From the NCBI RefSeq assembly GCF_031127875.1, contig NZ_JARXIA010000002.1, positions 62,001 to 126,000 of the forward strand: a stretch of 64,000 nucleotides of DNA, read 5' to 3'. A program made the translations under genes and the position numbers. This DNA comes from Pelagicoccus sp. SDUM812005 (lineage in GTDB: Bacteria; Verrucomicrobiota; Verrucomicrobiia; Opitutales; Opitutaceae). The notes below the pieces were generated by a model. It did no database searches, was not told where the DNA came from, and saw only the letters and a list, made by a program, of their open reading frames with translations. This document shows, piece by piece, positions 1-64,000 of the stretch; within the stretch, counting starts at the first letter, position 1, and each line of letters starts with the position of its first letter.

Positions 1-540
1 TCAGGAGATGGTATTAGTTTTGTTATTAACGACGATTCGAACGATTTTGGGGGACCCGCTACGCAAACAGCCCCAATCAACGGACTCTTTGATGCCTTCT
101 CTATACAGGGTGGTCCTAGCATTAGCATTCTCTCGCAGATGGTCGAGCTTCCAACCGACATCGCGCAGCTAGCCTTGTCTTGGAGCGATCGGATTCAAAA
201 CTTCGGAGGGAGCTTCGACGATCCCGGTCAAGAATTCCGAGTTTCCTTCTACAACAGTGCCGATCTCCTAATCGCGACGGTATTCAGCACGGACCCAGGC
301 GACGATACGATCCAGCTCGGCCCCCACCCTCGCTCCTTCGATGTCGCCTCCACGCTGTCCGCTTACGCTGGAGAGTCCGTAAAACTGCAATTCGAAGCGG
401 CGGCCGAAAGCGGTCCCTTCAACGTCAACATTGACGACGTGCGCCTAGATACGGTACCAGACGCCGGTTCCACGTTCGTGCTGCTACTCTCCGCATCCGC
501 TCTTCTCTTTGGGCTGCGCCGAAAGATGTTAAATAAATAG
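1..540 (+). CDS. VPDSG-CTERM sorted surface/exported protein (3' part)
   Basis: The reading frame is open from the first base of the window, so the gene starts upstream and only the last 179 residues are seen. The body is an Asp/Gly/Ser-rich beta-type sequence like extracellular adhesin or matrix proteins. The C-terminus shows a VPDAGST motif, a hydrophobic stretch and a basic RRK tail, which is the tripartite PEP-CTERM signal in the VPDSG form common in Verrucomicrobiota. Proteins of this kind are exported and processed by an exosortase; none is encoded in this window. The function of the mature protein cannot be told. An ATG at 139 is internal and is not the start. Confidence 0.75.
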   Translation, partial: SGDGISFVINDDSNDFGGPATQTAPINGLFDAFSIQGGPSISILSQMVELPTDIAQLALSWSDRIQNFGGSFDDPGQEFRVSFYNSADLLIATVFSTDPGDDTIQLGPHPRSFDVASTLSAYAGESVKLQFEAAAESGPFNVNIDDVRLDTVPDAGSTFVLLLSASALLFGLRRKMLNK

Positions 541-676
541 GCCTGCCCAAATAAGAAGCTCAAACCAACGGTCCACCTGCGGTCAACGCGAGCCGCTCCC
601 CTATAGAGCGAAGAGGCCCCCACGAGACGACAAACAGTCCCGGCCCACTCCCTCAGCAATCTCATCGGTATGCACC

Positions 677-2416
677 TCACCTCACCGGCTCGATCTGCGT
701 CCAGTCCCGGGCGTTCAAATTCGGGTCTGTGTTGAGATTGTATAGTGCATCGTTGTGCAAGATGTAGTTGCCTTGACCATCCGTGTACGCGTTCTGGTAA
801 TAACTAGGCAGATTGATCGAGCCGCCTGACGGCGTCCCGTATGTAGTTCGCTCATGGATACTGTTCACCGACATGCTTTGCGTCCGATCACTCGAAGCGT
901 TACGCGATTTCCAGCCATTGAAACTAATATCAAGCACATCCTCCGACTGAGTGGCCCGCGTATTTTGCCAGTTCCGGCTGGCTGCGGCCGCTTTCGCCAT
1001 GCCTTCCTTAAAGATGATCTGCCGACGCCCCGCATACCACTGGTCGATCGCGTACGCCCAATCCGGGTTGATTCGGAGGGAGCGAGCAACCGCTGCAAGC
1101 TCAGGATCTTCCAAAAAATTGCTTCCAACGGGACCCACCAGCGAGGCGACATTGTTGAGATTCCACTTCGCGATTCGAGTAGCGCCATTGAAGTCGATAT
1201 ATGAATAATTGGATACGGTGGCAAAGGTTGTGGATTCGACTCGTTTCCCATTTTCGGTGTACTGAACGACGATCTTGCGGGCCTCTACCGCGTAGCTTTG
1301 ACGCTCGCCGACTCCGCCGCTGCGTTGATTGGCGGCCTGAACCTGTTGAATTGTCGCCGAGGCATTGCGTTGCGCGAGCTGGGTAAGCTCCGGTACGGTT
1401 TCCTCCGATATGATTCGCATATCGCTTATCCGCTGTTCCGGATCGGATTGAGCGAGCACCTTTATCACCTCCCCAACGCTCGAAGGCTGTCTAAAAGCAG
1501 GACGTCCCTCATACGGTTGCATAAAACCGAGCTGGGCGTAGTCCGTATATGTGAATTCCGCGAACGGCAGGAAACTAAAAGAGCGCCCATCCGGGGCCTT
1601 GACCTCAATCGATCCGAAGTAAGGGAGCTCTTTGAACGCCGGGATATGCTCGAACTTGCCCTCCAGTTTCCATCCCTCAGGCACCAACACATGGTAAGCG
1701 GGTAAATTCTTGCGACTCACATCGTAAACGGCCTGATCCTTGAATCGCTGCGCCGGGCCCAAATCGCGATTCGCCTCCCTCTCATTGGACGCTGTTGTTT
1801 CCGTGCCTATCCGCTCTTCGCCGCCTTCGCTGTAATTGGCGAATTTGAAGGTCCCCGCCCCGACGACAACGATGCCGACCGACCCCTTGCCCATGCGACT
1901 TGACCCCAAGCTCGAAACCTCCCGACCGTTCACACTGACGGATACGGAGGAACCGTCCTCCCTAAGCGTGATCCGTTCAAACCCGTCGCCGCTCCCTTCA
2001 AAGCTGCTCGACAACGTTTTCGTAAATCCGGAGTCATCACGCTTGAAAACGTCGAACATTCCATTTCCCACCACGAACGCGTAGTACCCCCGCGGCGAGG
2101 ATTGGTAGCCGTATAGCAGTCCCGCTCGAGCATCGGGCTCCGCTAGCGACGTATCCACAAACACGGAAATCTCTCGGCTACCAACCTGAGCATCGTCCGT
2201 CCCAGTGTAGAAATACTTGATGGCTCCCGGCTCGGCAGCGTTTTCAATTGTGTAAACCCCATCCGCCAGAGCGCCGCTCCATCCGTCTTGGCTTCCAGTT
2301 AAAAGAAAAGGTTCCAAAGGCCCCATGCCCTTCGGCACGAATTCGTCACGGCTTGAACAACCGGACAGAATGAAACTAAAAATCAAAACAAGGCAGAAGT
2401 GGATCGTAACTTTCAT
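677..2416 (-). CDS. Large lipoprotein of unknown function
   Basis: This is a 579-residue protein with a lipoprotein signal: a basic start, a hydrophobic run and an LSGC lipobox with the cysteine near residue 20. Residues of about 35-200 resemble a concanavalin-like/LamG-type beta sandwich (alternating short strands, many Gly and Asp, a 'FKFANYSEGG'-like end). The middle region, about 225-440, is a separate domain with a 'YHVLVPEGWKLEG' start. I do not recognise a catalytic motif. It is probably an envelope-anchored protein. It is transcribed convergently with the sorted protein and lies downstream of ilvC, but a terminator separates it from ilvC, so it should have its own promoter near 2420-2480. 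Confidence 0.7.
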   Translation of the reverse strand: MKVTIHFCLVLIFSFILSGCSSRDEFVPKGMGPLEPFLLTGSQDGWSGALADGVYTIENAAEPGAIKYFYTGTDDAQVGSREISVFVDTSLAEPDARAGLLYGYQSSPRGYYAFVVGNGMFDVFKRDDSGFTKTLSSSFEGSGDGFERITLREDGSSVSVSVNGREVSSLGSSRMGKGSVGIVVVGAGTFKFANYSEGGEERIGTETTASNEREANRDLGPAQRFKDQAVYDVSRKNLPAYHVLVPEGWKLEGKFEHIPAFKELPYFGSIEVKAPDGRSFSFLPFAEFTYTDYAQLGFMQPYEGRPAFRQPSSVGEVIKVLAQSDPEQRISDMRIISEETVPELTQLAQRNASATIQQVQAANQRSGGVGERQSYAVEARKIVVQYTENGKRVESTTFATVSNYSYIDFNGATRIAKWNLNNVASLVGPVGSNFLEDPELAAVARSLRINPDWAYAIDQWYAGRRQIIFKEGMAKAAAASRNWQNTRATQSEDVLDISFNGWKSRNASSDRTQSMSVNSIHERTTYGTPSGGSINLPSYYQNAYTDGQGNYILHNDALYNLNTDPNLNARDWTQIEPVR

Positions 2417-2484
2417 AATGAGCAGTGGCTTTCGGAAAACCTAGCCGGAACTTACTCGGAAAGCACGTACAAAACGAGAGACGA

Positions 2485-2517
2485 AAAAACGCCCCGCTCT
2501 TTCGAACGGGGCGTCTT
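2485..2517 (-). terminator. Intrinsic terminator of ilvC
   Basis: Stem arms CGCCCCG (2491-2497) and CGGGGCG (2508-2514) enclose a short loop. Read on the minus strand, the stem is followed by a run of six T, complementary to the A run at 2485-2490. It lies just after the ilvC stop codon. Confidence 0.85.
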
Positions 2518-2544
2518 TAAATTTCAACTACACCTGATAAAAGC

Positions 2545-4029
2545 TTATCCGCCGACGGCGATCTTCTTCATCGAGCCCATGTAGCCGCGAAGCACAGCGC
2601 CGATCTTTTCTACGCCGTGGCTGCGAATCTTGGCGTTGGCCGCGACGAGCTCCTGGTTGTCGACCGCGTTGCAGCCGCACTCGAGGCCCTTGCCGATCAC
2701 GTCGGTCTTGATGCCCTTCATGAAATCGCCGAGAAGTGGAATCGCAGCGTTGGAGAAGAGGTAGCAACCGTATTCAGCCGTATCGGAGATAACCTTGTTC
2801 ATCTCGTAGAGCTTCTTGCGGCCGATCGTGTTAGCGATGAGCGGAGTTTCGTGGAGAGACTCGTAGTAAGCAGACTCGGCCTTGATGCCAGCGTTGGTCA
2901 TGGACTCGAACGCGAGCTCTACGCCAGCGCGAACGAAAGCCACCATGAGAATGCCCTTGTCGAAGTACTCCTGCTCGGAAATTTCAACATCGCCCGCGGT
3001 CGACTTTTCGAAAGCGGTTTCATTGGTCGCTTCGCGCCAAGCGAGCAGATCCTTGTCGTCATTGTCCCAGTCGGCCATCATCCCGCTAGAGAAGGCGCCG
3101 GACATAATGTCCTCCTGGTGCTTGTCGAAGAGATCGCGCATGATATCCTTCAACTGCTCGGAGAGCTCAAAGGCCTTGAGCTTGGCTGGGTTGCTCAGGC
3201 GATCCATCATGTTGGTGATGCCGCCGTGCTTGAGCGCTTCGCAAATCGTATCGAAGGAGTGCTGAACGAACTTGGAGGCCCAACCCTCTTCGATGCCCTC
3301 TTCGATCATCTTGTCGTAAGCGAGGAGAGAACCAGCCTGCAGAAGGCCGCAGAGAATGGTCTGCTCGCCCATGAGATCGGACTTCACTTCGGCGATGAAG
3401 CTGGACTCGAGACAGCCGGCGCGATCGCCGCCCGTGGCGCAAGCGTAGGCCTTGGCGATGTCCCAACCCTTGCCTTCCGGATCGTTTTCGGTGTGGACCG
3501 CGAGGAGCGTCGGAACGCCGAAACCGCGCTTGTACTCTTCGCGCACCTCAGTACCGGGGCTCTTAGGAGCAACCATGATCACAGTGAGGTCCTTGCGGAT
3601 TTCCATGCCTTCTTCCACGATATTGAAACCGTGCGAGTAAGCCAGCGTCGCGCCCTTCTTCATGAGCGGCTGCACTGCATTGATAACCGCGGTGTGCTGC
3701 TTGTCCGGAGTGAGGTTAAGCACTAGATCCGCAGAAGGAAGCATCTCTTCGTAAGTACCGACGGCGAAACCGTTCTCGGTCGCGTTCTTCCAAGACTGAC
3801 GCTTTTGCTCGATCGCTTCCGCGCGGAGCGTGTAGCTCACGTCGAGACCGGAGTCGCGCATGTTGAGGCCCTGGTTCAAGCCCTGAGCGCCACAGCCAAC
3901 GATGACCACTTTCTTGCCCTTGAGTGCTTCGACTCCGTTAAACTCGGAGGAATTCATGAAACGGCAACGGCCGAGTTGCTCCAGCTTTTGGGCCAAAGTC
4001 AGTGTGTTGAAGTAGTTTTTTCTGCTCAT
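2545..4029 (-). CDS. ilvC: Ketol-acid reductoisomerase, long (class II) form
   Basis: The enzyme converts 2-acetolactate or 2-aceto-2-hydroxybutyrate to the dihydroxy acids of valine, leucine and isoleucine synthesis using NADPH and Mg2+, in the cytosol. The protein has 494 residues, the size of the long enterobacterial-type enzyme with a duplicated C-terminal domain rather than the ~330-residue short form. An N-terminal Rossmann motif ([13 protein letters not shown]) is clear, and the E-rich metal-binding helices are in the C-terminal half. The ATG at 4029 gives the usual N-terminus. The gene stands alone with its own terminator; ilvB, ilvN and ilvD are not nearby. Confidence 0.97.
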
Positions 4030-4131
4030 GGTTAGCGTGGTCTAAAATTGGAAAAGCGAGCACTATGCGGCCCTCTCCCCTCGGGTAAAGCGCTTTTTCG
4101 CGCTCTAATATATAGACGCAAGCCGCAACCC

Positions 4132-4869
4132 TCAGCTCGGTTTTCGCGCAACCCACATGCGGCAGTCCTCCGAAAAATCGAGCACCGCCGCGGATTCGCG
4201 GGCCAACTCGCTGCGCATCGCGTCCTCCACGACCTCGAACCCAGCCAACTCCAAGTCCTCCACCACGTCGCTCCGCAAGGGCACGTGCATGAAAGTCGTC
4301 CCATGCTCCGTCTCGAAGTGCCGATCCCCAAAGTCCACCAACTGGTCGTTCTGACTGAGGTCGTGCTCCGGATCGTCCGCCACCGCGAACACCTTGGAAT
4401 ACAAGCGATCCTCCCGATCCAAAGTGGAAAAGATAAACACGCCCCCGGGCCGAAGCACCCTGCAAACCTCGCGCAAGGCCGTCCGCCTCATCTCCCGACC
4501 GGGAATCTGCATCAAGCCGTTGAAGGCAAAAACCGCCCCATCGAAGCTGCCCTCTGCAAAGCTCAAAGCCGTGGCATCCTCCCGCTGGAAGCGAAACGGA
4601 CACCCCAAGCACTCCGCGATCTCGCGAGACTCTTGCACCATCGACTCCGCCAGATCCGTGCCCAGCACGCTCTCGAAGCCCTCTTCCCAGAGCCCAATGC
4701 TAGCTCGGCCCGCACCGCAGCCCAAATCCAGCAAATTTTCTTTGCGGACGAAGTACTTGTTGAACAACAGCTTCTCAGACTCCCACAGTCCCACGTTGGC
4801 CACAGCCTTAGCATAGTGTTGCACTGTACCCGCCTCGTTGAAATAACCCCGAACTCTTTCTACATCCAT
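4132..4869 (-). CDS. Class I SAM-dependent methyltransferase
   Basis: A 245-residue protein with the Rossmann-like methyltransferase core. Motif I is [16 protein letters not shown] near residues 47-62, followed by an acidic residue after the second strand (GTDLAESM), a DATALSF-type motif II and a [12 protein letters not shown] motif III. The closest general type is the ubiE/Methyltransf_11 family, but the substrate cannot be deduced. It diverges from rplU across about 75 bp, so the two genes share a promoter region. Start: ATG at 4869; the first residues ([16 protein letters not shown]) form the usual lead helix. Confidence 0.85.
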
Positions 4870-4895
4870 TTACCAAAAATTTTCCGATAAAAAGA

Positions 4896-4925
4896 TTGAT
4901 CAAACACCGCAAAGCGACCTTATTA
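4896..4925 (+). promoter_or_regulatory. Candidate sigma-70-type promoter for rplU-rpmA
   Basis: TTGATC (4896-4901) and TTATTA (4920-4925) are separated by 18 bp and lie about 20 bp upstream of the rplU ATG. This is a resemblance by eye to the sigma-70 consensus, not a proven start site. Confidence 0.4.
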
Positions 4926-4945
4926 CGCGGTTTCCAATTTTTCCG

Positions 4946-5260
4946 ATGAAAGCAACCATTCAAACACAGGGCAAACAGTACACCGTAACAGAAGGCGACG
5001 TTCTCATCTTGAACCGCTACCCAGACACGGAAGCTGGCCAAAAGCTCGAAATCAACGAAGTCCTTACCGTGGGCGAAGGCGATGCTTTCAAGCTCGGCGC
5101 ACCTTTCGTCAGTGGCGCAAAGGTCTCCGCAACGATTCTCGAAAACAAGCGCGGTCGCAAGATCGTCGTCTTCAAGAAGAAGGCCAAGAAGGGCTACGAG
5201 CGCCGCCGCGGTCATCGCCAAGAGCTCTCCGTCATCAAGATCGACTCCATCGAGTCCTAA
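4946..5260 (+). CDS. rplU: 50S ribosomal protein L21
   Basis: A 104-residue, basic ribosomal protein that binds 23S rRNA in the large subunit. It starts with the typical lead ([18 protein letters not shown]) and carries the conserved [12 protein letters not shown] segment near residues 78-89, including the GHRQ tail motif of L21. Length is normal. It is followed after 38 bp by rpmA, the common bacterial pair, and a strong terminator lies after rpmA, so the two form one transcription unit. Confidence 0.97.
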
Positions 5261-5298
5261 TCCAAAACTATCTAGCTAGCAATTAGCACCCTTCAGTC

Positions 5299-5541
5299 AT
5301 GGCACACAAAAAAGGACAAGGTACTTCCAAGAACGGACGCGATTCCAACCCAAAGAACCTCGGCGTTAAGAAGTTCGGCGGCGAAGAAGTAATCGCAGGC
5401 AACATCATCGTTCGCCAACGCGGTACTCGCTTCCACGCCGGCAAGAACGTCGGTATGGGACGCGACCACACCCTCTTCGCCCTCTCCGACGGCAAGGTCG
5501 TATTCGACAAGGAGCACCGCAAGGTCGCCGTCGAAGCCTAA
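5299..5541 (+). CDS. rpmA: 50S ribosomal protein L27
   Basis: An 80-residue protein with the classic N-terminus [19 protein letters not shown] and the following GVKKFGGE(E) and [19 protein letters not shown] motifs. L27 sits near the peptidyl transferase centre, where its N-terminal arm contacts the tRNA ends. There is no cleavable N-terminal extension of the Firmicutes type. It is the second gene of the rplU-rpmA unit. Confidence 0.97.
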
Positions 5542-5565
5542 GCGATTCAAGCGAAACACTTTCAA

Positions 5566-5599
5566 GAGCCCTTTCCGAAACGTCGGAAAGGGCTTTTTC
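5566..5599 (+). terminator. Intrinsic terminator of rplU-rpmA
   Basis: A perfect 12-bp stem, AGCCCTTTCCGA (5567-5578) with TCGGAAAGGGCT (5583-5594), encloses a four-base loop and runs into TTTTT. It lies 25 bp past the rpmA stop. Confidence 0.93.
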
Positions 5600-5684
5600 G
5601 TACCCAGCCCCAACAAGCCCACAAGGCCCAAGGATACCGCTCAACCCACGGCCGATCCCGCCGATCCTAAAAGCGAACGCAGCC

Positions 5685-6029
5685 ATGGACCCCAACCGAC
5701 TCCAAAAGCTAAAGCAGCAAAAGCAACTCATCCTCGAGCACCTCGACTGGCTCAACCAAGAGATCGATCGAGAAACGATCGCCGCAAAGCCCAGCCCCAG
5801 CCCAAAGACAAACCGGCTCATCGAAGCGATCCCCGAGGACAAGGAAGTCGCCTCCCAGCTCGAAATCGAATCAACCCCACGCCATCAGGTCGCGAGCGAC
5901 CTCTACAGCGAACTCGGCCCCGACACCAAAAACGCCGCTAGCGAAACCAAACGCGGCTGCCTATTCATCGCCGCCCTCGCCTTCGCAGGCCTCGCCGCCG
6001 TGATCGGCTGGGTGGTTTTCTACTACTGA
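5685..6029 (+). CDS. Small tail-anchored membrane protein, unknown
   Basis: A 114-residue protein. Residues 1-35 are a charged, Lys/Gln/Leu-rich helix likely to form a coiled coil (LKQQKQLILEHLDWL), then comes a Pro/Ser-rich linker. Residues of about 90-112 are a single hydrophobic membrane segment (FIAALAFAGLAAVIGWVVF) at the extreme C-terminus. No family was recognised. The ATG at 5685 is the only start that keeps the coiled coil. It stands between the rpmA terminator and the convergent oxidoreductase gene, so it is probably transcribed on its own. Confidence 0.6.
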   Translation: MDPNRLQKLKQQKQLILEHLDWLNQEIDRETIAAKPSPSPKTNRLIEAIPEDKEVASQLEIESTPRHQVASDLYSELGPDTKNAASETKRGCLFIAALAFAGLAAVIGWVVFYY

Positions 6030-6063
6030 GACAGCCCAGGACGCGCAAACCACCGTCCGGAAG

Positions 6064-7470
6064 CTACCCCTTGAGCACGTGCTCGTTCGCCATGACGACA
6101 CCGCTGAGCATGCTGCCAACGATCCCCAGGTAGCCCTGATCCGTCCCGCACAAGAACAGGTTATCCCAGGATGTCCGACCGTCCTTCACCTTGTCCGGCG
6201 TCCCGTAGATCGCGCCGCGAGCGCGACGCGTGAACTTCTTAACCGTCTTCGGAGTAAACATGTCAGTCGCCACCAACTCGCTCGAGTAATCCCGCGTGGG
6301 AACAGGCATCATAGGAAGTATAGACTTCTGGATACGCCCGAACCAATCCGCCTTAGCCGCCTCATACGCTTCGGCAGAGTACCCGCACCAAGTATCGTGA
6401 TTGGCCAAACAAGTGACCCGCACCAGACCTTCCTTCAGTGGACGGTCGCCAAACTCGAAATTGTTCGGCAGGCAAATCACCCCGCTTCGCAAATCGATCG
6501 GATCCGACGGATTGCGGTAGGCAAAGCGCTCCGCATTATTGAAAAAGACAATCGTGTCGTCGCCCCAACCCCACGTCTCCGGCAGCGACTTGTAGACCGC
6601 GATCGTCTCGGAAAACGAAAGCTTGCCCGCCTGCTCCGACTGGTCCGACACCAAGGACGAGTCAACCAGCGCGTAAGTCTCCGGCAAACCCGCGCAGGAA
6701 AGCACCACGTCCGCGGAAACTTCCGTACCGTTATCCAACTCGATGCGAGAGATCTTCCCGCCCTCGGCGACGAGACGCTTCACTCCCGTCTTCATTTTCC
6801 GGATACCGCCAAGTTTGCGATAGCGATCCAAAACGACGCGAATCAAGAGGCGAATTCCCTCCGCCGGCCTCGCCAAGCCCTCGTGGAAGATGGAGCGAAA
6901 CATGATGACGAACTGGCCGACATCCATGTCGTCCTCCACCGCAGACCCATAGTACATCAACGGACAGAAGATCATCTCCTCCAGCAGAGGATCGGAAACG
7001 AACCCCTTGATCCACTCCCGCGTCGACCGGTAAGGCTGGTTCAGGTCCACATCGGGGTAGTCCCGAATCGCCTTGCTCAAGCGAACGAAACCATCGATCT
7101 GTCCCGGAAAAACTCGCTCCACCTCGCTCTCAAGCAAAGCTTCCTCGTTGCCAAAACGTAGGTTCACGCCCGGAAAGGCGATACGAGAGGACTTTTGTTC
7201 GATCAGGTCGAGCTCCGCCCGGTCGATCCTCAACTGGCGCAGCAACTTATTGAAGATGGCGCGACGCTCCTTCGCCGGCACATAATTCGTCATGGCGTGC
7301 AAGCCGACGTCATACTTGCGCCCCTCCTTCGCATAGAAGCTGTTCAAGCCGCCCGGAGCGTTGTGCTGCTCTAGAATGATTGCCTTCTTACCGAAGTGCG
7401 CCGCCCGAATTCCAGCGGACAGACCGGACATTCCCGCCCCAATGATCGCTACGTCGTAATGCTCTGACAT
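6064..7470 (-). CDS. CrtI/phytoene-desaturase-like FAD oxidoreductase
   Basis: About 468 residues. The N-terminus has the FAD/NAD Rossmann motif (DVAIIGAGMSGLSAGIRAA) followed by a GG-x-N/H region (APGGLNSFYAKEGRKYDVGLHAM) as in carotenoid desaturases, carotenoid isomerases and retinol saturases. The C-terminus has the typical LFLCGTDQGYLGIVGSMLSGV FAD-binding segment. The ATG at 7470 (MSEHYDVAII) is preferred over a TTG eight codons upstream. It follows the ketosynthase and acyl carrier genes on the same strand, so its substrate may be an acyl chain rather than a carotenoid; no phytoene synthase is present. A palindrome at 7498-7522 sits between it and the carrier gene. Confidence 0.8.
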   Translation of the reverse strand: MSEHYDVAIIGAGMSGLSAGIRAAHFGKKAIILEQHNAPGGLNSFYAKEGRKYDVGLHAMTNYVPAKERRAIFNKLLRQLRIDRAELDLIEQKSSRIAFPGVNLRFGNEEALLESEVERVFPGQIDGFVRLSKAIRDYPDVDLNQPYRSTREWIKGFVSDPLLEEMIFCPLMYYGSAVEDDMDVGQFVIMFRSIFHEGLARPAEGIRLLIRVVLDRYRKLGGIRKMKTGVKRLVAEGGKISRIELDNGTEVSADVVLSCAGLPETYALVDSSLVSDQSEQAGKLSFSETIAVYKSLPETWGWGDDTIVFFNNAERFAYRNPSDPIDLRSGVICLPNNFEFGDRPLKEGLVRVTCLANHDTWCGYSAEAYEAAKADWFGRIQKSILPMMPVPTRDYSSELVATDMFTPKTVKKFTRRARGAIYGTPDKVKDGRTSWDNLFLCGTDQGYLGIVGSMLSGVVMANEHVLKG

Positions 7471-7497
7471 TTCGTACTCAAGTCGTGGATACAAGAA

Positions 7498-7522
7498 TGG
7501 CCCAACCGCTCGCGGTGGGCCA
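7498..7522 (-). terminator. Hairpin between carrier-protein and oxidoreductase genes
   Basis: A perfect 7-bp outer stem (TGGCCCA 7498-7504, TGGGCCA 7516-7522) contains a further inner CCG/CGG pairing. On the minus strand it is followed by only a weak T-rich stretch (TTCTTG). It could be a partial terminator or attenuator inside the three-gene set. Confidence 0.5.
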
Positions 7523-7555
7523 ATTCGAAAAAAAATGGACCTGTTCGGAACCCTC

Positions 7556-7810
7556 TTAGACCAAGGCGTTGAACTTTGGAGTCAGGTACTCCGCGCAGCT
7601 ATCCAAGGATGCGAGCTGAACGTAGTCGGCTTCGGGCACTTCGATGCTGTGCTGTTTACGGAGTTCCATCACGATATCGAGGAAGTCCATCGAATCGAGA
7701 TCCAGTTGCTCACGTAGGGCGACATCGCCTTTAACATCGCTAAGATCCTCGTCAGGAGCGATTTCCGCGATGATGTCGAGCACCACTTGCTTGCATTCGT
7801 CTTTGGTCAT
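7556..7810 (-). CDS. Acyl carrier protein
   Basis: An 84-residue acidic helical protein with the phosphopantetheine attachment site DSMDFLD, where Ser40 is the expected prosthetic-group residue. Carrier proteins hold growing acyl chains as thioesters. The helix-II sequence departs from housekeeping AcpP (DSLDTVE), and the gene is paired with a dedicated ketosynthase rather than with fabD/fabG, so I infer a second, pathway-specific carrier. The ketosynthase gene ends upstream after 14 bp, consistent with co-transcription. Confidence 0.88.
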   Translation of the reverse strand: MTKDECKQVVLDIIAEIAPDEDLSDVKGDVALREQLDLDSMDFLDIVMELRKQHSIEVPEADYVQLASLDSCAEYLTPKFNALV

Positions 7811-7824
7811 GTAAGTTTTCTTTG

Positions 7825-9060
7825 CTAGTTCGAAAAGCGCTTGATGATCAGCGCCGAGTTAATACCGAGCATACCAAAGGAATTATTAAGAATGGCGTCA
7901 ACCCGTTTCGCTTGCTTCGCCTCGTTGATAACCAGCCCCGGCAAATCGCACTTCGGATCGAGATTATCCACGTTGATCGTTGGGTGAACCAGCCCATCCT
8001 CGAAGGACGGCAAGTTGCCCGCGAGCTCCAAGGAGCCAGCCGCTCCCATCGCATGCCCGATGTAACCCTTGGTATTGTTGATGTGCGTGTCCGGACAGTC
8101 CGCGAACACTTCGCGCACCGCCTCGCACTCCTGAATATCGCCCAAAGGCGTCGCCGTGGCGTGCGTGCTCACGATGTGAATATCGCTCGGCTGCATGCCC
8201 GCCTTCTCCAAGGCCCCTCGCATGCACTCGGCCTGGCGCTCGGGATTGGGCAAAACGTAATCCGTCGCGTCGGAATTGATCTTGTAGCCTACGATTTCGC
8301 CATAGATCTTCGCTCCGCGAGCCTGGGCATCCTCCAGACGCTCAAGCGTATACAACGCGCCGCCCTCGGAAACCACGATCCCGTTGCGATCCTTGTCAAA
8401 CGGACGAGAAGCCTTGTTCGGATCCTCGTGCTCGGCCAAGGCCCCCTGGCTCTTGAAGCCGGCAAAAATTCCAAACGAGCGAATACTCTCGGAAACGCCG
8501 CCCGCAATCGCGAAATCGACCTCCCCAAGCTGCAGCATCTGCATCCCCTGGATCAAACCGAGATTTCCCGCCGCGCAGGCTGCCCCGATCGTATAGGCAG
8601 GTCCATGCACCTTGAGATTCAGGGAAACCTCGCCCGCCGGATTGTTCGAAACCGTCCGCGGATTGTGGTGGTGCGACCAAAACTTGGTGTCGTAGTCGAA
8701 TTGCGAAATGTTGTAGACCTCGTTCTCCGTCTCCACGTTTCCGTGCTCCGTGGTGCCGACATAGATGCCCGTACGCTTGGCGTCGAGCTGATCGACCTCG
8801 ATCCCCGCATCCGCCAAGGCTTCCCGCGCGCAGTAGATAGAAATGCTGCCCGCCCGCGTGCCGACTCTCAAGTCCTTGCGACGCTGATACTTGGTCGCCT
8901 CGAAGTCGCAAACGCCCGCCAAGACCTGCCCCATGTAGCGCATGTCGATCCGGCTGATACCGCCCTTGCCTTCCAAGAGGCTACGACGAAATTCCTCAAG
9001 CGTATTGCCATTGGGAGAAGTTAGGCCAACGCCGGTTATTACTACTCTACTAAGTGCCAT
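7825..9060 (-). CDS. FabF-like beta-ketoacyl-ACP synthase
   Basis: A 411-residue thiolase-fold condensing enzyme. The Cys-His-His triad is present: Cys162 in GAACAAG, His300 in THATATPLGD and His336 in KGYIGHAMGAAG, with Lys331 just before the last. So it should be able both to decarboxylate and to condense. The motif around His300 reads HAT instead of the usual HGT, and the nucleophile loop ACAAG differs from FabF ACTSG/ACATS, placing it outside the housekeeping FabF group. It heads a minus-strand set with an acyl carrier protein and a CrtI-like oxidoreductase. The product is unknown. Confidence 0.88.
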   Translation of the reverse strand: MALSRVVITGVGLTSPNGNTLEEFRRSLLEGKGGISRIDMRYMGQVLAGVCDFEATKYQRRKDLRVGTRAGSISIYCAREALADAGIEVDQLDAKRTGIYVGTTEHGNVETENEVYNISQFDYDTKFWSHHHNPRTVSNNPAGEVSLNLKVHGPAYTIGAACAAGNLGLIQGMQMLQLGEVDFAIAGGVSESIRSFGIFAGFKSQGALAEHEDPNKASRPFDKDRNGIVVSEGGALYTLERLEDAQARGAKIYGEIVGYKINSDATDYVLPNPERQAECMRGALEKAGMQPSDIHIVSTHATATPLGDIQECEAVREVFADCPDTHINNTKGYIGHAMGAAGSLELAGNLPSFEDGLVHPTINVDNLDPKCDLPGLVINEAKQAKRVDAILNNSFGMLGINSALIIKRFSN

Positions 9061-9453
9061 AGGTTTTTTCCGAGATTGCGATCAAGCAGGACAAGGCATC
9101 GGGGTTAGCCATTTATGCCCTCCATTCAACACAAAATCAGAGAGGAACACAACGCCCGCAGGTTTTGCAGGAAGATTTCCCGAAACCGCGCCGCCCTCTA
9201 GGTACAGCCGACTCCCCAAAGCCTGCCACAACCGTGAATGAATCAATTCAAACAAGCAGGGTAATCACCCCTTTTTTTACCATATTTCTATCGAGATACG
9301 ATAATAGAGCGTAAAGGTGCAACAAACATGTTGCTTAGGCTAAGCACTTGATCATTAATTGTCGTCAACGAACTGGTAGTAATACGTAACATACCTGAAT
9401 CGCCACCTAAGAAAACTCCAACAGCCAGCACCTGTATTTAGACCGTAGACCGA
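9061..9453. promoter_or_regulatory. Divergent intergenic region with two adjacent palindromes
   Basis: This 393-bp stretch separates the ketosynthase and response-regulator genes, which diverge. No gene is visible. Two touching inverted repeats occur: GCAACA-N4-TGTTGC at 9319-9334 and GCTTAG-G-CTAAGC at 9333-9345. They lie about 110 bp upstream of the response-regulator start and could be operators. AT content is raised around 9270-9400, as expected for promoters. Confidence 0.4.
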
Positions 9454-10089
9454 ATGAAAGTCGTACTCATCGAAGACCAAATACTCTTTAGAGAACTCAC
9501 AGAATCAATCGTCAGGACCGACTTTGGACTGGAAGTTGTTGGACAATTCGACGACGGGGAGGAAGGCCTCCAAGCCTGTCTCGATCTCCAACCAGACCTC
9601 GTGATCCTCGATCTCAAGATCAAGAAACTTGGCGGACTCACCGTCTTCAACCGGATCAAGGATCGCACCCCAGAGTGCAAAGTCATCCTCGTCTCCGCCC
9701 ACTTCACCCCGGAAATCGTCAAGAACACCGTCGAACGCGGCGTCAACGGACTGGTTACCAAAAACAGCTCCATCGAGAGCCTCAAGGACGCCATCGGCCA
9801 AATCCTCAAGGGCGCCGTCTACTACTCTCCGGAAGCCTACAAGCTGCTCCGCCAACCCATCACCAACAAGGACTACAACGACAGCCTCAAGATGCTCACG
9901 CCTCGCGAGACCGACGTGCTCCAAATGGTTGGCGAAGGCTACAGCTCCAAGGAAATCGCCCGCTCCTTCAACCTCAGCGTACGCACTATCGACGCCCACC
10001 GCTCCAACATAATGCGCAAGCTAAACCTGCGCGGAGCGACCGACATGACCCGTCTCGCCGTCAAGCTGAAGCTGGTCAGCCAAGACTAA
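9454..10089 (+). CDS. NarL/FixJ-type response regulator
   Basis: A 211-residue transcription factor. The receiver domain (about 1-120) has the acidic pair Glu7/Asp8, phosphoacceptor Asp53 (LVILDLKI), the switch Ser in VILVSAHF and the conserved Lys in LVTKNSS. The C-terminal LuxR-type helix-turn-helix (about 150-205) shows LTPRETDVLQMVGEGYSSKEIA and VRTIDAHRSNIMRKL. No histidine kinase is adjacent; an HPt protein gene lies convergent just downstream and could belong to the same phosphorelay. A terminator follows. Target genes are unknown. Confidence 0.92.
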   Translation: MKVVLIEDQILFRELTESIVRTDFGLEVVGQFDDGEEGLQACLDLQPDLVILDLKIKKLGGLTVFNRIKDRTPECKVILVSAHFTPEIVKNTVERGVNGLVTKNSSIESLKDAIGQILKGAVYYSPEAYKLLRQPITNKDYNDSLKMLTPRETDVLQMVGEGYSSKEIARSFNLSVRTIDAHRSNIMRKLNLRGATDMTRLAVKLKLVSQD

Positions 10090-10121
10090 GCGCAAGCGCT
10101 CCAACAACCTTTCAAACAAGA

Positions 10122-10150
10122 AGGCGTCCCATCGAAGGGACGCCTTTTTT
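10122..10150 (+). terminator. Intrinsic terminator of response regulator gene
   Basis: A 9-bp stem AGGCGTCCC (10122-10130) / GGGACGCCT (10137-10145) is followed by a run of T. Confidence 0.92.
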
Positions 10151-10200
10151 CGGGGCCGATTTCCCCAAAGAATTAAAAACAACGCCGGCCGGCGCCTACG

Positions 10201-10572
10201 CTAGGCTCGGTTCAGGACCTCGGATACCTCCCGGATATACGCGTCCGACTCCTCTTCGATCCGCTCGACCAAGTTCTCCACCTTCAAGACCTCCCCTCCC
10301 TTGCTGAGCGAAAGGGCGGCTTCGGTGATTCGGAAGAGCTTCCGAGCTCCCAAGGCTGCAGCGGATCCCTTCATCTGGTGAATCACGTCGTGCGCCTCTT
10401 CCTCGTTCTTCGCGGCGATAGCCGCTTCCAACTCTTCCAGGAGCCGAGGGGTCTCCTCCAAGTAAATCTCGAACAATCGCCGCAAGAGCGGGCGACCGTC
10501 CTTTTCCCTTAGCAACAAATCGTCAATCGTCGCCTTATCGTATACAACTTCGTTAGAAACATCTGGTAACAT
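10201..10572 (-). CDS. HPt-domain phosphotransfer protein
   Basis: A 123-residue, all-helical protein consisting of one histidine phosphotransfer domain. The phosphorylated residue should be His65 in the motif HQMKGSAAALG, the standard HxxKG signature. Such proteins relay phosphate from a hybrid kinase receiver to a terminal response regulator. Partners cannot be fixed, but the window holds one orphan response regulator (9454) and one hybrid kinase (37781), which is about 27 kb away. It is transcribed toward the response regulator and separated from it by the terminator. Confidence 0.9.
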   Translation of the reverse strand: MLPDVSNEVVYDKATIDDLLLREKDGRPLLRRLFEIYLEETPRLLEELEAAIAAKNEEEAHDVIHQMKGSAAALGARKLFRITEAALSLSKGGEVLKVENLVERIEEESDAYIREVSEVLNRA

Positions 10573-10593
10573 GGCTCGGAAACCTGCGCCAAC

Positions 10594-11187
10594 TCAGTAT
10601 CGTTGGCGAGCGTCAAGCGCGCTTTTCAAGGTCCCCGAATCCGCGTAGAGCACCGAAGCTCCGCTCGGCAAACCAAAGCCGATTCGCGACACTTCCACCG
10701 AATCGCTCTCCACCAACTCCGTCAGGTAATGGCAAGTCGCCTCCCCTTCCACGTCGTTCGGCAAGGCGAGGATAACCTCCGTCACCGACTCGGCTTTCAC
10801 GCGTCCCGCCAAGCCCGCCAAATTCAAGCTCTCCGGACCGACTCCATTGATGGGAGACAGCTTTCCATGCAAAACATGGTAGCGCCCCCGGTAGGCGCCC
10901 GACTTCTCGATCGCCATCAAGTCGCTCACATGCTCCACGACGCAGAGCGATCCGCTCTCCTCCCGACGAACGTCCTCGCAAATAGAGCAACGCTCCTCCT
11001 CGCAAACATTTCCGCAAGTCGAACAGCTACGCACCCGTTCGCTCGCGCTCAAGATTGCGTCGCTTAGCCGCTTCGCCGCCTCCGGCTTTTCCAGCAAGAG
11101 ATGGATCGCCATCCGCTCAGCCGAGCGAAAGCCCACGCCCGGCAAGCGCTTGAGCTCCTTTTGCAAAGCCTCGAAAGCGGGAGTCAT
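10594..11187 (-). CDS. recR: Recombination mediator RecR
   Basis: A 197-residue protein of normal length with the helix-hairpin-helix start (LKRLPGVGFRSAERMAIHLL), a four-cysteine zinc finger near residues 55-70 (CSTCGNVCEEERCSIC) and the Toprim domain (LCVVEHVSDLMAIE, LSPINGVGP). RecR works with RecF and RecO to load RecA at single-stranded gaps. The upstream ybaB gene, 23 bp away on the same strand, is the usual partner; dnaX, the third member in many genomes, is absent here. Confidence 0.97.
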   Translation of the reverse strand: MTPAFEALQKELKRLPGVGFRSAERMAIHLLLEKPEAAKRLSDAILSASERVRSCSTCGNVCEEERCSICEDVRREESGSLCVVEHVSDLMAIEKSGAYRGRYHVLHGKLSPINGVGPESLNLAGLAGRVKAESVTEVILALPNDVEGEATCHYLTELVESDSVEVSRIGFGLPSGASVLYADSGTLKSALDARQRY

Positions 11188-11210
11188 ACGGTTGCGTAAG
11201 GAAAATCCAA

Positions 11211-11519
11211 CTACATCAACCCAGGCATGCTGAAGCCTTGAGTCGCCTTGGACATTTCCTCTTCGTTGTATGCCTTCGCCTTGGAAGCGGCCTCCTTGAT
11301 TGCCTCGAGCAAGGTTTCCTCCACCAAGCTCGCCTCTTCCTTCAGAAGCTCCGGATCGATCTTGAGCGATTTGAACTCGCTCTGCCCATTGATGGTAATC
11401 CGCACCGCGCCACCGCCGCTAGAGATTTCAAGTTCCTTGTTCGCAAGCTCCTCCTGCATCGCCTCGATCTTCTTCTGCATCTTAGCGGCTTGCTTCATCA
11501 ATTTGCCAACTCCAGCCAT
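11211..11519 (-). CDS. ybaB: YbaB/EbfC nucleoid-associated protein
   Basis: A 102-residue protein, standard family length. It has the Met/Gln/Lys-rich lead helix (KLMKQAAKMQKKIEAMQEEL), the central GGGAVRITINGQSEFKSLKIDP segment and the C-terminal helix. Family members dimerise into a tweezers shape and bind DNA. It is immediately followed by recR, the usual conserved pairing. Confidence 0.95.
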   Translation of the reverse strand: MAGVGKLMKQAAKMQKKIEAMQEELANKELEISSGGGAVRITINGQSEFKSLKIDPELLKEEASLVEETLLEAIKEAASKAKAYNEEEMSKATQGFSMPGLM

Positions 11520-11609
11520 AATTCAGCTCCTTTTCTTAAAATAGTTTCGGGTTAATCGTTTCGTAAAACAGCGGGCCAAGCTGCCGCCAGCGAAGGCTTC
11601 CGTCAATCC

Positions 11610-12521
11610 CTATCCCTCGCCCAACAAATCCCCGAATCCTTCGCGAAAGCTGGCGAAACGAGGACGCCAGCCCGCAGCCTCGCAAAAAGCGGAATTGCTG
11701 ATTCGCCGGTTCGCCGGTCGGCCCGTCTCCCCCAAACGTCGCGAACCGCGGCCGCTCCCATCGGCTTCGCCGGTGTAGCGCGGCACCGGATTTCCTAACG
11801 TCCCCGCAATCCAAGCCGCGATGTCCTGCTTCAAGGCCGGCTCGTCGTCCACAACCGTAAAAACGCCCGACACCGCGACCTCCGCCTCCAAGCAGCTCCA
11901 AACCGCGGAAACCGCATCCTCGATGCGAACCAAGTTAAGGTAGTAGTCACCCCAGCCCGGCAATTCCGCTTCGCCCAACTTGAGGCGGTCCAACATCAAA
12001 TGCCGGCCCGGACCATAAAGCCCCGCCAAACGCAGGACCGTCGCGGCGACGCCCTTCATGCCCTGCAAAAAAACGTCTTCCGACTCCCGCATCAGGGCCC
12101 CGCGTTCGTTCGCTGGAGGCGGAGCCGTCCCCTCGTCTACCCAGGCCCCGCCCGCATCGCCATAGACGCTCACGCTACTAGTATAGATAGCTCTCCCCGC
12201 GAAGCCAACCTCCTCAGCCCATTTGCAAAGCGATCGGTTCCCTTCGACATAGGACTGGCGATACCCTGCCAAGCCTCCTCCGGCCGAGCTCACGCAATTC
12301 ACCACGAAATCGACATCGCCGCCAGCAAATCCGTGCCAGCCGTCTTCGTCGACCAAACCTGCGAACACCTCCGCTCCCATCTCCTCGACCTCGGCTAGCG
12401 TATCCAGATTCCGAGACACTGCCTTCACCCTCATCCCGCGAGCAATGGCTTCGCCTACCAGAATGCGGCCCAAATACCCGCAGCCCAAAACCAGCAAACA
12501 CTTCCCTTTCGTCTCGACCAT
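11610..12521 (-). CDS. NAD(P)-binding epimerase/dehydratase-like protein (YeeZ type)
   Basis: A 303-residue extended short-chain dehydrogenase. The N-terminal nucleotide motif is LVLGCGYLGRILVGEAI with GxGxxG spacing. The mid-region has TSSVSVYGD, in which Ser and Tyr are placed as in sugar epimerases. The C-terminal substrate region is shorter than in true UDP-sugar epimerases. The general type resembles E. coli YeeZ, whose reaction is not established. The gene ends about 90 bp after ybaB begins and may have its own promoter. Confidence 0.75.
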   Translation of the reverse strand: MVETKGKCLLVLGCGYLGRILVGEAIARGMRVKAVSRNLDTLAEVEEMGAEVFAGLVDEDGWHGFAGGDVDFVVNCVSSAGGGLAGYRQSYVEGNRSLCKWAEEVGFAGRAIYTSSVSVYGDAGGAWVDEGTAPPPANERGALMRESEDVFLQGMKGVAATVLRLAGLYGPGRHLMLDRLKLGEAELPGWGDYYLNLVRIEDAVSAVWSCLEAEVAVSGVFTVVDDEPALKQDIAAWIAGTLGNPVPRYTGEADGSGRGSRRLGETGRPANRRISNSAFCEAAGWRPRFASFREGFGDLLGEG

Positions 12522-12595
12522 CCCTTCTTCTCGCCACTCCTCGGCCCGGCGGCAAGGCTAAGCTCGCAGCACTGCCCCATCCCGTCCTGCGCAAC

Positions 12596-12630
12596 CAAAA
12601 AGAACCGAGATCCTCGCAGATCTCGGTTCC
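12596..12630 (-). terminator. Intrinsic terminator after the 839-residue lipoprotein gene
   Basis: Arms GAACCGAGAT (12602-12611) and ATCTCGGTTC (12620-12629) form a 10-bp stem. On the minus strand it is followed by TCTTTTT, complementary to the A run at 12597-12601. Confidence 0.9.
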
Positions 12631-12647
12631 CGCAAAAAGTACCTCGG

Positions 12648-15167
12648 CTAATCCCCCAAAGGTATCCGTTCCAGGGTGAAGCTGGGCAGCGGATTGTTTT
12701 CTCGGAAATTAGCAGCCGACGAGGTCACTCCGTTTTGCTCGACCGACTGAACTGCAGTCGTAAGCGGATTCCCATAGGTCAGCTTCAGCAAACACACCTC
12801 TCCGGGCTGGGCCAAACCGGCGTGAATCGCGGCAGCTGGCACGGAATTACGGTGCGTGTAGCGCCCGTTCGCATAAAAAAGCTGGCCTACCTTAGCATCC
12901 CGATCCGTTACGTTCACGAGCAGCAGCACCACCTCCCCCGGCTTGGGATCGCTCGGAGCCTCCGCGACCGCCCCTAACTTCTGCGCCGCCAAACGAACAC
13001 TCTGTTCCTCTGAAACCACGAACTCCGCGCCGGCAGCCGCAGGTGCCAGCCTCAGCCACATCTGATTCGTTTTTCCGGGCGGTTCCCAGCCGTACAGCGA
13101 CAAAGCCCCCTCGTCATCGAAGCTCGGCACCAAACTAAAAGCAAACGACTCGCCCGGCCGGCCGCGGACCGGCTCCGGACTCCCTTCTACCGAGAGCCTA
13201 ATCGCCAAGTGCCCAAGCAGCTCGAAAAAATCGCCGGACACCAAGCCTGGCGGCAAGCCGGACGGACGCCGCCCCAAGAGATCCTCCCCCACCACATCGC
13301 CCGAAATGGCCCCGCGCGACCGATCCCAATTCAAACGAAAATACGACGCCTCCGCCTTCCTCGAAATACTCGTATTCACCGCTACGAAGGGACCCTTTTC
13401 CATCGCCTCCAAAACCTTGGCCCGCGCCAGTTCCACCGCCTTCGGATCGACTCGCGTCAGCTCTACCGGACCGCCGCCCCCCATGTTTCCGTTCACACGG
13501 CCCGTGAATCTCGGAGCGGGATCGATCCCCGCCAAGCTGAGCTGCCAGCGTTGCTGCAAAAACTGGCGAAAGGTATCGCTGCCCTCGATTTGCTTCGTCG
13601 CTGTCAAGCTCACCACTTCTCCTGAAACGTTGCCGGTCAGCTCCATCCCGAGATTCTGTCCGAGCAACCAGGACTTGCCCTTGGCCAAACCGCCTTCGGC
13701 GACCTGCAGCTCTATCCAAACCGGCCAACGCTCGGGATCCCCTGGCTTGCCCACGTCGATAAATCCAGTGAACGCGACTGGCTTCAGCAGCCCCTTCTGC
13801 ATAAACTGAACCATCGCCTCGCGCTCGGCTTTCACCTTGGCCACAGAAACCGTCTCGCCGAGATCAAGCCGCACTTGCCCATGCCCCAAAAAGTCCGAGC
13901 GCTCGTTCGGCCGCCAACGACCCGCATAAACCTTGCCCTCCTTGTCCAGCATCAGCCGCCACTGCTCTCCTCCGGGAAGATCCACGTAGAAGGCTCCCTC
14001 GCCCAGCACGAGACCGATGCGCCCTTGACCGCTCCACTCCCTTCCTCCGGCGGATTTTACGACGAGGCTAAACGTATCGCTCTCGCCATTACGCTCCACC
14101 AGAAGCGCCATCCCTTCCCTGCCGCCGGTTCTAGTGTCGAGCTTTTCGCCGGACAAACGAGCCCGACCTCCCAACGGTTCGGATACCCGCGCCATGGCCT
14201 TCTTGTTCGCAGCCTCCTGCTCTTTGAACTTCGCGATCGGAAGCCCATTCAAACTCCGATCTCGCTTGAGGACAAATCGAGCCTGCCCCAGCCAACTGTT
14301 AGGGAAGTCCGCAGTCCCTTCCAGCTGGGAAGCATCCAACGGACCCTCCGCAACCAGCGCGATTCGGCCGCGATTATCAGCCTGTCCGGCGGGAGAGATC
14401 GCCTGCCCGATCTCCAAGGTGATTCGTATCCGATCCGTGAACTCGTCCACCTGGTCTACTCGACCCGTCACAGGGTGCACGCGCGCTGGCGACAAGGCAT
14501 CGACCCGCTTCGGATCGTCCACGATCACCGCCTGCCCCCGCAGATTGGATTCCCAACGGTCGAACTTCACGGAAATCACCGCCGCCGGCCCCTTTTCCTC
14601 GGCAGATACCAGCGCCAAATCCTCCGCTACGAAAAGCTTGCCCAAGGCCTCCAGCCTCCGCTCCTTCCGCTCCGCCATTTCCTTGGACTGCTCCTGCAAT
14701 GCCGCGGCGAGCGTCTTGCCACTCTCGACTTTCTTAAAACGTTGCGGCGCCGTGGGTCGAGCCGACACCGACTCCGACGCCAGCTCCAGAATATCGCCTG
14801 CCACAGTCACCGCATAAACAGTAGCTCGCCCAGAAGCATCCCCCAGCGAAAGTCGACTTCCATCGAGAACCGTCGCCTCGTAGGTCATCGTGCCTCGAGG
14901 CGAACTCGCCAGAACCTTGCCGTCCTTCAGAAACTCGAACCCGAGAAAGCTACCCTCCGAGACCCGCATCCAGGTTCCCGCAAGCTGTCCCGTCTTGCTC
15001 ACCTTCTTCCCTTCGAGAGGCACGCTCATGTCGGACACGCTATCGGGCGATCCACCTCCACACCCCGCAAGCAACAAACTAAACAACAAAACGAATACTG
15101 AAAAAAGGGAGGCAAACCCGCCCCGATAGAAACCGATCCATCCGGATCGCGATATATAGGAGTTCAT
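12648..15167 (-). CDS. Large lipoprotein of unknown function (839 residues)
   Basis: The protein begins with an unusually long basic region, a hydrophobic core and an LLAGC lipobox with Cys36, then a Gly-rich linker. The body (about 45-839) is rich in beta strands with many 'LSGEV', 'GRVNGNMGGGG' and 'FTGFIDVG' patches, suggesting several repeated small beta domains. A basic helix near 150-175 (ALQEQSKEMAERKERRLEALG) interrupts them. No catalytic motif or known family was recognised. It is expected to be anchored to the cell envelope. It is a single-gene unit with its own terminator and diverges from the DJ-1-like gene. Confidence 0.7.
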   Translation of the reverse strand: MNSYISRSGWIGFYRGGFASLFSVFVLLFSLLLAGCGGGSPDSVSDMSVPLEGKKVSKTGQLAGTWMRVSEGSFLGFEFLKDGKVLASSPRGTMTYEATVLDGSRLSLGDASGRATVYAVTVAGDILELASESVSARPTAPQRFKKVESGKTLAAALQEQSKEMAERKERRLEALGKLFVAEDLALVSAEEKGPAAVISVKFDRWESNLRGQAVIVDDPKRVDALSPARVHPVTGRVDQVDEFTDRIRITLEIGQAISPAGQADNRGRIALVAEGPLDASQLEGTADFPNSWLGQARFVLKRDRSLNGLPIAKFKEQEAANKKAMARVSEPLGGRARLSGEKLDTRTGGREGMALLVERNGESDTFSLVVKSAGGREWSGQGRIGLVLGEGAFYVDLPGGEQWRLMLDKEGKVYAGRWRPNERSDFLGHGQVRLDLGETVSVAKVKAEREAMVQFMQKGLLKPVAFTGFIDVGKPGDPERWPVWIELQVAEGGLAKGKSWLLGQNLGMELTGNVSGEVVSLTATKQIEGSDTFRQFLQQRWQLSLAGIDPAPRFTGRVNGNMGGGGPVELTRVDPKAVELARAKVLEAMEKGPFVAVNTSISRKAEASYFRLNWDRSRGAISGDVVGEDLLGRRPSGLPPGLVSGDFFELLGHLAIRLSVEGSPEPVRGRPGESFAFSLVPSFDDEGALSLYGWEPPGKTNQMWLRLAPAAAGAEFVVSEEQSVRLAAQKLGAVAEAPSDPKPGEVVLLLVNVTDRDAKVGQLFYANGRYTHRNSVPAAAIHAGLAQPGEVCLLKLTYGNPLTTAVQSVEQNGVTSSAANFRENNPLPSFTLERIPLGD

Positions 15168-15451
15168 TGATAGTATTAATGGAACGAAACCGTCAGACTA
15201 GTTGAAAACTTCCCCAAGCGGCGCTTCCCACCGGCAATCCGAACCCCAAAAAACACGTCTGCGTGAGCGCAGAAAGACCGATACGCGAAGCGCCTTTCAG
15301 GACGAGAATCAGACGCAAAGGCTCTCGAACCTATTCACAACTTTTTGAACATTCTCCACGCCACATACAAGCCCGAAGCATCCGCTGCCTAAGCGCGAGC
15401 TTGCTCACAAAACAATTGCCTGCCCTCCTCCGCATCCCCCAAATAAAAACC

Positions 15452-16012
15452 ATGCCCGCAGCCACTCCTACCGCCCTCGTCATCGTCTTCGACGGCATCG
15501 AAGAAATCGAAGCTCTCACTCCCGTCGATATCCTGCGCCGCGCCGAAATCGACGTCACCGTAGCCAGCGTCAACGGCCACGCCGCCGTCACCGGACGCAA
15601 CCAAATCACCTTCTCCGCCGATACCTCTCTGGCGCTCGTCGACTCGGAAGCCTTCGACCTGGTCCTCCTCCCCGGAGGCCCCGGCGTATTGGAGCTTCTC
15701 AACGACCAATCCGTGCGCGACATCCTAGTCGCCCAGGACAAAGCCGGCAAGGAACTGGCCGCCCTCTGCGCCGCTCCGAAAATCCTAGCCACCCACGGCA
15801 TCCTCGACGGGCGCTCCGCCACTTCCCATCAATCCGTTCGCGACGACCTCCCCCTCGCATCCAACGCCCCCGTCGTCATCGACGGACACATCACCACCTC
15901 CCAAGGCCTCGGGACCGCAGTCGAATTCTCCCTCGCCCTCGTTGAGAAGCTACGAGACAAGACCACTGCCCAACAAATAGCAGACTCCATCCATTTCACT
16001 CCTTCGAACTAA
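15452..16012 (+). CDS. DJ-1/PfpI family protein, YajL-like
   Basis: A 186-residue protein when started at the ATG at 15452 (MPAATPTALVIVFDG); the frame is open further upstream but that part has no family resemblance. The nucleophile elbow ALCAAPKILA carries the conserved cysteine, and the EEIEALTPVDILRRA segment carries the conserved acidic residue that lowers its pKa. YajL/DJ-1 proteins act in protection against carbonyl and oxidative damage; a glyoxalase or deglycase activity is debated. It is followed at 27 bp by a disulfide oxidoreductase gene, then an SDR and a peptidase, possibly one transcription unit. Confidence 0.88.
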   Translation: MPAATPTALVIVFDGIEEIEALTPVDILRRAEIDVTVASVNGHAAVTGRNQITFSADTSLALVDSEAFDLVLLPGGPGVLELLNDQSVRDILVAQDKAGKELAALCAAPKILATHGILDGRSATSHQSVRDDLPLASNAPVVIDGHITTSQGLGTAVEFSLALVEKLRDKTTAQQIADSIHFTPSN

Positions 16013-16038
16013 ACCTCACTCCCTTTCAGGAAAACAAA

Positions 16039-17424
16039 ATGAAAACCTACGACTTTATTGCCATCGGCGGCGGATCCGGTGGATTCAACGCAGCCCGCGT
16101 CGCCCGCGGATACACCGACAGCGTCGCTGTCATCGACGGAGCCGAAGAACTCGGCGGTCTCTGCATCCTGCGCGGCTGCATGCCTTCCAAGACCCTCATC
16201 TACTCCGCCGAAGTCCTGCACCTCGCCCAAAACGCAAAAAAGTTCGGCCTCAACATCCCCTCCGCCAGCGTCGACATGCCCGCCCTCCACCAGCGAAAAG
16301 TGGATACCATCAAGGAGTTCACGGACTACCGCGTCGACTCCATGCGCAGCCGTAAGTACGACCTCTACCGCTCCTACGCCAAGTTTATCGGGCCCAACAC
16401 CATCGAACTGGCAGACGGCACCCAGCTCCAAGGCAAGAAATTCATCATCGGCACCGGATCCAAAGTATCCGTACCATCAATACCAGGCCTCGACCACGAA
16501 GACATCTGGACCAGCGACCACGTGCTGGACCTAGACTTCCTCCCCGAATCCGCCATCGTGCTGGGCGGCGGAGTCGTAGCCTGCGAGCTCGCCCAATTCC
16601 TCAACCGAGTCGGCGCCAAAGTCACCCAAATCCAACGCAGCTCCCACATCCTCAAGGATCAGGCAGCCGACGTTTCAGAAACAGTTGAGAAAGCCTTCCG
16701 CGACGAAGGCATGGACCTCTTCACCGGCACCTCCCTCAAACGTATCGAGAAAACGGACACCGGTTTCAAGGCAGTCTTCGATCACGAAGGCTTCGAAAAG
16801 TCAGTTTCCGCCAAATACCTTATCAACGCGCTAGGACGCACCCCCAACACTTCCAATCTCGGACTGGAGGCCGCGGGCATCGAGCTCCTCCCCAACGGAC
16901 AAATCAAGACCGACGAACATCAACGCACCACCAATGCGGACGTCTACGCCGCCGGCGATTGCGCCGGCCCCTTCGAGATCGTGCACACCGCCGTACTGCA
17001 AGGCGAATACGCCGCCCGTCACGCCATGGGCAAACCGAGCAGCGTCTTCGGGCCCCTCAATTACGACCACATGCTCGACGTCGTCTTCACCGATCCCCAA
17101 GTCGCTCGCGTCGGCCTGACGCAAAAGGCCCTCGACGAACGCGGCGTCGACTACATCGCAGCCGACTACCCCTTCGACGACCACGGCAAATCCATCCTCA
17201 TGGAAGCCAAGTACGGCTTCGTTCGCCTCTTCGGCGAAAAGCCCACCGGACGCATCCTCGGAGCCGAAATCGTATCCAAAGACGCCGGCGAACTCATCCA
17301 CGCCCTGTCCGTAGCGGTATCCAATAACCTCACCGCCGCCGATCTCCTCAAGACCCACTGGTACCACCCTACCCTCGCCGAAATCATCAGCTACCCGCTC
17401 GAAGACATCGTAGACGAACTCTAA
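16039..17424 (+). CDS. Dihydrolipoyl-dehydrogenase/mercuric-reductase-like flavoprotein
   Basis: A 461-residue class I pyridine nucleotide-disulfide oxidoreductase. It has the FAD motif (FIAIGGGSGGFNAAR), the redox-active pair in GGLCILRGCMPSK (CX4C), a second dinucleotide motif (VLGGGVVACELAQFL), the AAGDCAG FAD segment and the C-terminal interface motif HWYHPTLAEI whose His-Glu pair acts as the proton acceptor. This makes it catalytically complete. It is not next to any 2-oxoacid dehydrogenase E1 or E2 gene, so its physiological disulfide substrate is uncertain; soluble transhydrogenase or metal/quinone reductase roles occur in this family. Confidence 0.85.
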   Translation: MKTYDFIAIGGGSGGFNAARVARGYTDSVAVIDGAEELGGLCILRGCMPSKTLIYSAEVLHLAQNAKKFGLNIPSASVDMPALHQRKVDTIKEFTDYRVDSMRSRKYDLYRSYAKFIGPNTIELADGTQLQGKKFIIGTGSKVSVPSIPGLDHEDIWTSDHVLDLDFLPESAIVLGGGVVACELAQFLNRVGAKVTQIQRSSHILKDQAADVSETVEKAFRDEGMDLFTGTSLKRIEKTDTGFKAVFDHEGFEKSVSAKYLINALGRTPNTSNLGLEAAGIELLPNGQIKTDEHQRTTNADVYAAGDCAGPFEIVHTAVLQGEYAARHAMGKPSSVFGPLNYDHMLDVVFTDPQVARVGLTQKALDERGVDYIAADYPFDDHGKSILMEAKYGFVRLFGEKPTGRILGAEIVSKDAGELIHALSVAVSNNLTAADLLKTHWYHPTLAEIISYPLEDIVDEL

Positions 17425-17472
17425 CCGACCGCGACAAGCAACCTTCCCACGCCCCCGAAAAAAAGAAGCGCC

Positions 17473-18201
17473 ATGCGTACCATCATCATTACCGGAGTAT
17501 CCAAAGGACTAGGACAAGCCCTCTCAAAGGCCTTGGCTGACGAAAGGACAAACCTCATCGGTTTTGGCCGTACGCAAGGCGACTTCACCGGGGCCTTTCA
17601 TAGCTGCGATTTCACCAAACCGCAGCTCGCCGCTTCCATCTTCGAGCAGGCTCTTGCCCAAGCGCCTCTCGAAGAGTCCGAAAGCGTCGTCTTCATCGCA
17701 AACGCTGGCCGACTCGGCTTGCTGCAGCCTGCCCAAAACCTCGACCCCTTCGAGATCGAGGAAACCATCGCTGCCAACCTCACCCAATCCGCCCTCGCCG
17801 CCTCCGCTTTTCTCAAGCGCGTACAACCACTCCCCATTCCCAAAGCCTTCCTGCAAATCACCTCCGGCGCCGCCCTTCCCGAACGCCCAAAAGCCAGCTG
17901 GTCGCTCTACTGCGCCACCAAAGCCGGCCAAGAGCAACTCGTTCGGACCATCGCCAAGGAACAGGAAACCGCGCTCCACCCCACCCGCTTCGTCAACATC
18001 AACCCGGGCGTCATGGAAACCGCCATGCAGGAGCAAATCCGCCAAACCTCGCCCGAAACCTTTCCCGATGTCGAACGCTTCATCAAACTAAAGGAAGAGG
18101 GCCGTATCCCCACGCCGGATACGATCGCCGCAGAAATTGCCAAGCTCCTCGAAGATCCCTCCGCTCTCGAAAACGGAAAAACATACGACCTCTCCCAATA
18201 A
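17473..18201 (+). CDS. Short-chain dehydrogenase/reductase, YueD-like
   Basis: A 242-residue SDR with TGVSKGLG at the nucleotide site, a (N)AG motif in IANAGRLG, catalytic Ser in ITSGAAL and Tyr/Lys in YCATKAG. The long C-terminal run NPGVMETAMQEQIRQ followed by an LKEEGRI stretch resembles Bacillus YueD, a benzil reductase of the sepiapterin-reductase-like group. NADPH use is therefore likely; the natural substrate is unknown. It lies about 50 bp after the flavoprotein gene and 37 bp before the peptidase gene on the same strand. Confidence 0.85.
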   Translation: MRTIIITGVSKGLGQALSKALADERTNLIGFGRTQGDFTGAFHSCDFTKPQLAASIFEQALAQAPLEESESVVFIANAGRLGLLQPAQNLDPFEIEETIAANLTQSALAASAFLKRVQPLPIPKAFLQITSGAALPERPKASWSLYCATKAGQEQLVRTIAKEQETALHPTRFVNINPGVMETAMQEQIRQTSPETFPDVERFIKLKEEGRIPTPDTIAAEIAKLLEDPSALENGKTYDLSQ

Positions 18202-18238
18202 CGCCGCCAAAAGACCCAATCACTTTTCACCTTTCACG

Positions 18239-19297
18239 ATGCAAGCGCCAGAATTTCTCCTAAAGCTCCTCGAAGCAAAAAGCCCCTCCGGGGCTGAACA
18301 ACAAGCCCAAGCGGTCTACGACGAATTCGTCGAGCCCGCTTCCGACCTCTACCAAAAAGACACGATCGGAAACCGTATCGGTATCCTAAATCCGGATGCG
18401 CCAACCTCCGTCCTCTTCGCCGGACACCTCGACGAGCTCGGGCTGCAAATCAACTACATCGACGATAACGGCTTCCTCTACTTCCAAACCCTCGGCGGCC
18501 ACGACCGCATCGTCATCTCCGGACGCCGCGTGCTTATCCAAACCAAGAACGGCATCGTCAAAGGCGTCACCGGCAAACGAGCCGTCCACCTCATGGATAC
18601 CAAGGACCGCGAAAAGGTCCCGCAAATCCACGAAATGTGGATCGATATCGCCGCCAAGGACAAAGCCGACGCCCAAGCCCGCGTACAGGTAGGCGACGTC
18701 GCCACCTACGACCACGAGTTCGACTTCATCCACGGCAGCGTCGCCACCGCCCGCGCCTTCGATAACAAAGGCGGCTCCTACATCGTCGGCGAAACGCTCC
18801 GGCGCCTCGCCAAAGAAAAGGACAAGCTGCAAGCCAAGGTCATCTCCGTCGCCAACGCCCAAGAAGAAGTCGGCGTGCGCGGCGCCATGATCTCAACCTT
18901 CAACGCAGCGCCCACCTTCGCTGTGGCCGTCGACGTCGGCCACGCCACCGACCACCCCGACTGCGACAAGCGCAAATTCGGCGAATTCAAGCTCGGCGGC
19001 GGCCCCATCATCACCCGCGGCCCCAACATCAATCCCATTGTCTATAAAAACCTCATCGAGGCCGCCGAAGCCAACGACATCCCCTACCAGCTCGAAAGCG
19101 ATCCACGCCCCACCGGCACCGACGCCCGAGCCATCCAAGTCGCCGGTCCCGGCGTCGCCACCGGCCTCATCTGCCTCCCGCTTCGCTACATGCACACCCC
19201 CAGCGAGATGATCGACCTGCAAGACGCTGAACACTGTATCCAACTACTGGTGGCGTTCGCAAAAAGCATCGAAACAGGCGAGACCGGGGTCTGGTAA
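18239..19297 (+). CDS. M42-family metallo-aminopeptidase
   Basis: A 352-residue cytosolic peptidase when started at the ATG at 18239 (MQAPEFLLKLLEAKSPSG); a longer upstream frame overlaps the SDR gene and is unlikely. The two-metal site is complete: His and Asp in AGHLDELGL, Asp in FDNKGGSY, the catalytic Glu pair in AQEEVGVRGA, Asp in AVDVGHATDHP and a His in MHTPSEM. Family members form large tetrahedral dodecamers that trim N-terminal residues of peptides. It ends a possible four-gene unit closed by a terminator. Confidence 0.92.
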   Translation: MQAPEFLLKLLEAKSPSGAEQQAQAVYDEFVEPASDLYQKDTIGNRIGILNPDAPTSVLFAGHLDELGLQINYIDDNGFLYFQTLGGHDRIVISGRRVLIQTKNGIVKGVTGKRAVHLMDTKDREKVPQIHEMWIDIAAKDKADAQARVQVGDVATYDHEFDFIHGSVATARAFDNKGGSYIVGETLRRLAKEKDKLQAKVISVANAQEEVGVRGAMISTFNAAPTFAVAVDVGHATDHPDCDKRKFGEFKLGGGPIITRGPNINPIVYKNLIEAAEANDIPYQLESDPRPTGTDARAIQVAGPGVATGLICLPLRYMHTPSEMIDLQDAEHCIQLLVAFAKSIETGETGVW

Positions 19298-19308
19298 CCT
19301 AACGACGC

Positions 19309-19336
19309 AAGGCCGGCTTCTGCAGCCGGCCTTTTG
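19309..19336 (+). terminator. Intrinsic terminator after M42 peptidase
   Basis: A 10-bp stem AAGGCCGGCT (19309-19318) / AGCCGGCCTT (19324-19333) runs into TT. It separates the upstream metabolic genes from the protease/caspase block. Confidence 0.88.
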
Positions 19337-19443
19337 CATCCCCGCTTTCCCAAACCGAAAGAAAAGGCGACGCTCCACAGCGTAAGCCCCCGCAAGGAGA
19401 TTGACACCTCCCCGCAATATCAGGGATTTTTAAGGCTACAAAG

Positions 19444-20010
19444 ATGGCCAAGAATCCCAGCTCTCCTCTTTCACCCCTGCCTGACAACATAGAGCTCGTC
19501 ACCGAGTACGACGCTATCGTCATCCGACGCAGCTGGAAGTCCGCCCTCGCCTACTTCCTCATCGTCTTCGCCCTCTTCTGGAACACCTTCATGGTCGTCT
19601 GGATGGGCATCGCCATCAGCCAAGGAGCTTGGAGCATGGCTGCATTCGGCTCAATCCATGCCGGCGTCGGACTCGGAATCATCTATTTCACGATCGCCCT
19701 CTTCCTCAACAAGACCGACATCCGCATCGACACCTACAACCTCTCCGTCAAGCACTACCCGCTCCCCTGGTTCGGTCAGGTTACCTTCCCCGTCGAGTCG
19801 ATCCAGCAAGTCTACTGCAAGGAAAAGATTACCCGCGGCAAGAACGGCACTCACGTGAGCTACGAACTCCACTGCCTCGACCGAAACAACCGCTCCAAAA
19901 AGCTCCTTTCCGGACTCAACCAATCCGAGCAAGCCCAGTTCATCGAGCGCGAGATCGAAAAGACGCTCGGCCTCAAGGACCGCCCCGTCAGCGGCGAATA
20001 TCGAAAGTAA
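19444..20010 (+). CDS. Two-pass membrane protein with PH-like domain
   Basis: A 188-residue protein. Two hydrophobic segments, about 32-57 and 66-88, cross the membrane. The C-terminal half (about 90-180) has the alternating pattern of a bacterial pleckstrin-homology-like domain and ends with LGLKDRPVSGE, a tail I associate with uncharacterised membrane proteins of proteobacteria and verrucomicrobia. It is the first gene after the 19309 terminator and is followed by another gene after only 7 bp, so it probably starts the five-gene block that includes three exported cysteine proteases. Function unknown; it might be a membrane partner of these proteases. Confidence 0.7.
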   Translation: MAKNPSSPLSPLPDNIELVTEYDAIVIRRSWKSALAYFLIVFALFWNTFMVVWMGIAISQGAWSMAAFGSIHAGVGLGIIYFTIALFLNKTDIRIDTYNLSVKHYPLPWFGQVTFPVESIQQVYCKEKITRGKNGTHVSYELHCLDRNNRSKKLLSGLNQSEQAQFIEREIEKTLGLKDRPVSGEYRK

Positions 20011-20017
20011 CGCTAAC

Positions 20018-20473
20018 ATGGACGCTTCCACCACCTTCTCCAGCAAAGCCTGGCTGCTCGACGGCCCCATCCACAGTCTCCCCGGAATCCTCCACCTCGA
20101 AAACCGTACGCTCAGCTACCTCATCCTCGAGCAAGGAACGTTCTCCGAAGCCCAGCTCGCCTCCCTGCTCGAAAGCCACGGAACGCGCCCAGCCTCGAAC
20201 GCCTCCAAATTCCCGATACAGCTCTTCTCGGTCTCCCTCGACACGATCAATCGCTTCCACATCCCCTGGTACTACTTCGGCGCTGGAGGGAAGCTTAGCT
20301 TCGCCAAGCACGAAATCCGCTTCTCCTTCGTAAAGCCGCAAAACACCGTCGAGCCCACCTACTATTCCGAAAGCTTTATGGAATGGCGCGGCGGCAAAGG
20401 CCAAGAAGAGGTCAACATCCTCGAAGGCAAAGCCTCCGGCAAACGCTGGAAAGAGCTCCTCTCCACCCCGTAG
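20018..20473 (+). CDS. Hypothetical protein of the protease/caspase block
   Basis: A 151-residue soluble protein without a signal peptide or membrane segment. It contains aromatic-rich strands (FHIPWYYFGAGGKLSF, IRFSFVKP) and reads like a mixed alpha/beta or PH-like fold; no family was recognised. The start lies 7 bp past the stop of the PH-like gene, so the two are almost certainly co-translated. Its TAG stop is the first triplet of a TAGGGC palindromic element, so the element may have reshaped the end of the gene. Confidence 0.65.
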   Translation: MDASTTFSSKAWLLDGPIHSLPGILHLENRTLSYLILEQGTFSEAQLASLLESHGTRPASNASKFPIQLFSVSLDTINRFHIPWYYFGAGGKLSFAKHEIRFSFVKPQNTVEPTYYSESFMEWRGGKGQEEVNILEGKASGKRWKELLSTP

Positions 20474-20497
20474 GGCACGGGCTTTACTGCCCGTCCC
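20471..20497. repeat. TAGGGC palindromic element, copy 1
   Basis: TAGGGCACGGGC, a short loop and GCCCGTCCC form an imperfect hairpin. The leading TAG is the stop codon of the upstream gene. The following 20501-20523 carries CTGAGCCTGTCGAAG, a phrase seen as a dispersed intergenic repeat in many bacterial genomes. Confidence 0.65.
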
Positions 20498-20565
20498 GCA
20501 GCAGTCCTGAGCCTGTCGAAGCACAGAGCTCCTCCTCCCAACAACTTTCTCACAACAGCAAACTC

Positions 20566-22035
20566 ATGAAACGACTCTTCCGTTCCCTCCTCGTCCTAAC
20601 CCTCGCAGCCGTCCTCCCCGCGATCCTCTTCGCCCAAGACTACGGCACCGGCCTCATCTTCGACGAAGCCGCGTATCGAGCCGTCCCCTACAAAGCCCCC
20701 GTCACCGCCGAGACCTACGCCAATCTCCCCTCCGCCGCCAACCTCGAGAAGTACACACCAACCCCCGGCGACCAAGGCCCCTACTCCACTTGCACCGCCT
20801 TCGCCGTCGGCTACCACCTTCGCACCATCCTCTACGGTATCGAAAAACAAATCACCTACCGAGCCAGCTTGGACCGACACATTTTTTCCCCCACCTTCGT
20901 CTACGAACGCATCAAGAGCGAAGACGACCTCGACTGCATGCAAGGCTCCAGCCCCGTCGCCGCCCTCGAACTCCTCCGCACCTTAGGCATCCCGCCCCTC
21001 AGCTCCGTCCCCTACCAGTGCGGCAGCTCCATCGGTTCCGAGGCCCTGCTCGAAGCCACAGAGTATCCGATCATCGACTACCAAATTCTCTACGGCACCG
21101 ACCTCGCTGACGAAGACCCGATCAAAGTCCTATCCGTCAAGAAATCCCTCTCCGAAGGCAGCCCCGTCGTCATCGGCTTCAAAGTCCACCAAAGCTTCTA
21201 CCAGTCTGGCCCGCTCTGGCGGGAACTCGAAAGCGACGCCGGCCCCACCGGCCAGCACGGACTCCACGCCATGGTCGTAGTCGGCTACGACGACAACAAG
21301 TACGGCGGCGCCATGCGAGTCATGAACAGCTGGAGCCCCAAATGGGCCGACAAAGGATTCGTCTGGATCCCCTACGCCGACTTCGGCCGCAACTGCATCA
21401 TGGCCCTGCAAGCCTACGGCAAACGCCCCGCCCGCCCCACTCCAGTCCCCGGGCCTGACGGCGTCACCCCCGAGCTCGCCCCCCTCCTCAAAGGCAAAGT
21501 CATTTTCCAAGAACGCGACGGCACCCCCATGCCCGCCGTCAAAGTCGCCCCTCCCGCCGACCCCAACACCCAAATCCGCTACGTCGGCTACCGCCTCGCC
21601 CGCTCCTATCCGTCCGGCACCCGCTTCCGCTTCTACATCACCACCAATACCGACAGCTACCTCTACGCCTTCGCCACCGACCTCACCGGCGCCATCACCA
21701 CCATCCTTCCCTTTGCCGACAACATGTCGCCCCACATCGGGCCCAACAGCACCATCGCCTTCCCCTCCGAACGTAAAGTCGTCCGCATGGACAACCAACC
21801 CGGCACCGACTACCTGCTCATGCTCTACTCCGAAGAGCCCCTCGACATCGACGCCCTGAAGGAAGCCATGGCCGCCAACCCCGGCACCCTCTCTCTCAAG
21901 ATCGCCCAATCCCTCGGCAACAAAATCGTACCGGACAAATACATCCAGTACGACCCCGCCCTTATCAGCTTCACGGTTACCGAAAAGACCCAAGGCACCG
22001 TCGTCCCCCTCATGATCGAAATCCCCCACCACTAA
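20566..22035 (+). CDS. Exported papain-fold (C1) cysteine protease with DUF4384-like C-terminus
   Basis: A 489-residue protein starting at the ATG at 20566, with a signal peptide (cleavage near residue 23, LFA/Q). The papain active site is complete: Gln70 and Cys76 in GDQGPYSTCTAFA with correct six-residue spacing, His234 in GLHAMVVVGYDD and Asn254 in MNSWSPKW. Residues of about 355-440 (FYITTNTDSYLYAFATD, ILPFADN, FPSERKVVRMDNQPGTDYLLML) match the DUF4384 type, often attached to secreted proteases and kinases. The open frame upstream of 20566 lacks a signal and is not used. It stands between two small genes and two caspase genes, which suggests a joint extracytoplasmic proteolytic function. 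Confidence 0.88.
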   Translation: MKRLFRSLLVLTLAAVLPAILFAQDYGTGLIFDEAAYRAVPYKAPVTAETYANLPSAANLEKYTPTPGDQGPYSTCTAFAVGYHLRTILYGIEKQITYRASLDRHIFSPTFVYERIKSEDDLDCMQGSSPVAALELLRTLGIPPLSSVPYQCGSSIGSEALLEATEYPIIDYQILYGTDLADEDPIKVLSVKKSLSEGSPVVIGFKVHQSFYQSGPLWRELESDAGPTGQHGLHAMVVVGYDDNKYGGAMRVMNSWSPKWADKGFVWIPYADFGRNCIMALQAYGKRPARPTPVPGPDGVTPELAPLLKGKVIFQERDGTPMPAVKVAPPADPNTQIRYVGYRLARSYPSGTRFRFYITTNTDSYLYAFATDLTGAITTILPFADNMSPHIGPNSTIAFPSERKVVRMDNQPGTDYLLMLYSEEPLDIDALKEAMAANPGTLSLKIAQSLGNKIVPDKYIQYDPALISFTVTEKTQGTVVPLMIEIPHH

Positions 22036-22036
22036 T

Positions 22037-22066
22037 CCCGTAAGACGCGGGCTTTACGTCCGTCCC
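22037..22066. repeat. TAGGGC-like palindromic element, copy 2
   Basis: The sequence around CCCGTAAGACGCGGGCTTTA closely follows copy 1 at 20469-20500 with a few changes, again directly after a stop codon. Confidence 0.55.
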
Positions 22067-22129
22067 GCACAACCCGATCACCTCCTCCACCTTTCACCCT
22101 CCCAAGCCTCGCCAACTCTTTCTTCCAAA

Positions 22130-25100
22130 ATGCCCAAGCCGCTCGCTTCCATCATCACCGCACTACTCACCCTCATCGCCACCACCGCCCACGCCGCCTG
22201 GCAAATAGAGTCCCCCGACCCGCTCGAGCAAAGCCCCGACGGCACTCTCCTAGTCGTATCCAAAAGCCAAGACTATTCCCTAACCGGCTTCTCCATCCAT
22301 GACCGCGAAACCCTCGCCACCCAATTCCTAGTACGCCAAGCCGACGCCCAACCCCGCCACTTCGCCCCCGACAACTCCCGCCTCTACTACACCACCCCCA
22401 CCGAAGGCCTCTTCGCCCTCGACCTCACCACTGGCTTGATCAGCAAGCTCGCTCCCATCCCCCACATCCTCAGCCTCGCCCCAAACTGCGAAACCGGCCA
22501 ACTTGTCACCCTCTCCGGAACTTGGGACAGCGAAACCCACAGCCTCCACCGTATCGATCCCACCGGCACAAACGCCCCGCAATTCCTTGCAACCATCTCC
22601 GCCCAAAACCTGCCTTGGCTGGAATTCAAGGCCATCCTCCCCGCTCGCGAACCAGACCAAGCCCTCCTCATCTTCCGCGAAATCGGCCCGCCAAAAAACC
22701 AATGGGATTCCAAAACCTGGGGCGACTTTCGCTTCACCCAAATCTCCCTCGAAACCGGAGCAATCGCCAGCAACGCCACCATGCCCGCCCCCGGCGAAAG
22801 CTTTTTCCTCTACGAAACCATCCGCTGGACCAACGAGCAACGCCAGCTCCTCGAATACGCAAGCGGCGCCTACCTGCAGATCGATCCCAACGCCGGAAAG
22901 ATCACCCGCACCCTCGACCTCCCTGGCGTCAACTTCCGACTGTATCCAGAAAACCAAGTCATCGCCCTGCGTACCGTCACCGAAGAAGGCGAAACCCGAC
23001 ACTACCAAGACTTCCTCGAAGGCGGCACCCTCAAAACCATCCGCAACGTCCGCGTGCCTGAACCCAACACCTGGCCCCCACTCCCCGCTGGCCTCATCGA
23101 AAGCCTCAACCTCCCCGACCTCCCCTCGCCCAGCGGCTACGCCAACTATACCTTCCACCCCGACAAACCGGAATTCTTCGCCACCGACTCCGGCGAAGGC
23201 GTGCACTTCTTCCGCGTCGCTCCCTCCGGCCTCAAACACCAAAGCCGCGGCATGGGAGCCTACCAAGCCCGCTACACGCCCGACGGAAAACACATCCTCT
23301 TCGAAGGCCTTTTCGACCCACCCACCGAGCAAATCGCCGCCGACAAATTTCCATCCCCCGGTAGCCTCGTCTACCAAGATCCGCCGCTACGTACCACCTC
23401 CCCAGTCTACACCGGAGACCATGAAATCTCCCCCAGCGGCAATTGGCTCATCAAGATAAACAACCGCGACGCCACCCTGCACCGCTTCGGTGAGCCCGCC
23501 ATCCTTAGCAGCCTCGGCGGAGTCGGCACCTACGACGCCCCCATGCCAAGCTTCCGCTTCGACTCCGACGAAACCGCTCTCTACCGCCTCGCTCGAACCG
23601 TCAGTTGGGACGACTACGACAACCAGATCATCGGCCTGCGCCTCGAAGCCCTCCCCTTCGATCCCGCCAACGAGTACCCGGAACCAGCCTGGTCCGTCGA
23701 ACTGCCACACGGCAATCTCGTCTGGCTCGACCAAACCGTCTCTCAAGAGATCCATCTCCTGGATACGAAATCCGGAGAGCTGCTCCTCCTCGACCCCCGC
23801 GACGGCAGCAGCAGTTCCCAAGCAATTCCCGGCCTTGATCCAGAAAATTTCGCCGTACCCACCAACAGCGTACAGTGGCACCCGAGTAGCGATCTCGTCT
23901 ACGTCGCCAGTGGTTCCCAAGTCACCACGCTCGACCTCGCCGCCTCTCCTCCCACAGCCGCCAGCGTCGCTGTGCCCGCAAGCGTTAGACAGCTCCACCG
24001 CTACGGCGACGGACGCCACCTCGTCGCCCAACTCGAAACCGGCCCCCTCGTCTTCCTCGACACTGAATCCAGTCCCCTCCGCCCCGCTCTCCAGCTCGAA
24101 TTCTACGACTTGGACCAAGGCGACTACCTCGCCTTCACCCCCAACGGCAAGTTCGACGCCTCCGCCCCTATCCGCCAAAGCGGTCAACTCCTCCAAGGCA
24201 CCCGCCCCACGGCGCTCGCCACCGTCTTCGAGCGCGACTACCGCCCCGACCTCCTCGCCACCGCTCTCGGCGAAGACGCCCTCTCCACCGACGAAGAGAT
24301 CCCCGCCTACGTCCAGCCACCCTCTCTCTCCGTCGGCGAGCAATGGGTCAGCGCCCTCGAGCGACGCATCGTCGTCAACACCGAGACCAAACAATACCCG
24401 CTCGCCACTGTATCCATTTATCAAAACGAAAAGCTCGTCCACAGCTTCCCAGCCAACGGAAAAACCAGCCTGCGCGACAACCACGTCCTCGATCTCCTGC
24501 TCGAACAAAACCGTATCAAAGTCGTCTCCACCAACACCGCCGGCGTCAGCGTCACCTCCGAGGAAATCGTCATCGATCCCCCAGAAGCCCTCCTGCGGGA
24601 AAAGATCGCCGCCCGCCGCCCCGCCGAGCTCCACCTCTTCGCCGTCGGCGTCAACCAATATCGCAATCCCGAATACAACCTGAACTTCGCCGAAGCCGAC
24701 GCCTCCGGCGTGCTCGCCAAGATCCAAGCCGCCAACCGCGATCTTTTCGCCAAGATCAACGTCCACCACCTCGAAAGCGCCGCCGCCACCCACGACGGCA
24801 TTCTCGCCGCCTTCGCCCAGATCCGCGCCAACGCCCTACCGCACGACGCCTTCATCTTCTACTTCGCCGGCCACGGCGTCATGTCCCGGGACGACGCCCA
24901 GTTCTACCTCATCCCCCACGACGTCACCCGCATCTACGGAGCAAGCCAAAGCCTCAGCCAAAACGGCATATCCGCCAATCAACTACGCGATATCTCCACG
25001 ACCATAAAGGCCCAGAAACAGCTATTCATCCTCGACGCCTGCAACTCCGGCGGAGCCCTGCAAGCCTTCGCCCAACGCGGAGCCAGCCAAGAAAAGGCCC

Positions 25101-25384
25101 TCGCCCAACTCGCCCGGGCCACCGGCACGCACTGGATTGCCGCCTCCTCCGCCAGCCAATTCGCCACCGAGTTCGCCGACCTCGGCCACGGCGCCTTCAC
25201 TCACACGCTCCTGCAAGCCCTCGACGGCGGTGCCGACACTGGCGACCGCCGCATCACCATCAACGAGCTCAAGGCCTACCTCGAGAGCGAGCTCCCCACC
25301 ATCACGCAAAAGTACAAAGGTGCCCCCCAATATCCCGCCAGCTACGGCTACGGCCAAGACTTCCCCATAGCCCTCCTCCCGTAG
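22130..25384 (+). CDS. Exported beta-propeller/caspase (C14) protein 1
   Basis: A 1084-residue protein with a signal peptide (about 1-23, ending AHA/A). Residues of about 25-720 have repeating blade-like strands (WD40/YVTN-type propellers, probably two). About 735-825 is an Ig-like linker (ATVSIYQNEKLVHSF... NRIKVVSTNTAG). The C-terminal 250 residues are a caspase domain: start HLFAVGVNQY, catalytic His915 in FYFAGHG and Cys971 in LDACNSGG, so the dyad is intact. Prokaryotic caspase-like proteases generally cleave after basic residues, but the specificity here is unknown. It is adjacent to a second protein of the same architecture, pointing to an old duplication. Confidence 0.88.
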   Translation: MPKPLASIITALLTLIATTAHAAWQIESPDPLEQSPDGTLLVVSKSQDYSLTGFSIHDRETLATQFLVRQADAQPRHFAPDNSRLYYTTPTEGLFALDLTTGLISKLAPIPHILSLAPNCETGQLVTLSGTWDSETHSLHRIDPTGTNAPQFLATISAQNLPWLEFKAILPAREPDQALLIFREIGPPKNQWDSKTWGDFRFTQISLETGAIASNATMPAPGESFFLYETIRWTNEQRQLLEYASGAYLQIDPNAGKITRTLDLPGVNFRLYPENQVIALRTVTEEGETRHYQDFLEGGTLKTIRNVRVPEPNTWPPLPAGLIESLNLPDLPSPSGYANYTFHPDKPEFFATDSGEGVHFFRVAPSGLKHQSRGMGAYQARYTPDGKHILFEGLFDPPTEQIAADKFPSPGSLVYQDPPLRTTSPVYTGDHEISPSGNWLIKINNRDATLHRFGEPAILSSLGGVGTYDAPMPSFRFDSDETALYRLARTVSWDDYDNQIIGLRLEALPFDPANEYPEPAWSVELPHGNLVWLDQTVSQEIHLLDTKSGELLLLDPRDGSSSSQAIPGLDPENFAVPTNSVQWHPSSDLVYVASGSQVTTLDLAASPPTAASVAVPASVRQLHRYGDGRHLVAQLETGPLVFLDTESSPLRPALQLEFYDLDQGDYLAFTPNGKFDASAPIRQSGQLLQGTRPTALATVFERDYRPDLLATALGEDALSTDEEIPAYVQPPSLSVGEQWVSALERRIVVNTETKQYPLATVSIYQNEKLVHSFPANGKTSLRDNHVLDLLLEQNRIKVVSTNTAGVSVTSEEIVIDPPEALLREKIAARRPAELHLFAVGVNQYRNPEYNLNFAEADASGVLAKIQAANRDLFAKINVHHLESAAATHDGILAAFAQIRANALPHDAFIFYFAGHGVMSRDDAQFYLIPHDVTRIYGASQSLSQNGISANQLRDISTTIKAQKQLFILDACNSGGALQAFAQRGASQEKALAQLARATGTHWIAASSASQFATEFADLGHGAFTHTLLQALDGGADTGDRRITINELKAYLESELPTITQKYKGAPQYPASYGYGQDFPIALLP

Positions 25385-25428
25385 CCCGCAAGTCTAGCCA
25401 CCTACCGACCAATATCAAATTTCCATCC

Positions 25429-28400
25429 ATGACCCAAACCGTCCGCCAGCTTATCTTCCTCGCTCTGTCTGTCACCGCGGCCACGCCTCTCGTCGCCCAA
25501 TTCGAAGAGCTATTGGAAAATCCAGACCTCATTGAACAGTCGGAGTTCGCCCCTAAACCGCAAGAGGAAGCGTCCCAAGCAGACCAAGCCGCCGTCGCCA
25601 CCCCACCCCCACCGCCCCGCCTACTAAGCTCTTCCCTCCATCGCGACTCCATTCTCCAGCTCGACGCTTCCCCCGACGGACGGTACCTGCTCAGCCTTGA
25701 CCAGCATGTATTGAAAATCTGGGACATCGAACAACGCGCCAACATCGCCACCTTCGAGCAAACGCCCGGCGGTTGGAATTTCAACCTCCCGCAAGCGATC
25801 ATGGGAGCCTGGTTCACCAACACGCCACGCCAAATCCTCGTCTGCACCAACCACGGCTTCACCCTCTACGACGACTTCAACTTCTCCACCGGCAAGCAAA
25901 GCAAATTCGAACCAACCGCCTACTGGTTCAACGCCGCCGAACAAGCGGTCTATGTCGCCGTCTACAATACAAAATACAACAAACTCCAACTCACACTCAC
26001 ACGCGTCGACCTCTCCACACGCGAGCGAACCTCCTCCCACACTATCGACCTCTCCAAGGAAAACCTCGTCAAATCCGGCACTGCCATTACGCCGAGTAGT
26101 CGAAATTTCATTACCGTCGATCCCCAAGGCCGCTTCGCCTCCATTCGCTTCCAAGGCGAAAACCCACTCCTGCTCGTCGACTTGGCAAACGGCGATATCG
26201 CCGCCCGCGTCCCTGCCCCGCACGGAGCTATCGGCTTCCTCCCCGACGGCCGCCTCCTAGGCCACACCCGCGAGAGCAACCTCAATGCCTATACCATCGT
26301 CAACCCCGTCACTTTCCAAACCCAGCCACTCTTCCAACTCGCCTCATCCTCGAACCTGTCACCCAAACTCCCGACCCGCCTCGGCCAGCCTCTCCTTCTC
26401 GCCACCGGCTACGAATTCACCGTTCACGATCTCGCCTCTCGCCAGACGACTCCCCTCCAGCGTCTCGAAAACCGAGTCACCGACGCATCCATCACCGTTC
26501 GCGGACCCAATCGGACCACCACCCTCATCGCCCAATCAAACCGCCAAAGCGGCGACTACTCCAAAGCCACCGCCACCTACCTCGAACCCATCTCAATTCC
26601 CTCCGGCATTTTCGGCCAAGCCTGGTCCGTCCCCACCTTCGCCCCCCACGACATCGCCGCCCGCCCAGACGACTTCGAACTTGCCATCCGCAGAGGCGCC
26701 GACGCCCGCATCGTCCGTTTCAACGAAGTCGGACTCGACATACAAAACGTCGACTTACCTAGCGCGGCCCTCGGCCCCTTCACCCCCCTTTACGATCCAG
26801 TAAACGAAGATTGGCAGTTCCTCGGGAGCAACCAACCTCGCGTCGCCTCACGCGAAGCCAGAGACTCAGCCTTCCAACTTTCCGCCCTCGGCCCCGATTT
26901 TTTCCAAAAGGAGGGCGACAACCGCCGTTTCGCTCTACGCAACACCCACTTCTACGACCTATCCCGCGACGGACAAACCATCGCCCTTCACCACAACACT
27001 GCCGTCACCGTCGTCGACCGACCCAGCGGAAAACGCATCGCCACCTTCCCCATCGACTCCCCGTATTCGTACGCCGACAACAACCAACAACTCCTCGCCC
27101 TCTCTCCAGACGGACAAACCGTCGCCTTCGCCTATACGACTAAAACCGACAACGGATCCCTCGACATCGTCGAATGCCACGACGTATCCACCGGTAAACT
27201 ACTCTGGAAAGCCCCCTGCGACAAGCCCTTCGAAACCATCGATTTCCTCCGCTTCAGCGGCGACGGACGCTTTCTCTATCTAAAAGGCCCTATCGGCGGC
27301 CCGACCGGCTCGAACTGGTTCAGCTCCCGCTTCGTCACCACCGGCGAGGTGAATTCAAAAATCGACTACACCTCCGCCCACCTGCAAGCCTACAACCGAG
27401 CGGGCACCCTCGTAGCCCAATCCAGCTATAACAACATCACCGTAAAAACCCTTCCCGACGGGAAAGCGACCGCCTCTCTCGTCCTCGACTTCAAGCCCGC
27501 CACTCTTGCATTCATCGGCTCAGACAACTTCCTCGTCGCCACCTCCAACAACGACGAAACCCTCCGCCTCATCGACATCCGCGAACAAGCCGTCATCGCC
27601 GAAATCAAGCTCTTCGAAGACCCAAAGAAGTGGCTCGTACGCCATCCAGGCACCGGCCTCTTCACCTCCGAAACCTCCCTGCAAAAAGACCTCAAGTTCA
27701 TCCAAGGCGAAACCATCACTCCACTCGAATCCTACTTCGACCAATTCTACCAACCCCGCCTCCTCGGTTCCCTCGTCAAAGGCCTCTCGCCCAAGCCCAC
27801 CATCCCGCTCAGCAACCTCAGCCTCGCCCCCAAGCTCACCCTGAAAATCGACGGCCCCGCCACCCGAGGGCTCACCGTCGAAGACGAATTCGAAACCTTC
27901 GAACTTCCCACCCCAGAAGTCACCCTCAAGCTCGAAGCCAACTGCGAAGGCTCCCCCATCGCCGACCTGCGCATCTACCACAACGGCAAGCTCGTATCCG
28001 GCGCCACCCGCGGACTCTTTGTCGAGGACGACGATGACGCCCCCCTCACCGAGACCTTCACCAAAACCGCCACTAACACCTTCGCCCTCACTCCCGGCAA
28101 GAACCGATTCCGCGCCATCGCCATCAACGAGCAAGGCACCGAATCCGCACCCGACGAAATCATCGTCTACTCCGAAGCCACCGCCCCCGAGAGCGAAGGC
28201 GGCATCGCCCTCCACTTCCTCGTAGTCGGCATCAACGAGTACCAGAATCCTCAATACAACCTAAACTATGCCCAAAAGGACGCCGCCGCCATTGAGGCCA
28301 TCCTCGCCAAACGCTACGGACAGCTCTTCACCCGCCAGAACCGATACGCCCTCTACAACTCCGAAGCCACCCGCGAAAACATCCTTGCCACCCTCGACAC

Positions 28401-28965
28401 CATCAAGTCCGAAGCCAATCCCCGCGACGTATTCATATTCTACTACGCAGGACATGGAGTCGTTTCAGAAGACGACGACCCCGAGTTCTTCCTTGCTCCC
28501 TACGAGATCACCCAGCTCTACGGAGAACGCCGCATTCTCCGCCAGCTCGGCATCTCCAGCGAGGAACTACTCGCCTACTCCCGCGACATCTCCGCCCAAA
28601 AGCAGCTCTTCCTCCTCGACGCCTGCCAATCCGCCGGAGCCCTCAAAAGCCTCGCCGTACGCGGTGCCGTGGAAGAGCGCGCCATCGCCCAGCTCGCCCG
28701 CAGCAGCGGCACCCATTGGCTCACCGCCACCGGCAGCGAACAATTTGCCACCGAGTTCGACAGCCTCGGCCACGGCGCCTTCACCCACGTAGTTCTGCAA
28801 GCTCTACAAGGCGCCGCCGACACCGGCGACGGCCTTGTCTCCGTCAACGAGCTCAAAGCCTACGTGGAAGCCCAAGTCCCCGAGCTCACCCAAAAGGAAA
28901 AAGGCGAAGCCCAATACCCCGTCACCTACGGCTACGGCCAAGACTTCCCCCTCGCCATCCCTTGA
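25429..28965 (+). CDS. Exported WD40/caspase (C14) protein 2
   Basis: A 1178-residue protein starting at the ATG at 25429, which begins a signal peptide (MTQTVRQLIFLALSVTAATP). The open frame reaches far upstream but overlaps caspase 1 in another frame and is not coding there. After a Pro-rich linker, a WD40-like first blade is clear (LDASPDGRYLLSLDQHVLKIWD). Further blades fill about 60-830, then an Ig-like domain, then the caspase domain (start FLVVGINEYQNPQYN) with His1009 in YYAGHG and Cys1066 in LLDACQSAG. Both caspases share the ending YGYGQDFP. It closes the five-gene block; an MFS gene converges from the other side. Confidence 0.88.
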   Translation: MTQTVRQLIFLALSVTAATPLVAQFEELLENPDLIEQSEFAPKPQEEASQADQAAVATPPPPPRLLSSSLHRDSILQLDASPDGRYLLSLDQHVLKIWDIEQRANIATFEQTPGGWNFNLPQAIMGAWFTNTPRQILVCTNHGFTLYDDFNFSTGKQSKFEPTAYWFNAAEQAVYVAVYNTKYNKLQLTLTRVDLSTRERTSSHTIDLSKENLVKSGTAITPSSRNFITVDPQGRFASIRFQGENPLLLVDLANGDIAARVPAPHGAIGFLPDGRLLGHTRESNLNAYTIVNPVTFQTQPLFQLASSSNLSPKLPTRLGQPLLLATGYEFTVHDLASRQTTPLQRLENRVTDASITVRGPNRTTTLIAQSNRQSGDYSKATATYLEPISIPSGIFGQAWSVPTFAPHDIAARPDDFELAIRRGADARIVRFNEVGLDIQNVDLPSAALGPFTPLYDPVNEDWQFLGSNQPRVASREARDSAFQLSALGPDFFQKEGDNRRFALRNTHFYDLSRDGQTIALHHNTAVTVVDRPSGKRIATFPIDSPYSYADNNQQLLALSPDGQTVAFAYTTKTDNGSLDIVECHDVSTGKLLWKAPCDKPFETIDFLRFSGDGRFLYLKGPIGGPTGSNWFSSRFVTTGEVNSKIDYTSAHLQAYNRAGTLVAQSSYNNITVKTLPDGKATASLVLDFKPATLAFIGSDNFLVATSNNDETLRLIDIREQAVIAEIKLFEDPKKWLVRHPGTGLFTSETSLQKDLKFIQGETITPLESYFDQFYQPRLLGSLVKGLSPKPTIPLSNLSLAPKLTLKIDGPATRGLTVEDEFETFELPTPEVTLKLEANCEGSPIADLRIYHNGKLVSGATRGLFVEDDDDAPLTETFTKTATNTFALTPGKNRFRAIAINEQGTESAPDEIIVYSEATAPESEGGIALHFLVVGINEYQNPQYNLNYAQKDAAAIEAILAKRYGQLFTRQNRYALYNSEATRENILATLDTIKSEANPRDVFIFYYAGHGVVSEDDDPEFFLAPYEITQLYGERRILRQLGISSEELLAYSRDISAQKQLFLLDACQSAGALKSLAVRGAVEERAIAQLARSSGTHWLTATGSEQFATEFDSLGHGAFTHVVLQALQGAADTGDGLVSVNELKAYVEAQVPELTQKEKGEAQYPVTYGYGQDFPLAIP

Positions 28966-28986
28966 AAGAAGTTTCAGAGCACCTCC

Positions 28987-30246
28987 CTAGCTGACGCCCT
29001 TTAAACACGCTTCGCTCGTCGCCTCGTAGCTGCATTCCGGTCTGGCAGAGCCTGACCTCCGAGCGCTCAGGCGCAGAATCCAAGGGCCGCCTAGGCCAAT
29101 AAACAGGGAGAGGATCGCGACCAAGCCAAACGCGACCTGCAGCCCGGCCCATTCGCTCACCAAGCCGACCAGCGGCGGTCCCGAGAGAAACCCGAGATAG
29201 CCGATCGTCGAAACCGCTGCCACCCCGCGACCCACGCCATCAGGATGGGCCCGCCCGCCCGCCCCCAAAAAGATCGGCACCAGATTCGCAATGCCCACTC
29301 CCGCCAAGCCCAGCCCAACGAAGGCCACCTGCCACACCGGCACCGCCGAGACCAAGGCGATTCCCGCCACCGCGAACCCGCCACTCCAGCGTAGCAGCCG
29401 CACGCTCCCCAAACGCTCCATCAAATAGTCTCCCGAAAAGCGCCCCGCCGCCATGGCGCAGCTAAACATTCCGTAAGCGAACGGAGCCAACCACGCCTCC
29501 GCGCTGGCTACGTCGCGCACGTAGACCGCGCTCCAGTCCATCATGACTCCCTCCGCAAAAAGAGAGACAAAAGCTAGGGCTCCCACCGCAACAATCGCCC
29601 CATTCATCGAAGTTCCCCTACCCGTCTTCGCCCGCACTTCCCTATCGGTAGCCAACGGCAGGTCCGGCAGGAGACGCTTCGCACGCGCCCATCCCAAGCC
29701 GCAAACCAGCAGGCCGACCGACAAGGCAGTCCCTTCCACCGAAACGCCAAACTTCAGCACCACCCCGATCGCCGCCGCCACCAAAAGGCCGCCCAGGCTC
29801 CAGAGCGCCTGCAGCCGGGCCATGATCGGACGTCCCACCGCCTTCTCCACCACGATGGCCTGGGAGTTGAGCGACACGTCAAAAGCGCCCTTCAAAGCTC
29901 CCAAAATTCCCGCCGCGACCACCGCTACCGCAAAGCTCCCCGCAAAAACCGGCCCCAGCAACGCCAGGCCAAATAACGGCACGATCGCCGTCAAGGCGCC
30001 ACGACTACCGAAGCGCGAAACCACTCGCCCCACTGTAGGCATGCCCACCAAGGCGCCCCCCACCATCGACAACAGCAGCGCCGACAGCCCCAACTCATCC
30101 AAATCCAGCCGTTCCTTCAGCAGCGGCAGCAAAGCCGCCCACATCCCAAAGCCAATTCCGTTCATCAAGTAAAGCGACGCAGCCGCCCAACGAGCCCGAG
30201 CCGCTTCGCTTTCCACTCCTCTGTCAATCGTATCCGTTCCTGCCAT
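28987..30246 (-). CDS. MFS transporter (YbjJ-like)
   Basis: About 419 residues with around 12 hydrophobic helices. The loop between helices 2 and 3 (GMPTVGRVVSRFGSRG) is the MFS signature area, and the general sequence resembles the sugar-efflux/YbjJ group. The ATG at 30246 (MAGTDTIDRG) is preferred; a GTG three codons upstream is also possible. It diverges from a LysR-family gene over about 70 bp, which suggests that the regulator controls this transporter. The substrate is unknown. Confidence 0.85.
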   Translation of the reverse strand: MAGTDTIDRGVESEAARARWAAASLYLMNGIGFGMWAALLPLLKERLDLDELGLSALLLSMVGGALVGMPTVGRVVSRFGSRGALTAIVPLFGLALLGPVFAGSFAVAVVAAGILGALKGAFDVSLNSQAIVVEKAVGRPIMARLQALWSLGGLLVAAAIGVVLKFGVSVEGTALSVGLLVCGLGWARAKRLLPDLPLATDREVRAKTGRGTSMNGAIVAVGALAFVSLFAEGVMMDWSAVYVRDVASAEAWLAPFAYGMFSCAMAAGRFSGDYLMERLGSVRLLRWSGGFAVAGIALVSAVPVWQVAFVGLGLAGVGIANLVPIFLGAGGRAHPDGVGRGVAAVSTIGYLGFLSGPPLVGLVSEWAGLQVAFGLVAILSLFIGLGGPWILRLSARRSGSARPECSYEATSEACLKGVS

Positions 30247-30304
30247 GCCCCACACTCTATCAGCTCGGCTCTCATAATTCTAATTGTACTTTTTCATGGG
30301 CTTA

Positions 30305-30319
30305 ATAACTCTCAGTTAT
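30305..30319. promoter_or_regulatory. LysR-type T-N11-A palindrome overlapping the regulator start
   Basis: ATAACT-CTC-AGTTAT is a perfect inverted repeat with the T-N11-A form of LysR boxes (T306, A318). Its last bases overlap the ATG of the lysR-type gene, which would suit negative autoregulation. A second short repeat, AATT-CT-AATT, is at 30276-30285. Confidence 0.5.
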
Positions 30320-31190
30320 GGAGATTGCCCAACTCAAATCCTTCCTCGTCCTAGCGGAACAGCTGCACTACGGCCGCGCCGCTGCCGCGCTTCACCTCTC
30401 CCAGCCGGCCCTCACCAAACAGATCCAACGCCTGGAGGAAGATCTGGGCGGCGCCCTCTTCGAGCGCGGCACCCAGGGCACCCGCCTCAGCGCCTTCGGG
30501 GAACAATGGCTCCAAGAGGCTCGCCAAGTGAACCAGAAACTGGACGGTCTCCTGGATCGCGGCCGCCAGATAGCCCTCGGCGAAACCGGTCGGATCCGCA
30601 TCGGCTTCGGCTACCACTCCCTCGAGCTTGTACCCAGCGTCGTCGTAAAGCTCCGCGACAGAGCCCCAGGTATCCAAATTTCCCTACGCGACATGTCGAC
30701 CGCCGAACAGCTCGCCGCCCTGGAAGAAGGCAAGTTGGACCTCGCTTTCGTTCGCGTCCCGATCGCCAACCACAGCGACTACGAAAGCCTACCCGCCATC
30801 GAAGACCGCATGGCGCTCGTAACGGCTCGTTCTCAAACCGGAGGAAAAAATCTCAAGCTCGCCGACGTACGCGACCAAGCCTTCGTCACCATTTCCCAAC
30901 TACGCTCCCCCGGCTTTTTCGGCCACATGCTCGCCCTCTGCGCCAAGCACGGCTTCCACCCGCGCATCGTGCAGCAGGTGAGCGAATTCCCCACCGCCCT
31001 AGCCCTCACCCGCGCCGGGATGGGCGTCACCATGATCCCCGAATCCTACTGGAACTCCGACTACAAAAGCCTGCAAATCCACCGCATCGCCGCCGCTGAC
31101 TCAAAATGGAAAGTGGGCGCCCTGTGGCGGCGGGGCGACCGAAACCCCGCCCTCCATCGCTTCCTCGAAACCTTGAAAACCTTTCTCTAG
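30318..31190 (+). CDS. LysR-family transcriptional regulator
   Basis: A 290-residue protein. The N-terminal winged helix-turn-helix has the family pattern (QLKSFLVLAEQLHYGRAA, LHLSQPALTKQIQRLEEDLG, FERGTQGTRLSAFG). The remainder is a two-lobed inducer-binding domain with GRIRIGFGYHSLELVP at its start. It is divergent from the MFS transporter gene. The inducer is unknown. Confidence 0.93.
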   Translation: MEIAQLKSFLVLAEQLHYGRAAAALHLSQPALTKQIQRLEEDLGGALFERGTQGTRLSAFGEQWLQEARQVNQKLDGLLDRGRQIALGETGRIRIGFGYHSLELVPSVVVKLRDRAPGIQISLRDMSTAEQLAALEEGKLDLAFVRVPIANHSDYESLPAIEDRMALVTARSQTGGKNLKLADVRDQAFVTISQLRSPGFFGHMLALCAKHGFHPRIVQQVSEFPTALALTRAGMGVTMIPESYWNSDYKSLQIHRIAAADSKWKVGALWRRGDRNPALHRFLETLKTFL

Positions 31191-31289
31191 CCGTCCAGCC
31201 CCTTCCCTCTAACAATAACCTCGACGGTTGACCTTCCCCGTCTTTAGGCCATAGCTGAACACGCAGCACAACCAACAACCCCCTCCATT

Positions 31290-31868
31290 ATGAAACTAAA
31301 GAAACTCCTCGCTACGCTCGTTCTCGCCTCCTCAGTCGCAATCCTATCCTCCGCCGCATCCTACATCAAAATCGAGGGCATCGAAGGCGAATCCAAAAGC
31401 GAACACCACAAAGGCTGGATCGATATAGAATCCATATCAGGACTCTCCGCGCCACGCGACGCCGCCTCGGGAATGGCCACCGGCAAACGCCAGCACAAGC
31501 CCATCACCCTCACCAAGCAGGTAGACAAGTCCTCTCCCCTCTTCCAAGCCTCAGTCGGAAGCGGCCACAACCCCTTGCACGAAGCTAAGAGTAAGAAAGC
31601 GAACAATCCACTCCACGAAGCGAACGGGACGTCGGCCAACAACCCGCTCTTCGCATCTGCTATGACCATCGAGCAAGACGGCGTGACCTACCAGCTGCAC
31701 GGAGTCAAAGTCCTCAGCTCCACCCGCGACGGCGACACGGAAACCATCACCCTCAGCTACACTTCCATCAACATCCTGCCCAAGGCCGCCGAACTGAAAC
31801 CAATCGAATCAAAGGCCGTCAAAGCGACCGACTACAATTCCTCCCGCTCCAATAAGAACGGCAAATAG
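31290..31868 (+). CDS. Exported Hcp-family (T6SS tube-like) protein with peptide repeat
   Basis: A 192-residue protein with an N-terminal signal peptide (cleaved near residue 24, SSA/ASY). The mature part begins YIKIEGIEGESKSEHHKGWIDIES and continues with ASGMATGKRQHKPITLTK, close to the type VI secretion tube protein Hcp/Hcp1 family, and ends with an LSYTSI-like strand. Unusually, where Hcp has a loop it carries an insertion of two 12-residue repeats starting NPLHEA and a third NPLF. Classical Hcp has no signal peptide. No other T6SS gene is present. Secreted Hcp-like proteins without T6SS are known in environmental bacteria, but their role is not established. Confidence 0.8.
   Translation: MKLKKLLATLVLASSVAILSSAASYIKIEGIEGESKSEHHKGWIDIESISGLSAPRDAASGMATGKRQHKPITLTKQVDKSSPLFQASVGSGHNPLHEAKSKKANNPLHEANGTSANNPLFASAMTIEQDGVTYQLHGVKVLSSTRDGDTETITLSYTSINILPKAAELKPIESKAVKATDYNSSRSNKNGK
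31569..31640 (+). repeat. Two tandem 36-bp coding repeats in the Hcp-like gene
   Basis: Units 31569-31604 and 31605-31640 both encode 12 residues starting NPLHEA and ending AN; a partial third unit (NPLF) follows at 31641. The DNA of the two units has diverged at many third positions. Confidence 0.75.
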
Positions 31869-31958
31869 TTCCGTATTATTTATTGAATACAGCTTCAGCA
31901 GACGCGACACGATCGCGACAGCCGTCACCACCGGCTGCCAAAAAGTTAAAAGCAAACA

Positions 31959-32333
31959 ATGCCCTTCGAAAACACTTGGGAAGACCGAGGCTACTATTCT
32001 CGATTTTGGGGAATCGTACCGGAATGGGAGATCGACGTGATGAATCGCGAGTTCTCCGACGACCCGCGCTGCGACACCGCCCGCTACCAAATCTTCGACG
32101 GAACCGATATCGAAGCTTTTGCCGTAACCGAACGAGAGATCAAAAAGATCGCTTCCAACGACATCGGCATCGAATCCTACTTGAAGAACATTTCCGTAGC
32201 CCTCGTGGGATCCAAACCCGAAATAAAGGCCGCGTACCAGCAATACGTCGAGACCTGCCAAAAGGTAAACAAAACTTGGACCTTCCGCATCTTCGACACC
32301 CTCGCCGAAGCTCGCCAGTGGCTCCAAGCTTGA
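31959..32333 (+). CDS. Small soluble protein, possibly SpoIIAA/STAS-like
   Basis: A 124-residue protein without signal or membrane segments. The pattern of strands and helices (YYSRFWGIVPEWEIDVMNREFS, TARYQIFDGTDIEAFAVTEREIKKIA, VALVGSKPEIKAAYQQYVE, FRIFDTLAEARQWL) fits the SpoIIAA-like/STAS-related fold. That assignment is by secondary-structure pattern only. Its function is unknown. It shares a bidirectional terminator with the convergent acs gene. Confidence 0.65.
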   Translation: MPFENTWEDRGYYSRFWGIVPEWEIDVMNREFSDDPRCDTARYQIFDGTDIEAFAVTEREIKKIASNDIGIESYLKNISVALVGSKPEIKAAYQQYVETCQKVNKTWTFRIFDTLAEARQWLQA

Positions 32334-32385
32334 TTGCGCTTTCCGCAACCCACGCCGACCCCACAGTTCGTATCCAAACTTAACT

Positions 32386-32422
32386 ACAAAAAAGGCGACG
32401 CTCTAAGCGTCGCCTTTGTAGT
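32386..32422. terminator. Bidirectional terminator between the 31959 gene and acs
   Basis: Perfect 11-bp arms AAAGGCGACGC (32391-32401) and GCGTCGCCTTT (32407-32417) are flanked by further pairing ACTACA/TGTAGT. Both strands give a stem ending in a T-rich arm. Confidence 0.88.
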
Positions 32423-32443
32423 TTAAATTACGATACGGAACCC

Positions 32444-34387
32444 TTATCCCTTCTGCAGAGCCTTCACCACGTTCAAGTCCTCGAGCGTAGTCGTGTCTTG
32501 CTTGATTTCCTTGCCCGCGGCTATGTCCTTGAGAAGGCGACGCATGATCTTGCCGCTACGGGTCTTGGGCAATGCGGGAGCGAAGCGAACCTCGTCCGGC
32601 TTGGCAATCGCGCCAATCTCCTTACCCACGTGCTCGCGCAGCTCTCGGCGAAGCTCTTCGGTCATCGCCACGCCTTCCTTAACGGTGACGAAACAAACAA
32701 CCGCGCTTCCCTTCAACTCGTGGGGGCGTCCCACCACCGCAGCTTCCGCCACGCCGCTGTGACCGACCAAAGCGCTCTCCACTTCAGCCGTTCCGATACG
32801 GTGACCGGATACGTTCAACACATCGTCGATACGGCCGATGATCCAAAAGTAGCCGTCCTTGTCCTGATGGCAACCATCACCGCAGAAATAGATTCCCTTG
32901 TACTCGCTCCAATAGGTTTCCTTGTAGCGCTTCTTGTCGCCGTAAAGGCCGCGTAGCATCGACGGCCAGGGTTGAGTAAGAACCAGCTTCCCGTTCTCTC
33001 CCTTACGCACCTCCTTGCCTTCGTCGTTGAAAACCTTCGGCACCACGCCGAAGAACGGCAGTCCCGCCGAACCGGGCTTCGAATAGGCCGCGCCCGGAAG
33101 CGTCGTGATCATGATCCCTCCGGTTTCCGTTTGCCACCACGTATCCACGATGGGACAACGGCCGCCGCCGATAACCTTGTGGTACCACTTCCAAGCCTCT
33201 GGATTGATCGGCTCGCCCACCGAACCCAGAAGGCGAAGCGAGCTCAGGTCGTGCTTCTTGATGTGCTGGTCGCCCCATTTCATGAAGGCGCGGATCGCTG
33301 TCGGAGCCGTGTAGAAAATGGTAACGCGATGGCGTTCGACGATATCCCAAAAACGATCGACGTCCGGATAGTTTGGCGCCCCTTCATAAATGACATTGGT
33401 AGCCCCGTTGGAAAGAATCCCATAGGTCACGTAGCTGTGTCCCGTGATCCAGCCGATGTCCGCCGTACACCAATAAGTGTCGCTCTCCTTCAGATCGAAA
33501 ACGTACTTGGAAGTCATGGTGGTTCCGAGCAGGTAGCCACCGCTAGTGTGCAGCACTCCCTTCGGCTTCCCCGTACTACCGCTCGTATAGAGAATGAAGA
33601 GCGGCGTTTCCGAATCGAAGGCCTTGGCAGCGTGCTTGTGGCTAGCTTCGCTCATCAGGGTGTGATACCAAAGATCGCGTCCTTGCTTCATGGATACGCG
33701 ATTGCCGATCCGCTTGACGACGACCACGTTCGTTACCGTCGGACAGCCTTTCATCGCCGCGTTCACGTTCTTCTTCAGGTCCACGACCGATCCGCGACGC
33801 CATCCGCCATCCGCCGTTACGACGACCTTCGCCTGGCAATCGTTCACGCGATCCTTGATGGATTCCGAACTGAATCCGCCGAAAATCACCGTGTGCACAG
33901 CTCCGATACGAGCGCTGGCCAACATAGCGACCACCGCCTCGCAGGTCATCGGCATATAAATTGCGATCCGATCGCCCTTCTTCACGCCCAGCCCTTCCAG
34001 CACGTTGGCGAACTTGCACACTTCCACGTGCAACTGCTTGTAGGTCAGCGTCTGCTGGTCGCCCGGCTCGCCCTCGAAAATCAAGGCCGCCTTGTTCTCG
34101 CGGGGCGTTCCCAAGTGACGGTCCACGCAATTCTCGCAAACATTTAGCTTGCCACCTACGAACCATTTGGCTTGGGGTTCTTTCCACTCGAGCGTTTTCT
34201 TCCAAGGCTTACGCCACTGAAGCAACTCTTTCGCTTGAGCGTTCCAAAACTTTTCAGGGTTTGCTACGGACTCATTGTACAGCCGCTTGTATTCGGCCAT
34301 ACTGCTCACGGTAGCTTGCTTTCTGAATTCGGGCGACGGCGAAACTCTTTCGCTCTGGCTTGCAGTTGAAGTGGTCTTGTCTGGCAC
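32444..34387 (-). CDS. acs: Acetyl-CoA synthetase (AMP-forming)
   Basis: A 647-residue enzyme that activates acetate to acetyl-CoA through acetyl-AMP. The adenylate-forming core motifs are present ([37 protein letters not shown]), and the C-terminal [10 protein letters not shown] contains the regulatory/catalytic lysine that Pat-type enzymes acetylate. Start: a GTG at 34387 gives the usual N-terminal length; the first ATG is 29 codons in, at [12 protein letters not shown], and would remove part of the N-terminal region. It is divergent from rho across 215 bp. Confidence 0.96.
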
Positions 34388-34602
34388 TTACTTAGTCCTC
34401 GTTTGTTGGGGTTAGGGATTTAAGGCAAAACACGATACTGTCTCCGACGATCTTCTACGGTCAAGCTTTGGAACTCACTCAACAGACTCTCCTCATACAT
34501 TTTTCGCTACGGATCAGCCGGCTATAACCCCCTTATCGCCTCCCGTATTCGAAATTCACGCACGAAACACTTTCACTCAATTACTGCCTAATCCGCTCCG
34601 TC

Positions 34603-35733
34603 ATGGACAACGAGAACGCGCCACAAGAAGAAACAATAACCGTCGAGGGTGTCCTCGAAGTCACCAAGAAGAAGACCGGCCAACTGCTCGACCTGAGCAA
34701 AAACGGCCGCCAGCGCCCGACCGATCCCTTCGTGCCCAAGGAGCTTATTCGTCGCTTCAAGCTGCGCAGCGGCAGCCACATCGTAGCCCAGGCTACCGCA
34801 GATCCGCGCTTCCAGAACCCAAAGGTCCGCTTCATCGAGCAGGTCGACGGCGTCAGCGTGGAGGAGCGCCGCAAGTTCATGCCCTTCTCCCAGCTGACCA
34901 CCATCACGCCCGAAGAGCAGATCCGACTCGAAACGGACAAGAAGAAGATGACCACCCGCTGCATGGACCTCTTCTGCCCCATCGGCAAAGGCACCCGCGG
35001 CCTCATCGTCGCCCCGCCGCGCACCGGCAAGACCACCCTTCTCACCCACATCGCCCAAGGCATTAACGCCAACCACCCGGAGATCCACCTCATGGTGCTG
35101 CTCATCGACGAGCGCCCCGAAGAAGTCACCGACTTCCGCCGCAACATCGACGCCGAAGTCTGGGCATCCTCCAACGACGAAGAGCTCCCCAGCCACCTCC
35201 GCGTCGCCGAGCTCTGCATCGAGCGAGCCAAGTGCCTCGTGGAAACCGGCAAGGACGTCGTCATCCTCATGGACTCCATCACCCGCTTGGCCCGCGCCCA
35301 CAACGCCGCCAGCAAGGGTAAGCGCACCATGTCGGGCGGCCTCGACATCCGCGCCCTCGAAAAGCCGCGCCAGATCTTCGCCGCCGCCCGCAACACCGAA
35401 GAAGCCGGCTCGCTCACCATCATCGCCTCCGCCCTCATCGAGACCGGCAGCCGCATGGACGACATGATTTTCCAGGAATTCAAGGGAACCGGCAACATGG
35501 AGATGGTCCTCGATCGCAAGATCGCCGACATGCGCATCTACCCGGCCATGAACATCGCCACTTCCGGCACCCGCCGCGAAGAGCTGCTCATCCCCGAAGA
35601 CAAGCTCGACGGAATCCACTTCTTCCGCCGCGCCCTCGTGCAGCAAAAGCCCGAGGACGCAGCCGAGACCATGATCACTCGACTCTCAAAAACCGACTCC
35701 AACCAGGAACTCCTCGACCTAATAAGCAGATAA
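34603..35733 (+). CDS. rho: Transcription termination factor Rho, short form
   Basis: A 376-residue hexameric RNA helicase/ATPase. The ATPase core is complete: P-loop GLIVAPPRTGKTTLL, Walker B VVILMDSITRLARAHN, and the R-loop with KGKRTMSGGLDIRAL, then AARNTEEAGSLTIIASALIETGS. Unlike E. coli Rho (419 residues) it lacks the N-terminal helical domain; the protein starts directly at the RNA-binding domain (VEGVLEVTKKKTGQLLDL). There the aromatic RNP motif GFGFLR of typical Rho is replaced by a Thr-Gly-Gln-Leu stretch. This implies altered primary RNA binding. ATG start at 34603. Confidence 0.93.
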   Translation: MDNENAPQEETITVEGVLEVTKKKTGQLLDLSKNGRQRPTDPFVPKELIRRFKLRSGSHIVAQATADPRFQNPKVRFIEQVDGVSVEERRKFMPFSQLTTITPEEQIRLETDKKKMTTRCMDLFCPIGKGTRGLIVAPPRTGKTTLLTHIAQGINANHPEIHLMVLLIDERPEEVTDFRRNIDAEVWASSNDEELPSHLRVAELCIERAKCLVETGKDVVILMDSITRLARAHNAASKGKRTMSGGLDIRALEKPRQIFAAARNTEEAGSLTIIASALIETGSRMDDMIFQEFKGTGNMEMVLDRKIADMRIYPAMNIATSGTRREELLIPEDKLDGIHFFRRALVQQKPEDAAETMITRLSKTDSNQELLDLISR

Positions 35734-35877
35734 ACGTAGCGAAAAGGACGCTCTTTCAAGAATAAGCTGCGCCAAACGCGCTTAAGCCTTGAACTGCCCC
35801 GATTCGTCGCGTGAAAAAGTACGTTTCCTCTGCTCGCAGGACACAAGCGAGCACCACACCCGTTTCAATTAATATCA

Positions 35878-37644
35878 ATGGATAGCTTCTCCGAACAGTG
35901 CCTCGACATGGCTCGCTCCATGCTCAGCCACAATTTGGATTCCATCAATCCCGATGGAACCATCACACCCGTCGAAGGTGAAGATTCTCGCTTAGACGAG
36001 TCCGGCCACGCCGCGCTCGCTATCGGTGAGTTCTACCGCGCCACCGGAGAAACCGAGCTTGACGGCAAGGATCTCATCGACCTCGCCGCACGCTGCATCA
36101 CAGCCCAGGCCTTCCGCGACCCTCCGCAAGAGAACGGTCTCGCTTATGCAGCCCTCGCGCTGCTCTCCTTCGGTCCCTCCAAAGAGCGCAATCCCGTCTG
36201 GGAACGCCTCGTCGACGAGACCCGAGAAAACCTCGACCGCCTCCTGCTCAACCGCAGCGACTACAACAACCACTGGCAGTCGTTCAACGTAGCCAAGGCC
36301 GTTTGCCGCTTCTCCCTCGGACTCTCCAAGAAGGACGAAACCGGACGCCTCATCGAGCGCTTCCTCTCCCGCATCGAAGAAACGAGCTCCAACGGCTACT
36401 TCGACGACGTCGGCGACGAAGGCATCGGCGGCTCCTTCTCCCTCTACGGAGTCATGGCCTTCGTCTTCACTCGCCAAGCCCTCCAGCTGCACAGCAACCC
36501 GGGCCTCCGCGAGCGCAAGCTCCCCTCCCTCCGCACCTTCGCGGAAAAGTACATCAAGCTCCTTCCGGACATGGTCCGCGAAGACGGCCTCGGCTGGACC
36601 TGCTCCGAAAACGCCGGCGCCTACGGCCAGATGCACCTCATCTCCCTGCTCCTGCAAGGATTCCGTGACGGATGGGTCCCCGACGACAAGCGCCCCAAGT
36701 ACTTCGACCTGCTGCGCCGCCTCTTCTACTTCTTCTACGTTACCTACCTCGACCAAGAGCACGGCTACCTCGTAGTCCGCGACGGCGAGCGTACCGCGTA
36801 CCGCAACCACACCACCCGCATGGCGAACTTCGACGGAGCTCGCTACCTCAGCCAGTGGTCCCGCCTCTCCAAGCAGATCGACGCGCCCGCCGCCGCTGCC
36901 CCCGAGCCATTCAAGTCCGGTTGCCGCTTCGTCATCTTCGACAAGTCCAACAAGAAGGAACAAGGCCTCCTGCTCTACCGCAACGTAGAGTCCGGCCTGC
37001 AAGTGCAGATGCCGCTCATGTCCAGCAACGGACACGCCACCGCCGACTGCCAAGCCTTCCCCCACTCCCCCGGCGTCTTCGACTGGCCCAACAGCCAGTA
37101 CGCGCCCATCATGATCCCTGAGCTCACCGTAGGAGACAACGTCTTCGTCCCCTCCTACTACGGAAAGAAGTGCACCACCGGCCTCGGCTTCAAGCGCTCC
37201 TTCTACTTCCGCTACGAGCAGCCCGAGTGGATCAACACCCAAGAGCAGATCGTTCCCGGACTCGGAACCGTCAAGGTCAACTGGAACTTCGCCGGCAACC
37301 AGATCTCCTGCGAGTTCATCTACAGCGTCAAGAACCAGGTCACCCTCGACCGCTTCCGCTACATGCTCGCCATCGCCTCGCCGCACTCCAGCTACCGCCT
37401 CGAGACCTCGCCCATGCTCGGCGCCGAAGGCCTGCGTTGCTCCATCCAAAAGGACGACTTCCAAGGCACTTGGAAGGAAACCGAAGTGGTCACCAACGAC
37501 AGCGCCTACCGCACCAACTACGGCAACCTGCACTACCTGCAGATCCTCGAGCGCGACCACCCGCTCATCATGCGTCCCGGCCAAACCTACCGCTTCGCCG
37601 CTACCTTCGATCCCGATATCATCGCGATCGGAGACGCCCAATAA
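35878..37644 (+). CDS. Uncharacterised protein with alpha-barrel-like N-terminal half
   Basis: A 588-residue cytosolic protein (no signal). Residues 1-330 have repeated paired helices with aromatic and acidic caps (HAALAIGEFYRATGE, GLAYAALALLSFG, YNNHWQSFNVAKAVCRF, YGQMHLISLLLQGF) as in alpha/alpha-toroid glycosidases or lyases. Residues 340-588 are strand-rich (VNWNFAGNQISCEFIYSVKN, YRFAATFDPDI) and could be a beta-sandwich, as in heparinase II/III-like lyases. No specific family or catalytic residues can be named. It lies 145 bp after rho and ends at a terminator. Cytosolic oligosaccharide handling is a guess. Confidence 0.65.
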   Translation: MDSFSEQCLDMARSMLSHNLDSINPDGTITPVEGEDSRLDESGHAALAIGEFYRATGETELDGKDLIDLAARCITAQAFRDPPQENGLAYAALALLSFGPSKERNPVWERLVDETRENLDRLLLNRSDYNNHWQSFNVAKAVCRFSLGLSKKDETGRLIERFLSRIEETSSNGYFDDVGDEGIGGSFSLYGVMAFVFTRQALQLHSNPGLRERKLPSLRTFAEKYIKLLPDMVREDGLGWTCSENAGAYGQMHLISLLLQGFRDGWVPDDKRPKYFDLLRRLFYFFYVTYLDQEHGYLVVRDGERTAYRNHTTRMANFDGARYLSQWSRLSKQIDAPAAAAPEPFKSGCRFVIFDKSNKKEQGLLLYRNVESGLQVQMPLMSSNGHATADCQAFPHSPGVFDWPNSQYAPIMIPELTVGDNVFVPSYYGKKCTTGLGFKRSFYFRYEQPEWINTQEQIVPGLGTVKVNWNFAGNQISCEFIYSVKNQVTLDRFRYMLAIASPHSSYRLETSPMLGAEGLRCSIQKDDFQGTWKETEVVTNDSAYRTNYGNLHYLQILERDHPLIMRPGQTYRFAATFDPDIIAIGDAQ

Positions 37645-37672
37645 GCGAGCCGCGCCACAGGCAACCTTTCGA

Positions 37673-37701
37673 ACGCCGAGTCTTACGACTCGGTGTTTTT
37701 T
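37673..37701 (+). terminator. Intrinsic terminator after the 35878 gene
   Basis: CGCCGAGTC (37674-37682) pairs, with one G-T wobble, with GACTCGGTG (37687-37695) around loop TTAC, followed by a long T run. Confidence 0.9.
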
Positions 37702-37780
37702 TATGCCTGCCCCCAAGCCCTCAGTATCATTGCTAATCATTTGCGGGAATTCTGCATTCTGGTTATGGTTTGATGCCTCC

Positions 37781-40700
37781 ATGCCCCCGATACCCCCGAT
37801 CATAGTCCGACTCGCCCTCCTCGCCTCGATCGCGCTCGGCTGCGCCGCCCAGGCGACCGAAACCTACGCCCCCACCTACCCCGACCCCAACCTGGAAAAA
37901 TGGCGCTGGAGCGAGTTCCCCTTTCTCGACGGCCGAGGCGTCACCTGCATGACCGAGCACCCCGACAACGTCTACTGGTTCGGCGGAGCGGGCAGCCTCT
38001 ACCGATACGACGGCTACGAGGTTGAAGAATACGGCCCCTCCAGCGGATACCTCGGCTCCGCCACCCTCTGCCTCGCCAAATCGCCGGACGGCGCCCTCTA
38101 CGCGGGCAGCGACCAAGGCCTTTTCCGACTGGAAGGCGAGAGTTGGCAAGCCATCGTCGCCAGCGAACGACCCGGCAGGATCCAAGTCCGAGACATCGAC
38201 TTCTTCCCGGACGGCACCGTCCTCGTCAGCATCGGCGAACGGGAGGAGAATATCGAGACCCCAAGCAACTGGCACGGACTTGCCCTCCTGCGCGGCGACA
38301 CCCTTACCCTGCTCGGTGACACCGGAGCAAGCGACCTTACCGAAGGAATCCAATCCAACGTCTCGCTCCAAGCCAGTCCCCCGCCACCAGAGGCCTGTAT
38401 CCAAATGCTGGATTTCAGCCGACTCAACAGCACGGCCAGCCTCATTGCATCCGACGGTCTCGTTTACGCCACAGTCACCGAAAACAACGGCGACGCCAAC
38501 AAGATCGCCCGCTTCCGCTACCAAGCCGAAAGCCAAGACCTGCAGCTCGTCGACGCCTTCAGTCGGGAACACGGGATCAACCTCGACAGCCTTTCCCACG
38601 TAGTCGAAGACCAGCAAGGCAAGGTCTGGGCAACCAGCAACAGCGCCGTAAACGGCGTTTGCCGCTGGGACGGCACCAGCTGGGAACATATCGACATCTC
38701 CGACCACTTTCCCGGCTCCGAGCTATTCTACTACTCCTACGCGGCGAGCGACGGATCCATCTGGATCGACGGATTCGGCCAATACTTCGTCTACAAATCC
38801 GGAACCTGGTCGAAGTACGCCCCGCCCGACATCCCCCTCACCACCAACAACCGCATCAACTTCTTCGAAAGCGCCGACGGAGCCATGTGGCTCATCGCCA
38901 CCAACTCGAAAGTCTTCCGCCTCGACTACTCCAACCGCACCTGGACTACCCTCGAAGGTCTCTCCTACCAACTCGAAACCGATACCGGCGCGAAATACTA
39001 CCTCAGCCTCGAAGGGAGCATCGTCGCGGAAGAGTCCGGCAGCTGGACAACCTACGATAGCCGCAACGGCCTTATCGACACTCCCATCAAGCTCTTCCTA
39101 AGCTCCTACGGCGAAATCTGGGCCCTCGGCAGCCACCGCGGAGTCGCAGCCCTCGCCTATCAGACCGACTCCGGGCAATGGAAGCAGCTACGATTCCCAG
39201 ATCTCTCCTGGTCCTTCGACCACCGAGCCGCCTTCGAAGACAAGTCCGGACGTCTCTACTTCGCCGCCGCCGTCGACGCAGCGCCCGAACAAAGCCCCGG
39301 CATCATACGCTTTAACCGGCCGAAGCAGGACAAGTCAGACCAGACCCTCATCACCCCCAAACCTCCCGTCGCCAACAAAGGCAGCTACTACGGCATCGGC
39401 CAGGATCACCAGGGTCGCATCTGGGTCGGCGGCCGTCCCGTGGTCACCATCGAGAACAACAGCCTCCAACCCGCCTCCCAATTCAGCGCCCTGTCCACCT
39501 ACGTAGACTACATCTTCAGCTCGCCCGACCAAGAGCTCTGGCTGGTTACCCGAGACCAAGGCATCCTACAAATATCCGCAGAGCAAGAGCGCTGGCACTC
39601 CATCGACACCGGCCTCCCCTCCCACTCCCTCATCTCCGGTTTTTCCGACAACGCTCAAGACGCTTGGATCGCTCTCTCCGACCAGATAGCCCATTACGAC
39701 GGAACGTCTTGGAGCACTTTCATGCCCCTCCCCTACGCCAACTACACCCGGGCCGGAATATCCCTGCAAAAAGGCTCCCGCGACGAACTCCACATCTCCC
39801 AGGTCAGCAACTCCTGGACACGGCGGGCCCTGTCCCCCATTCCCGCGACCACTCTTACCGTACCCTTCCAAACCCTCACCTTTCACAACGACAAGCGAGG
39901 TCCCATCATCAAGATCACTCACTTCGAATCGGAGGTCAGCGAAACGGGAAATACCTCGATCACCTGGCAAGCGATCGACTACCTCGAAAGCACGCCGCGG
40001 TCCGACATCGAATACTCCTACCAACTCGACGACCAGGCCTGGACCCCCTTTCGCAAAAACGACCACCAGCTTTTCCTCGGCCTCCCCTCGGGGCCGCACC
40101 AGCTCAAAGTCAGAGCCCGCGACAACAGCTTCAATACCTCACCCGCCATCGCCGCCATCACCTTCAACGTCGCCTTCCCCGTCTGGCGCAAACTGTGGTT
40201 CCAGGCGACGTTCTCCAGCCTCGTCCTCCTCGTAGTTTTCCTCTGGATACTCACCATAAAGCGCAGTACCCGCCTCGCTTTCCTCAACGAAGACCTTTCG
40301 ATCGCCAACCGACAACTGCAACTCCAGCAAAAGACCATCGAATCCCAAAACGAGTCCCTCCTGCAAAACAAGGCCCACCTCGAGGAACGCGTGCTCGAAA
40401 GGACGAAGGACCTGGAGAAAGCCAAGCTCCGAGCCGAAGAGTCCGACCGGCTGAAGTCCGCCTTCCTCTCCAACGTATCCCACGAGATCCGCACTCCCAT
40501 GAACGCCATCATCGGCTTCTCCGAGCTGCTCATGCACGACCCTCCGGAGGACAAGGAAAAGCAGAGCTTCATCCGAACCATCCAAACCAGCGGCAAGGAC
40601 CTGCTCAACATCATCGACGACATCATCGAGGTCTCCAAAATCGAATCCGAGGCCATCGACATCGAGTACGAAGACGTCTCCGTTGCATGGATACTCAGCC

Positions 40701-41572
40701 AGACCCAGGACACTTTCCGAGGAGTGCTCGCCAGACTGGGCAAGGAAAACCTCAAACTGCTCGTCGATACCGAAGGCCTGCCCGACGGCTGCCTGCTTAG
40801 AACCGACCCCAGCCGCCTCAAGCAAGTCCTCAAAAACCTCATCAGCAACGCCATAAAGTTCACCCCCGACGGCTTCATCCAGCTGAGGTGCGGACCCACT
40901 CCCAGCCGAGACGCCCTCCAATTCGCCGTCGAAGACTCGGGCTTCGGCATCAAAGAAGAACAGCTCTCCCTCATCTTCGAACGCTTCCGCAAAGCCGACC
41001 CCAACAAAGGCCATACCTACCGAGGCAGCGGGCTCGGCCTGCCCATCAGCCAAAACCTCGTCCAAAAGCTCGGCGGAAAGATCCACGTCGATTCCGAACC
41101 CGGAAAAGGCAGCACCTTCTCCTTCACCCTCCCCTGGGACGGACGCACCGAAAACGGCAGCGAAGCCCGCCTCTCGCCGCCCCAAGCAGTAGGCCCCGAA
41201 CAAAAGCCCCCGAAAAATCCCCTCCTGCTCGTCGAGGACGAAGAAGCGAACGTCACCCTCATCGCTAGAATGCTCGATCGCCTCGCCCTCCCCTTCGTCC
41301 ACGCCGCCACCGCCGAGCGCGCGATCGAGCTCTGCCAACGCAAGACCTTCTCCGCCGTCCTCATGGATATCAAGCTGCCCGATATGCAGGGAGACGTAGC
41401 AGCCCTGCGCATTCGAGGAATCGACCCCCACCTCCCCATCATCTCCCAAACGGCCTACGCCATGTCCGGAGAACGCGAGCGCTTCAGCCAAGCCCCCTTC
41501 ACCGCCTACCTGTCCAAGCCGCTTACCCTCGAAAACCTCGCCGCCGCTCTCCACGCCTGCATGCGAGCGTGA
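37781..41572 (+). CDS. Propeller-type hybrid histidine kinase
   Basis: A 1263-residue sensor when started at the ATG at 37781, which gives a signal peptide ([15 protein letters not shown]). The periplasmic part (about 25-725) has Reg_prop-like blades ([24 protein letters not shown]), followed by a Y_Y_Y-type Ig domain (about 730-800). A membrane helix lies at about 805-827 and a coiled coil to about 885. Then come HisKA with His901 ([17 protein letters not shown]), an HATPase ([17 protein letters not shown]) and a receiver with Asp1196 (VLMDIKLPD). There is no HTH domain, unlike Bacteroides polysaccharide sensors. The phosphorelay exit is unknown; the distant HPt protein (10201) and response regulator (9454) are candidates. 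Confidence 0.92.
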
Positions 41573-41669
41573 GCCCTCGGCTAGCGCTCCCCGCCACCCT
41601 GCTCCAAAAATGCGTTGCCAGCGCCCGGCCCGCTTCTACGGTCGAGGCTCTTCAAGACTTTCCTTCCCA

Positions 41670-42425
41670 ATGTTAGCCAAACGCATCATCCCTTGCCTCG
41701 ACGTCCACGCCGGCCGCGTCGTCAAAGGCGTTAAGTTCAAAGAGCTCCGCGACGCAGGCGATCCCGTCGAATCCGCCAAAGCCTACGACCAGCAAGGCGC
41801 CGACGAACTCGTATTCCTCGACATCACCGCCTCCTCCGACGAACGCCAGATCATGCGCGACGTCGTCGAGCGCACCGCCTCCGAATGCTTCATGCCCCTC
41901 ACCGTCGGAGGCGGACTCCGCACCGTCGAAGACATCCGCAAAATGCTGCACTCCGGGGCCGACAAGGTTTCCCTCAACACCGCCGCCATCAACAACCCAG
42001 ACCTCATCTTCGATTCCGCCAAGAAGTTCGGCAACCAATGCATCGTGCTCGCCATCGACGCCAAGCGCGACGGCGACTCCTGGCGCGTCTTCACCCACGG
42101 CGGACGCAACCCCACCCCCCTCGACGCCATCGAGTGGGCCAAGAAAGCCGTTTCCCTCGGGGCAGGCGAAATCCTCCTCACCAGCATGGACGCCGACGGC
42201 ACCCTCGCCGGCTACGACTGCGAGCTCACCCGCCGCATCTCCGAATCCGTCGAGGTCCCCGTCATCGCCTCCGGCGGAGCCGGCAATCTCGACCACATGG
42301 TCGACGTGCTCGAAAAAGGCAAAGCCTCCGCCGTGCTCGCCGCCTCCATCTTCCACTTCGGCACCTACACCATCCAGCAAGCCAAGGAACACCTCGCCGC
42401 CGCCGGCCTGCCCGCTCGGCTCTAA
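41670..42425 (+). CDS. hisF: Imidazole glycerol phosphate synthase, cyclase subunit
   Basis: A 251-residue TIM-barrel enzyme that, with HisH, makes imidazole glycerol phosphate and AICAR in histidine synthesis. The ATG at 41670 gives [20 protein letters not shown], with the catalytic Asp of the first strand; the second catalytic Asp falls in [10 protein letters not shown]. The phosphate-binding segments [12 protein letters not shown] and VIASGGAGN are present. Length is normal. The upstream frame extension is not family-like. No other his gene is nearby. Confidence 0.96.
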
Positions 42426-42456
42426 GGCTCCCAGGCCCACCCACTCGTCTCGCAAA

Positions 42457-42891
42457 ATGGAGCTCACCAAATTTTCGGACTACAGCCTGAGGATGCTCCT
42501 CTACCTCGGGCTCAATCCGGACCGCTTGGTTTCCCTCGTGGAAATCGCCGACGCCTACTCCATCTCCCGAAACCATCTGGTCAAAATCTCGAAGCGCCTC
42601 GCCCAACTGGACCTCGTCCAAGCCACCCGGGGCAAAGGCGGAGGAATCCAGCTCGCCAAACCGCCCGCCGAAATAAACATTGGCGCCGTCGTCAGAAGCA
42701 CCGAAGGCCATAGCCCGCTCGTCGAATGCTTCGACCCAGGCAGCAACACCTGCTGCATTATAAAGAGCTGCTCCCTCAAAGGCGCCCTCAAGAAAGCCGA
42801 AAACGCCTTCTACGCCGAACTCGACCAGCACACCCTGCAAAGCCTCCTCAAAAACCGCAAAGGCCTCAGTCTCGCATTTGCGAAAGATTGA
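42457..42891 (+). CDS. nsrR: Rrf2-family regulator, NsrR-like
   Basis: A 144-residue repressor. The winged helix starts MELTKFSDYSLRMLLYLG, with recognition region SISRNHLVKISKRLAQLDLV and wing TRGKGGGIQLAKP. Iron-sulfur cysteines are Cys91, Cys99/Cys100 and Cys105 in ECFDPGSNTCCIIKSC, matching NsrR, the [4Fe-4S]/[2Fe-2S] nitric oxide sensor. NO destroys the cluster and relieves repression. It lies 31 bp after hisF and is followed by a 254-bp gap with an NsrR-like palindrome and then redox genes, including a globin, which supports the name. The doubled cysteine at 99/100 is unusual. Confidence 0.88.
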   Translation: MELTKFSDYSLRMLLYLGLNPDRLVSLVEIADAYSISRNHLVKISKRLAQLDLVQATRGKGGGIQLAKPPAEINIGAVVRSTEGHSPLVECFDPGSNTCCIIKSCSLKGALKKAENAFYAELDQHTLQSLLKNRKGLSLAFAKD

Positions 42892-43070
42892 GCGCCCGAT
42901 TTTCCGCGCCACCCTGCCGCGACGTCAAAATCCCGCAGCTACTAGGATTTCAAAAACGATTCCCGATTAAAGAAATTCATAGTTCGCCTAGTTGAGACCT
43001 AGTCGCGGAAAATGTAGTTATATTCCCCCTACAAATGCAGCCGAACGAAGGGCGCAACGCATTTTCTTAA

Positions 43071-43093
43071 AAGTAATATTTGAAATACTTCTT
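43071..43093. promoter_or_regulatory. Candidate NsrR operator
   Basis: A 23-bp near-palindrome of 11-1-11 form with arms starting AAG and ending ATTT / AAAT and CTT; 9 of 11 arm pairs match. It has the layout of the enterobacterial NsrR site (AAG-N4-ATTT-N-AAAT-N4-CTT). It lies 53 bp upstream of the 43146 start, in the only gap between nsrR and the redox genes. A promoter nearby is not clearly resolved; TTGAGA 42992-42997 with TAGTTA 43015-43020 (17 bp apart) is one candidate. Confidence 0.6.
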
Positions 43094-43115
43094 TTGGCAT
43101 CGCCGATGCTAAAAC

Positions 43116-43143
43116 CGGATTAGATTCCCAATCGCCTAATCCG
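43116..43143 (+). promoter_or_regulatory. Inverted repeat directly before the 43146 start codon
   Basis: CGGATTAG (43116-43123) and CTAATCCG (43136-43143) form a perfect 8-bp stem with a 12-base loop. It ends two bases before the ATG. In RNA this could hide the ribosome binding region; as DNA it could be another operator. Confidence 0.5.
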
Positions 43144-43145
43144 AA

Positions 43146-43742
43146 ATGAAAAAGAAAAACATCCTCTACGCAGCCTTCCTCGGAGGAACGCTGCTGGTTT
43201 CCTCGCTATTCCTAACCGCTTGCGGCGACAGCGCCAACGCCGCAACCGGAGGCATCTCGCCTCAAAAAATGGCGGACGGGCTTCACCTCGTGATGAAGTC
43301 GGACCGCACCATCTACACCCGCAACGTCGTCAATCGCCTCGTCAAACAGGACAAGGTAATCAATGCCTCCGAGCATTGGGCCGACGAAAAGGCCCTGCCT
43401 CTCCCCGCCCAGATGTTTCGCATGGGGGCGGAGATGGTAGCTAAGGAACCCAACGCCGGCTTCTCCTACTCGCTGCAATCGATCTGGCCCATCAACGCCC
43501 AAAACGCTCCCAAAACCGAAGCCGAAAAAGCCGGGCTTCAATACGTAATTGATAATCCAGGACAGAACTACTACGCCGAAGAAGAGCTCGGCGGCGTCAA
43601 GTACTTCACCGGAGTCTACGCCGATACCGGAGTCGCCGCCGCCTGCGTCGACTGCCACAACGAACACAAAGACTCTCCCAAAACCGACTTCAAACTCGGC
43701 GACGTCATGGGCGGCGTCGTGATCCGAATTCCCTTGGACTAG
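43146..43742 (+). CDS. DUF3365-like c-type heme lipoprotein
   Basis: A 198-residue lipoprotein with lipobox LTAC (Cys26) after a long hydrophobic run. It has one covalent heme site, CVDCH near residue 164. The overall pattern (FRMGAEMVAKEPNAGFSYSLQSIWPINAQNAPKTEAE, GVKYFTGVYADTGVAAACVDCHN) matches the DUF3365/Tll0287-like family of heme-binding PAS-like sensors and electron carriers. It is the first gene behind the NsrR-like operator. Role inferred: periplasmic electron carrier or NO/heme sensor of the cluster. Confidence 0.82.
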   Translation: MKKKNILYAAFLGGTLLVSSLFLTACGDSANAATGGISPQKMADGLHLVMKSDRTIYTRNVVNRLVKQDKVINASEHWADEKALPLPAQMFRMGAEMVAKEPNAGFSYSLQSIWPINAQNAPKTEAEKAGLQYVIDNPGQNYYAEEELGGVKYFTGVYADTGVAAACVDCHNEHKDSPKTDFKLGDVMGGVVIRIPLD

Positions 43743-43812
43743 GTCTTGCCACCTGAACCTAGCAGAGCCTCGCCCAGAGGCTCTGCTTCCCAATCCCGGG
43801 CCCTCCTCCTCC

Positions 43813-44196
43813 ATGAACGCCAACTGGAAGCATAGCCTCGCTATCCTTGCTCTCGCCCTCGTCGCCTGCGGCGAGAAGCCCTCCGCCAAGTCCCCCGCAG
43901 CCTTCGACCCGACCTCCGTTCCTCTCGACGATCCCGACCTCGCTGCCGGCCAACAAACCTGGTCCAGCACCTGCGCGACCTGCCACCTCTCCGGACTCAC
44001 TGGAGCCCCCATCATCGGCAACAAAACCGCTTGGGCTCCCCGCATCGCCCAAGGCCTGGAAACCCTCTACGACCACGCCCTCAACGGCTTCATCGGTCCC
44101 GAATACACCGAGATGCCCCCCAAGGGCGGTTTCGCGGAACTGACCGATGAGCAAGTAAAGCAAGCTGTCCGCTTCATGACTCACCTCAGCCAATAA
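43813..44196 (+). CDS. Monoheme class I cytochrome c lipoprotein
   Basis: A 127-residue protein with a lipoprotein signal (LALVAC, Cys18) and one CATCH heme site near residue 57. The second axial ligand is likely the Met of TEMPPKGGF. It has the ordinary small class I cytochrome c shape (about 80 residues after the linker) and would act in the periplasm as an electron carrier. It lies 70 bp after the DUF3365-like gene and 29 bp before the globin gene, on the same strand. Confidence 0.88.
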   Translation: MNANWKHSLAILALALVACGEKPSAKSPAAFDPTSVPLDDPDLAAGQQTWSSTCATCHLSGLTGAPIIGNKTAWAPRIAQGLETLYDHALNGFIGPEYTEMPPKGGFAELTDEQVKQAVRFMTHLSQ

Positions 44197-44225
44197 TTAA
44201 TTCCGATCCTCAACCTCCGACCTCT

Positions 44226-44642
44226 ATGACAGAAAGACAAATCGAACTCGTTCAAACCTCCTGGGAAAAGTGTATCCCAATCGCCGATACGGCCGCAGCC
44301 ATCTTCTACGCGAAGCTCTTCGAGCTAGACCCGAGCCTCCGACCTCTCTTCACCAGCGACATCAAGGAACAAGGCAAGAAGCTGATGACCATGATCACAA
44401 CCGCCGTGCGAGGCCTCAACAACCTGGAAGGCATCGTCGGCGCCGTTCAGGCCATGGGCAAGCGCCACTCGGGCTACGGTGTCAAGGACCAGCACTACGA
44501 AACCGTAGGGACCGCCCTAATCTGGACGCTCGGACAAGGGCTAGGCGACGACTTCACCGACGAAACCAAGGAAGCGTGGATCGCCACCTACACGCTTCTC
44601 GCCACCACCATGAAAGACGCCGCCAACGAAAACGCTGCGTAA
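44226..44642 (+). CDS. Single-domain globin
   Basis: A 138-residue globin of the Vitreoscilla haemoglobin/flavohaemoglobin-head type, without a reductase domain. The start is MTERQIELVQTSWEKCIPIA; the proximal His lies in MGKRHSGYGV or the following DQHYETVG, as in bacterial globins. Such proteins bind O2 and NO and with a partner reductase oxidise NO to nitrate. Here the fused flavoprotein encoded next could serve as the electron source, but that is inference. It fits the NsrR context. Confidence 0.88.
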   Translation: MTERQIELVQTSWEKCIPIADTAAAIFYAKLFELDPSLRPLFTSDIKEQGKKLMTMITTAVRGLNNLEGIVGAVQAMGKRHSGYGVKDQHYETVGTALIWTLGQGLGDDFTDETKEAWIATYTLLATTMKDAANENAA

Positions 44643-44686
44643 CGATTTTCTAACTACAAATTAGATACAGGTAGACGCTTAGAGAG

Positions 44687-44714
44687 GGTGCGGGGTTCAT
44701 GCGAGCCCCGCACC
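44687..44714 (+). terminator. Strong hairpin between globin and flavoprotein genes
   Basis: Perfect 9-bp arms GGTGCGGGG (44687-44695) and CCCCGCACC (44706-44714) enclose a 10-base loop; no T run follows directly. It may be a partial terminator or an mRNA-processing hairpin 22 bp before the TTG start of the next gene. Confidence 0.55.
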
Positions 44715-44735
44715 TAAGCGAGTCCCCCTTCTTCC

Positions 44736-46694
44736 TTGAACGAATCGAATTCAGGTACAGCGCGGCAACGCGTCATCGTTGTCGGCAATGGCATGGTCTC
44801 CCATCGCTTCTGCGAGGAACTATCCAAGAAAGCGAACGCGCAAGACCTAGAAGTCACAATATTCGGCGAGGAACCACATCCTGCCTACGACCGCGTCCAC
44901 CTCACCGACTACTTCAAGCGACCTTCCCCCGAAACGCTCAGCTTAGGATCCGTCGTTTTGTATTCTAAAAGGGGATACACCCTCTCCTGCGGAAATCGCA
45001 TCGTCTCCATCGACCGGCTGAAAAAGCGCGTTACCGACTCCCAAGGGGAAACGTACCCCTACGATAAACTCGTCCTCGCCACCGGATCCTATCCCTTCGT
45101 CCCGCCTATCGAGGGAAATTCAAGCCCCGGCGTGTTCGTCTACCGCACCCTCGCGGACGCCGACTCCATCATCCGACACTGCCGCGGAAAAAGCTCAGCT
45201 GTCGTCCTCGGAGGAGGCTTGCTCGGCCTAGAAGCCGCCAACGCTCTCAAGGAGCTAGGGCTCAACGCATCGGTCGTAGAGTTCGCCAACGGCTTGATGC
45301 CTCGCCAGCTAAACCAAGACGCCTCTCGCGTACTTGAAGAACAAATACGCGACCTAGGAGTCACGCCCCTAGTCGGCAAGGCTGCCGAAAAAATAGAAAC
45401 CTCCGCCGACGGCTTGATCGTCTCCTTCAACGACGGCTCGAAACTCCTGACCGATATCCTCATCGTCGCCACCGGAGTCCGCCCGGCCGATCGGCTCGCC
45501 CGCGAAGCGGACCTCAGCCTCGGTGCCCGCGGCGGCATCATCGTAAACGACCAGCTGCAAACCTCGGACCCCTCCATCTACGCCATCGGAGAATGCGCCC
45601 TGCACCGCGGCCAGATCTACGGATTCGTAGCTCCCGGCTTCCAGATGGCAGAGGCCCTCGCCGACCAGCTATGCGGCGGGCAAACGAACTACGAAGGCTC
45701 CGACCTCTCCTGCCGCCTCAAGCTTCTCGGCATCGAGGTGAGCACCTTCGGCGACTACCTCGGAGAAGGACGCACCCTCATCCACCGCAGCCCCAAGACC
45801 TACCGCATGATCGTCCTCAAGCGGGATTGCTACGTCGGCGGCACCGTCGTCGGAGACTGGGACCAGACCCACCAGCTCCAGCTCGCGATCAAGGAAGCGC
45901 GCTTCATGACGCCTTCCGAACAAGCCGCCTTCGAAAAGGACGGCAACCTGCCGGCTGGAGACGCCCTTAGCGACTGGCCCAGCAACGCCATCATCTGCAA
46001 TTGCACGCAAACCACCAAAGGCGCCCTCTCCGCCTGCATCTCCTCTGGATGTAAAACCGTCGCCGACCTCGGCCAGCGTACCGGAGCGGGAAACGTCTGC
46101 GGCTCCTGCCGTCCGCTGCTCGCCCAGCTCTGCGGCGAGTCCGGCGAGGAAGCCGCCTACCGCCCCAAAGGCCGCAAAGCCCTATGGATCGCCGCAGCGC
46201 TCGCGCTCGCTACCTGCATCGCCTTTCTCAGCCTCTCCGCATTCCCGGAACCGCAAAGCGTGCAAACCCGCTACTTCCAGCTTTCGAAGCTCTGGCACGA
46301 CTCCCTCTACAAGCAAATTTCAGGCTTCACCATGGCAGGCCTTTCCTTGGTCGCCCTGCTCCTCTCCGCACGCAAGCGCCTGCCGACCTTCCGCTTCGCC
46401 AACTACGGCTCGTGGCGGGCCCTGCACGGCATAATCGGCAGCCTTTGCCTGCTCGCTCTCGTGGCCCACACCGGACTGGACTTCGGAAAAAACCTGAACC
46501 TCTGGCTCATGAGCTGCTTCGTCGGCCTAAACCTCGTCGGCGCCCTCGCCGGCCTGAGCATCGCGATGGAAGACAGGTTCAGCGGCCCGTGGGCTCGCCG
46601 TATCCGTTCCTTGGTTACGAAGGCCCATATCCTCTTCTTCTGGCCCTATCCCGTCCTGCTAGGATTCCACATCTACAAAGCCTACGCCTACTAG
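44736..46694 (+). CDS. NirB-like NADH/FAD/[2Fe-2S] module fused to a diheme b membrane module
   Basis: A 652-residue protein with a TTG start. Residues 1-465 match the first half of nitrite reductase large subunit NirB: FAD motif VIVVGNGMVSHRF, EEPHPAYDRVHL, NAD motif VVLGGGLLGLEAANAL, AIGECALHRG, and a BFD-like [2Fe-2S] site with Cys421, Cys423, Cys455 and Cys458. The sulfite-reductase half of NirB is missing. In its place are about five membrane helices with two H-X13-H helices: His564/His578 and His631/His645. That is the bis-heme pattern of ferric reductase/NADPH oxidase proteins. It should move electrons from cytosolic NADH to the periplasmic face. The decaheme-class cytochrome gene follows after 1 bp. 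Confidence 0.9.
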   Translation: MNESNSGTARQRVIVVGNGMVSHRFCEELSKKANAQDLEVTIFGEEPHPAYDRVHLTDYFKRPSPETLSLGSVVLYSKRGYTLSCGNRIVSIDRLKKRVTDSQGETYPYDKLVLATGSYPFVPPIEGNSSPGVFVYRTLADADSIIRHCRGKSSAVVLGGGLLGLEAANALKELGLNASVVEFANGLMPRQLNQDASRVLEEQIRDLGVTPLVGKAAEKIETSADGLIVSFNDGSKLLTDILIVATGVRPADRLAREADLSLGARGGIIVNDQLQTSDPSIYAIGECALHRGQIYGFVAPGFQMAEALADQLCGGQTNYEGSDLSCRLKLLGIEVSTFGDYLGEGRTLIHRSPKTYRMIVLKRDCYVGGTVVGDWDQTHQLQLAIKEARFMTPSEQAAFEKDGNLPAGDALSDWPSNAIICNCTQTTKGALSACISSGCKTVADLGQRTGAGNVCGSCRPLLAQLCGESGEEAAYRPKGRKALWIAAALALATCIAFLSLSAFPEPQSVQTRYFQLSKLWHDSLYKQISGFTMAGLSLVALLLSARKRLPTFRFANYGSWRALHGIIGSLCLLALVAHTGLDFGKNLNLWLMSCFVGLNLVGALAGLSIAMEDRFSGPWARRIRSLVTKAHILFFWPYPVLLGFHIYKAYAY

Positions 46695-46695
46695 C

Positions 46696-48036
46696 ATGAA
46701 CCGAAAAAAGCTCCAATGGATCCTGGCTGCACTCACGCCCCTGTGGCTGACCTTCCACTTCCTCGCATCCATCGACGGAGAAAAGCGCCATGCCTTCATG
46801 CCGGACCAAGCCTCCCACGGACACCACCAAATCGAACTCCAGTGCTCCGTCTGCCACACCGAGAACATGGGCGTGAAACACGACGCCTGCGCCAGCTGCC
46901 ACCAAGAGGAACTCGACCGCGTCGCCGACTCCCATCCCATCACCAAATTCCTCGACCCGCGCAACGCCGACCGCGTCGCCATCCTCGACGCCCGCAAATG
47001 CGTAAGCTGCCACGTCGAACACCAGCCCGACCAAACCGACTCCATGGGCGTCACCCTCCCCACCGACTACTGCTACTTCTGCCACCAAGACGTCGCTGAG
47101 GAACGCCCCACCCACTTAGGCCTGCCCTTCGACAGCTGCTCCACCTCCGGCTGCCACAACTTCCACGACAACACCGCCCTCTACGAAGACTTCCTCGAGA
47201 AGCACCTGGACGAACCGGCCTTCAAGCTCGATCCCCAGCTCCCCCAGCGCCAGATCTACCGGAACTGGGCCGAGCAAAACGGTCGCCAGCCCCTCGCCCT
47301 CGCCGAACGGGACGCCCCTTCCACCGCCTCCTACTCCCAAGACATCGCCTTCGAATGGTCCACCTCCAGCCACGCCCAAGCCGGCGTCAACTGCATGGAC
47401 TGCCACCAAGCTGCGGACTCCAACGCTTGGGTGGAGAAAACGAACCTCGCCTCCTGCCAGAGCTGCCACGACTACGAGGCCGAGACCTTCCTGCAAAGCC
47501 GCCACGGTATGAGGTTGGCCCAAGGCCTCTCTCCCATGACTCCCGCCCAAGCCCGCCTGCCCATGCATGCCGGAGCCGCCCACAAGGAACTCAGCTGCAC
47601 CTCCTGCCACAGCGACCACAGCTTCGACACCCAGTTCGCAGCCGTCGACGCCTGCGTAGCCTGCCACGACGACTCGCACACTCGCGCCTACAAGGACTCC
47701 AAGCACTTCCAGCTCTGGATGGCCGAAGCCCAAGGCAAGGCCGCCAGCGGCACCGGCGTAAGCTGCGCCACCTGCCACCTCCCTCGCATGGAAGTCACCG
47801 AGTTCGGCGAAGCCGTGACCAAAGTCCTGCACAACCAAAACGACGTGCTCCGCCCCAACGAAAAGATGATCCGCCCCGTTTGCATCCAGTGCCACGGAGT
47901 CGGCTTCTCCATCGACGCCTTGGCGGACCCCCATCTGCTCGATAACAACTTCCAAGGTTTACCAAGCGCCCACGTCGAAAGCATCGAAATGGTAATCGAA
48001 AAACTCAACCGCGTCGCCGCAGAACGGGCCAAGTAA
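46696..48036 (+). CDS. Membrane-anchored multiheme c-type cytochrome (about 11 hemes)
   Basis: A 446-residue protein with one N-terminal membrane helix (about 6-24) left uncleaved or serving as the signal. I count ten CXXCH sites (CSVCH, CASCH, CVSCH, CYFCH, CMDCH, CQSCH, CTSCH, CVACH, CATCH, CIQCH) and one CX4CH (CSTSGCH), all in the periplasmic part. There is no CXXCK site of NrfA type, and no obvious HAO-type crosslink tyrosine motif can be named. It begins 1 bp after the flavo-b protein, so the two are translationally coupled. Likely role: electron acceptor of the b module and possible N-oxide reductase. Confidence 0.92.
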   Translation: MNRKKLQWILAALTPLWLTFHFLASIDGEKRHAFMPDQASHGHHQIELQCSVCHTENMGVKHDACASCHQEELDRVADSHPITKFLDPRNADRVAILDARKCVSCHVEHQPDQTDSMGVTLPTDYCYFCHQDVAEERPTHLGLPFDSCSTSGCHNFHDNTALYEDFLEKHLDEPAFKLDPQLPQRQIYRNWAEQNGRQPLALAERDAPSTASYSQDIAFEWSTSSHAQAGVNCMDCHQAADSNAWVEKTNLASCQSCHDYEAETFLQSRHGMRLAQGLSPMTPAQARLPMHAGAAHKELSCTSCHSDHSFDTQFAAVDACVACHDDSHTRAYKDSKHFQLWMAEAQGKAASGTGVSCATCHLPRMEVTEFGEAVTKVLHNQNDVLRPNEKMIRPVCIQCHGVGFSIDALADPHLLDNNFQGLPSAHVESIEMVIEKLNRVAAERAK

Positions 48037-48156
48037 GCCAAGCCGCTCCCAATGCCTAAGAGACTGCCCGTAAGGTTCGCAAATGGCGCCGTTTTTTTGC
48101 CCAAGAAAGCCGGAAACCGCTTTCGTTCCCCCCATTTTTGCGTAGGATAATCGCCG

Positions 48157-48648
48157 ATGATTCTTGGGCAACTCATCCAGACCGGACGCCGCTTCTGCGA
48201 ATGCCGATCAAACGATTTCGTTCCGAAATCCGAGGACACTGTCATAGTGCTCGCCTATACCATACAGGACAAATTCCTCGCCCATTCCTTCGACACCGAC
48301 CTGCCGGAGCTCAAGGGCACCATCAAGGACTGGCTCTTCGATATCGAAGCCGTCGGCTACCTGCTCATCCGCCGCAAGCCTCCCGGAGTCCAGCGGGAAT
48401 TTCCCTCGCCCATCGGACGCGAGCCCATGGACCAGATCACCCTCACCGCCGCGACCGAGTACGAGTTCAAAGTCGTTTCCTATTTCCTCGACGAGATCGA
48501 AGGCCTCGACTCCTACCGTCTGGTCCCCACCAACTGCGCCGAGGGCCGGACCGACGAGTCCCGCTACAACCTCTTCCGCTTCGAGCAGAAGCGGCCTGAG
48601 GAAGATTCCCGTTCCCTCCTGCTCGCATTCGAAGAATTCGCCAACTAG
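48157..48648 (+). CDS. Hypothetical soluble protein
   Basis: A 163-residue protein, no signal or membrane segment, many acidic residues (FDTDLPELKGTIKDWLFDIEAVGYLLIRRKPPG). No family recognised. The first 28 residues (MILGQLIQTGRRFCECRSNDF) look unlike the rest, so the true start could be later, for example a GTG near 48248. It follows the redox cluster after 120 bp that contain a T run but no good stem. Whether it belongs to that cluster is unclear. Confidence 0.5.
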   Translation: MILGQLIQTGRRFCECRSNDFVPKSEDTVIVLAYTIQDKFLAHSFDTDLPELKGTIKDWLFDIEAVGYLLIRRKPPGVQREFPSPIGREPMDQITLTAATEYEFKVVSYFLDEIEGLDSYRLVPTNCAEGRTDESRYNLFRFEQKRPEEDSRSLLLAFEEFAN

Positions 48649-48741
48649 GCGATCTCCCAGCAGTCGAACGCCCGGCAAATCCGTAGCATTGCAAGATCCA
48701 GGCTTGGCCTCCGCCTCGCCCATCCCAATAACTGCAAGACT

Positions 48742-49119
48742 ATGATCAAATTCCTCCACACTCGCGTACGCGTCGCCGACCTGCAAAAGTCCATCGACTT
48801 CTACTGCAAGCACTGCGGCTTCCAAGTCTTCAAGGGCCCCAACACCAGCCCGCAAGGCAACCAAATCGTCCACCTCGAGCTCCCCGGCAACGACCATATG
48901 CTGGAGCTCACCTACTCTCCCGACTTCAAGGTCGAGTTCCCCGAAGACCTCATGCACACCTGCATCGGCGTCGACGACATCAAGGCCTTCTGCCAGAAGC
49001 TCGAGGACGACGGCGTGGAAGTCTGGCCCGGCAACTGGAAGGAAAAGGAGAACTTCTCCATGGCCTTCATCACCGACCCCGACGGCTACGAAGTCGAAAT
49101 CCTGCCCAACAAAAGGTAG
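48742..49119 (+). CDS. gloA: Glyoxalase I-like VOC protein
   Basis: A 125-residue protein of the vicinal oxygen chelate fold with two beta-alpha-beta3 units. Metal ligands match E. coli lactoylglutathione lyase: His6, Glu55, His72 and Glu119. The motifs FLHTRVRVADLQKSIDFY, HTCIGVDDI and TDPDGYEVEI support it. Glyoxalase I isomerises the methylglyoxal-glutathione hemithioacetal. Use of glutathione or another thiol is not certain in this lineage. Its TAG stop is the first triplet of a TAGGGC palindromic element. Confidence 0.85.
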   Translation: MIKFLHTRVRVADLQKSIDFYCKHCGFQVFKGPNTSPQGNQIVHLELPGNDHMLELTYSPDFKVEFPEDLMHTCIGVDDIKAFCQKLEDDGVEVWPGNWKEKENFSMAFITDPDGYEVEILPNKR

Positions 49120-49140
49120 GGCGGCATCGCCGAGGCCGCC
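49117..49140. repeat. TAGGGC palindromic element, copy 3
   Basis: TAG (the glyoxalase stop) followed by GGCGGC, a loop, and GGCCGCC forms a hairpin with the same TAGGGC lead as copies at 20471 and 57689. Confidence 0.6.
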
Positions 49141-49156
49141 GCAGTGTCAGGAACTG

Positions 49157-49180
49157 TAGGGCTGTCGCTTGCGACACGCC
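49157..49180. repeat. TAGGGC palindromic element, copy 4
   Basis: TAGGGC is followed by the perfect hairpin TGTCGC-TT-GCGACA and CGCC. It is 17 bp after copy 3, giving a small repeat cluster in the convergent glyoxalase/mtaB gap. Confidence 0.55.
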
Positions 49181-49195
49181 GCAGAGCAAGATCCG

Positions 49196-49233
49196 TAGCG
49201 CTGAGCTTTAGCCAGCTGCCATGCTGCAGGATC
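49196..49233. repeat. Dispersed 38-nt repeat, copy A
   Basis: This stretch starts TAGCGCTGAGCTTTAGCCAG and matches 61932-61969 at 33 of 38 positions on the same strand. It lies in the convergent gap between the glyoxalase-like and mtaB genes. Confidence 0.7.
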
Positions 49234-49254
49234 AAATCCAGAAACCGGCCCCCC

Positions 49255-50589
49255 TCAGTCCAACATTTCAAGCAACTCGCCCTCGACATAGTCGGCGGCG
49301 AGTTTTTTCAGCCTCACGCGCCCGCAGCGATTGGCGAGGTCCAAGCCCTTCTCCGCCGCCAGCTCGCCCACCCGCGGCACCACCACCCGAATGTAGTTGT
49401 CCGTGTAGGACGGCCAGGTCTCCGGCTTCGGGTTCTCGAAAAGCACCCGCATCTCCTGCCCCAAGTAGCGCTCGTACATGTCGTATCGCTTTTTTGAAGA
49501 CAAGCGACGCAGGTAGGCGCTGCGTCTCGCCCGCTCGGGAATTGCCACCTGGTCCTCCCTCCGCGCCGCCACCGTGCCCTTTCGCTCCGAGTAGCTGAAG
49601 ACATGGCAAAAATCGAAGGGGTTGTCCAAGAACACGCGACAGGTCTCTTGAAAATCATCCTCCGTTTCACCGGGGAAGCCAACCATGATGTCCGAGCCGA
49701 TATACACGTCCGGCACGCTGTCATGGGCTAGGTGCAAGAAGTCCAAGTATTCAGAGATCGTATACCGGCGGCGCATTTCCTTCAGCACCTTGTCGCAGCC
49801 GCTCTGCAAAGGAATATGGAAAAACGGCAGCAAGGCGTGCTGGGGATCGTTCATCAAGGCAAAGAGCTCCGTCGGAATCGTGGTCGGCTCGATGCTGCTG
49901 ATGCGGATACGGTCGATCCCGGGAATCGCGTTCAAGCCTTCCAACACCTTCAGCAAGTCGCCGTCCTTCGTGTCGTAAGTCCCAATGTTGACGCCTGTGA
50001 TCACGATCTCCCGAATCCCCTGCGAGGCCTTCAAGCGCGCCTCCTCCAGCAAGTTCTCCATATCCCGAGCCCGAGCCGCCCCGCGAGCGAAAGGGATAAT
50101 GCAAAAACTGCACACGAAGCTGCACCCGTCCTGGATCTTCAGGTTTGCCCGCTGGTTGAACGGGATATCCCCAAAGTTGTGGATCGAAAAGTCGGCCTGC
50201 GAAATCTTCTCCCGCACGATCACCGGCTTCTCGTTCTTCTCCTGGCCGATGTAGTCGATCACGCTCATCTTCTCCTGATTCCCGATGATCAAGTCCACCC
50301 CACCGATTTCCGCGATCTCCTTGGCCCCCATCTGCGAGTAGCAACCGACCACCGCCGTGTAGGCTTCGGGATTCTTGCGCACGAACTGCCGGATCGTCTG
50401 CCGACACTTCGAGTCCGCCAGATTCGTCACCGTACACGTATTGATGATTCCCAGATCCGCCTTCTCGCCAAAGGGCACGATCTCGTAGCCACGCTCCTGC
50501 AAGCCCTGCTGGATCAGCAGAGTCTCGGACTGGTTGAGGCGACAACCCAGCGTGTGCAGCGACGCTTTTTTCTTCTTGGCCTTTTCCAT
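49255..50589 (-). CDS. mtaB: tRNA t6A37 methylthiotransferase MtaB
   Basis: A 444-residue radical SAM enzyme adding a methylthio group to N6-threonylcarbamoyladenosine 37. The N-terminal UPF0004 domain carries three cluster cysteines (TLGCRLNQSET, NTCTVT, VVGCYSQ). The radical SAM cluster is CSFVCSFCIIPFARG, and a TRAM domain is at the end. The variant CRLN and the NTCTVTN sequence favour MtaB over MiaB or RimO. Normal length. The ATG at 50589 lies in a divergent region with the CPBP gene. Confidence 0.92.
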   Translation of the reverse strand: MEKAKKKKASLHTLGCRLNQSETLLIQQGLQERGYEIVPFGEKADLGIINTCTVTNLADSKCRQTIRQFVRKNPEAYTAVVGCYSQMGAKEIAEIGGVDLIIGNQEKMSVIDYIGQEKNEKPVIVREKISQADFSIHNFGDIPFNQRANLKIQDGCSFVCSFCIIPFARGAARARDMENLLEEARLKASQGIREIVITGVNIGTYDTKDGDLLKVLEGLNAIPGIDRIRISSIEPTTIPTELFALMNDPQHALLPFFHIPLQSGCDKVLKEMRRRYTISEYLDFLHLAHDSVPDVYIGSDIMVGFPGETEDDFQETCRVFLDNPFDFCHVFSYSERKGTVAARREDQVAIPERARRSAYLRRLSSKKRYDMYERYLGQEMRVLFENPKPETWPSYTDNYIRVVVPRVGELAAEKGLDLANRCGRVRLKKLAADYVEGELLEMLD

Positions 50590-50732
50590 CGCGAAAAACC
50601 GCTACCAAAACCCATCCCTCCCAGATGTCATGCAAAAACCGCCCCCAGCTCATTTCCCCCTTTCACTTTTCGCAATTCACTCTTTTCTCCTCGCCCCTTC
50701 CGTAGAAGCCGATTCCTTCTTCTCTGCCTAGC

Positions 50733-51506
50733 ATGACCACCAACAGCCCAGCTAAGACCATTCCTCTTATCGCTCGCAACTCGCTTCCCAAGTGGGAGAT
50801 ACGCGGCAGCGACTTCTGGGTCTTCATCGCCCTTCTCTTCTCCAGCATGGGATTCTGCTCCTTCCTCGGAGCCAAGATCGCCACCTGGCTCATCCCCGTC
50901 GAGCCTAACGCCGAACCGCCGCTGCTGGTCGCCCTCTCCGCCAACATCGGCATGCAGCTGGGCATGCTCATCGCTTATCTCGTCTTCAAGCGGTTCACCC
51001 TCGAGCAAGACCTCACGCCCCCCGCCGACACCCGCCCCAGCGCCCCCCAAGCCGCTTTGATCGGCCTCAAGTGGCTAGCCATCGCCTACCCCGTCATGTT
51101 CGGAGTAAACGCCTTTTCGCGAATCCTGCTCGATTCGCTCGGCTTCGAACAAGTGATCCAAGACCCCATCAAAATGGTCCTGGAAGGCGGCACCGCGCTC
51201 GAGCTGGCGATCATGTACAGCGTCATCGTCATCGTCGCCCCCGTCTGCGAAGAGGTGGCCTTTCGCGGCGGCATCTTCCGCTTCCTCCACCAACGCATGC
51301 CCCTCGTCGCCTCCATCGGCCTGTCCGCCTTCTTCTTCGCCCTCCTCCACGCCAACCTCTACTCCTTCGCCCCCCTCATGACCATCGGCGTCATGCTCGC
51401 TTTCGCCTACCGCGAGTCCGGAAGCTTGATCTCCAACATCGTCTTCCACTCCGCCTTCAACGCGATCAACCTCGGCCTAATCCTCCTCTTCCCCGAGATC
51501 ACGTGA
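50733..51506 (+). CDS. CPBP (Abi) family intramembrane metalloprotease
   Basis: A 257-residue protein with about seven membrane helices. The family motifs are all visible: EEVAFRG (EExxxR), FALLHAN (FxxxH) and FHSAFNAIN (HxxxN). These form the metal site of the Rce1-like membrane proteases. Substrate unknown. The TGA stop overlaps the GTG start of thiL by four bases (GTGA), so thiL is translationally coupled to it. Confidence 0.9.
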   Translation: MTTNSPAKTIPLIARNSLPKWEIRGSDFWVFIALLFSSMGFCSFLGAKIATWLIPVEPNAEPPLLVALSANIGMQLGMLIAYLVFKRFTLEQDLTPPADTRPSAPQAALIGLKWLAIAYPVMFGVNAFSRILLDSLGFEQVIQDPIKMVLEGGTALELAIMYSVIVIVAPVCEEVAFRGGIFRFLHQRMPLVASIGLSAFFFALLHANLYSFAPLMTIGVMLAFAYRESGSLISNIVFHSAFNAINLGLILLFPEIT

Positions 51507-52483
51507 CCCCTTTCGCATCCCAACAAAGCCAATCGATCGGCAGCCTCGGCGAATCGGCCTTGATCGAAAAGCTGCGCGCCTGGCTGGGCGACGCCTCCCC
51601 TGCCGCCCCCTACGGCATCGGCGACGACTGCGCCGTGCTCCCTGCCCCCACGCCCGGCGCCCAGCAACTCGTAACCGCCGACCCCGTCATCTACGGCAAG
51701 CACTTCGACGACGCCCTCACGCCCCAGCAAGCCGCGAAAAAGCTGCTGCGCCGTAACCTCAGCGACATCGCTGCCATGGGCGGACGTCCCACCCACGCCG
51801 TCGTAAGCCTAGCCCTTTCTCCAAAAGTATCCATATCCTGGATAAAATCCTTCTACCAAGCCCTCGCCGAAGAGTCGAAAGCCTACCAGACTCCTATCGT
51901 CGGCGGCGACGTCTCCAGCGCCGACTCCTTCCTCGGCGCCTTCCTCACTCTCTACGGCGAAACCCTCCCCCATCAAGCGCCCCTCCTTCGCCACCGAGCC
52001 CAAGCCGGCAGCCCCATCTTCGTAAGCGGCGCCCTCGGCGGCACCCGTATCCAAAAACACCACGACTTCGAGCCCCGCCTCCCAGAAGGCCAGTGGCTCG
52101 CAAACTCAGGCCAGTGCCTCAGCTGTTGCGACCTCAGCGACGGCCTAGGAAAAGACTATTCGAACCTTCTCCCTCCATCGCTAGCCTGCGAAATCGATTG
52201 CTCCAAGCTCCCCGTTTCCCCAGACGCCCTCACCACCGCCCAGAGCTCCCAACAAAGCCCGTTGTATCACGTTTTCAACGACGGTGAAGACTTCGAGCTA
52301 ATCTTCGCCCTCAAGCCCGACACCGACCTGGCCGCCTTCGCCTCGGCCTGGAGCCAGGCGCTAGAAACGGAAGTCACCCACATCGGCTACGCTACAGAGC
52401 TTGGCCCATCTCCCTCCTCCCAGCTCCGCCTTCTTAACGCGCCACAAGATTTCTCCGCAACCGGCTATGAACATCTTAGATAA
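51503..52483 (+). CDS. thiL: Thiamine-monophosphate kinase
   Basis: A 326-residue enzyme phosphorylating thiamine monophosphate to thiamine diphosphate with ATP. It starts at GTG 51503, inside the preceding stop; a longer upstream frame overlaps the protease gene and lacks similarity. Typical motifs: GIGDDCAVL with the Asp pair, VTADPVIYGKHF, LLRRNLSDIAAMGG, PIVGGDVSSAD and CCDLSDGLGKD. Slightly long start (about 20 residues before the conserved part). tsaE overlaps its 3' end by 17 bp. Confidence 0.93.
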   Translation: MTPFASQQSQSIGSLGESALIEKLRAWLGDASPAAPYGIGDDCAVLPAPTPGAQQLVTADPVIYGKHFDDALTPQQAAKKLLRRNLSDIAAMGGRPTHAVVSLALSPKVSISWIKSFYQALAEESKAYQTPIVGGDVSSADSFLGAFLTLYGETLPHQAPLLRHRAQAGSPIFVSGALGGTRIQKHHDFEPRLPEGQWLANSGQCLSCCDLSDGLGKDYSNLLPPSLACEIDCSKLPVSPDALTTAQSSQQSPLYHVFNDGEDFELIFALKPDTDLAAFASAWSQALETEVTHIGYATELGPSPSSQLRLLNAPQDFSATGYEHLR

Positions 52484-52898
52484 ACTCAAAGCAGGCATCG
52501 CCACCGAAACGGTCGAGGACACCTACCAAGTCGCCCGAGACCTGGCAGCCACCCTACCCGAAGAAGCCATACTCACGCTCGAAGGAGACCTCGGGGCCGG
52601 GAAGACCACCTTCGTCAAAGGCCTCGCCCAAGCCTGGGATATCCAAGAGGCGGTAACCAGCCCGACCTTCAATATCTACAACATCTACCAGGGTACTCGC
52701 CAGCTCGCTCACATGGACGCCTACCGATTGGAGGAGTCGCCCGAAATCTGGGACGAGCTCATGCTGGAAGAGCTCATCTTTCCTCCTTTCTGCCTCGCCA
52801 TCGAGTGGCCCAGCAAACTGCCCTTCATCCCCTGGCCCGTCACCCATCGCCTCCAGCTCACCGCTCAAGGCGAAGCGCGGCATATTAGCCTAAAATAA
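52467..52898 (+). CDS. tsaE: tRNA threonylcarbamoyladenosine biosynthesis ATPase TsaE
   Basis: A 143-residue P-loop ATPase needed with TsaB, TsaC and TsaD to make t6A37 in tRNA. Walker A is EGDLGAGKTTFVKGL, followed by SPTFNIYNIYQG and HMDAYRLEE, all conserved. The ATG at 52467 gives the usual N-terminus with 17 bp of overlap with thiL; an upstream start is possible but not family-like. The neighbour mtaB (opposite strand, 2 kb away) modifies the product of this pathway. Confidence 0.93.
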   Translation: MNILDKLKAGIATETVEDTYQVARDLAATLPEEAILTLEGDLGAGKTTFVKGLAQAWDIQEAVTSPTFNIYNIYQGTRQLAHMDAYRLEESPEIWDELMLEELIFPPFCLAIEWPSKLPFIPWPVTHRLQLTAQGEARHISLK

Positions 52899-52901
52899 CA
52901 G

Positions 52902-52929
52902 CAAGCCGCTCCATATGGACGCCGGCTTG
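52902..52929. terminator. Hairpin between tsaE and galM
   Basis: CAAGCCG (52902-52908) and CGGCTTG (52923-52929) pair around a loop that is itself palindromic (TCCATATGGA). There is no T run. It may end transcription of both convergent genes. Confidence 0.4.
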
Positions 52930-52950
52930 TAATGGAATTCCAACGACAGC

Positions 52951-53967
52951 CTACCGAACACCAAACGCGTACACAGTCTTGGAGCGAAACACCTGGCCGG
53001 GGCGCAAGGTAGTCGCGGGAAAGTGCCCCTTGTTCGGAGAATCCGGAAAATGCTGCGTCTCCAAGCAGAACCCGTCCCGCTTCTGGTAGACCTTGCCTCC
53101 CTTGCCCGTAAGCGAACCGTCCAAGAAATTTCCGGCGTAAAACTGCACGCCTGGTTCCGTCGTAAATACCTTCATCTCGCGGCCGGACTTCGGATCGTAG
53201 GCAACCGCAGCCAAGCCTAGCTCGCCATACTGCTTATCCAAAACCCAATTGTGGTCATAGCCGCCCAGGCGGCTGATCAAGCTGTCCTCCGAGTCGATCG
53301 TTTCCCCGTAAACCCGAGCCTGGCGAAAATCCATATCCGTCCCTTCAACGCTCTTGATCTCGCCCGTGGGAATACCGCCGTGGTCCGTCGGCGTGAAGAA
53401 CGCAGCATTGATCTGCATCTCATGGTCCAACGGCGACGGCCCATCATGCCCGGCCAAGTTGAAATAGGCATGCTGTGTCGGGTTAAAAACCGTAGCCTTA
53501 TCCGTCGTCGCTTCGTATTCGATCACCCACTCGTTCGCATCCGTCAGCTTGTAAATCACCGACGCATCGAGATTGCCCGGATAGCCCTCCTCGCCATCCG
53601 CGCTGCGATAGGTTAGCTTCATCCCGGTGTATCCATCTCCGGATACAGCTTCGGTCTGCCAAACCACCTTATCGAAACCCTTGAGACCGCCGTGCAAGTG
53701 GTTCTCCCCATTGTTAATCGCCAACCCGGAAACCTCCGACCCATCGAGCTCGAAACGGCCCTTGCCGATCCGGTTTCCATAGCGACCGATGATCGCGCCG
53801 AAATACGCGTCGTTGTGATCCTGATACTCCTCAACCGTTTCGAACCCGAGCGCCACGTCCGCGAAAGCGCCGTCGCGATCCGGTACGTGAATTTTCGATA
53901 CGATTCCCCCGTAGTTAGTGAACGTAAGCTTAAGGCCGTTTTTGTTTTCGAGAGTGAAGAACTCCAT
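52951..53967 (-). CDS. galM: Aldose 1-epimerase (galactose mutarotase)
   Basis: A 338-residue beta-sandwich enzyme interconverting alpha and beta anomers of hexoses. The catalytic histidines are seen in NNGENHLHGGLKGFDK and NPTQHAYFNLAGH, and the catalytic glutamate in CLETQHFPDSPN. No signal peptide, so cytosolic. No gal, xyl or other sugar genes are adjacent. It converges on tsaE and lies downstream of the PIN/TRAM gene. Confidence 0.95.
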   Translation of the reverse strand: MEFFTLENKNGLKLTFTNYGGIVSKIHVPDRDGAFADVALGFETVEEYQDHNDAYFGAIIGRYGNRIGKGRFELDGSEVSGLAINNGENHLHGGLKGFDKVVWQTEAVSGDGYTGMKLTYRSADGEEGYPGNLDASVIYKLTDANEWVIEYEATTDKATVFNPTQHAYFNLAGHDGPSPLDHEMQINAAFFTPTDHGGIPTGEIKSVEGTDMDFRQARVYGETIDSEDSLISRLGGYDHNWVLDKQYGELGLAAVAYDPKSGREMKVFTTEPGVQFYAGNFLDGSLTGKGGKVYQKRDGFCLETQHFPDSPNKGHFPATTLRPGQVFRSKTVYAFGVR

Positions 53968-54115
53968 AAGAGGTTTTTGGGAAGGTTATAAGGCTGAAGA
54001 GTGCATCCGCAGACCCAAAAGTCCGCCGACGCTCCGCATTCTAAGCGCGCACCTCTGGTGGCAAGCACCAAGTCGCCCTACCCAAAGAACGAACCCAGAA
54101 AGGACGGAGCCGCCT

Positions 54116-55120
54116 CTAGCTTCCCTGCCCCAGCATCTTGCCGAACACCATGCGACCCCCGCTGGTCGGAATAATGCTGTCGACCTCGATCAACACATCC
54201 GTCCCCACCAAATCCGCCGCCCCATTGACCACGACCATGGAACCGTCTTCCAGGTAGCCGACTCCCTGACTGTCCTCGCGCCCGGTCTTAACCAAGCGCA
54301 CCGTAACAGCCTGCCCCACCGTTACCTCCTGCGACAACGCCTTGGCGACCCCGAGCATATCGACGAACGGCACGCCCTCCTGCTTGGCCCGTGACGCCAG
54401 CGACTCGCTCACCGTCACCAAGCGGCCCTTCAAGCTGCGCACGATAAAAAGCATCTTCTCCTCCCGGCTCTGCCCCGACTTCAGCTCGCTCTCGTGCAGC
54501 CGTACCTCCACGTGCTCGAAGGCCCTCAGCTCGGCCAAAGTCTTCAACCCCCGCTTGCCGCGGTTTCGCTCTTCCTCGACCGTCGAACTGCCGAGATCGT
54601 TCAGCTCGTCCACCACGAACTTCGGCACGAACAACACATCCACCAACATCCGCGCCGCTACCAATTTCGATACCCGCCCATCTACGAGGGCCGTTTCGTC
54701 CAGCACCGCCAGCGGCACCTCCACCTGCTGCTGGTCGAAACGCACGTAGGGGATCACCAAGTTAAACTCGTCCTTTCCCCGAAGCGCGATGATGGCCCCC
54801 AGGTAGGTCACCGCCACGAAAACGCCTACCCGCGAAATGTAGATTACCTGCGGATCGCCTTCCTCGAAAAGCGGAGAAATCGAGATCAAATGCGACGCCA
54901 AGATGCCCGCCAAAAGACCAAAGGTCAGGGCCGACAGACCGCGCAAGGAGAAGCCCTTCAGCAGGATGTCGATGAGGATCAGCAAGCAGCCGATCAGCAC
55001 CGCCACCGTCATCACCAGCCACACGCTGCCGAGTTCATTGAAGGCGTACCAAACGCCATAGCCGCCCAAGGCGCAGAACGCCAATAGGATAGCACGAAAA
55101 GTGAGTATCGATTGGTTCAT
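54116..55120 (-). CDS. PIN/TRAM-domain membrane protein (YacL-like), atypical active site
   Basis: A 334-residue protein with four N-terminal membrane helices (about 8-28, 32-54, 60-82, 90-112), a PIN nuclease-like domain (about 145-260) and a C-terminal TRAM domain ending GTDVLIEVDSIIPTSGGRMVFGKML, as in Bacillus YacL. The family normally has acidic residues in DTS-IDGR, VDAKL and TND. Here the first is present in changed form (DETALVDGRV), the third region reads REEKML and the TND motif reads VSESL. The nuclease may be inactive or altered. Function of the family is poorly known. Confidence 0.85.
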   Translation of the reverse strand: MNQSILTFRAILLAFCALGGYGVWYAFNELGSVWLVMTVAVLIGCLLILIDILLKGFSLRGLSALTFGLLAGILASHLISISPLFEEGDPQVIYISRVGVFVAVTYLGAIIALRGKDEFNLVIPYVRFDQQQVEVPLAVLDETALVDGRVSKLVAARMLVDVLFVPKFVVDELNDLGSSTVEEERNRGKRGLKTLAELRAFEHVEVRLHESELKSGQSREEKMLFIVRSLKGRLVTVSESLASRAKQEGVPFVDMLGVAKALSQEVTVGQAVTVRLVKTGREDSQGVGYLEDGSMVVVNGAADLVGTDVLIEVDSIIPTSGGRMVFGKMLGQGS

Positions 55121-55215
55121 GGGATGAGTCGTTTCGGACGGGAATGATGGGATGTCCGGCGGGCAATAATAAGAGCCCTAGATATCCCCTTCCTATCGAC
55201 CCGGAACGACCCCAA

Positions 55216-55338
55216 TCAACCGGAAAACATCGTATACAGCAACGCCAAGGCCGGAGCGGCGATGAACCCCGCCATCACCCAATAAATTATTCGCTTGGCG
55301 CGCTTTGCCTCTTCACTGTTTTCTTCCGGCTCTTCCAT
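55216..55338 (-). CDS. Putative 40-residue single-pass membrane protein
   Basis: Starts at ATG 55338 and ends at TGA 55216. The N-terminal 18 residues are acidic then basic (MEEPEENSEEAKRAKR), and the rest is one membrane helix (IIYWVMAGFIAAPALALLY). Charge layout and length fit a real small membrane protein, but the ribosome binding site is weak. It lies in the gap between the PIN/TRAM and tyrA genes. Function unknown. Confidence 0.45.
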   Translation of the reverse strand: MEEPEENSEEAKRAKRIIYWVMAGFIAAPALALLYTMFSG

Positions 55339-55452
55339 CCTACAAATTCTCGCCAAGACGCTAGCAAACAGCCCTTTCCAGTAAAGGACCAAACCGCCGC
55401 CAGCAGAGCAGAACCTCCCAACAACCACACTTTCCAGACCCTTTCCGCCAAC

Positions 55453-56295
55453 GTGTTCCAAACCATCACCATCGTCGCTCCCGGTCTCCTCGGAGCCTCG
55501 CTCGCCATCGCCGCCCACCAAAAAGGCGTGGCCAAGGACGTCACCCTCTGGGCTCGCCGCCAAGAGGCCGTCGACGCCCTTCTCCAGAAGCCCTGGTGCG
55601 CCCGAGCCTCCACCGACCTCGCCGAAGCCTGCCGCGATTCCGAGCTCATCGTGCTCTGCGCCCCCGTCAACCGCATCATCTCCCTCGCCCAGGAAATCGC
55701 CACCTTCGCCACCGGATCCCCCATCGTCACCGACGTCGGCAGCGTCAAGGCCGACATCGTGCACCGCTGCGAAGCCGCCCTCGCCGGCAAAGCCCGCTTC
55801 ATCGGCTCCCACCCCATGGCCGGATCGGAAAAAACCGGCATGGAAAACGCCTGCGGCGACCTCTTCGAGCAACGCAGCTGCTTCGTCACCCCTTCCGCCC
55901 AAGCCGACCCCGAGGCCCTCGCCCAAACCAAAGCCTTCTGGCAAGCCGTCGGCTCCCAAGTCGTGGAAGAATCGCCCGACCGGCACGACGAGATCGTAGC
56001 CCAAGTCAGCCACCTCCCCCACCTGCTGGCCTCCTCGCTCGCCACCTTCCTCGCCACCCGCTGCCCCGACGCCGCCACCTACTGCGGCAACGGCCTGCGC
56101 GACACCACCCGCGTCGCCTCCGGCAGCCCCGAACTCTGGCGCGAGATCGTCGAGCAAAACCGCCCCGAGGTCCTGCGAGCCCTACGCGACTTCCAAGACC
56201 ATCTGCAAACCCTCACCGCAGCCATCGCCAACGAGAGCGACTTCGACCTCCTACAACAACTCGCCGACGGCAAACAATTCCGCGACCAACTTTAA
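55453..56295 (+). CDS. tyrA: Prephenate dehydrogenase
   Basis: A 280-residue NAD(P)-dependent enzyme of tyrosine synthesis. The GTG at 55453 (TITIVAPGLLGASLAIAA) places the nucleotide motif near the start as usual; upstream frame residues look unlike the family and no ATG is suitable. The conserved active-site segments DVGSVKADI, GSHPMAGSEKTG and the later H-rich helix (HDEIVAQVSHLPHLLASSL) are present. No ACT or chorismate mutase domain is attached. It begins the run tyrA-aroA-cmk, common in bacteria. Confidence 0.9.
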   Translation: MFQTITIVAPGLLGASLAIAAHQKGVAKDVTLWARRQEAVDALLQKPWCARASTDLAEACRDSELIVLCAPVNRIISLAQEIATFATGSPIVTDVGSVKADIVHRCEAALAGKARFIGSHPMAGSEKTGMENACGDLFEQRSCFVTPSAQADPEALAQTKAFWQAVGSQVVEESPDRHDEIVAQVSHLPHLLASSLATFLATRCPDAATYCGNGLRDTTRVASGSPELWREIVEQNRPEVLRALRDFQDHLQTLTAAIANESDFDLLQQLADGKQFRDQL

Positions 56296-56324
56296 TAGGC
56301 GGGTCGCCTTTTCGGAAGGCGACC
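56296..56324. repeat. TAGG palindromic element between tyrA and aroA
   Basis: Right after the tyrA stop, TAGGCG leads into a perfect 9-bp stem GGTCGCCTT (56302-56310) / AAGGCGACC (56316-56324). The layout is like the TAGGGC elements at other gene ends. It might also end transcripts, although no T run follows. Confidence 0.55.
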
Positions 56325-56356
56325 ATTACCCGGCACCCAACACCCGGAACCTACCA

Positions 56357-57691
56357 ATGCAAGATCCCTATCCAGTCACACCTTTCACCACGCCCGTCCA
56401 AGGCAGCGTCACCGTGCCCGGCTCCAAAAGCATCACCAACCGAGCCCTCATCATCGCCGCCCTCGCCGACGGCGAAACCCTGCTGCAAAACTGCCTCTTC
56501 TCCGAGGACACCGAGATCATGGTCAAAGCCCTGCAAGACCTCGGCTTCGACGTGCAACCGGATCCCCAGGCCAAGACCATCCGCGTCATCGGCCTCGCCG
56601 GCGAAATCCCCAACAAGAAAGCCGAGCTCTTCGTCGGCAACTCCGGCACCTCCGCTCGCTTCCTCACCGCCTTCCTCTGCCTCAGCCAAGGCGGCGACTA
56701 CATCCTCGACGGCGTCCCGCAAATGCGCAAACGCCCCATCGCCGACCTCGCCGACACCCTCAACCAACTCGGCACCCAGATCGAAACCACCGACGGTTTC
56801 GCCCCGCTGCGCATCCGAGCCAACGGCCTTGCCGGCGGCCGCGCCTCCATCGACGCCTCTTCCTCCAGCCAGTTCGTCTCCGCGCTCGTCATGGCCGCCC
56901 CCTACGCGGAAAGCGGCATCGAGATCGTCATGGAAGACACCTCCGTGCGCCGCAGCTACATCGACATGACCCTGGCCATGCTCAAGCAATTCGGCGTTCC
57001 CAAGTCAGCCCTCTCCGCCTCCGAAGCTGGCTACGCCATCCAGCGCCACACCCCTTACCAAGCCAAGCCCGACGGCTACCTCGTCGAAGGCGACGCCTCC
57101 GCCGCCTCCTACTTCTTCGCCCTTCCCGTAGCCGTCACCGGCGTGCTCGAAATCCACGGCGTCACCCAAGACTCCCTGCAAGGCGACATCGCCTTCTCCG
57201 GCCGCATGGAAGAAGCCGGCGCCTACATCGTCTGGGACAAGCGCTCCGCCACCGTGCACTACGAACCCGGCGCCCAGCCCGAATCCCTCGAAGGCAGCTT
57301 CTACCCCTACTCCGACACCTTCCTCACCGCCGCCGCCATCGCCCCACTCTTCAACGGCACCACCACCATCGAAGAGATCGGCCACACCCGCCACCAAGAG
57401 TGCGACCGCATCGCCGCCATGGCGGACGGCCTGCAACGCGTCGGCCAAAAGGTCTCGGAAACCGAAGGCTCCCTCACCATCACCCCCCAACCACTGCAGC
57501 CCGCCACCATCGCCACCTACCACGACCACCGCGTCGCCATGAGCTTCGGCATCCTCGGCAGCTACGACGCCCTCGGCAACGGCCAAGCCTGGCTGCAAAT
57601 CGAGGATCCCACCTGCTGCAAAAAAACCTTCCCCGACTTCTTCCAAGTCCTGGAAAAGCTGAGACAAGACTCCCTCACAGCCGCCCGGTAG
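56357..57691 (+). CDS. aroA: 3-phosphoshikimate 1-carboxyvinyltransferase (EPSP synthase)
   Basis: A 444-residue enzyme joining PEP to shikimate 3-phosphate. Conserved sites are present: GSKSITNRALI (substrate Lys and Arg), GNSGTSARFLTAF (PEP-site loop), a SSQFVSALVMAAPY segment, the catalytic Asp in YPYSDTFLTAAA and HTRHQECDRI near the end. Normal size. The TAG stop again is the lead of a TAGGGC palindrome. Order with tyrA and cmk supports the call. Confidence 0.96.
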   Translation: MQDPYPVTPFTTPVQGSVTVPGSKSITNRALIIAALADGETLLQNCLFSEDTEIMVKALQDLGFDVQPDPQAKTIRVIGLAGEIPNKKAELFVGNSGTSARFLTAFLCLSQGGDYILDGVPQMRKRPIADLADTLNQLGTQIETTDGFAPLRIRANGLAGGRASIDASSSSQFVSALVMAAPYAESGIEIVMEDTSVRRSYIDMTLAMLKQFGVPKSALSASEAGYAIQRHTPYQAKPDGYLVEGDASAASYFFALPVAVTGVLEIHGVTQDSLQGDIAFSGRMEEAGAYIVWDKRSATVHYEPGAQPESLEGSFYPYSDTFLTAAAIAPLFNGTTTIEEIGHTRHQECDRIAAMADGLQRVGQKVSETEGSLTITPQPLQPATIATYHDHRVAMSFGILGSYDALGNGQAWLQIEDPTCCKKTFPDFFQVLEKLRQDSLTAAR

Positions 57692-57712
57692 GGCTCGACC
57701 GACGGGCGAGCC
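57689..57712. repeat. TAGGGC palindromic element, copy 5
   Basis: TAG (aroA stop) plus GGCTCG (57692-57697) and CGAGCC (57707-57712) form a hairpin. Confidence 0.6.
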
Positions 57713-57742
57713 GCATCAACCCGATCAAACTTTTTCACCCAC

Positions 57743-58411
57743 ATGTCCAAGAAAGACTTCATCATCATCGCCGTCGACGGCGGAGCAGCCGCCGGCAAAA
57801 GCTCCACCTCCCGCGCCCTTAGCCAACGCTTCGACCTCATGCACGTCGATACCGGCTCCTTCTACCGCGCCACTACTGTCAAGCTACTCGAAGCCGGCGT
57901 CGCCCCAGAGTCTGGACCCGCCATGGACGCTGCCCTCGCCGCCCTCGAGCTCGGCACCTACATCGACGAGAACTCCGCCTACATCGTAGTCAACGACTGG
58001 ATACCCGACGAATCCATCCGCAGCGAAGAGGTCAACGCCAACGTCTCCCAATACGCCGCTGTGCCCGAACTGCGCAAATTCCTCTTCGACTACCAACGCG
58101 ACCAAGCCACCATCGCCCGCGAAGAAGGCTTCGCCGGCCTCATCATGGAAGGCCGCGACATCGGCTCCGTCATCTTCCCCGACGCCGACCTGCGCCTCTA
58201 CCTCTACGCCGACCCCGCCAAGCGCGCCGCCCGCCGCGCCGCCGAAGGCCTCACCGACAGCATCGAAAAGCGCGACCATATGGACAGCTCCCGCAAGACC
58301 GCGCCCCTCTCCGTGCCCGAAGGCGCCACCCTCGTCGACTCCTCCGAAATGACCCTCGAAGAAGTCGTCGAACACGTCTCCGAGCTCGTATCCAAGGCCT
58401 ACCTACAATAA
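57743..58411 (+). CDS. cmk: Cytidylate kinase
   Basis: A 222-residue kinase that phosphorylates CMP and dCMP. The P-loop is AVDGGAAAGKSSTSRALS, and the CMP-binding insert follows (VDTGSFYRATTVKLLE, RDIGSVIFPDADLRLYLYA). The C-terminal lid residues KRDHMDSSRKTAPL fit the family. aroA is the usual upstream neighbour; rpsA, often next, is replaced here by a plsC-type gene that begins 2 bp after the cmk stop. Confidence 0.95.
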   Translation: MSKKDFIIIAVDGGAAAGKSSTSRALSQRFDLMHVDTGSFYRATTVKLLEAGVAPESGPAMDAALAALELGTYIDENSAYIVVNDWIPDESIRSEEVNANVSQYAAVPELRKFLFDYQRDQATIAREEGFAGLIMEGRDIGSVIFPDADLRLYLYADPAKRAARRAAEGLTDSIEKRDHMDSSRKTAPLSVPEGATLVDSSEMTLEEVVEHVSELVSKAYLQ

Positions 58412-58413
58412 GC

Positions 58414-59067
58414 ATGCCCGCCAGCTACTCGCCCACCGTCTACCACGCCAGCAAAACCTTTGCCGCCGGCGTGCTCAGCCAGCTCCTCATCGGCGACATC
58501 GAAGGCATGGAAAACGTGCCCGCCACCGGCGGCGTCATCCTCGCCGTCAACCACGCCAGCCACTTCGACCCGCCCCTCATCGGCTGCCTGCTGAAGCGCC
58601 ACATCAACTTCTTCGCCCGCAAAACCCTCTGGATCAACAAAGCCGCCAGCTGGTGGCTCGACAGCGTCGGCACCATCCCCGTCGACCGCGACGGCGACTC
58701 CGACATCAAGGCCATGAAGGCCACCCTCTCCACCCTCAAAAACGGCGGCCTGCTTTCCCTCTTCCCCGAAGGCACCCGCAGCCCCGACGGCACCCTGCAA
58801 TCCGCCAAGCCCGGCATCGGCCTCATTGCCGCCAAGTCCCAGGCCACCGTCATCCCCTGCCGCATCTTCAACTCCAACAAAGTCCTCTCCAAAGGAAAGG
58901 TGCTGCCCAACCTCAACCTCAGCGTGCACATGCGCTACGGCAAGCCTCTCCCCCCCTCCGCCTACGACCCCGGCCGCGAAGCCGGCAAGGAGCGCTACCA
59001 AATCGTAGCCGACCGCATCATGGCCGAAATCGCCAAGCTCACCCGCCCCCGTCCCCCCGCCATCTAA
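58414..59067 (+). CDS. plsC: 1-acyl-sn-glycerol-3-phosphate acyltransferase
   Basis: A 217-residue membrane-associated acyltransferase making phosphatidic acid from lysophosphatidic acid. Motif I NHASHFDPP (HX4D) gives the catalytic His and Asp, motif II-III FARKTLW and FPEGTRSPDG bind the glycerophosphate, and VIPCRIFNS is motif IV. It starts 2 bp after the cmk stop, so the two are coupled, an arrangement seen in several bacterial groups. Confidence 0.9.
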   Translation: MPASYSPTVYHASKTFAAGVLSQLLIGDIEGMENVPATGGVILAVNHASHFDPPLIGCLLKRHINFFARKTLWINKAASWWLDSVGTIPVDRDGDSDIKAMKATLSTLKNGGLLSLFPEGTRSPDGTLQSAKPGIGLIAAKSQATVIPCRIFNSNKVLSKGKVLPNLNLSVHMRYGKPLPPSAYDPGREAGKERYQIVADRIMAEIAKLTRPRPPAI

Positions 59068-59148
59068 TCCTCCTCCAACTCCTCGCCCGTTCCCCCCTCC
59101 GCAACAAAATCCTTCCCTCCGCAAATCCGCATACCTAACATCCCTCCC

Positions 59149-59898
59149 ATGAAAGTGATCACCCGCACCCTCCAAGCCTTGGCCGTCCTCGGAGCCATCG
59201 CTGCCGGCGCGTTCTACTTTCTGGCCAAAGCCGAGTACCAATCCCTCGACACCAACCTGCAGACCCTCAACGCTTCCCTCAAAGCCGAGAAAGCCCGCTC
59301 CCAAAAGCTGCAGAAGGAAAGCGCCGACCAAGCCAAAACCATCGAGTCCCAAGCCGCGGAAATCCAGCGACTCACCGCCGACGCCCTGCTCGCCAACAAC
59401 CAGCTCCTGCAGATCCAACGGGAAAACAAGCGGCTCGCCGACGAACGCGACGCCCAGGATGTCGCCGAACGCCGCCTGCAAAAGGAGAACAGCCGCCTCA
59501 CCCAAGAAGTGAACGTGCTCAAGGCCACCAGCGTTCCCCAAGAGCAAATCGCCAACTACGAACTCGCCATCGCCAACCTCGAGCGCCAAGTCCTCGAACT
59601 CCAGCAAACGCAACCCCTGCAACAAGTTGCGACCTCCCTCCCCACCGCCATCCCCGCCGATCCCTCCCTGCGCGGCAACGTCCTCACCGTCGGCAAAGGA
59701 GCCTCCTTCGTGGTGCTCGACATCGGCTACAGCGACGGCGTTCGCCTGCAAAATGAACTTTACGTGCAGCACGCTGACACACCGATTGCCAAAATACAGG
59801 TCACCGAGGTTAAGGAAAACTTGAGCATCGCCCGAGTTCTGCCAGAGTCCTTGGTCAAGGCCCCGCAAACCGGGGACTCGGTTTCGAGCCTCAACTGA
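59149..59898 (+). CDS. Envelope coiled-coil protein with C-terminal beta domain
   Basis: A 249-residue protein. Residues 6-26 are a signal or membrane anchor, about 30-155 are a long coiled coil with heptad-like Leu/Ala (AEKARSQKLQKESADQAKTI, AEIQRLTADALLANN), and about 172-246 are strands (GNVLTVGKGASFVVLDIGYSDGV, IQVTEVKENLSIARVL) resembling an SH3-like or MreC-type barrel. No precise family. It is likely periplasmic and anchored to the inner membrane. A very small lipoprotein gene follows after 11 bp. Confidence 0.7.
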   Translation: MKVITRTLQALAVLGAIAAGAFYFLAKAEYQSLDTNLQTLNASLKAEKARSQKLQKESADQAKTIESQAAEIQRLTADALLANNQLLQIQRENKRLADERDAQDVAERRLQKENSRLTQEVNVLKATSVPQEQIANYELAIANLERQVLELQQTQPLQQVATSLPTAIPADPSLRGNVLTVGKGASFVVLDIGYSDGVRLQNELYVQHADTPIAKIQVTEVKENLSIARVLPESLVKAPQTGDSVSSLN

Positions 59899-59909
59899 CT
59901 TCTACAACC

Positions 59910-60059
59910 ATGAAAAAGTTCATCTCCATCCTACTCGCCGCCGCGAGCATCTCGTCCCTTTTCTTCGTCACCGGCTGCGCAGACCCAGACGAATCCACCA
60001 TTCCTTGGAGCCGTCCAAAGGACTGGGAAGGCGGCGTTCCCGGCATGGGCAGCAGCTAA
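59910..60059 (+). CDS. Small lipoprotein, 49 residues
   Basis: ATG at 59910 to TAA at 60057-60059 encodes 49 residues. The first 23 form a lipoprotein signal (KKFISILLAAAS, then VTGC with Cys23). The 26-residue mature part is ADPDESTIPWSRPKDWEGG and GVPGMGSS, Trp/Pro/Gly rich. It starts 11 bp after the coiled-coil gene and is closed by a terminator, so the pair forms one unit. I recall similar tiny Trp-Pro lipoproteins in related genomes, but could not check that. Function unknown. Confidence 0.75.
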   Translation: MKKFISILLAAASISSLFFVTGCADPDESTIPWSRPKDWEGGVPGMGSS

Positions 60060-60110
60060 GCCGCACCCACGCACATCCACGAATCACCCAACGATTCGCA
60101 AAATCAAGGA

Positions 60111-60140
60111 ACGGATCTCGCAAGGGATCCGACTTTTTTT
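60111..60140 (+). terminator. Intrinsic terminator after the small lipoprotein gene
   Basis: CGGATCT (60112-60118) pairs with GGATCCG (60125-60131), one wobble, then a run of seven T. Confidence 0.85.
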
Positions 60141-60185
60141 GCCCAGACCCGCAGCGCAGCGCCTCCCCCTTTAGCCTTTCATCGC

Positions 60186-60902
60186 ATGTCCTCCGACAAT
60201 CCATCCCTCACGCCCGAGCCCGGCCACCTCTACGTCGTCGCCACCCCCATCGGCAACCTCGCCGACATCACCGAGCGAGCCCTCTCCCTCCTCTCCAAGG
60301 TCGACTCCATCGCCTGCGAAGACACCCGCACCACCGGCGCCATGCTCACTCGCCTCGAAATCCGACGCCCCCTCTTCGCCTACCACGACCACAACGAAAA
60401 ACGCGCCGCCGACTCCATCGTCGCCAAACTGCAAGCCGGCGAATCCGTAGCCCTCGTATCCGACGCCGGTACCCCCGCGATCTCAGACCCCGGCTTCCGC
60501 GTCGCCCGCGAATGCCAACGACTCGGACTCCCCGTCGTGCCCGTCCCCGGAGCCTGCGCCCTCACCTCCCTGCTCAGCGTCAGCGGACTCCCCACCGACG
60601 CCTTCTTCTTCGCCGGATTCCTCCCGCCCAAATCCGCCGCCCGTCGCCGCTTCTTCGAAGAGTATCGAGATTTCAAGCACACCATCGCCCTCTACGAATC
60701 CACCCATCGCATCGAGAAGATGACTGCCGAGCTCGAAGACTTGCTCGGCCCCGAACGCATCGTCTGCATCGGCCGCGAGCTCACCAAAAAATTCGAAACC
60801 ATCCGCTCCGGCCCCATCTCCCAAATCCGCGAGCAAATGTCCACCGCCAGCAAAAAGGGCGAATTCGTCGTCCTCATCGCCCCCGCCAACTACGAACTGT
60901 AA
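60186..60902 (+). CDS. rsmI: 16S rRNA (cytidine1402-2'-O)-methyltransferase
   Basis: A 238-residue SAM-dependent methyltransferase of the tetrapyrrole methylase fold. The signatures GHLYVVATPIGNLADITERAL, CEDTRTTG, ALVSDAGTPAISDPG and VPGACALTSLLSVSGL are strongly conserved in RsmI. It modifies C1402 in the decoding centre. Normal length; the C-terminal domain is a little shorter than in E. coli RsmI. It is followed by a long inverted repeat and the ppx gene. Confidence 0.96.
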   Translation: MSSDNPSLTPEPGHLYVVATPIGNLADITERALSLLSKVDSIACEDTRTTGAMLTRLEIRRPLFAYHDHNEKRAADSIVAKLQAGESVALVSDAGTPAISDPGFRVARECQRLGLPVVPVPGACALTSLLSVSGLPTDAFFFAGFLPPKSAARRRFFEEYRDFKHTIALYESTHRIEKMTAELEDLLGPERIVCIGRELTKKFETIRSGPISQIREQMSTASKKGEFVVLIAPANYEL

Positions 60903-60905
60903 TCA

Positions 60906-60981
60906 CCCACAAAGAACACGAAGCGACACGAAGTTCCTCAATTTAAAACTACCCTTCGTGTCGCTTCGTGCCCTTCGTGGG
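60906..60981. repeat. Long imperfect inverted repeat between rsmI and ppx
   Basis: Arms 60906-60933 and 60954-60981 (28 nt each) match at 25 of 28 positions and flank a 20-nt centre. The core ACGAAGCGACACGAAG / CTTCGTGTCGCTTCGT resembles 'cttcgtg' interspersed phrases common in this phylum. No T run follows, so it is not a typical terminator. Confidence 0.75.
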
Positions 60982-61014
60982 CCAAAAACCTTACCACCTT
61001 TCTCCTTCCCAACC

Positions 61015-61923
61015 ATGAAATCAGTCGGCGTCATCGACGTAGGTTCCAACACCATCAAGCTCCTCATCGCCAAACCCGGCAAAAGGCTGCCCGCGGAAAA
61101 GGTTAACTTCCTCGTCGAAGAAACCCGTATCGGCGAAGGCATGACAGGACAGCCACCCGTTATCGACAAGAAGGCCATCGCTCGCGGCGCCGCAGCCATC
61201 GCCCGCCTCGTCGAGGCCGCCCGCAAGTGCGACACCATCTGCATCGTCGCCACCTCGGCCGTACGCGACGCCTCTAACAAGCAAGAGTTCGTCAACGCCG
61301 TCGAAAAAGCCTGCGGCCACGAGCTGCGCATCCTATCCGGTGACGAAGAAGCCGCCTTCATCGGCGACGCCCTCAAATGCGACCCCGCCCTCTCCCACCT
61401 CGACTCCTTCTCCCTGCTCGATCTCGGCGGCGGCAGCCTCGAGTGTATCCAATTTCTCAACGGAAAACTCAAGCAAGCCGAAAGCCTCCAGCTCGGCTCC
61501 GTACGCCTCGCCTCCCTGCTCCTCAAAGACCGGGCCATCCCGCTCGAAGCCAAGAAACAAAAGAAGATCGCAAACTACGTGAGCGAACAATGGCTCACCT
61601 CCAAATTCCCCGCCCATTCCAGCCCATCCGAAATCGCGGTGCTCACTGGCGGAGCGGCCAAGCACCTCGCCGAAACCCTAAGCGGCAAGCAGCTCAAGAA
61701 CGGCCTCGGCTTCAGCGAATTCACTAAAATCGCCCACCAGATCTGCGCCCTCCCGCTCGAAAAGCGCATCGAAAAATACGGCATCCCCGCCAGCCGAGCC
61801 GACATCTTTCCCACCGCCATGGTCACGCTCGAAGCCTCCTTGAAGCACCTCGGCTGCGAACGCCTCTACTTCTCCGAGTTCAACCTCCGCTTCGGCGTCG
61901 CCGCCAAACTGCTAAAGTCCTAG
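61015..61923 (+). CDS. ppx: Ppx/GppA-family phosphatase
   Basis: A 302-residue protein of the ASKHA (actin-like) fold. The ATG at 61015 starts MKSVGVIDVGSNTIKLLI; family motifs VATSAVRDASN, LSGDEEAAFIG and LLDLGGGSLE are present. It is a short form with only the two catalytic subdomains and none of the C-terminal helical domains of E. coli Ppx. It may hydrolyse polyphosphate or pppGpp; which one cannot be told from sequence. Confidence 0.88.
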   Translation: MKSVGVIDVGSNTIKLLIAKPGKRLPAEKVNFLVEETRIGEGMTGQPPVIDKKAIARGAAAIARLVEAARKCDTICIVATSAVRDASNKQEFVNAVEKACGHELRILSGDEEAAFIGDALKCDPALSHLDSFSLLDLGGGSLECIQFLNGKLKQAESLQLGSVRLASLLLKDRAIPLEAKKQKKIANYVSEQWLTSKFPAHSSPSEIAVLTGGAAKHLAETLSGKQLKNGLGFSEFTKIAHQICALPLEKRIEKYGIPASRADIFPTAMVTLEASLKHLGCERLYFSEFNLRFGVAAKLLKS

Positions 61924-61931
61924 CAATCCCT

Positions 61932-62030
61932 TAGCGCGGAGCTTTAGCCAGCGACCACGCTGCAAGATCGATGAACGCGTCGACTTCAATGCCTTGGTAC
62001 TCCACGGTCTCGAGCTAAAGCACCGCGCTA
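61932..62030. repeat. Repeat element with 17-bp inverted ends (38-nt repeat, copy B)
   Basis: 61932-61948 and 62014-62030 are inverted copies (16 of 17 match). 61932-61969 is the second copy of the 38-nt dispersed repeat at 49196-49233. It fills the convergent gap between ppx and menD. It has no coding frame. Confidence 0.65.
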
Positions 62031-62034
62031 GGAA

Positions 62035-63762
62035 CTACCACAACTCCCGACTCACTTCCGCAAACCACTGCTTGCGCCAAGCCGCATCGCGCTTCCGGTC
62101 CGTACGAATCTCCAGCACCCGCACCCCGTTCGGCGCCTCCTCCAGCTTCTCCTCCAGATCCGCCCAGCTTTCCACCAGCTCGTAGCCGATCCCATAGGTC
62201 CTCGCCCAATTCGCGAAATCGACTTTCTGGTCCGTGCCGTAATGCTTTTCGAATACATCCTCGAACTGCGAAACCGGCAGCATCTCAAAAATCCCGCCGC
62301 CCGCATTATTTACCAACAGAACCGTCAGGCTCCCCTTCAGGTCCTTGGCGATCAACGCCCCATTGCTGTCGTGCAGCAAAGCTAGGTCGCCGGTCAGTAA
62401 AAACGTTTCCTCGCCCTCATGCGCCACGCCCATGGCCGTCGACAAGATCCCGTCGATCCCATTGGCGCCCCGCGAACTGAAGATGGAGATACCCAAATCG
62501 TTTCGCCCGAAGTAGAACTCCATGTCGCGCGGCGGCATGCTATTGGACACACACAGCGAGCTCCCTTCCGGCAACGCCTTCGAAAGCGTCCACGCTAGCT
62601 TCGCCTCGAAGAGCTCCTCCGTCCCGGAAAAACGCGCCTCGAAGGCCTCGTTCACCTGCCGGTCGAGAGCAAGCCAGCGCTCCGCATAGTCCGCCGCGTC
62701 GCCCTTTTCGACGATCACTCCCGTAAACTCGAAATCTGCGTACACCTGGGTGGCCCGGGAATGCGTCGCATCCAAATTCACCGGACGATCGCTAAGGATC
62801 GTAATCGGAACATCCGCCTCGCCGATCCACGAGCGCAGGGCCTTGCTCGTCGGAAAACCGCCCAGCAAAATCACATGCTCCGGCCGCAAGCCCTCCGCTA
62901 GCTCCGCATTTCTCAGAACGCTTTCGTACCCACAAACCAATGACGTAAACGAGCTCGCGTTGGTACGGATCGGATTCAAGGCATCCGACAACACGGGCCA
63001 CCCCAATCCATTCGCCAGCGCCGCCACGTTTTCGCACCAGGCTTCCTCGTTCACCGGCGAAGCAGGACCAACCAAGATCAGCCCTTTCTGAACGCTGCGA
63101 ATCGCAGCCGGCAACATTGCCTGCAAAAGCGGCAAGGCATCCGAGGGCTCTAAATGCGAAAAATACGATGCAAAATCATCCGCGCCAAAAGGTGCGACGA
63201 AGTCGGCCTGCGCGACCGGAATCAATGGGTCGCGGAAAGGTATATTCAGGTGAACGGGACCACGATTCGAAGCAGTCGCAACATCCACGCTGTGAGCCAC
63301 CGTCTGCCGCACGTAGCGCAAGAGCTCCAGGCTCGCTTCCGGCACCGCGAGCTCTACTTGCTTCCGAACGTATCCACCAAACAACTTCACCTGGTCGATC
63401 GTCTGCCCGGCCGCGCAATCCCTCAATTCCGCAGGACGATCCGCGGTCAAAACGAGCAGCGGCACCCCGCTCTCGCTGGCTTCCACCACTGCCGGAAAGA
63501 AATTCGCCACCGCGGAACCGGAAGTGCAAACGATCGCGACCGGTTTCCCGGTCCGCTTGGCTAAGCCCAATGCGAAAAAGCCCGCCGAACGCTCGTCTAA
63601 GACGGGAATCGCCTCAATCGCCGCGTGACGCGCAAAGGCGAAAGTAAGCGGCGAACTTCGAGAACCGGGGCACGTAACCGCATAGGCGATTCCTTTGCGG
63701 TGCAGCGTCTCCGCGATGACATCCGCCCACAGTTCGTTCGCATTCGCCCAGTTCTTGGCCAT
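62035..63762 (-). CDS. menD: SEPHCHC synthase (menaquinone synthesis)
   Basis: A 575-residue thiamine diphosphate enzyme joining 2-oxoglutarate and isochorismate, an early committed step of menaquinone synthesis by the classical route. The N-terminal segment TCPGSRSSPLTFAFA, the GTSG-type motif CTSGSAVANFFPA, the ThDP/Mg2+ motif GDLALLHDSNG and the final NNAGGGIF are typical. The start is the ATG at 63762; it follows the menF stop after 1 bp, so the two are coupled. A SHRVVAEGW-type sequence does not occur. Confidence 0.95.
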   Translation of the reverse strand: MAKNWANANELWADVIAETLHRKGIAYAVTCPGSRSSPLTFAFARHAAIEAIPVLDERSAGFFALGLAKRTGKPVAIVCTSGSAVANFFPAVVEASESGVPLLVLTADRPAELRDCAAGQTIDQVKLFGGYVRKQVELAVPEASLELLRYVRQTVAHSVDVATASNRGPVHLNIPFRDPLIPVAQADFVAPFGADDFASYFSHLEPSDALPLLQAMLPAAIRSVQKGLILVGPASPVNEEAWCENVAALANGLGWPVLSDALNPIRTNASSFTSLVCGYESVLRNAELAEGLRPEHVILLGGFPTSKALRSWIGEADVPITILSDRPVNLDATHSRATQVYADFEFTGVIVEKGDAADYAERWLALDRQVNEAFEARFSGTEELFEAKLAWTLSKALPEGSSLCVSNSMPPRDMEFYFGRNDLGISIFSSRGANGIDGILSTAMGVAHEGEETFLLTGDLALLHDSNGALIAKDLKGSLTVLLVNNAGGGIFEMLPVSQFEDVFEKHYGTDQKVDFANWARTYGIGYELVESWADLEEKLEEAPNGVRVLEIRTDRKRDAAWRKQWFAEVSRELW

Positions 63763-63763
63763 A

Positions 63764-64000
63764 TCAAAGGAGGTTCTCTTTCAGCGCTTGGAATTTCAAA
63801 TTCGTCTCGAGGTGCTCGCGCTCGGGCACGGATCCCTCGACCACGCCGACCCCCGCATACAGCCGCGCCGTATCGCCGTCCACCAAAGCGGAGCGGATTC
63901 CCACTAGGAATTCCCCCTCGCCCTTGGCATTCAGCCAACCGATCGGCCCCGCGTACAAACCGCGGTCGAAGCTCTCGTGGTCCTTGATCCGCGGCACCGC
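63764..64000 (-). CDS. menF: Isochorismate synthase, C-terminal part
   Basis: The frame is open to the edge of the window; the gene starts beyond 64000. The last 78 residues (YAGPIGWLNAKGEGEFLVGIRSALVDG, YAGVGVVEGSVPE) are the highly conserved end of the chorismate-binding domain, with Glu in EGEF-like and the ET of HLETNLKF. MenF turns chorismate into isochorismate, the substrate of the following menD. Order menF-menD is normal. Confidence 0.93.
   Translation of the reverse strand, partial: AVPRIKDHESFDRGLYAGPIGWLNAKGEGEFLVGIRSALVDGDTARLYAGVGVVEGSVPEREHLETNLKFQALKENLL

Follow-up and report, generated by a model that had tools for sequence, protein, structure and literature searches.

Six consecutive genes on the forward strand of the 64-kb stretch of Pelagicoccus sp. 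SDUM812005 DNA that was analyzed (the window) read, in order, as an NsrR-like regulator of the Rrf2 family (42457..42891; profile matches and Cys 91, 99, 100, and 105), a Tll0287-like (DUF3365) monoheme c protein that begins with a lipobox-like sequence (TLL; 43146..43742), a small, presumably periplasmic cytochrome c (CYC; 43813..44196), a single-domain globin akin to the flavohaemoglobin heme domain (GLB; 44226..44642), a fusion protein that we term FUS (44736..46694), and an undecaheme cytochrome that we term DECA (46696..48036); TLL, CYC, and GLB were assigned from profile matches. The same order occurs in Verrucomicrobiae bacterium DG1235 (L020), whose FUS is 76.5% identical to that of the window. 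Upstream of the cluster, a 1289-aa open reading frame (37703-41572) that adjoins a HisF-like gene ends in a region resembling a histidine kinase and receiver.

Domain matches, conservation, and a predicted structure agree in dividing FUS, a protein of 652 aa, into a NirB-type NADH/FAD dehydrogenase half, a BFD-type [2Fe-2S] domain, and a five-helix membrane domain with two histidine pairs. The start codon is TTG, with an in-frame TAA 21 bp 5' of it; the next in-frame ATG, at 44793 (residue 20), lies within the FAD motif. The FAD/NAD(P)-binding Pyr_redox_2 domain spans residues 12 to 291 (44769..45608; E = 1.8e-54), and a profile match and cysteine conservation place the Fer2_BFD domain at residues 419 to 465 (45990..46130), with C421, C423, C455, and C458. 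The NirB profile (TIGR02374) agrees with both, aligning positions 2 to 472 of its 794 with FUS residues 14 to 473 (E = 3.9e-139), and an initial, sequence-only reading that had proposed a NirB-like FAD/NAD pair followed by these four cluster cysteines was correct. Over this half, FUS has the FAD, NAD, and BFD [2Fe-2S] parts that define NirB; unlike NirB, it has no Pfam match to the siroheme/4Fe-4S NIR_SIR half and carries the membrane domain in its place, and its score is 465 bits against the NirB cut-off of 578. The organism separately encodes a full-length NirB on another contig (C35). FUS is a variant built on the known electron-input half of NirB and fused to a predicted diheme cytochrome-b module, and it carries a warning for annotation: genes of this type score highly as "nitrite reductase NirB" despite the missing nitrite-reducing half. 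When FUS was placed in a tree together with five full-length NirB proteins, it did not form a NirB-free clade under either rooting, a result compatible with one origin of the fusion or with several.

The membrane domain (residues 480 to 651; 46173..46688) was delimited from residue positions, conservation, and predicted helices. An AlphaFold2 model computed from a 76-row alignment (mean pLDDT, 91.6; pTM, 0.72) places five helices here, at residues 480-499, 523-547, 557-579, 587-610, and 618-635/637-651, the fifth being kinked; the third contains H564 and H578, and the fifth contains H631 in its first segment and H645 in its second. The proposals that about five membrane helices had replaced the sulfite-reductase half and that they carried two H-X13-H pairs (564/578 and 631/645) are both borne out by this model. 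If R546-K547-R548, which follow helix 2, are taken as cytoplasmic under the positive-inside rule, the cytoplasmic side would hold H564 and H631, and the periplasmic side would hold H578 and H645. In ferric reductases, NADPH oxidases, and MsrQ, helices with H-X13-H spacing bind stacked b hemes, through which electrons pass from pyridine nucleotide to the outside. FUS shares with this family (PF01794) a histidine pair with X13 spacing in each of two membrane helices and the expectation of stacked b hemes but differs in having five helices, another flavin domain, and a periplasmic multiheme partner, and its score falls short of the PF01794 gathering score. A place within the ferric reductase/NADPH oxidase family, suggested at the outset by the histidine spacing, is unsupported: a PF01794 match at E values of ≤1 is absent from the window protein and is weak in the 6 of 76 membrane halves that have one (best, 0.0027).

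Past residue 473, the window protein matches no Pfam family at cut-off, and a search of NCBIfam with its last 148 residues gave nothing at E values of ≤0.1; the best weak match of its membrane half is to DUF4405 (PF14358), at 16.7 bits against a gathering cut-off of 26.7, and cytochrome b561 gives no match at E values of ≤1. Across the membrane halves of the 76 members, matches at E values of ≤1 were made to DUF4405 in 41 (best, 1.6e-4), to cytochrome b561 in 22 (best, 9.3e-4), to DUF4079 in 8, and to Ferric_reduct (PF01794) in the 6 already mentioned, and no NCBIfam family was matched in more than 4. These four Pfam families are of the diheme cytochrome-b type, so that a diheme membrane cytochrome is a fair reading of this half and, in our judgment, the probable one. 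DUF4405 and cytochrome b561 are the commonest weak matches, yet members of these families are, to our knowledge, usually linked to quinones or cytochromes and not fused to NirB, and the window protein lies below the cut-off of the one and is unmatched by the other. Searches of solved structures with the membrane half returned no match, and Foldseek with the whole FUS model returned flavoproteins only among the top 50 matches listed, in which the membrane half was not represented. PF01794 was also matched weakly (E = 0.037 and 0.48) in two frames, 674 and 653 aa long, which themselves look like FUS genes. In profile-profile comparison, the membrane half scored 0.4% against eight PF01794 proteins and 0.8% against cytochrome b561, values that are compatible with distant kinship because the method failed to link two known diheme families, PF01794 and PF01292, to each other (0.48%).

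When the last 199 residues of FUS were used in a plain homology search against 387 genomes of the phylum, 11 genomes gave a match; after two with short 20-bit hits (L018 and L019) were left out, the window protein and eight relatives, 36.8 to 43.5% identical to it, remained. All four membrane histidines and all four cluster cysteines are present in these nine sequences. A wider scan recovered 192 relatives, and the larger set used below consists of the window and the best 80 of these 192, whose records are titled Verrucomicrobia, Lentisphaerae, Planctomycetes, and Gamma-, Beta-, and Alphaproteobacteria, among others, and include one Nitrospirota and one Poribacteria metagenome-assembled genome; FUS is widespread, in bacteria of several phyla. 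In these 81 sequences, H564, H578, and H631 are invariant, as are C421, C423, C455, and C458, and H645 is present in 80; the counts for H645, C455, and C458 are partly selected because the patterns of the wider scan contained them, whereas the nine-sequence set is free of that bias. The histidines are conserved among homologues in both sets, as the diheme proposal implied. Among the best 80 relatives, 76 align to FUS from residue 37 or earlier through residue 652, and the other four (L035, L050, L063, and L096) are without its first 198 to 315 residues; three of these four lie at the end of a contig. For alignment, a set (A2) of 75 loci plus the window was retained, from which four open reading frames running off their contigs and the incomplete L096 were left out.

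The ATG of DECA lies 2 bases past the last base of FUS. From its motifs and its structural model, the 446-aa product is predicted to be an N-terminally anchored, presumably periplasmic undecaheme c-type cytochrome, with 10 CXXCH motifs and one motif of the form C148-X4-C153-H154 (47137-47157 of the window); the modeled N-terminal helix (residues 3 to 26) fits such an anchored, periplasmic location. A relative of DECA follows FUS on the same strand at 80 of the best 80 loci, within 50 bases at 51, overlapping by called starts at 23, and further away at 6 (maximum, 392 bases). For alignment of these relatives (set A3), 56 of the 80 were kept and 24 were removed on visual inspection, chiefly because they were truncated or their starts were over-long or doubtful. 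The CX4CH motif occurs in 80 of the 81 sequences from the window and the best 80 loci: 76 combine it with 10 CXXCH motifs, three with nine, and one with six. Counting CXXCH alone misses this heme; the exceptional sequence, without CX4CH, carries 11 CXXCH motifs. Eleven further histidines of DECA are present in at least 77 of 80 sequences and H170 in 75 of 81 in this set, enough for bis-His ligation at all hemes, so that DECA may only carry electrons.

The CXXCK catalytic heme motif that would mark an NrfA- or ONR-type enzyme is present in none of the 81. DECA resembles NrfA, the octaheme nitrite reductases, and the HAO family in short profile matches to NrfA and eight-heme nitrite reductases (best E values, 6.6e-10 to 2.2e-7) and in two structural matches; it differs from them in its 11 hemes, its CX4CH heme, the lack of CXXCK, and its N-terminal anchor. 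Multiheme motifs can align by convergence, and we treated all such profile matches as weak. The two structural matches, both to HAO-family proteins (6h5l, E = 1.2e-3; 6t5e, E = 0.014), were the only Foldseek results at a probability of 1; none reached an E value of 0.001, and TM-scores were 0.24 to 0.29. DECA may be the terminal reductase itself or just a carrier.

At the 81 loci (the window and the best 80 of 192), the undecaheme gene is present at all, a Tll0287-like gene at at least 78, a globin at at least 50, a small cytochrome c at at least 38, NrtB-like and NrtA-like genes at at least 28 and 27, and a NasT-like gene at at least 16; an NrtA- or NasT-like gene is present at at least 32, and neither label occurs in the available flanks of 49. 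These are lower bounds because contigs are cut, and the labels come from home-made HMMs, of which "NrtC" can be any ABC ATPase and "NasT" can catch other response regulators (L099 has several); Pfam scans of example loci confirmed NMT1_2 (the NrtA type), ANTAR, and Alginate_exp. A recent preprint (2026; PMC12889525) describes, in the parts drawn on here, a stand-alone Tll0287-like member with a Cys axial ligand that looks redox active and binds NO weakly, and a signaling member without that Cys that binds NO tightly; its authors give stand-alone domains redox roles generally, which speaks against TLL as a sensor. In 62 of 76 operon Tll0287-like members, no candidate axial Cys occurs beyond residue 45 apart from those of CXXCH, which would, if this one pair of proteins in PMC12889525 is representative, allow NO binding, although a Cys-to-Ala variant in the same preprint still lost NO fast.

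The product of the first gene scores 125 bits against 30 for the Rrf2 domain and 130 bits against a cut-off of 182 for the NCBIfam NsrR equivalog; the RirA model scores nearly as high, at 126.5 bits. NsrR holds its Fe-S cluster with a triad of cysteines, and the protein has both the Rrf2 domain and such a triad (91, 99/100, and 105). Between this gene and TLL, the palindrome AAGTAATATTTGAAATACTTCTT (43071..43093, forward strand) agrees with 18 of the 22 specified positions of AAGATGYATTTNAAATRCATCTT, which we take to be the NsrR consensus; it is the top-scoring such site in the 64-kb window, and when the intergenic stretch was shuffled 2,000 times by mononucleotide, no shuffle scored as high as 18. 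At the aligned position, L020 also has an 18/22 site; related loci totaling 1.18 Mb hold three sites of ≥18/22, this one included. Of 75 loci, 3 have a score of ≥17 upstream of FUS, whereas 100 dinucleotide shuffles gave a mean of 0.12 and never more than 1; two other sites of ≥17 lie inside FUS (L083) and after a Tll0287-like gene (L057). The last of these, at L057 10694-10716 just 3' of the gene, agrees at 20 of 22 positions and is the highest in the 1.18 Mb. With so few high-scoring sites, a minority of FUS operons look NO controlled, and an NsrR-like gene is adjacent at only 2 of the 81 loci of the window and the best 80 relatives, namely, the window and L020. An ANTAR leader motif was found at one locus in each group, the 16 NasT loci and the 59 without NasT (shuffles, 0.07 and 0.06), and a promoter and terminator scan stayed at background level. 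A half-site of the NsrR consensus is given in PMC5320621, which also reports that NsrR binds E. coli nrfA and that Nrf can reduce NO.

The conserved histidine pairs, the helix layout, and the presence of DECA at 80 of the best 80 loci support the initial suggestion of a transmembrane NADH-to-periplasm route distinct from the classical respiratory enzymes, and a quinone-independent conduit from NADH through FAD, a [2Fe-2S] cluster, and two b hemes to an undecaheme cytochrome is, as a prediction from sequence and models, well supported. We propose this order because it uses every conserved part. On the cytoplasmic side of FUS, NADH would reduce FAD and then the BFD [2Fe-2S] cluster, which would pass electrons to an inner b heme (probably held by H564 and H631) and on to an outer one (probably H578 and H645); the outer heme would deliver them to membrane-anchored DECA in the periplasm, if flow runs in this direction and DECA is the acceptor. 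DECA, with the Tll0287-like protein and the small cytochrome c, would then reduce a nitrogen oxide or feed its reduction, while the cytoplasmic globin would remove NO inside the cell, and the operon as a whole would protect against reactive nitrogen arising from nitrate and nitrite assimilation. Control would fall to NsrR, responding to NO, in some lineages and probably to NasT, responding to nitrate or nitrite, in others. The NsrR-like gene with its box-like site and the NrtA- and NasT-like genes point to nitrogen oxides, and it is from these neighbors that we infer nitric oxide and/or nitrite as the substrate. An NADH-fed FUS-DECA conduit for periplasmic nitrite or NO reduction, giving protection from nitrogen oxides around nitrate assimilation, is the explanation that we favor and on balance believe. 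A more specific version, in which FUS is a respiratory-like, quinone-independent NADH:undecaheme-cytochrome oxidoreductase that spans the membrane by its own hemes and drives a new periplasmic multiheme NO/nitrite reductase, coupled to nitrate assimilation in several phyla, is put forward tentatively, as a proposition that we would sooner doubt than assert.

Of the nitrogen genes elsewhere in the same genomes, NasA counts for the favored reading and siroheme reductases count against it. A NasA relative was found in all 25 chosen FUS genomes (best E values of 5.9e-100 or lower), as were siroheme reductases, a family that does not separate nitrite from sulfite types. Among the 387 genomes of the phylum, a NasA match at E values of ≤1e-100, with the NasA of the window genome as the query, was made in 5 of the 9 genomes with FUS and in 47 of the remaining 378 (Fisher's P = 0.003); at most two candidates were scored per genome, and some passing frames of 900 to 1200 aa may be other molybdopterin enzymes, so that we regard the association as modest and do not take the four misses to prove that NasA is absent. 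An NADH-fed periplasmic assimilatory nitrite (or hydroxylamine) reductase, supplying ammonium for growth rather than detoxification, would account for the linkage to NrtABC-like and NasT-like genes and for the NrfA-type and eight-heme profile matches of DECA. We think it unlikely, since siroheme reductases are present in 25 of 25 genomes, an ABC importer would draw the substrate out of the periplasm, and the globin and the NsrR-box-like sites fit NO better. A role for DECA as the sole nitrite reductase of these genomes was rejected on the same siroheme count. The window's genome also carries, on contig C35 (L100, 3328-16391), a cluster of NasA-like, full NirB, NirD-like, NirA-like, flavoprotein, and porin-like genes, with two candidate siroheme nitrite reductases; NirD, NirA, and the flavoprotein were named from sequence appearance.

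A second alternative, with FUS-DECA as a wire to an outer-membrane conduit for extracellular or mineral electron transfer and DECA as a carrier of the MtrA/DmsE kind, strikes us as improbable. DECA does match the DmsE-type decaheme model TIGR03508 (E = 1.5e-11), at 44.2 bits against a cut-off of 192.2, and PDB chain 6r2q_A (E = 2.9e-8), presumably MtrA, and two relatives come from records labeled "Biocath" and "metal_reducer" (L042 and L058); against these decaheme carriers, it has one more heme, a membrane anchor, and a score far below the TIGR03508 cut-off. In the shared neighbor clusters inspected, no gene drew attention as an outer-membrane cytochrome, and no MtrB was noticed near DECA; a porin-like gene is present at at least 17 of the 81 loci of the window and the best 80 relatives, being of the Alginate_exp type on the one scanned. 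More doubtful still is that FUS works in reverse, from periplasmic oxidation to NAD+, or serves mainly as a globin reductase with its membrane part as an anchor: the HAO-family structural matches of DECA, a globin neighbor at at least 50 of the 81 loci, and a single-domain globin for which NorW is cited, in the part of PMC4724949 used here, as having a minor role lean that way, yet the membrane histidines are conserved in 80 or 81 of 81 sequences and DECA stands at every one of these loci, 31 of which have no globin label (some contigs are cut).

If the favored reading, a conduit from NADH to periplasmic nitrite or NO reduction, is right, many bacteria have a direct, quinone-free route from NADH to the periplasm made from half of a known enzyme, its two companions, an eleven-heme cytochrome and a Tll0287-like heme protein, gain a suggested function, and the operon shows how nitrate assimilators may cope with self-made nitric oxide or nitrite. 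No description of the FUS fusion or its operon was found in the open-licence literature searched, and the "possible nitrite reductase complex" of "Ca. Tenderia" (PMC5371394) may, as far as that account goes, be the FUS operon. A close known arrangement is that of Bradyrhizobium japonicum, in which NasST governs nitrate assimilation together with a globin and a reductase (PMC4724949). The narK-bjgb-flp-nasC genes share with the FUS operon NasST control, a globin with an NAD(P)H flavoprotein, and the tie to nitrate assimilation; in contrast, the parts of PMC4724949 drawn on here do not give Flp as a membrane heme protein and mention no multiheme cytochrome. Six of the 31 loci without a globin label (L048, L066, L067, L077, L078, and L097) have genes resembling a truncated haemoglobin and a ferredoxin-type reductase, both named from sequence appearance, near FUS in place of the usual globin.
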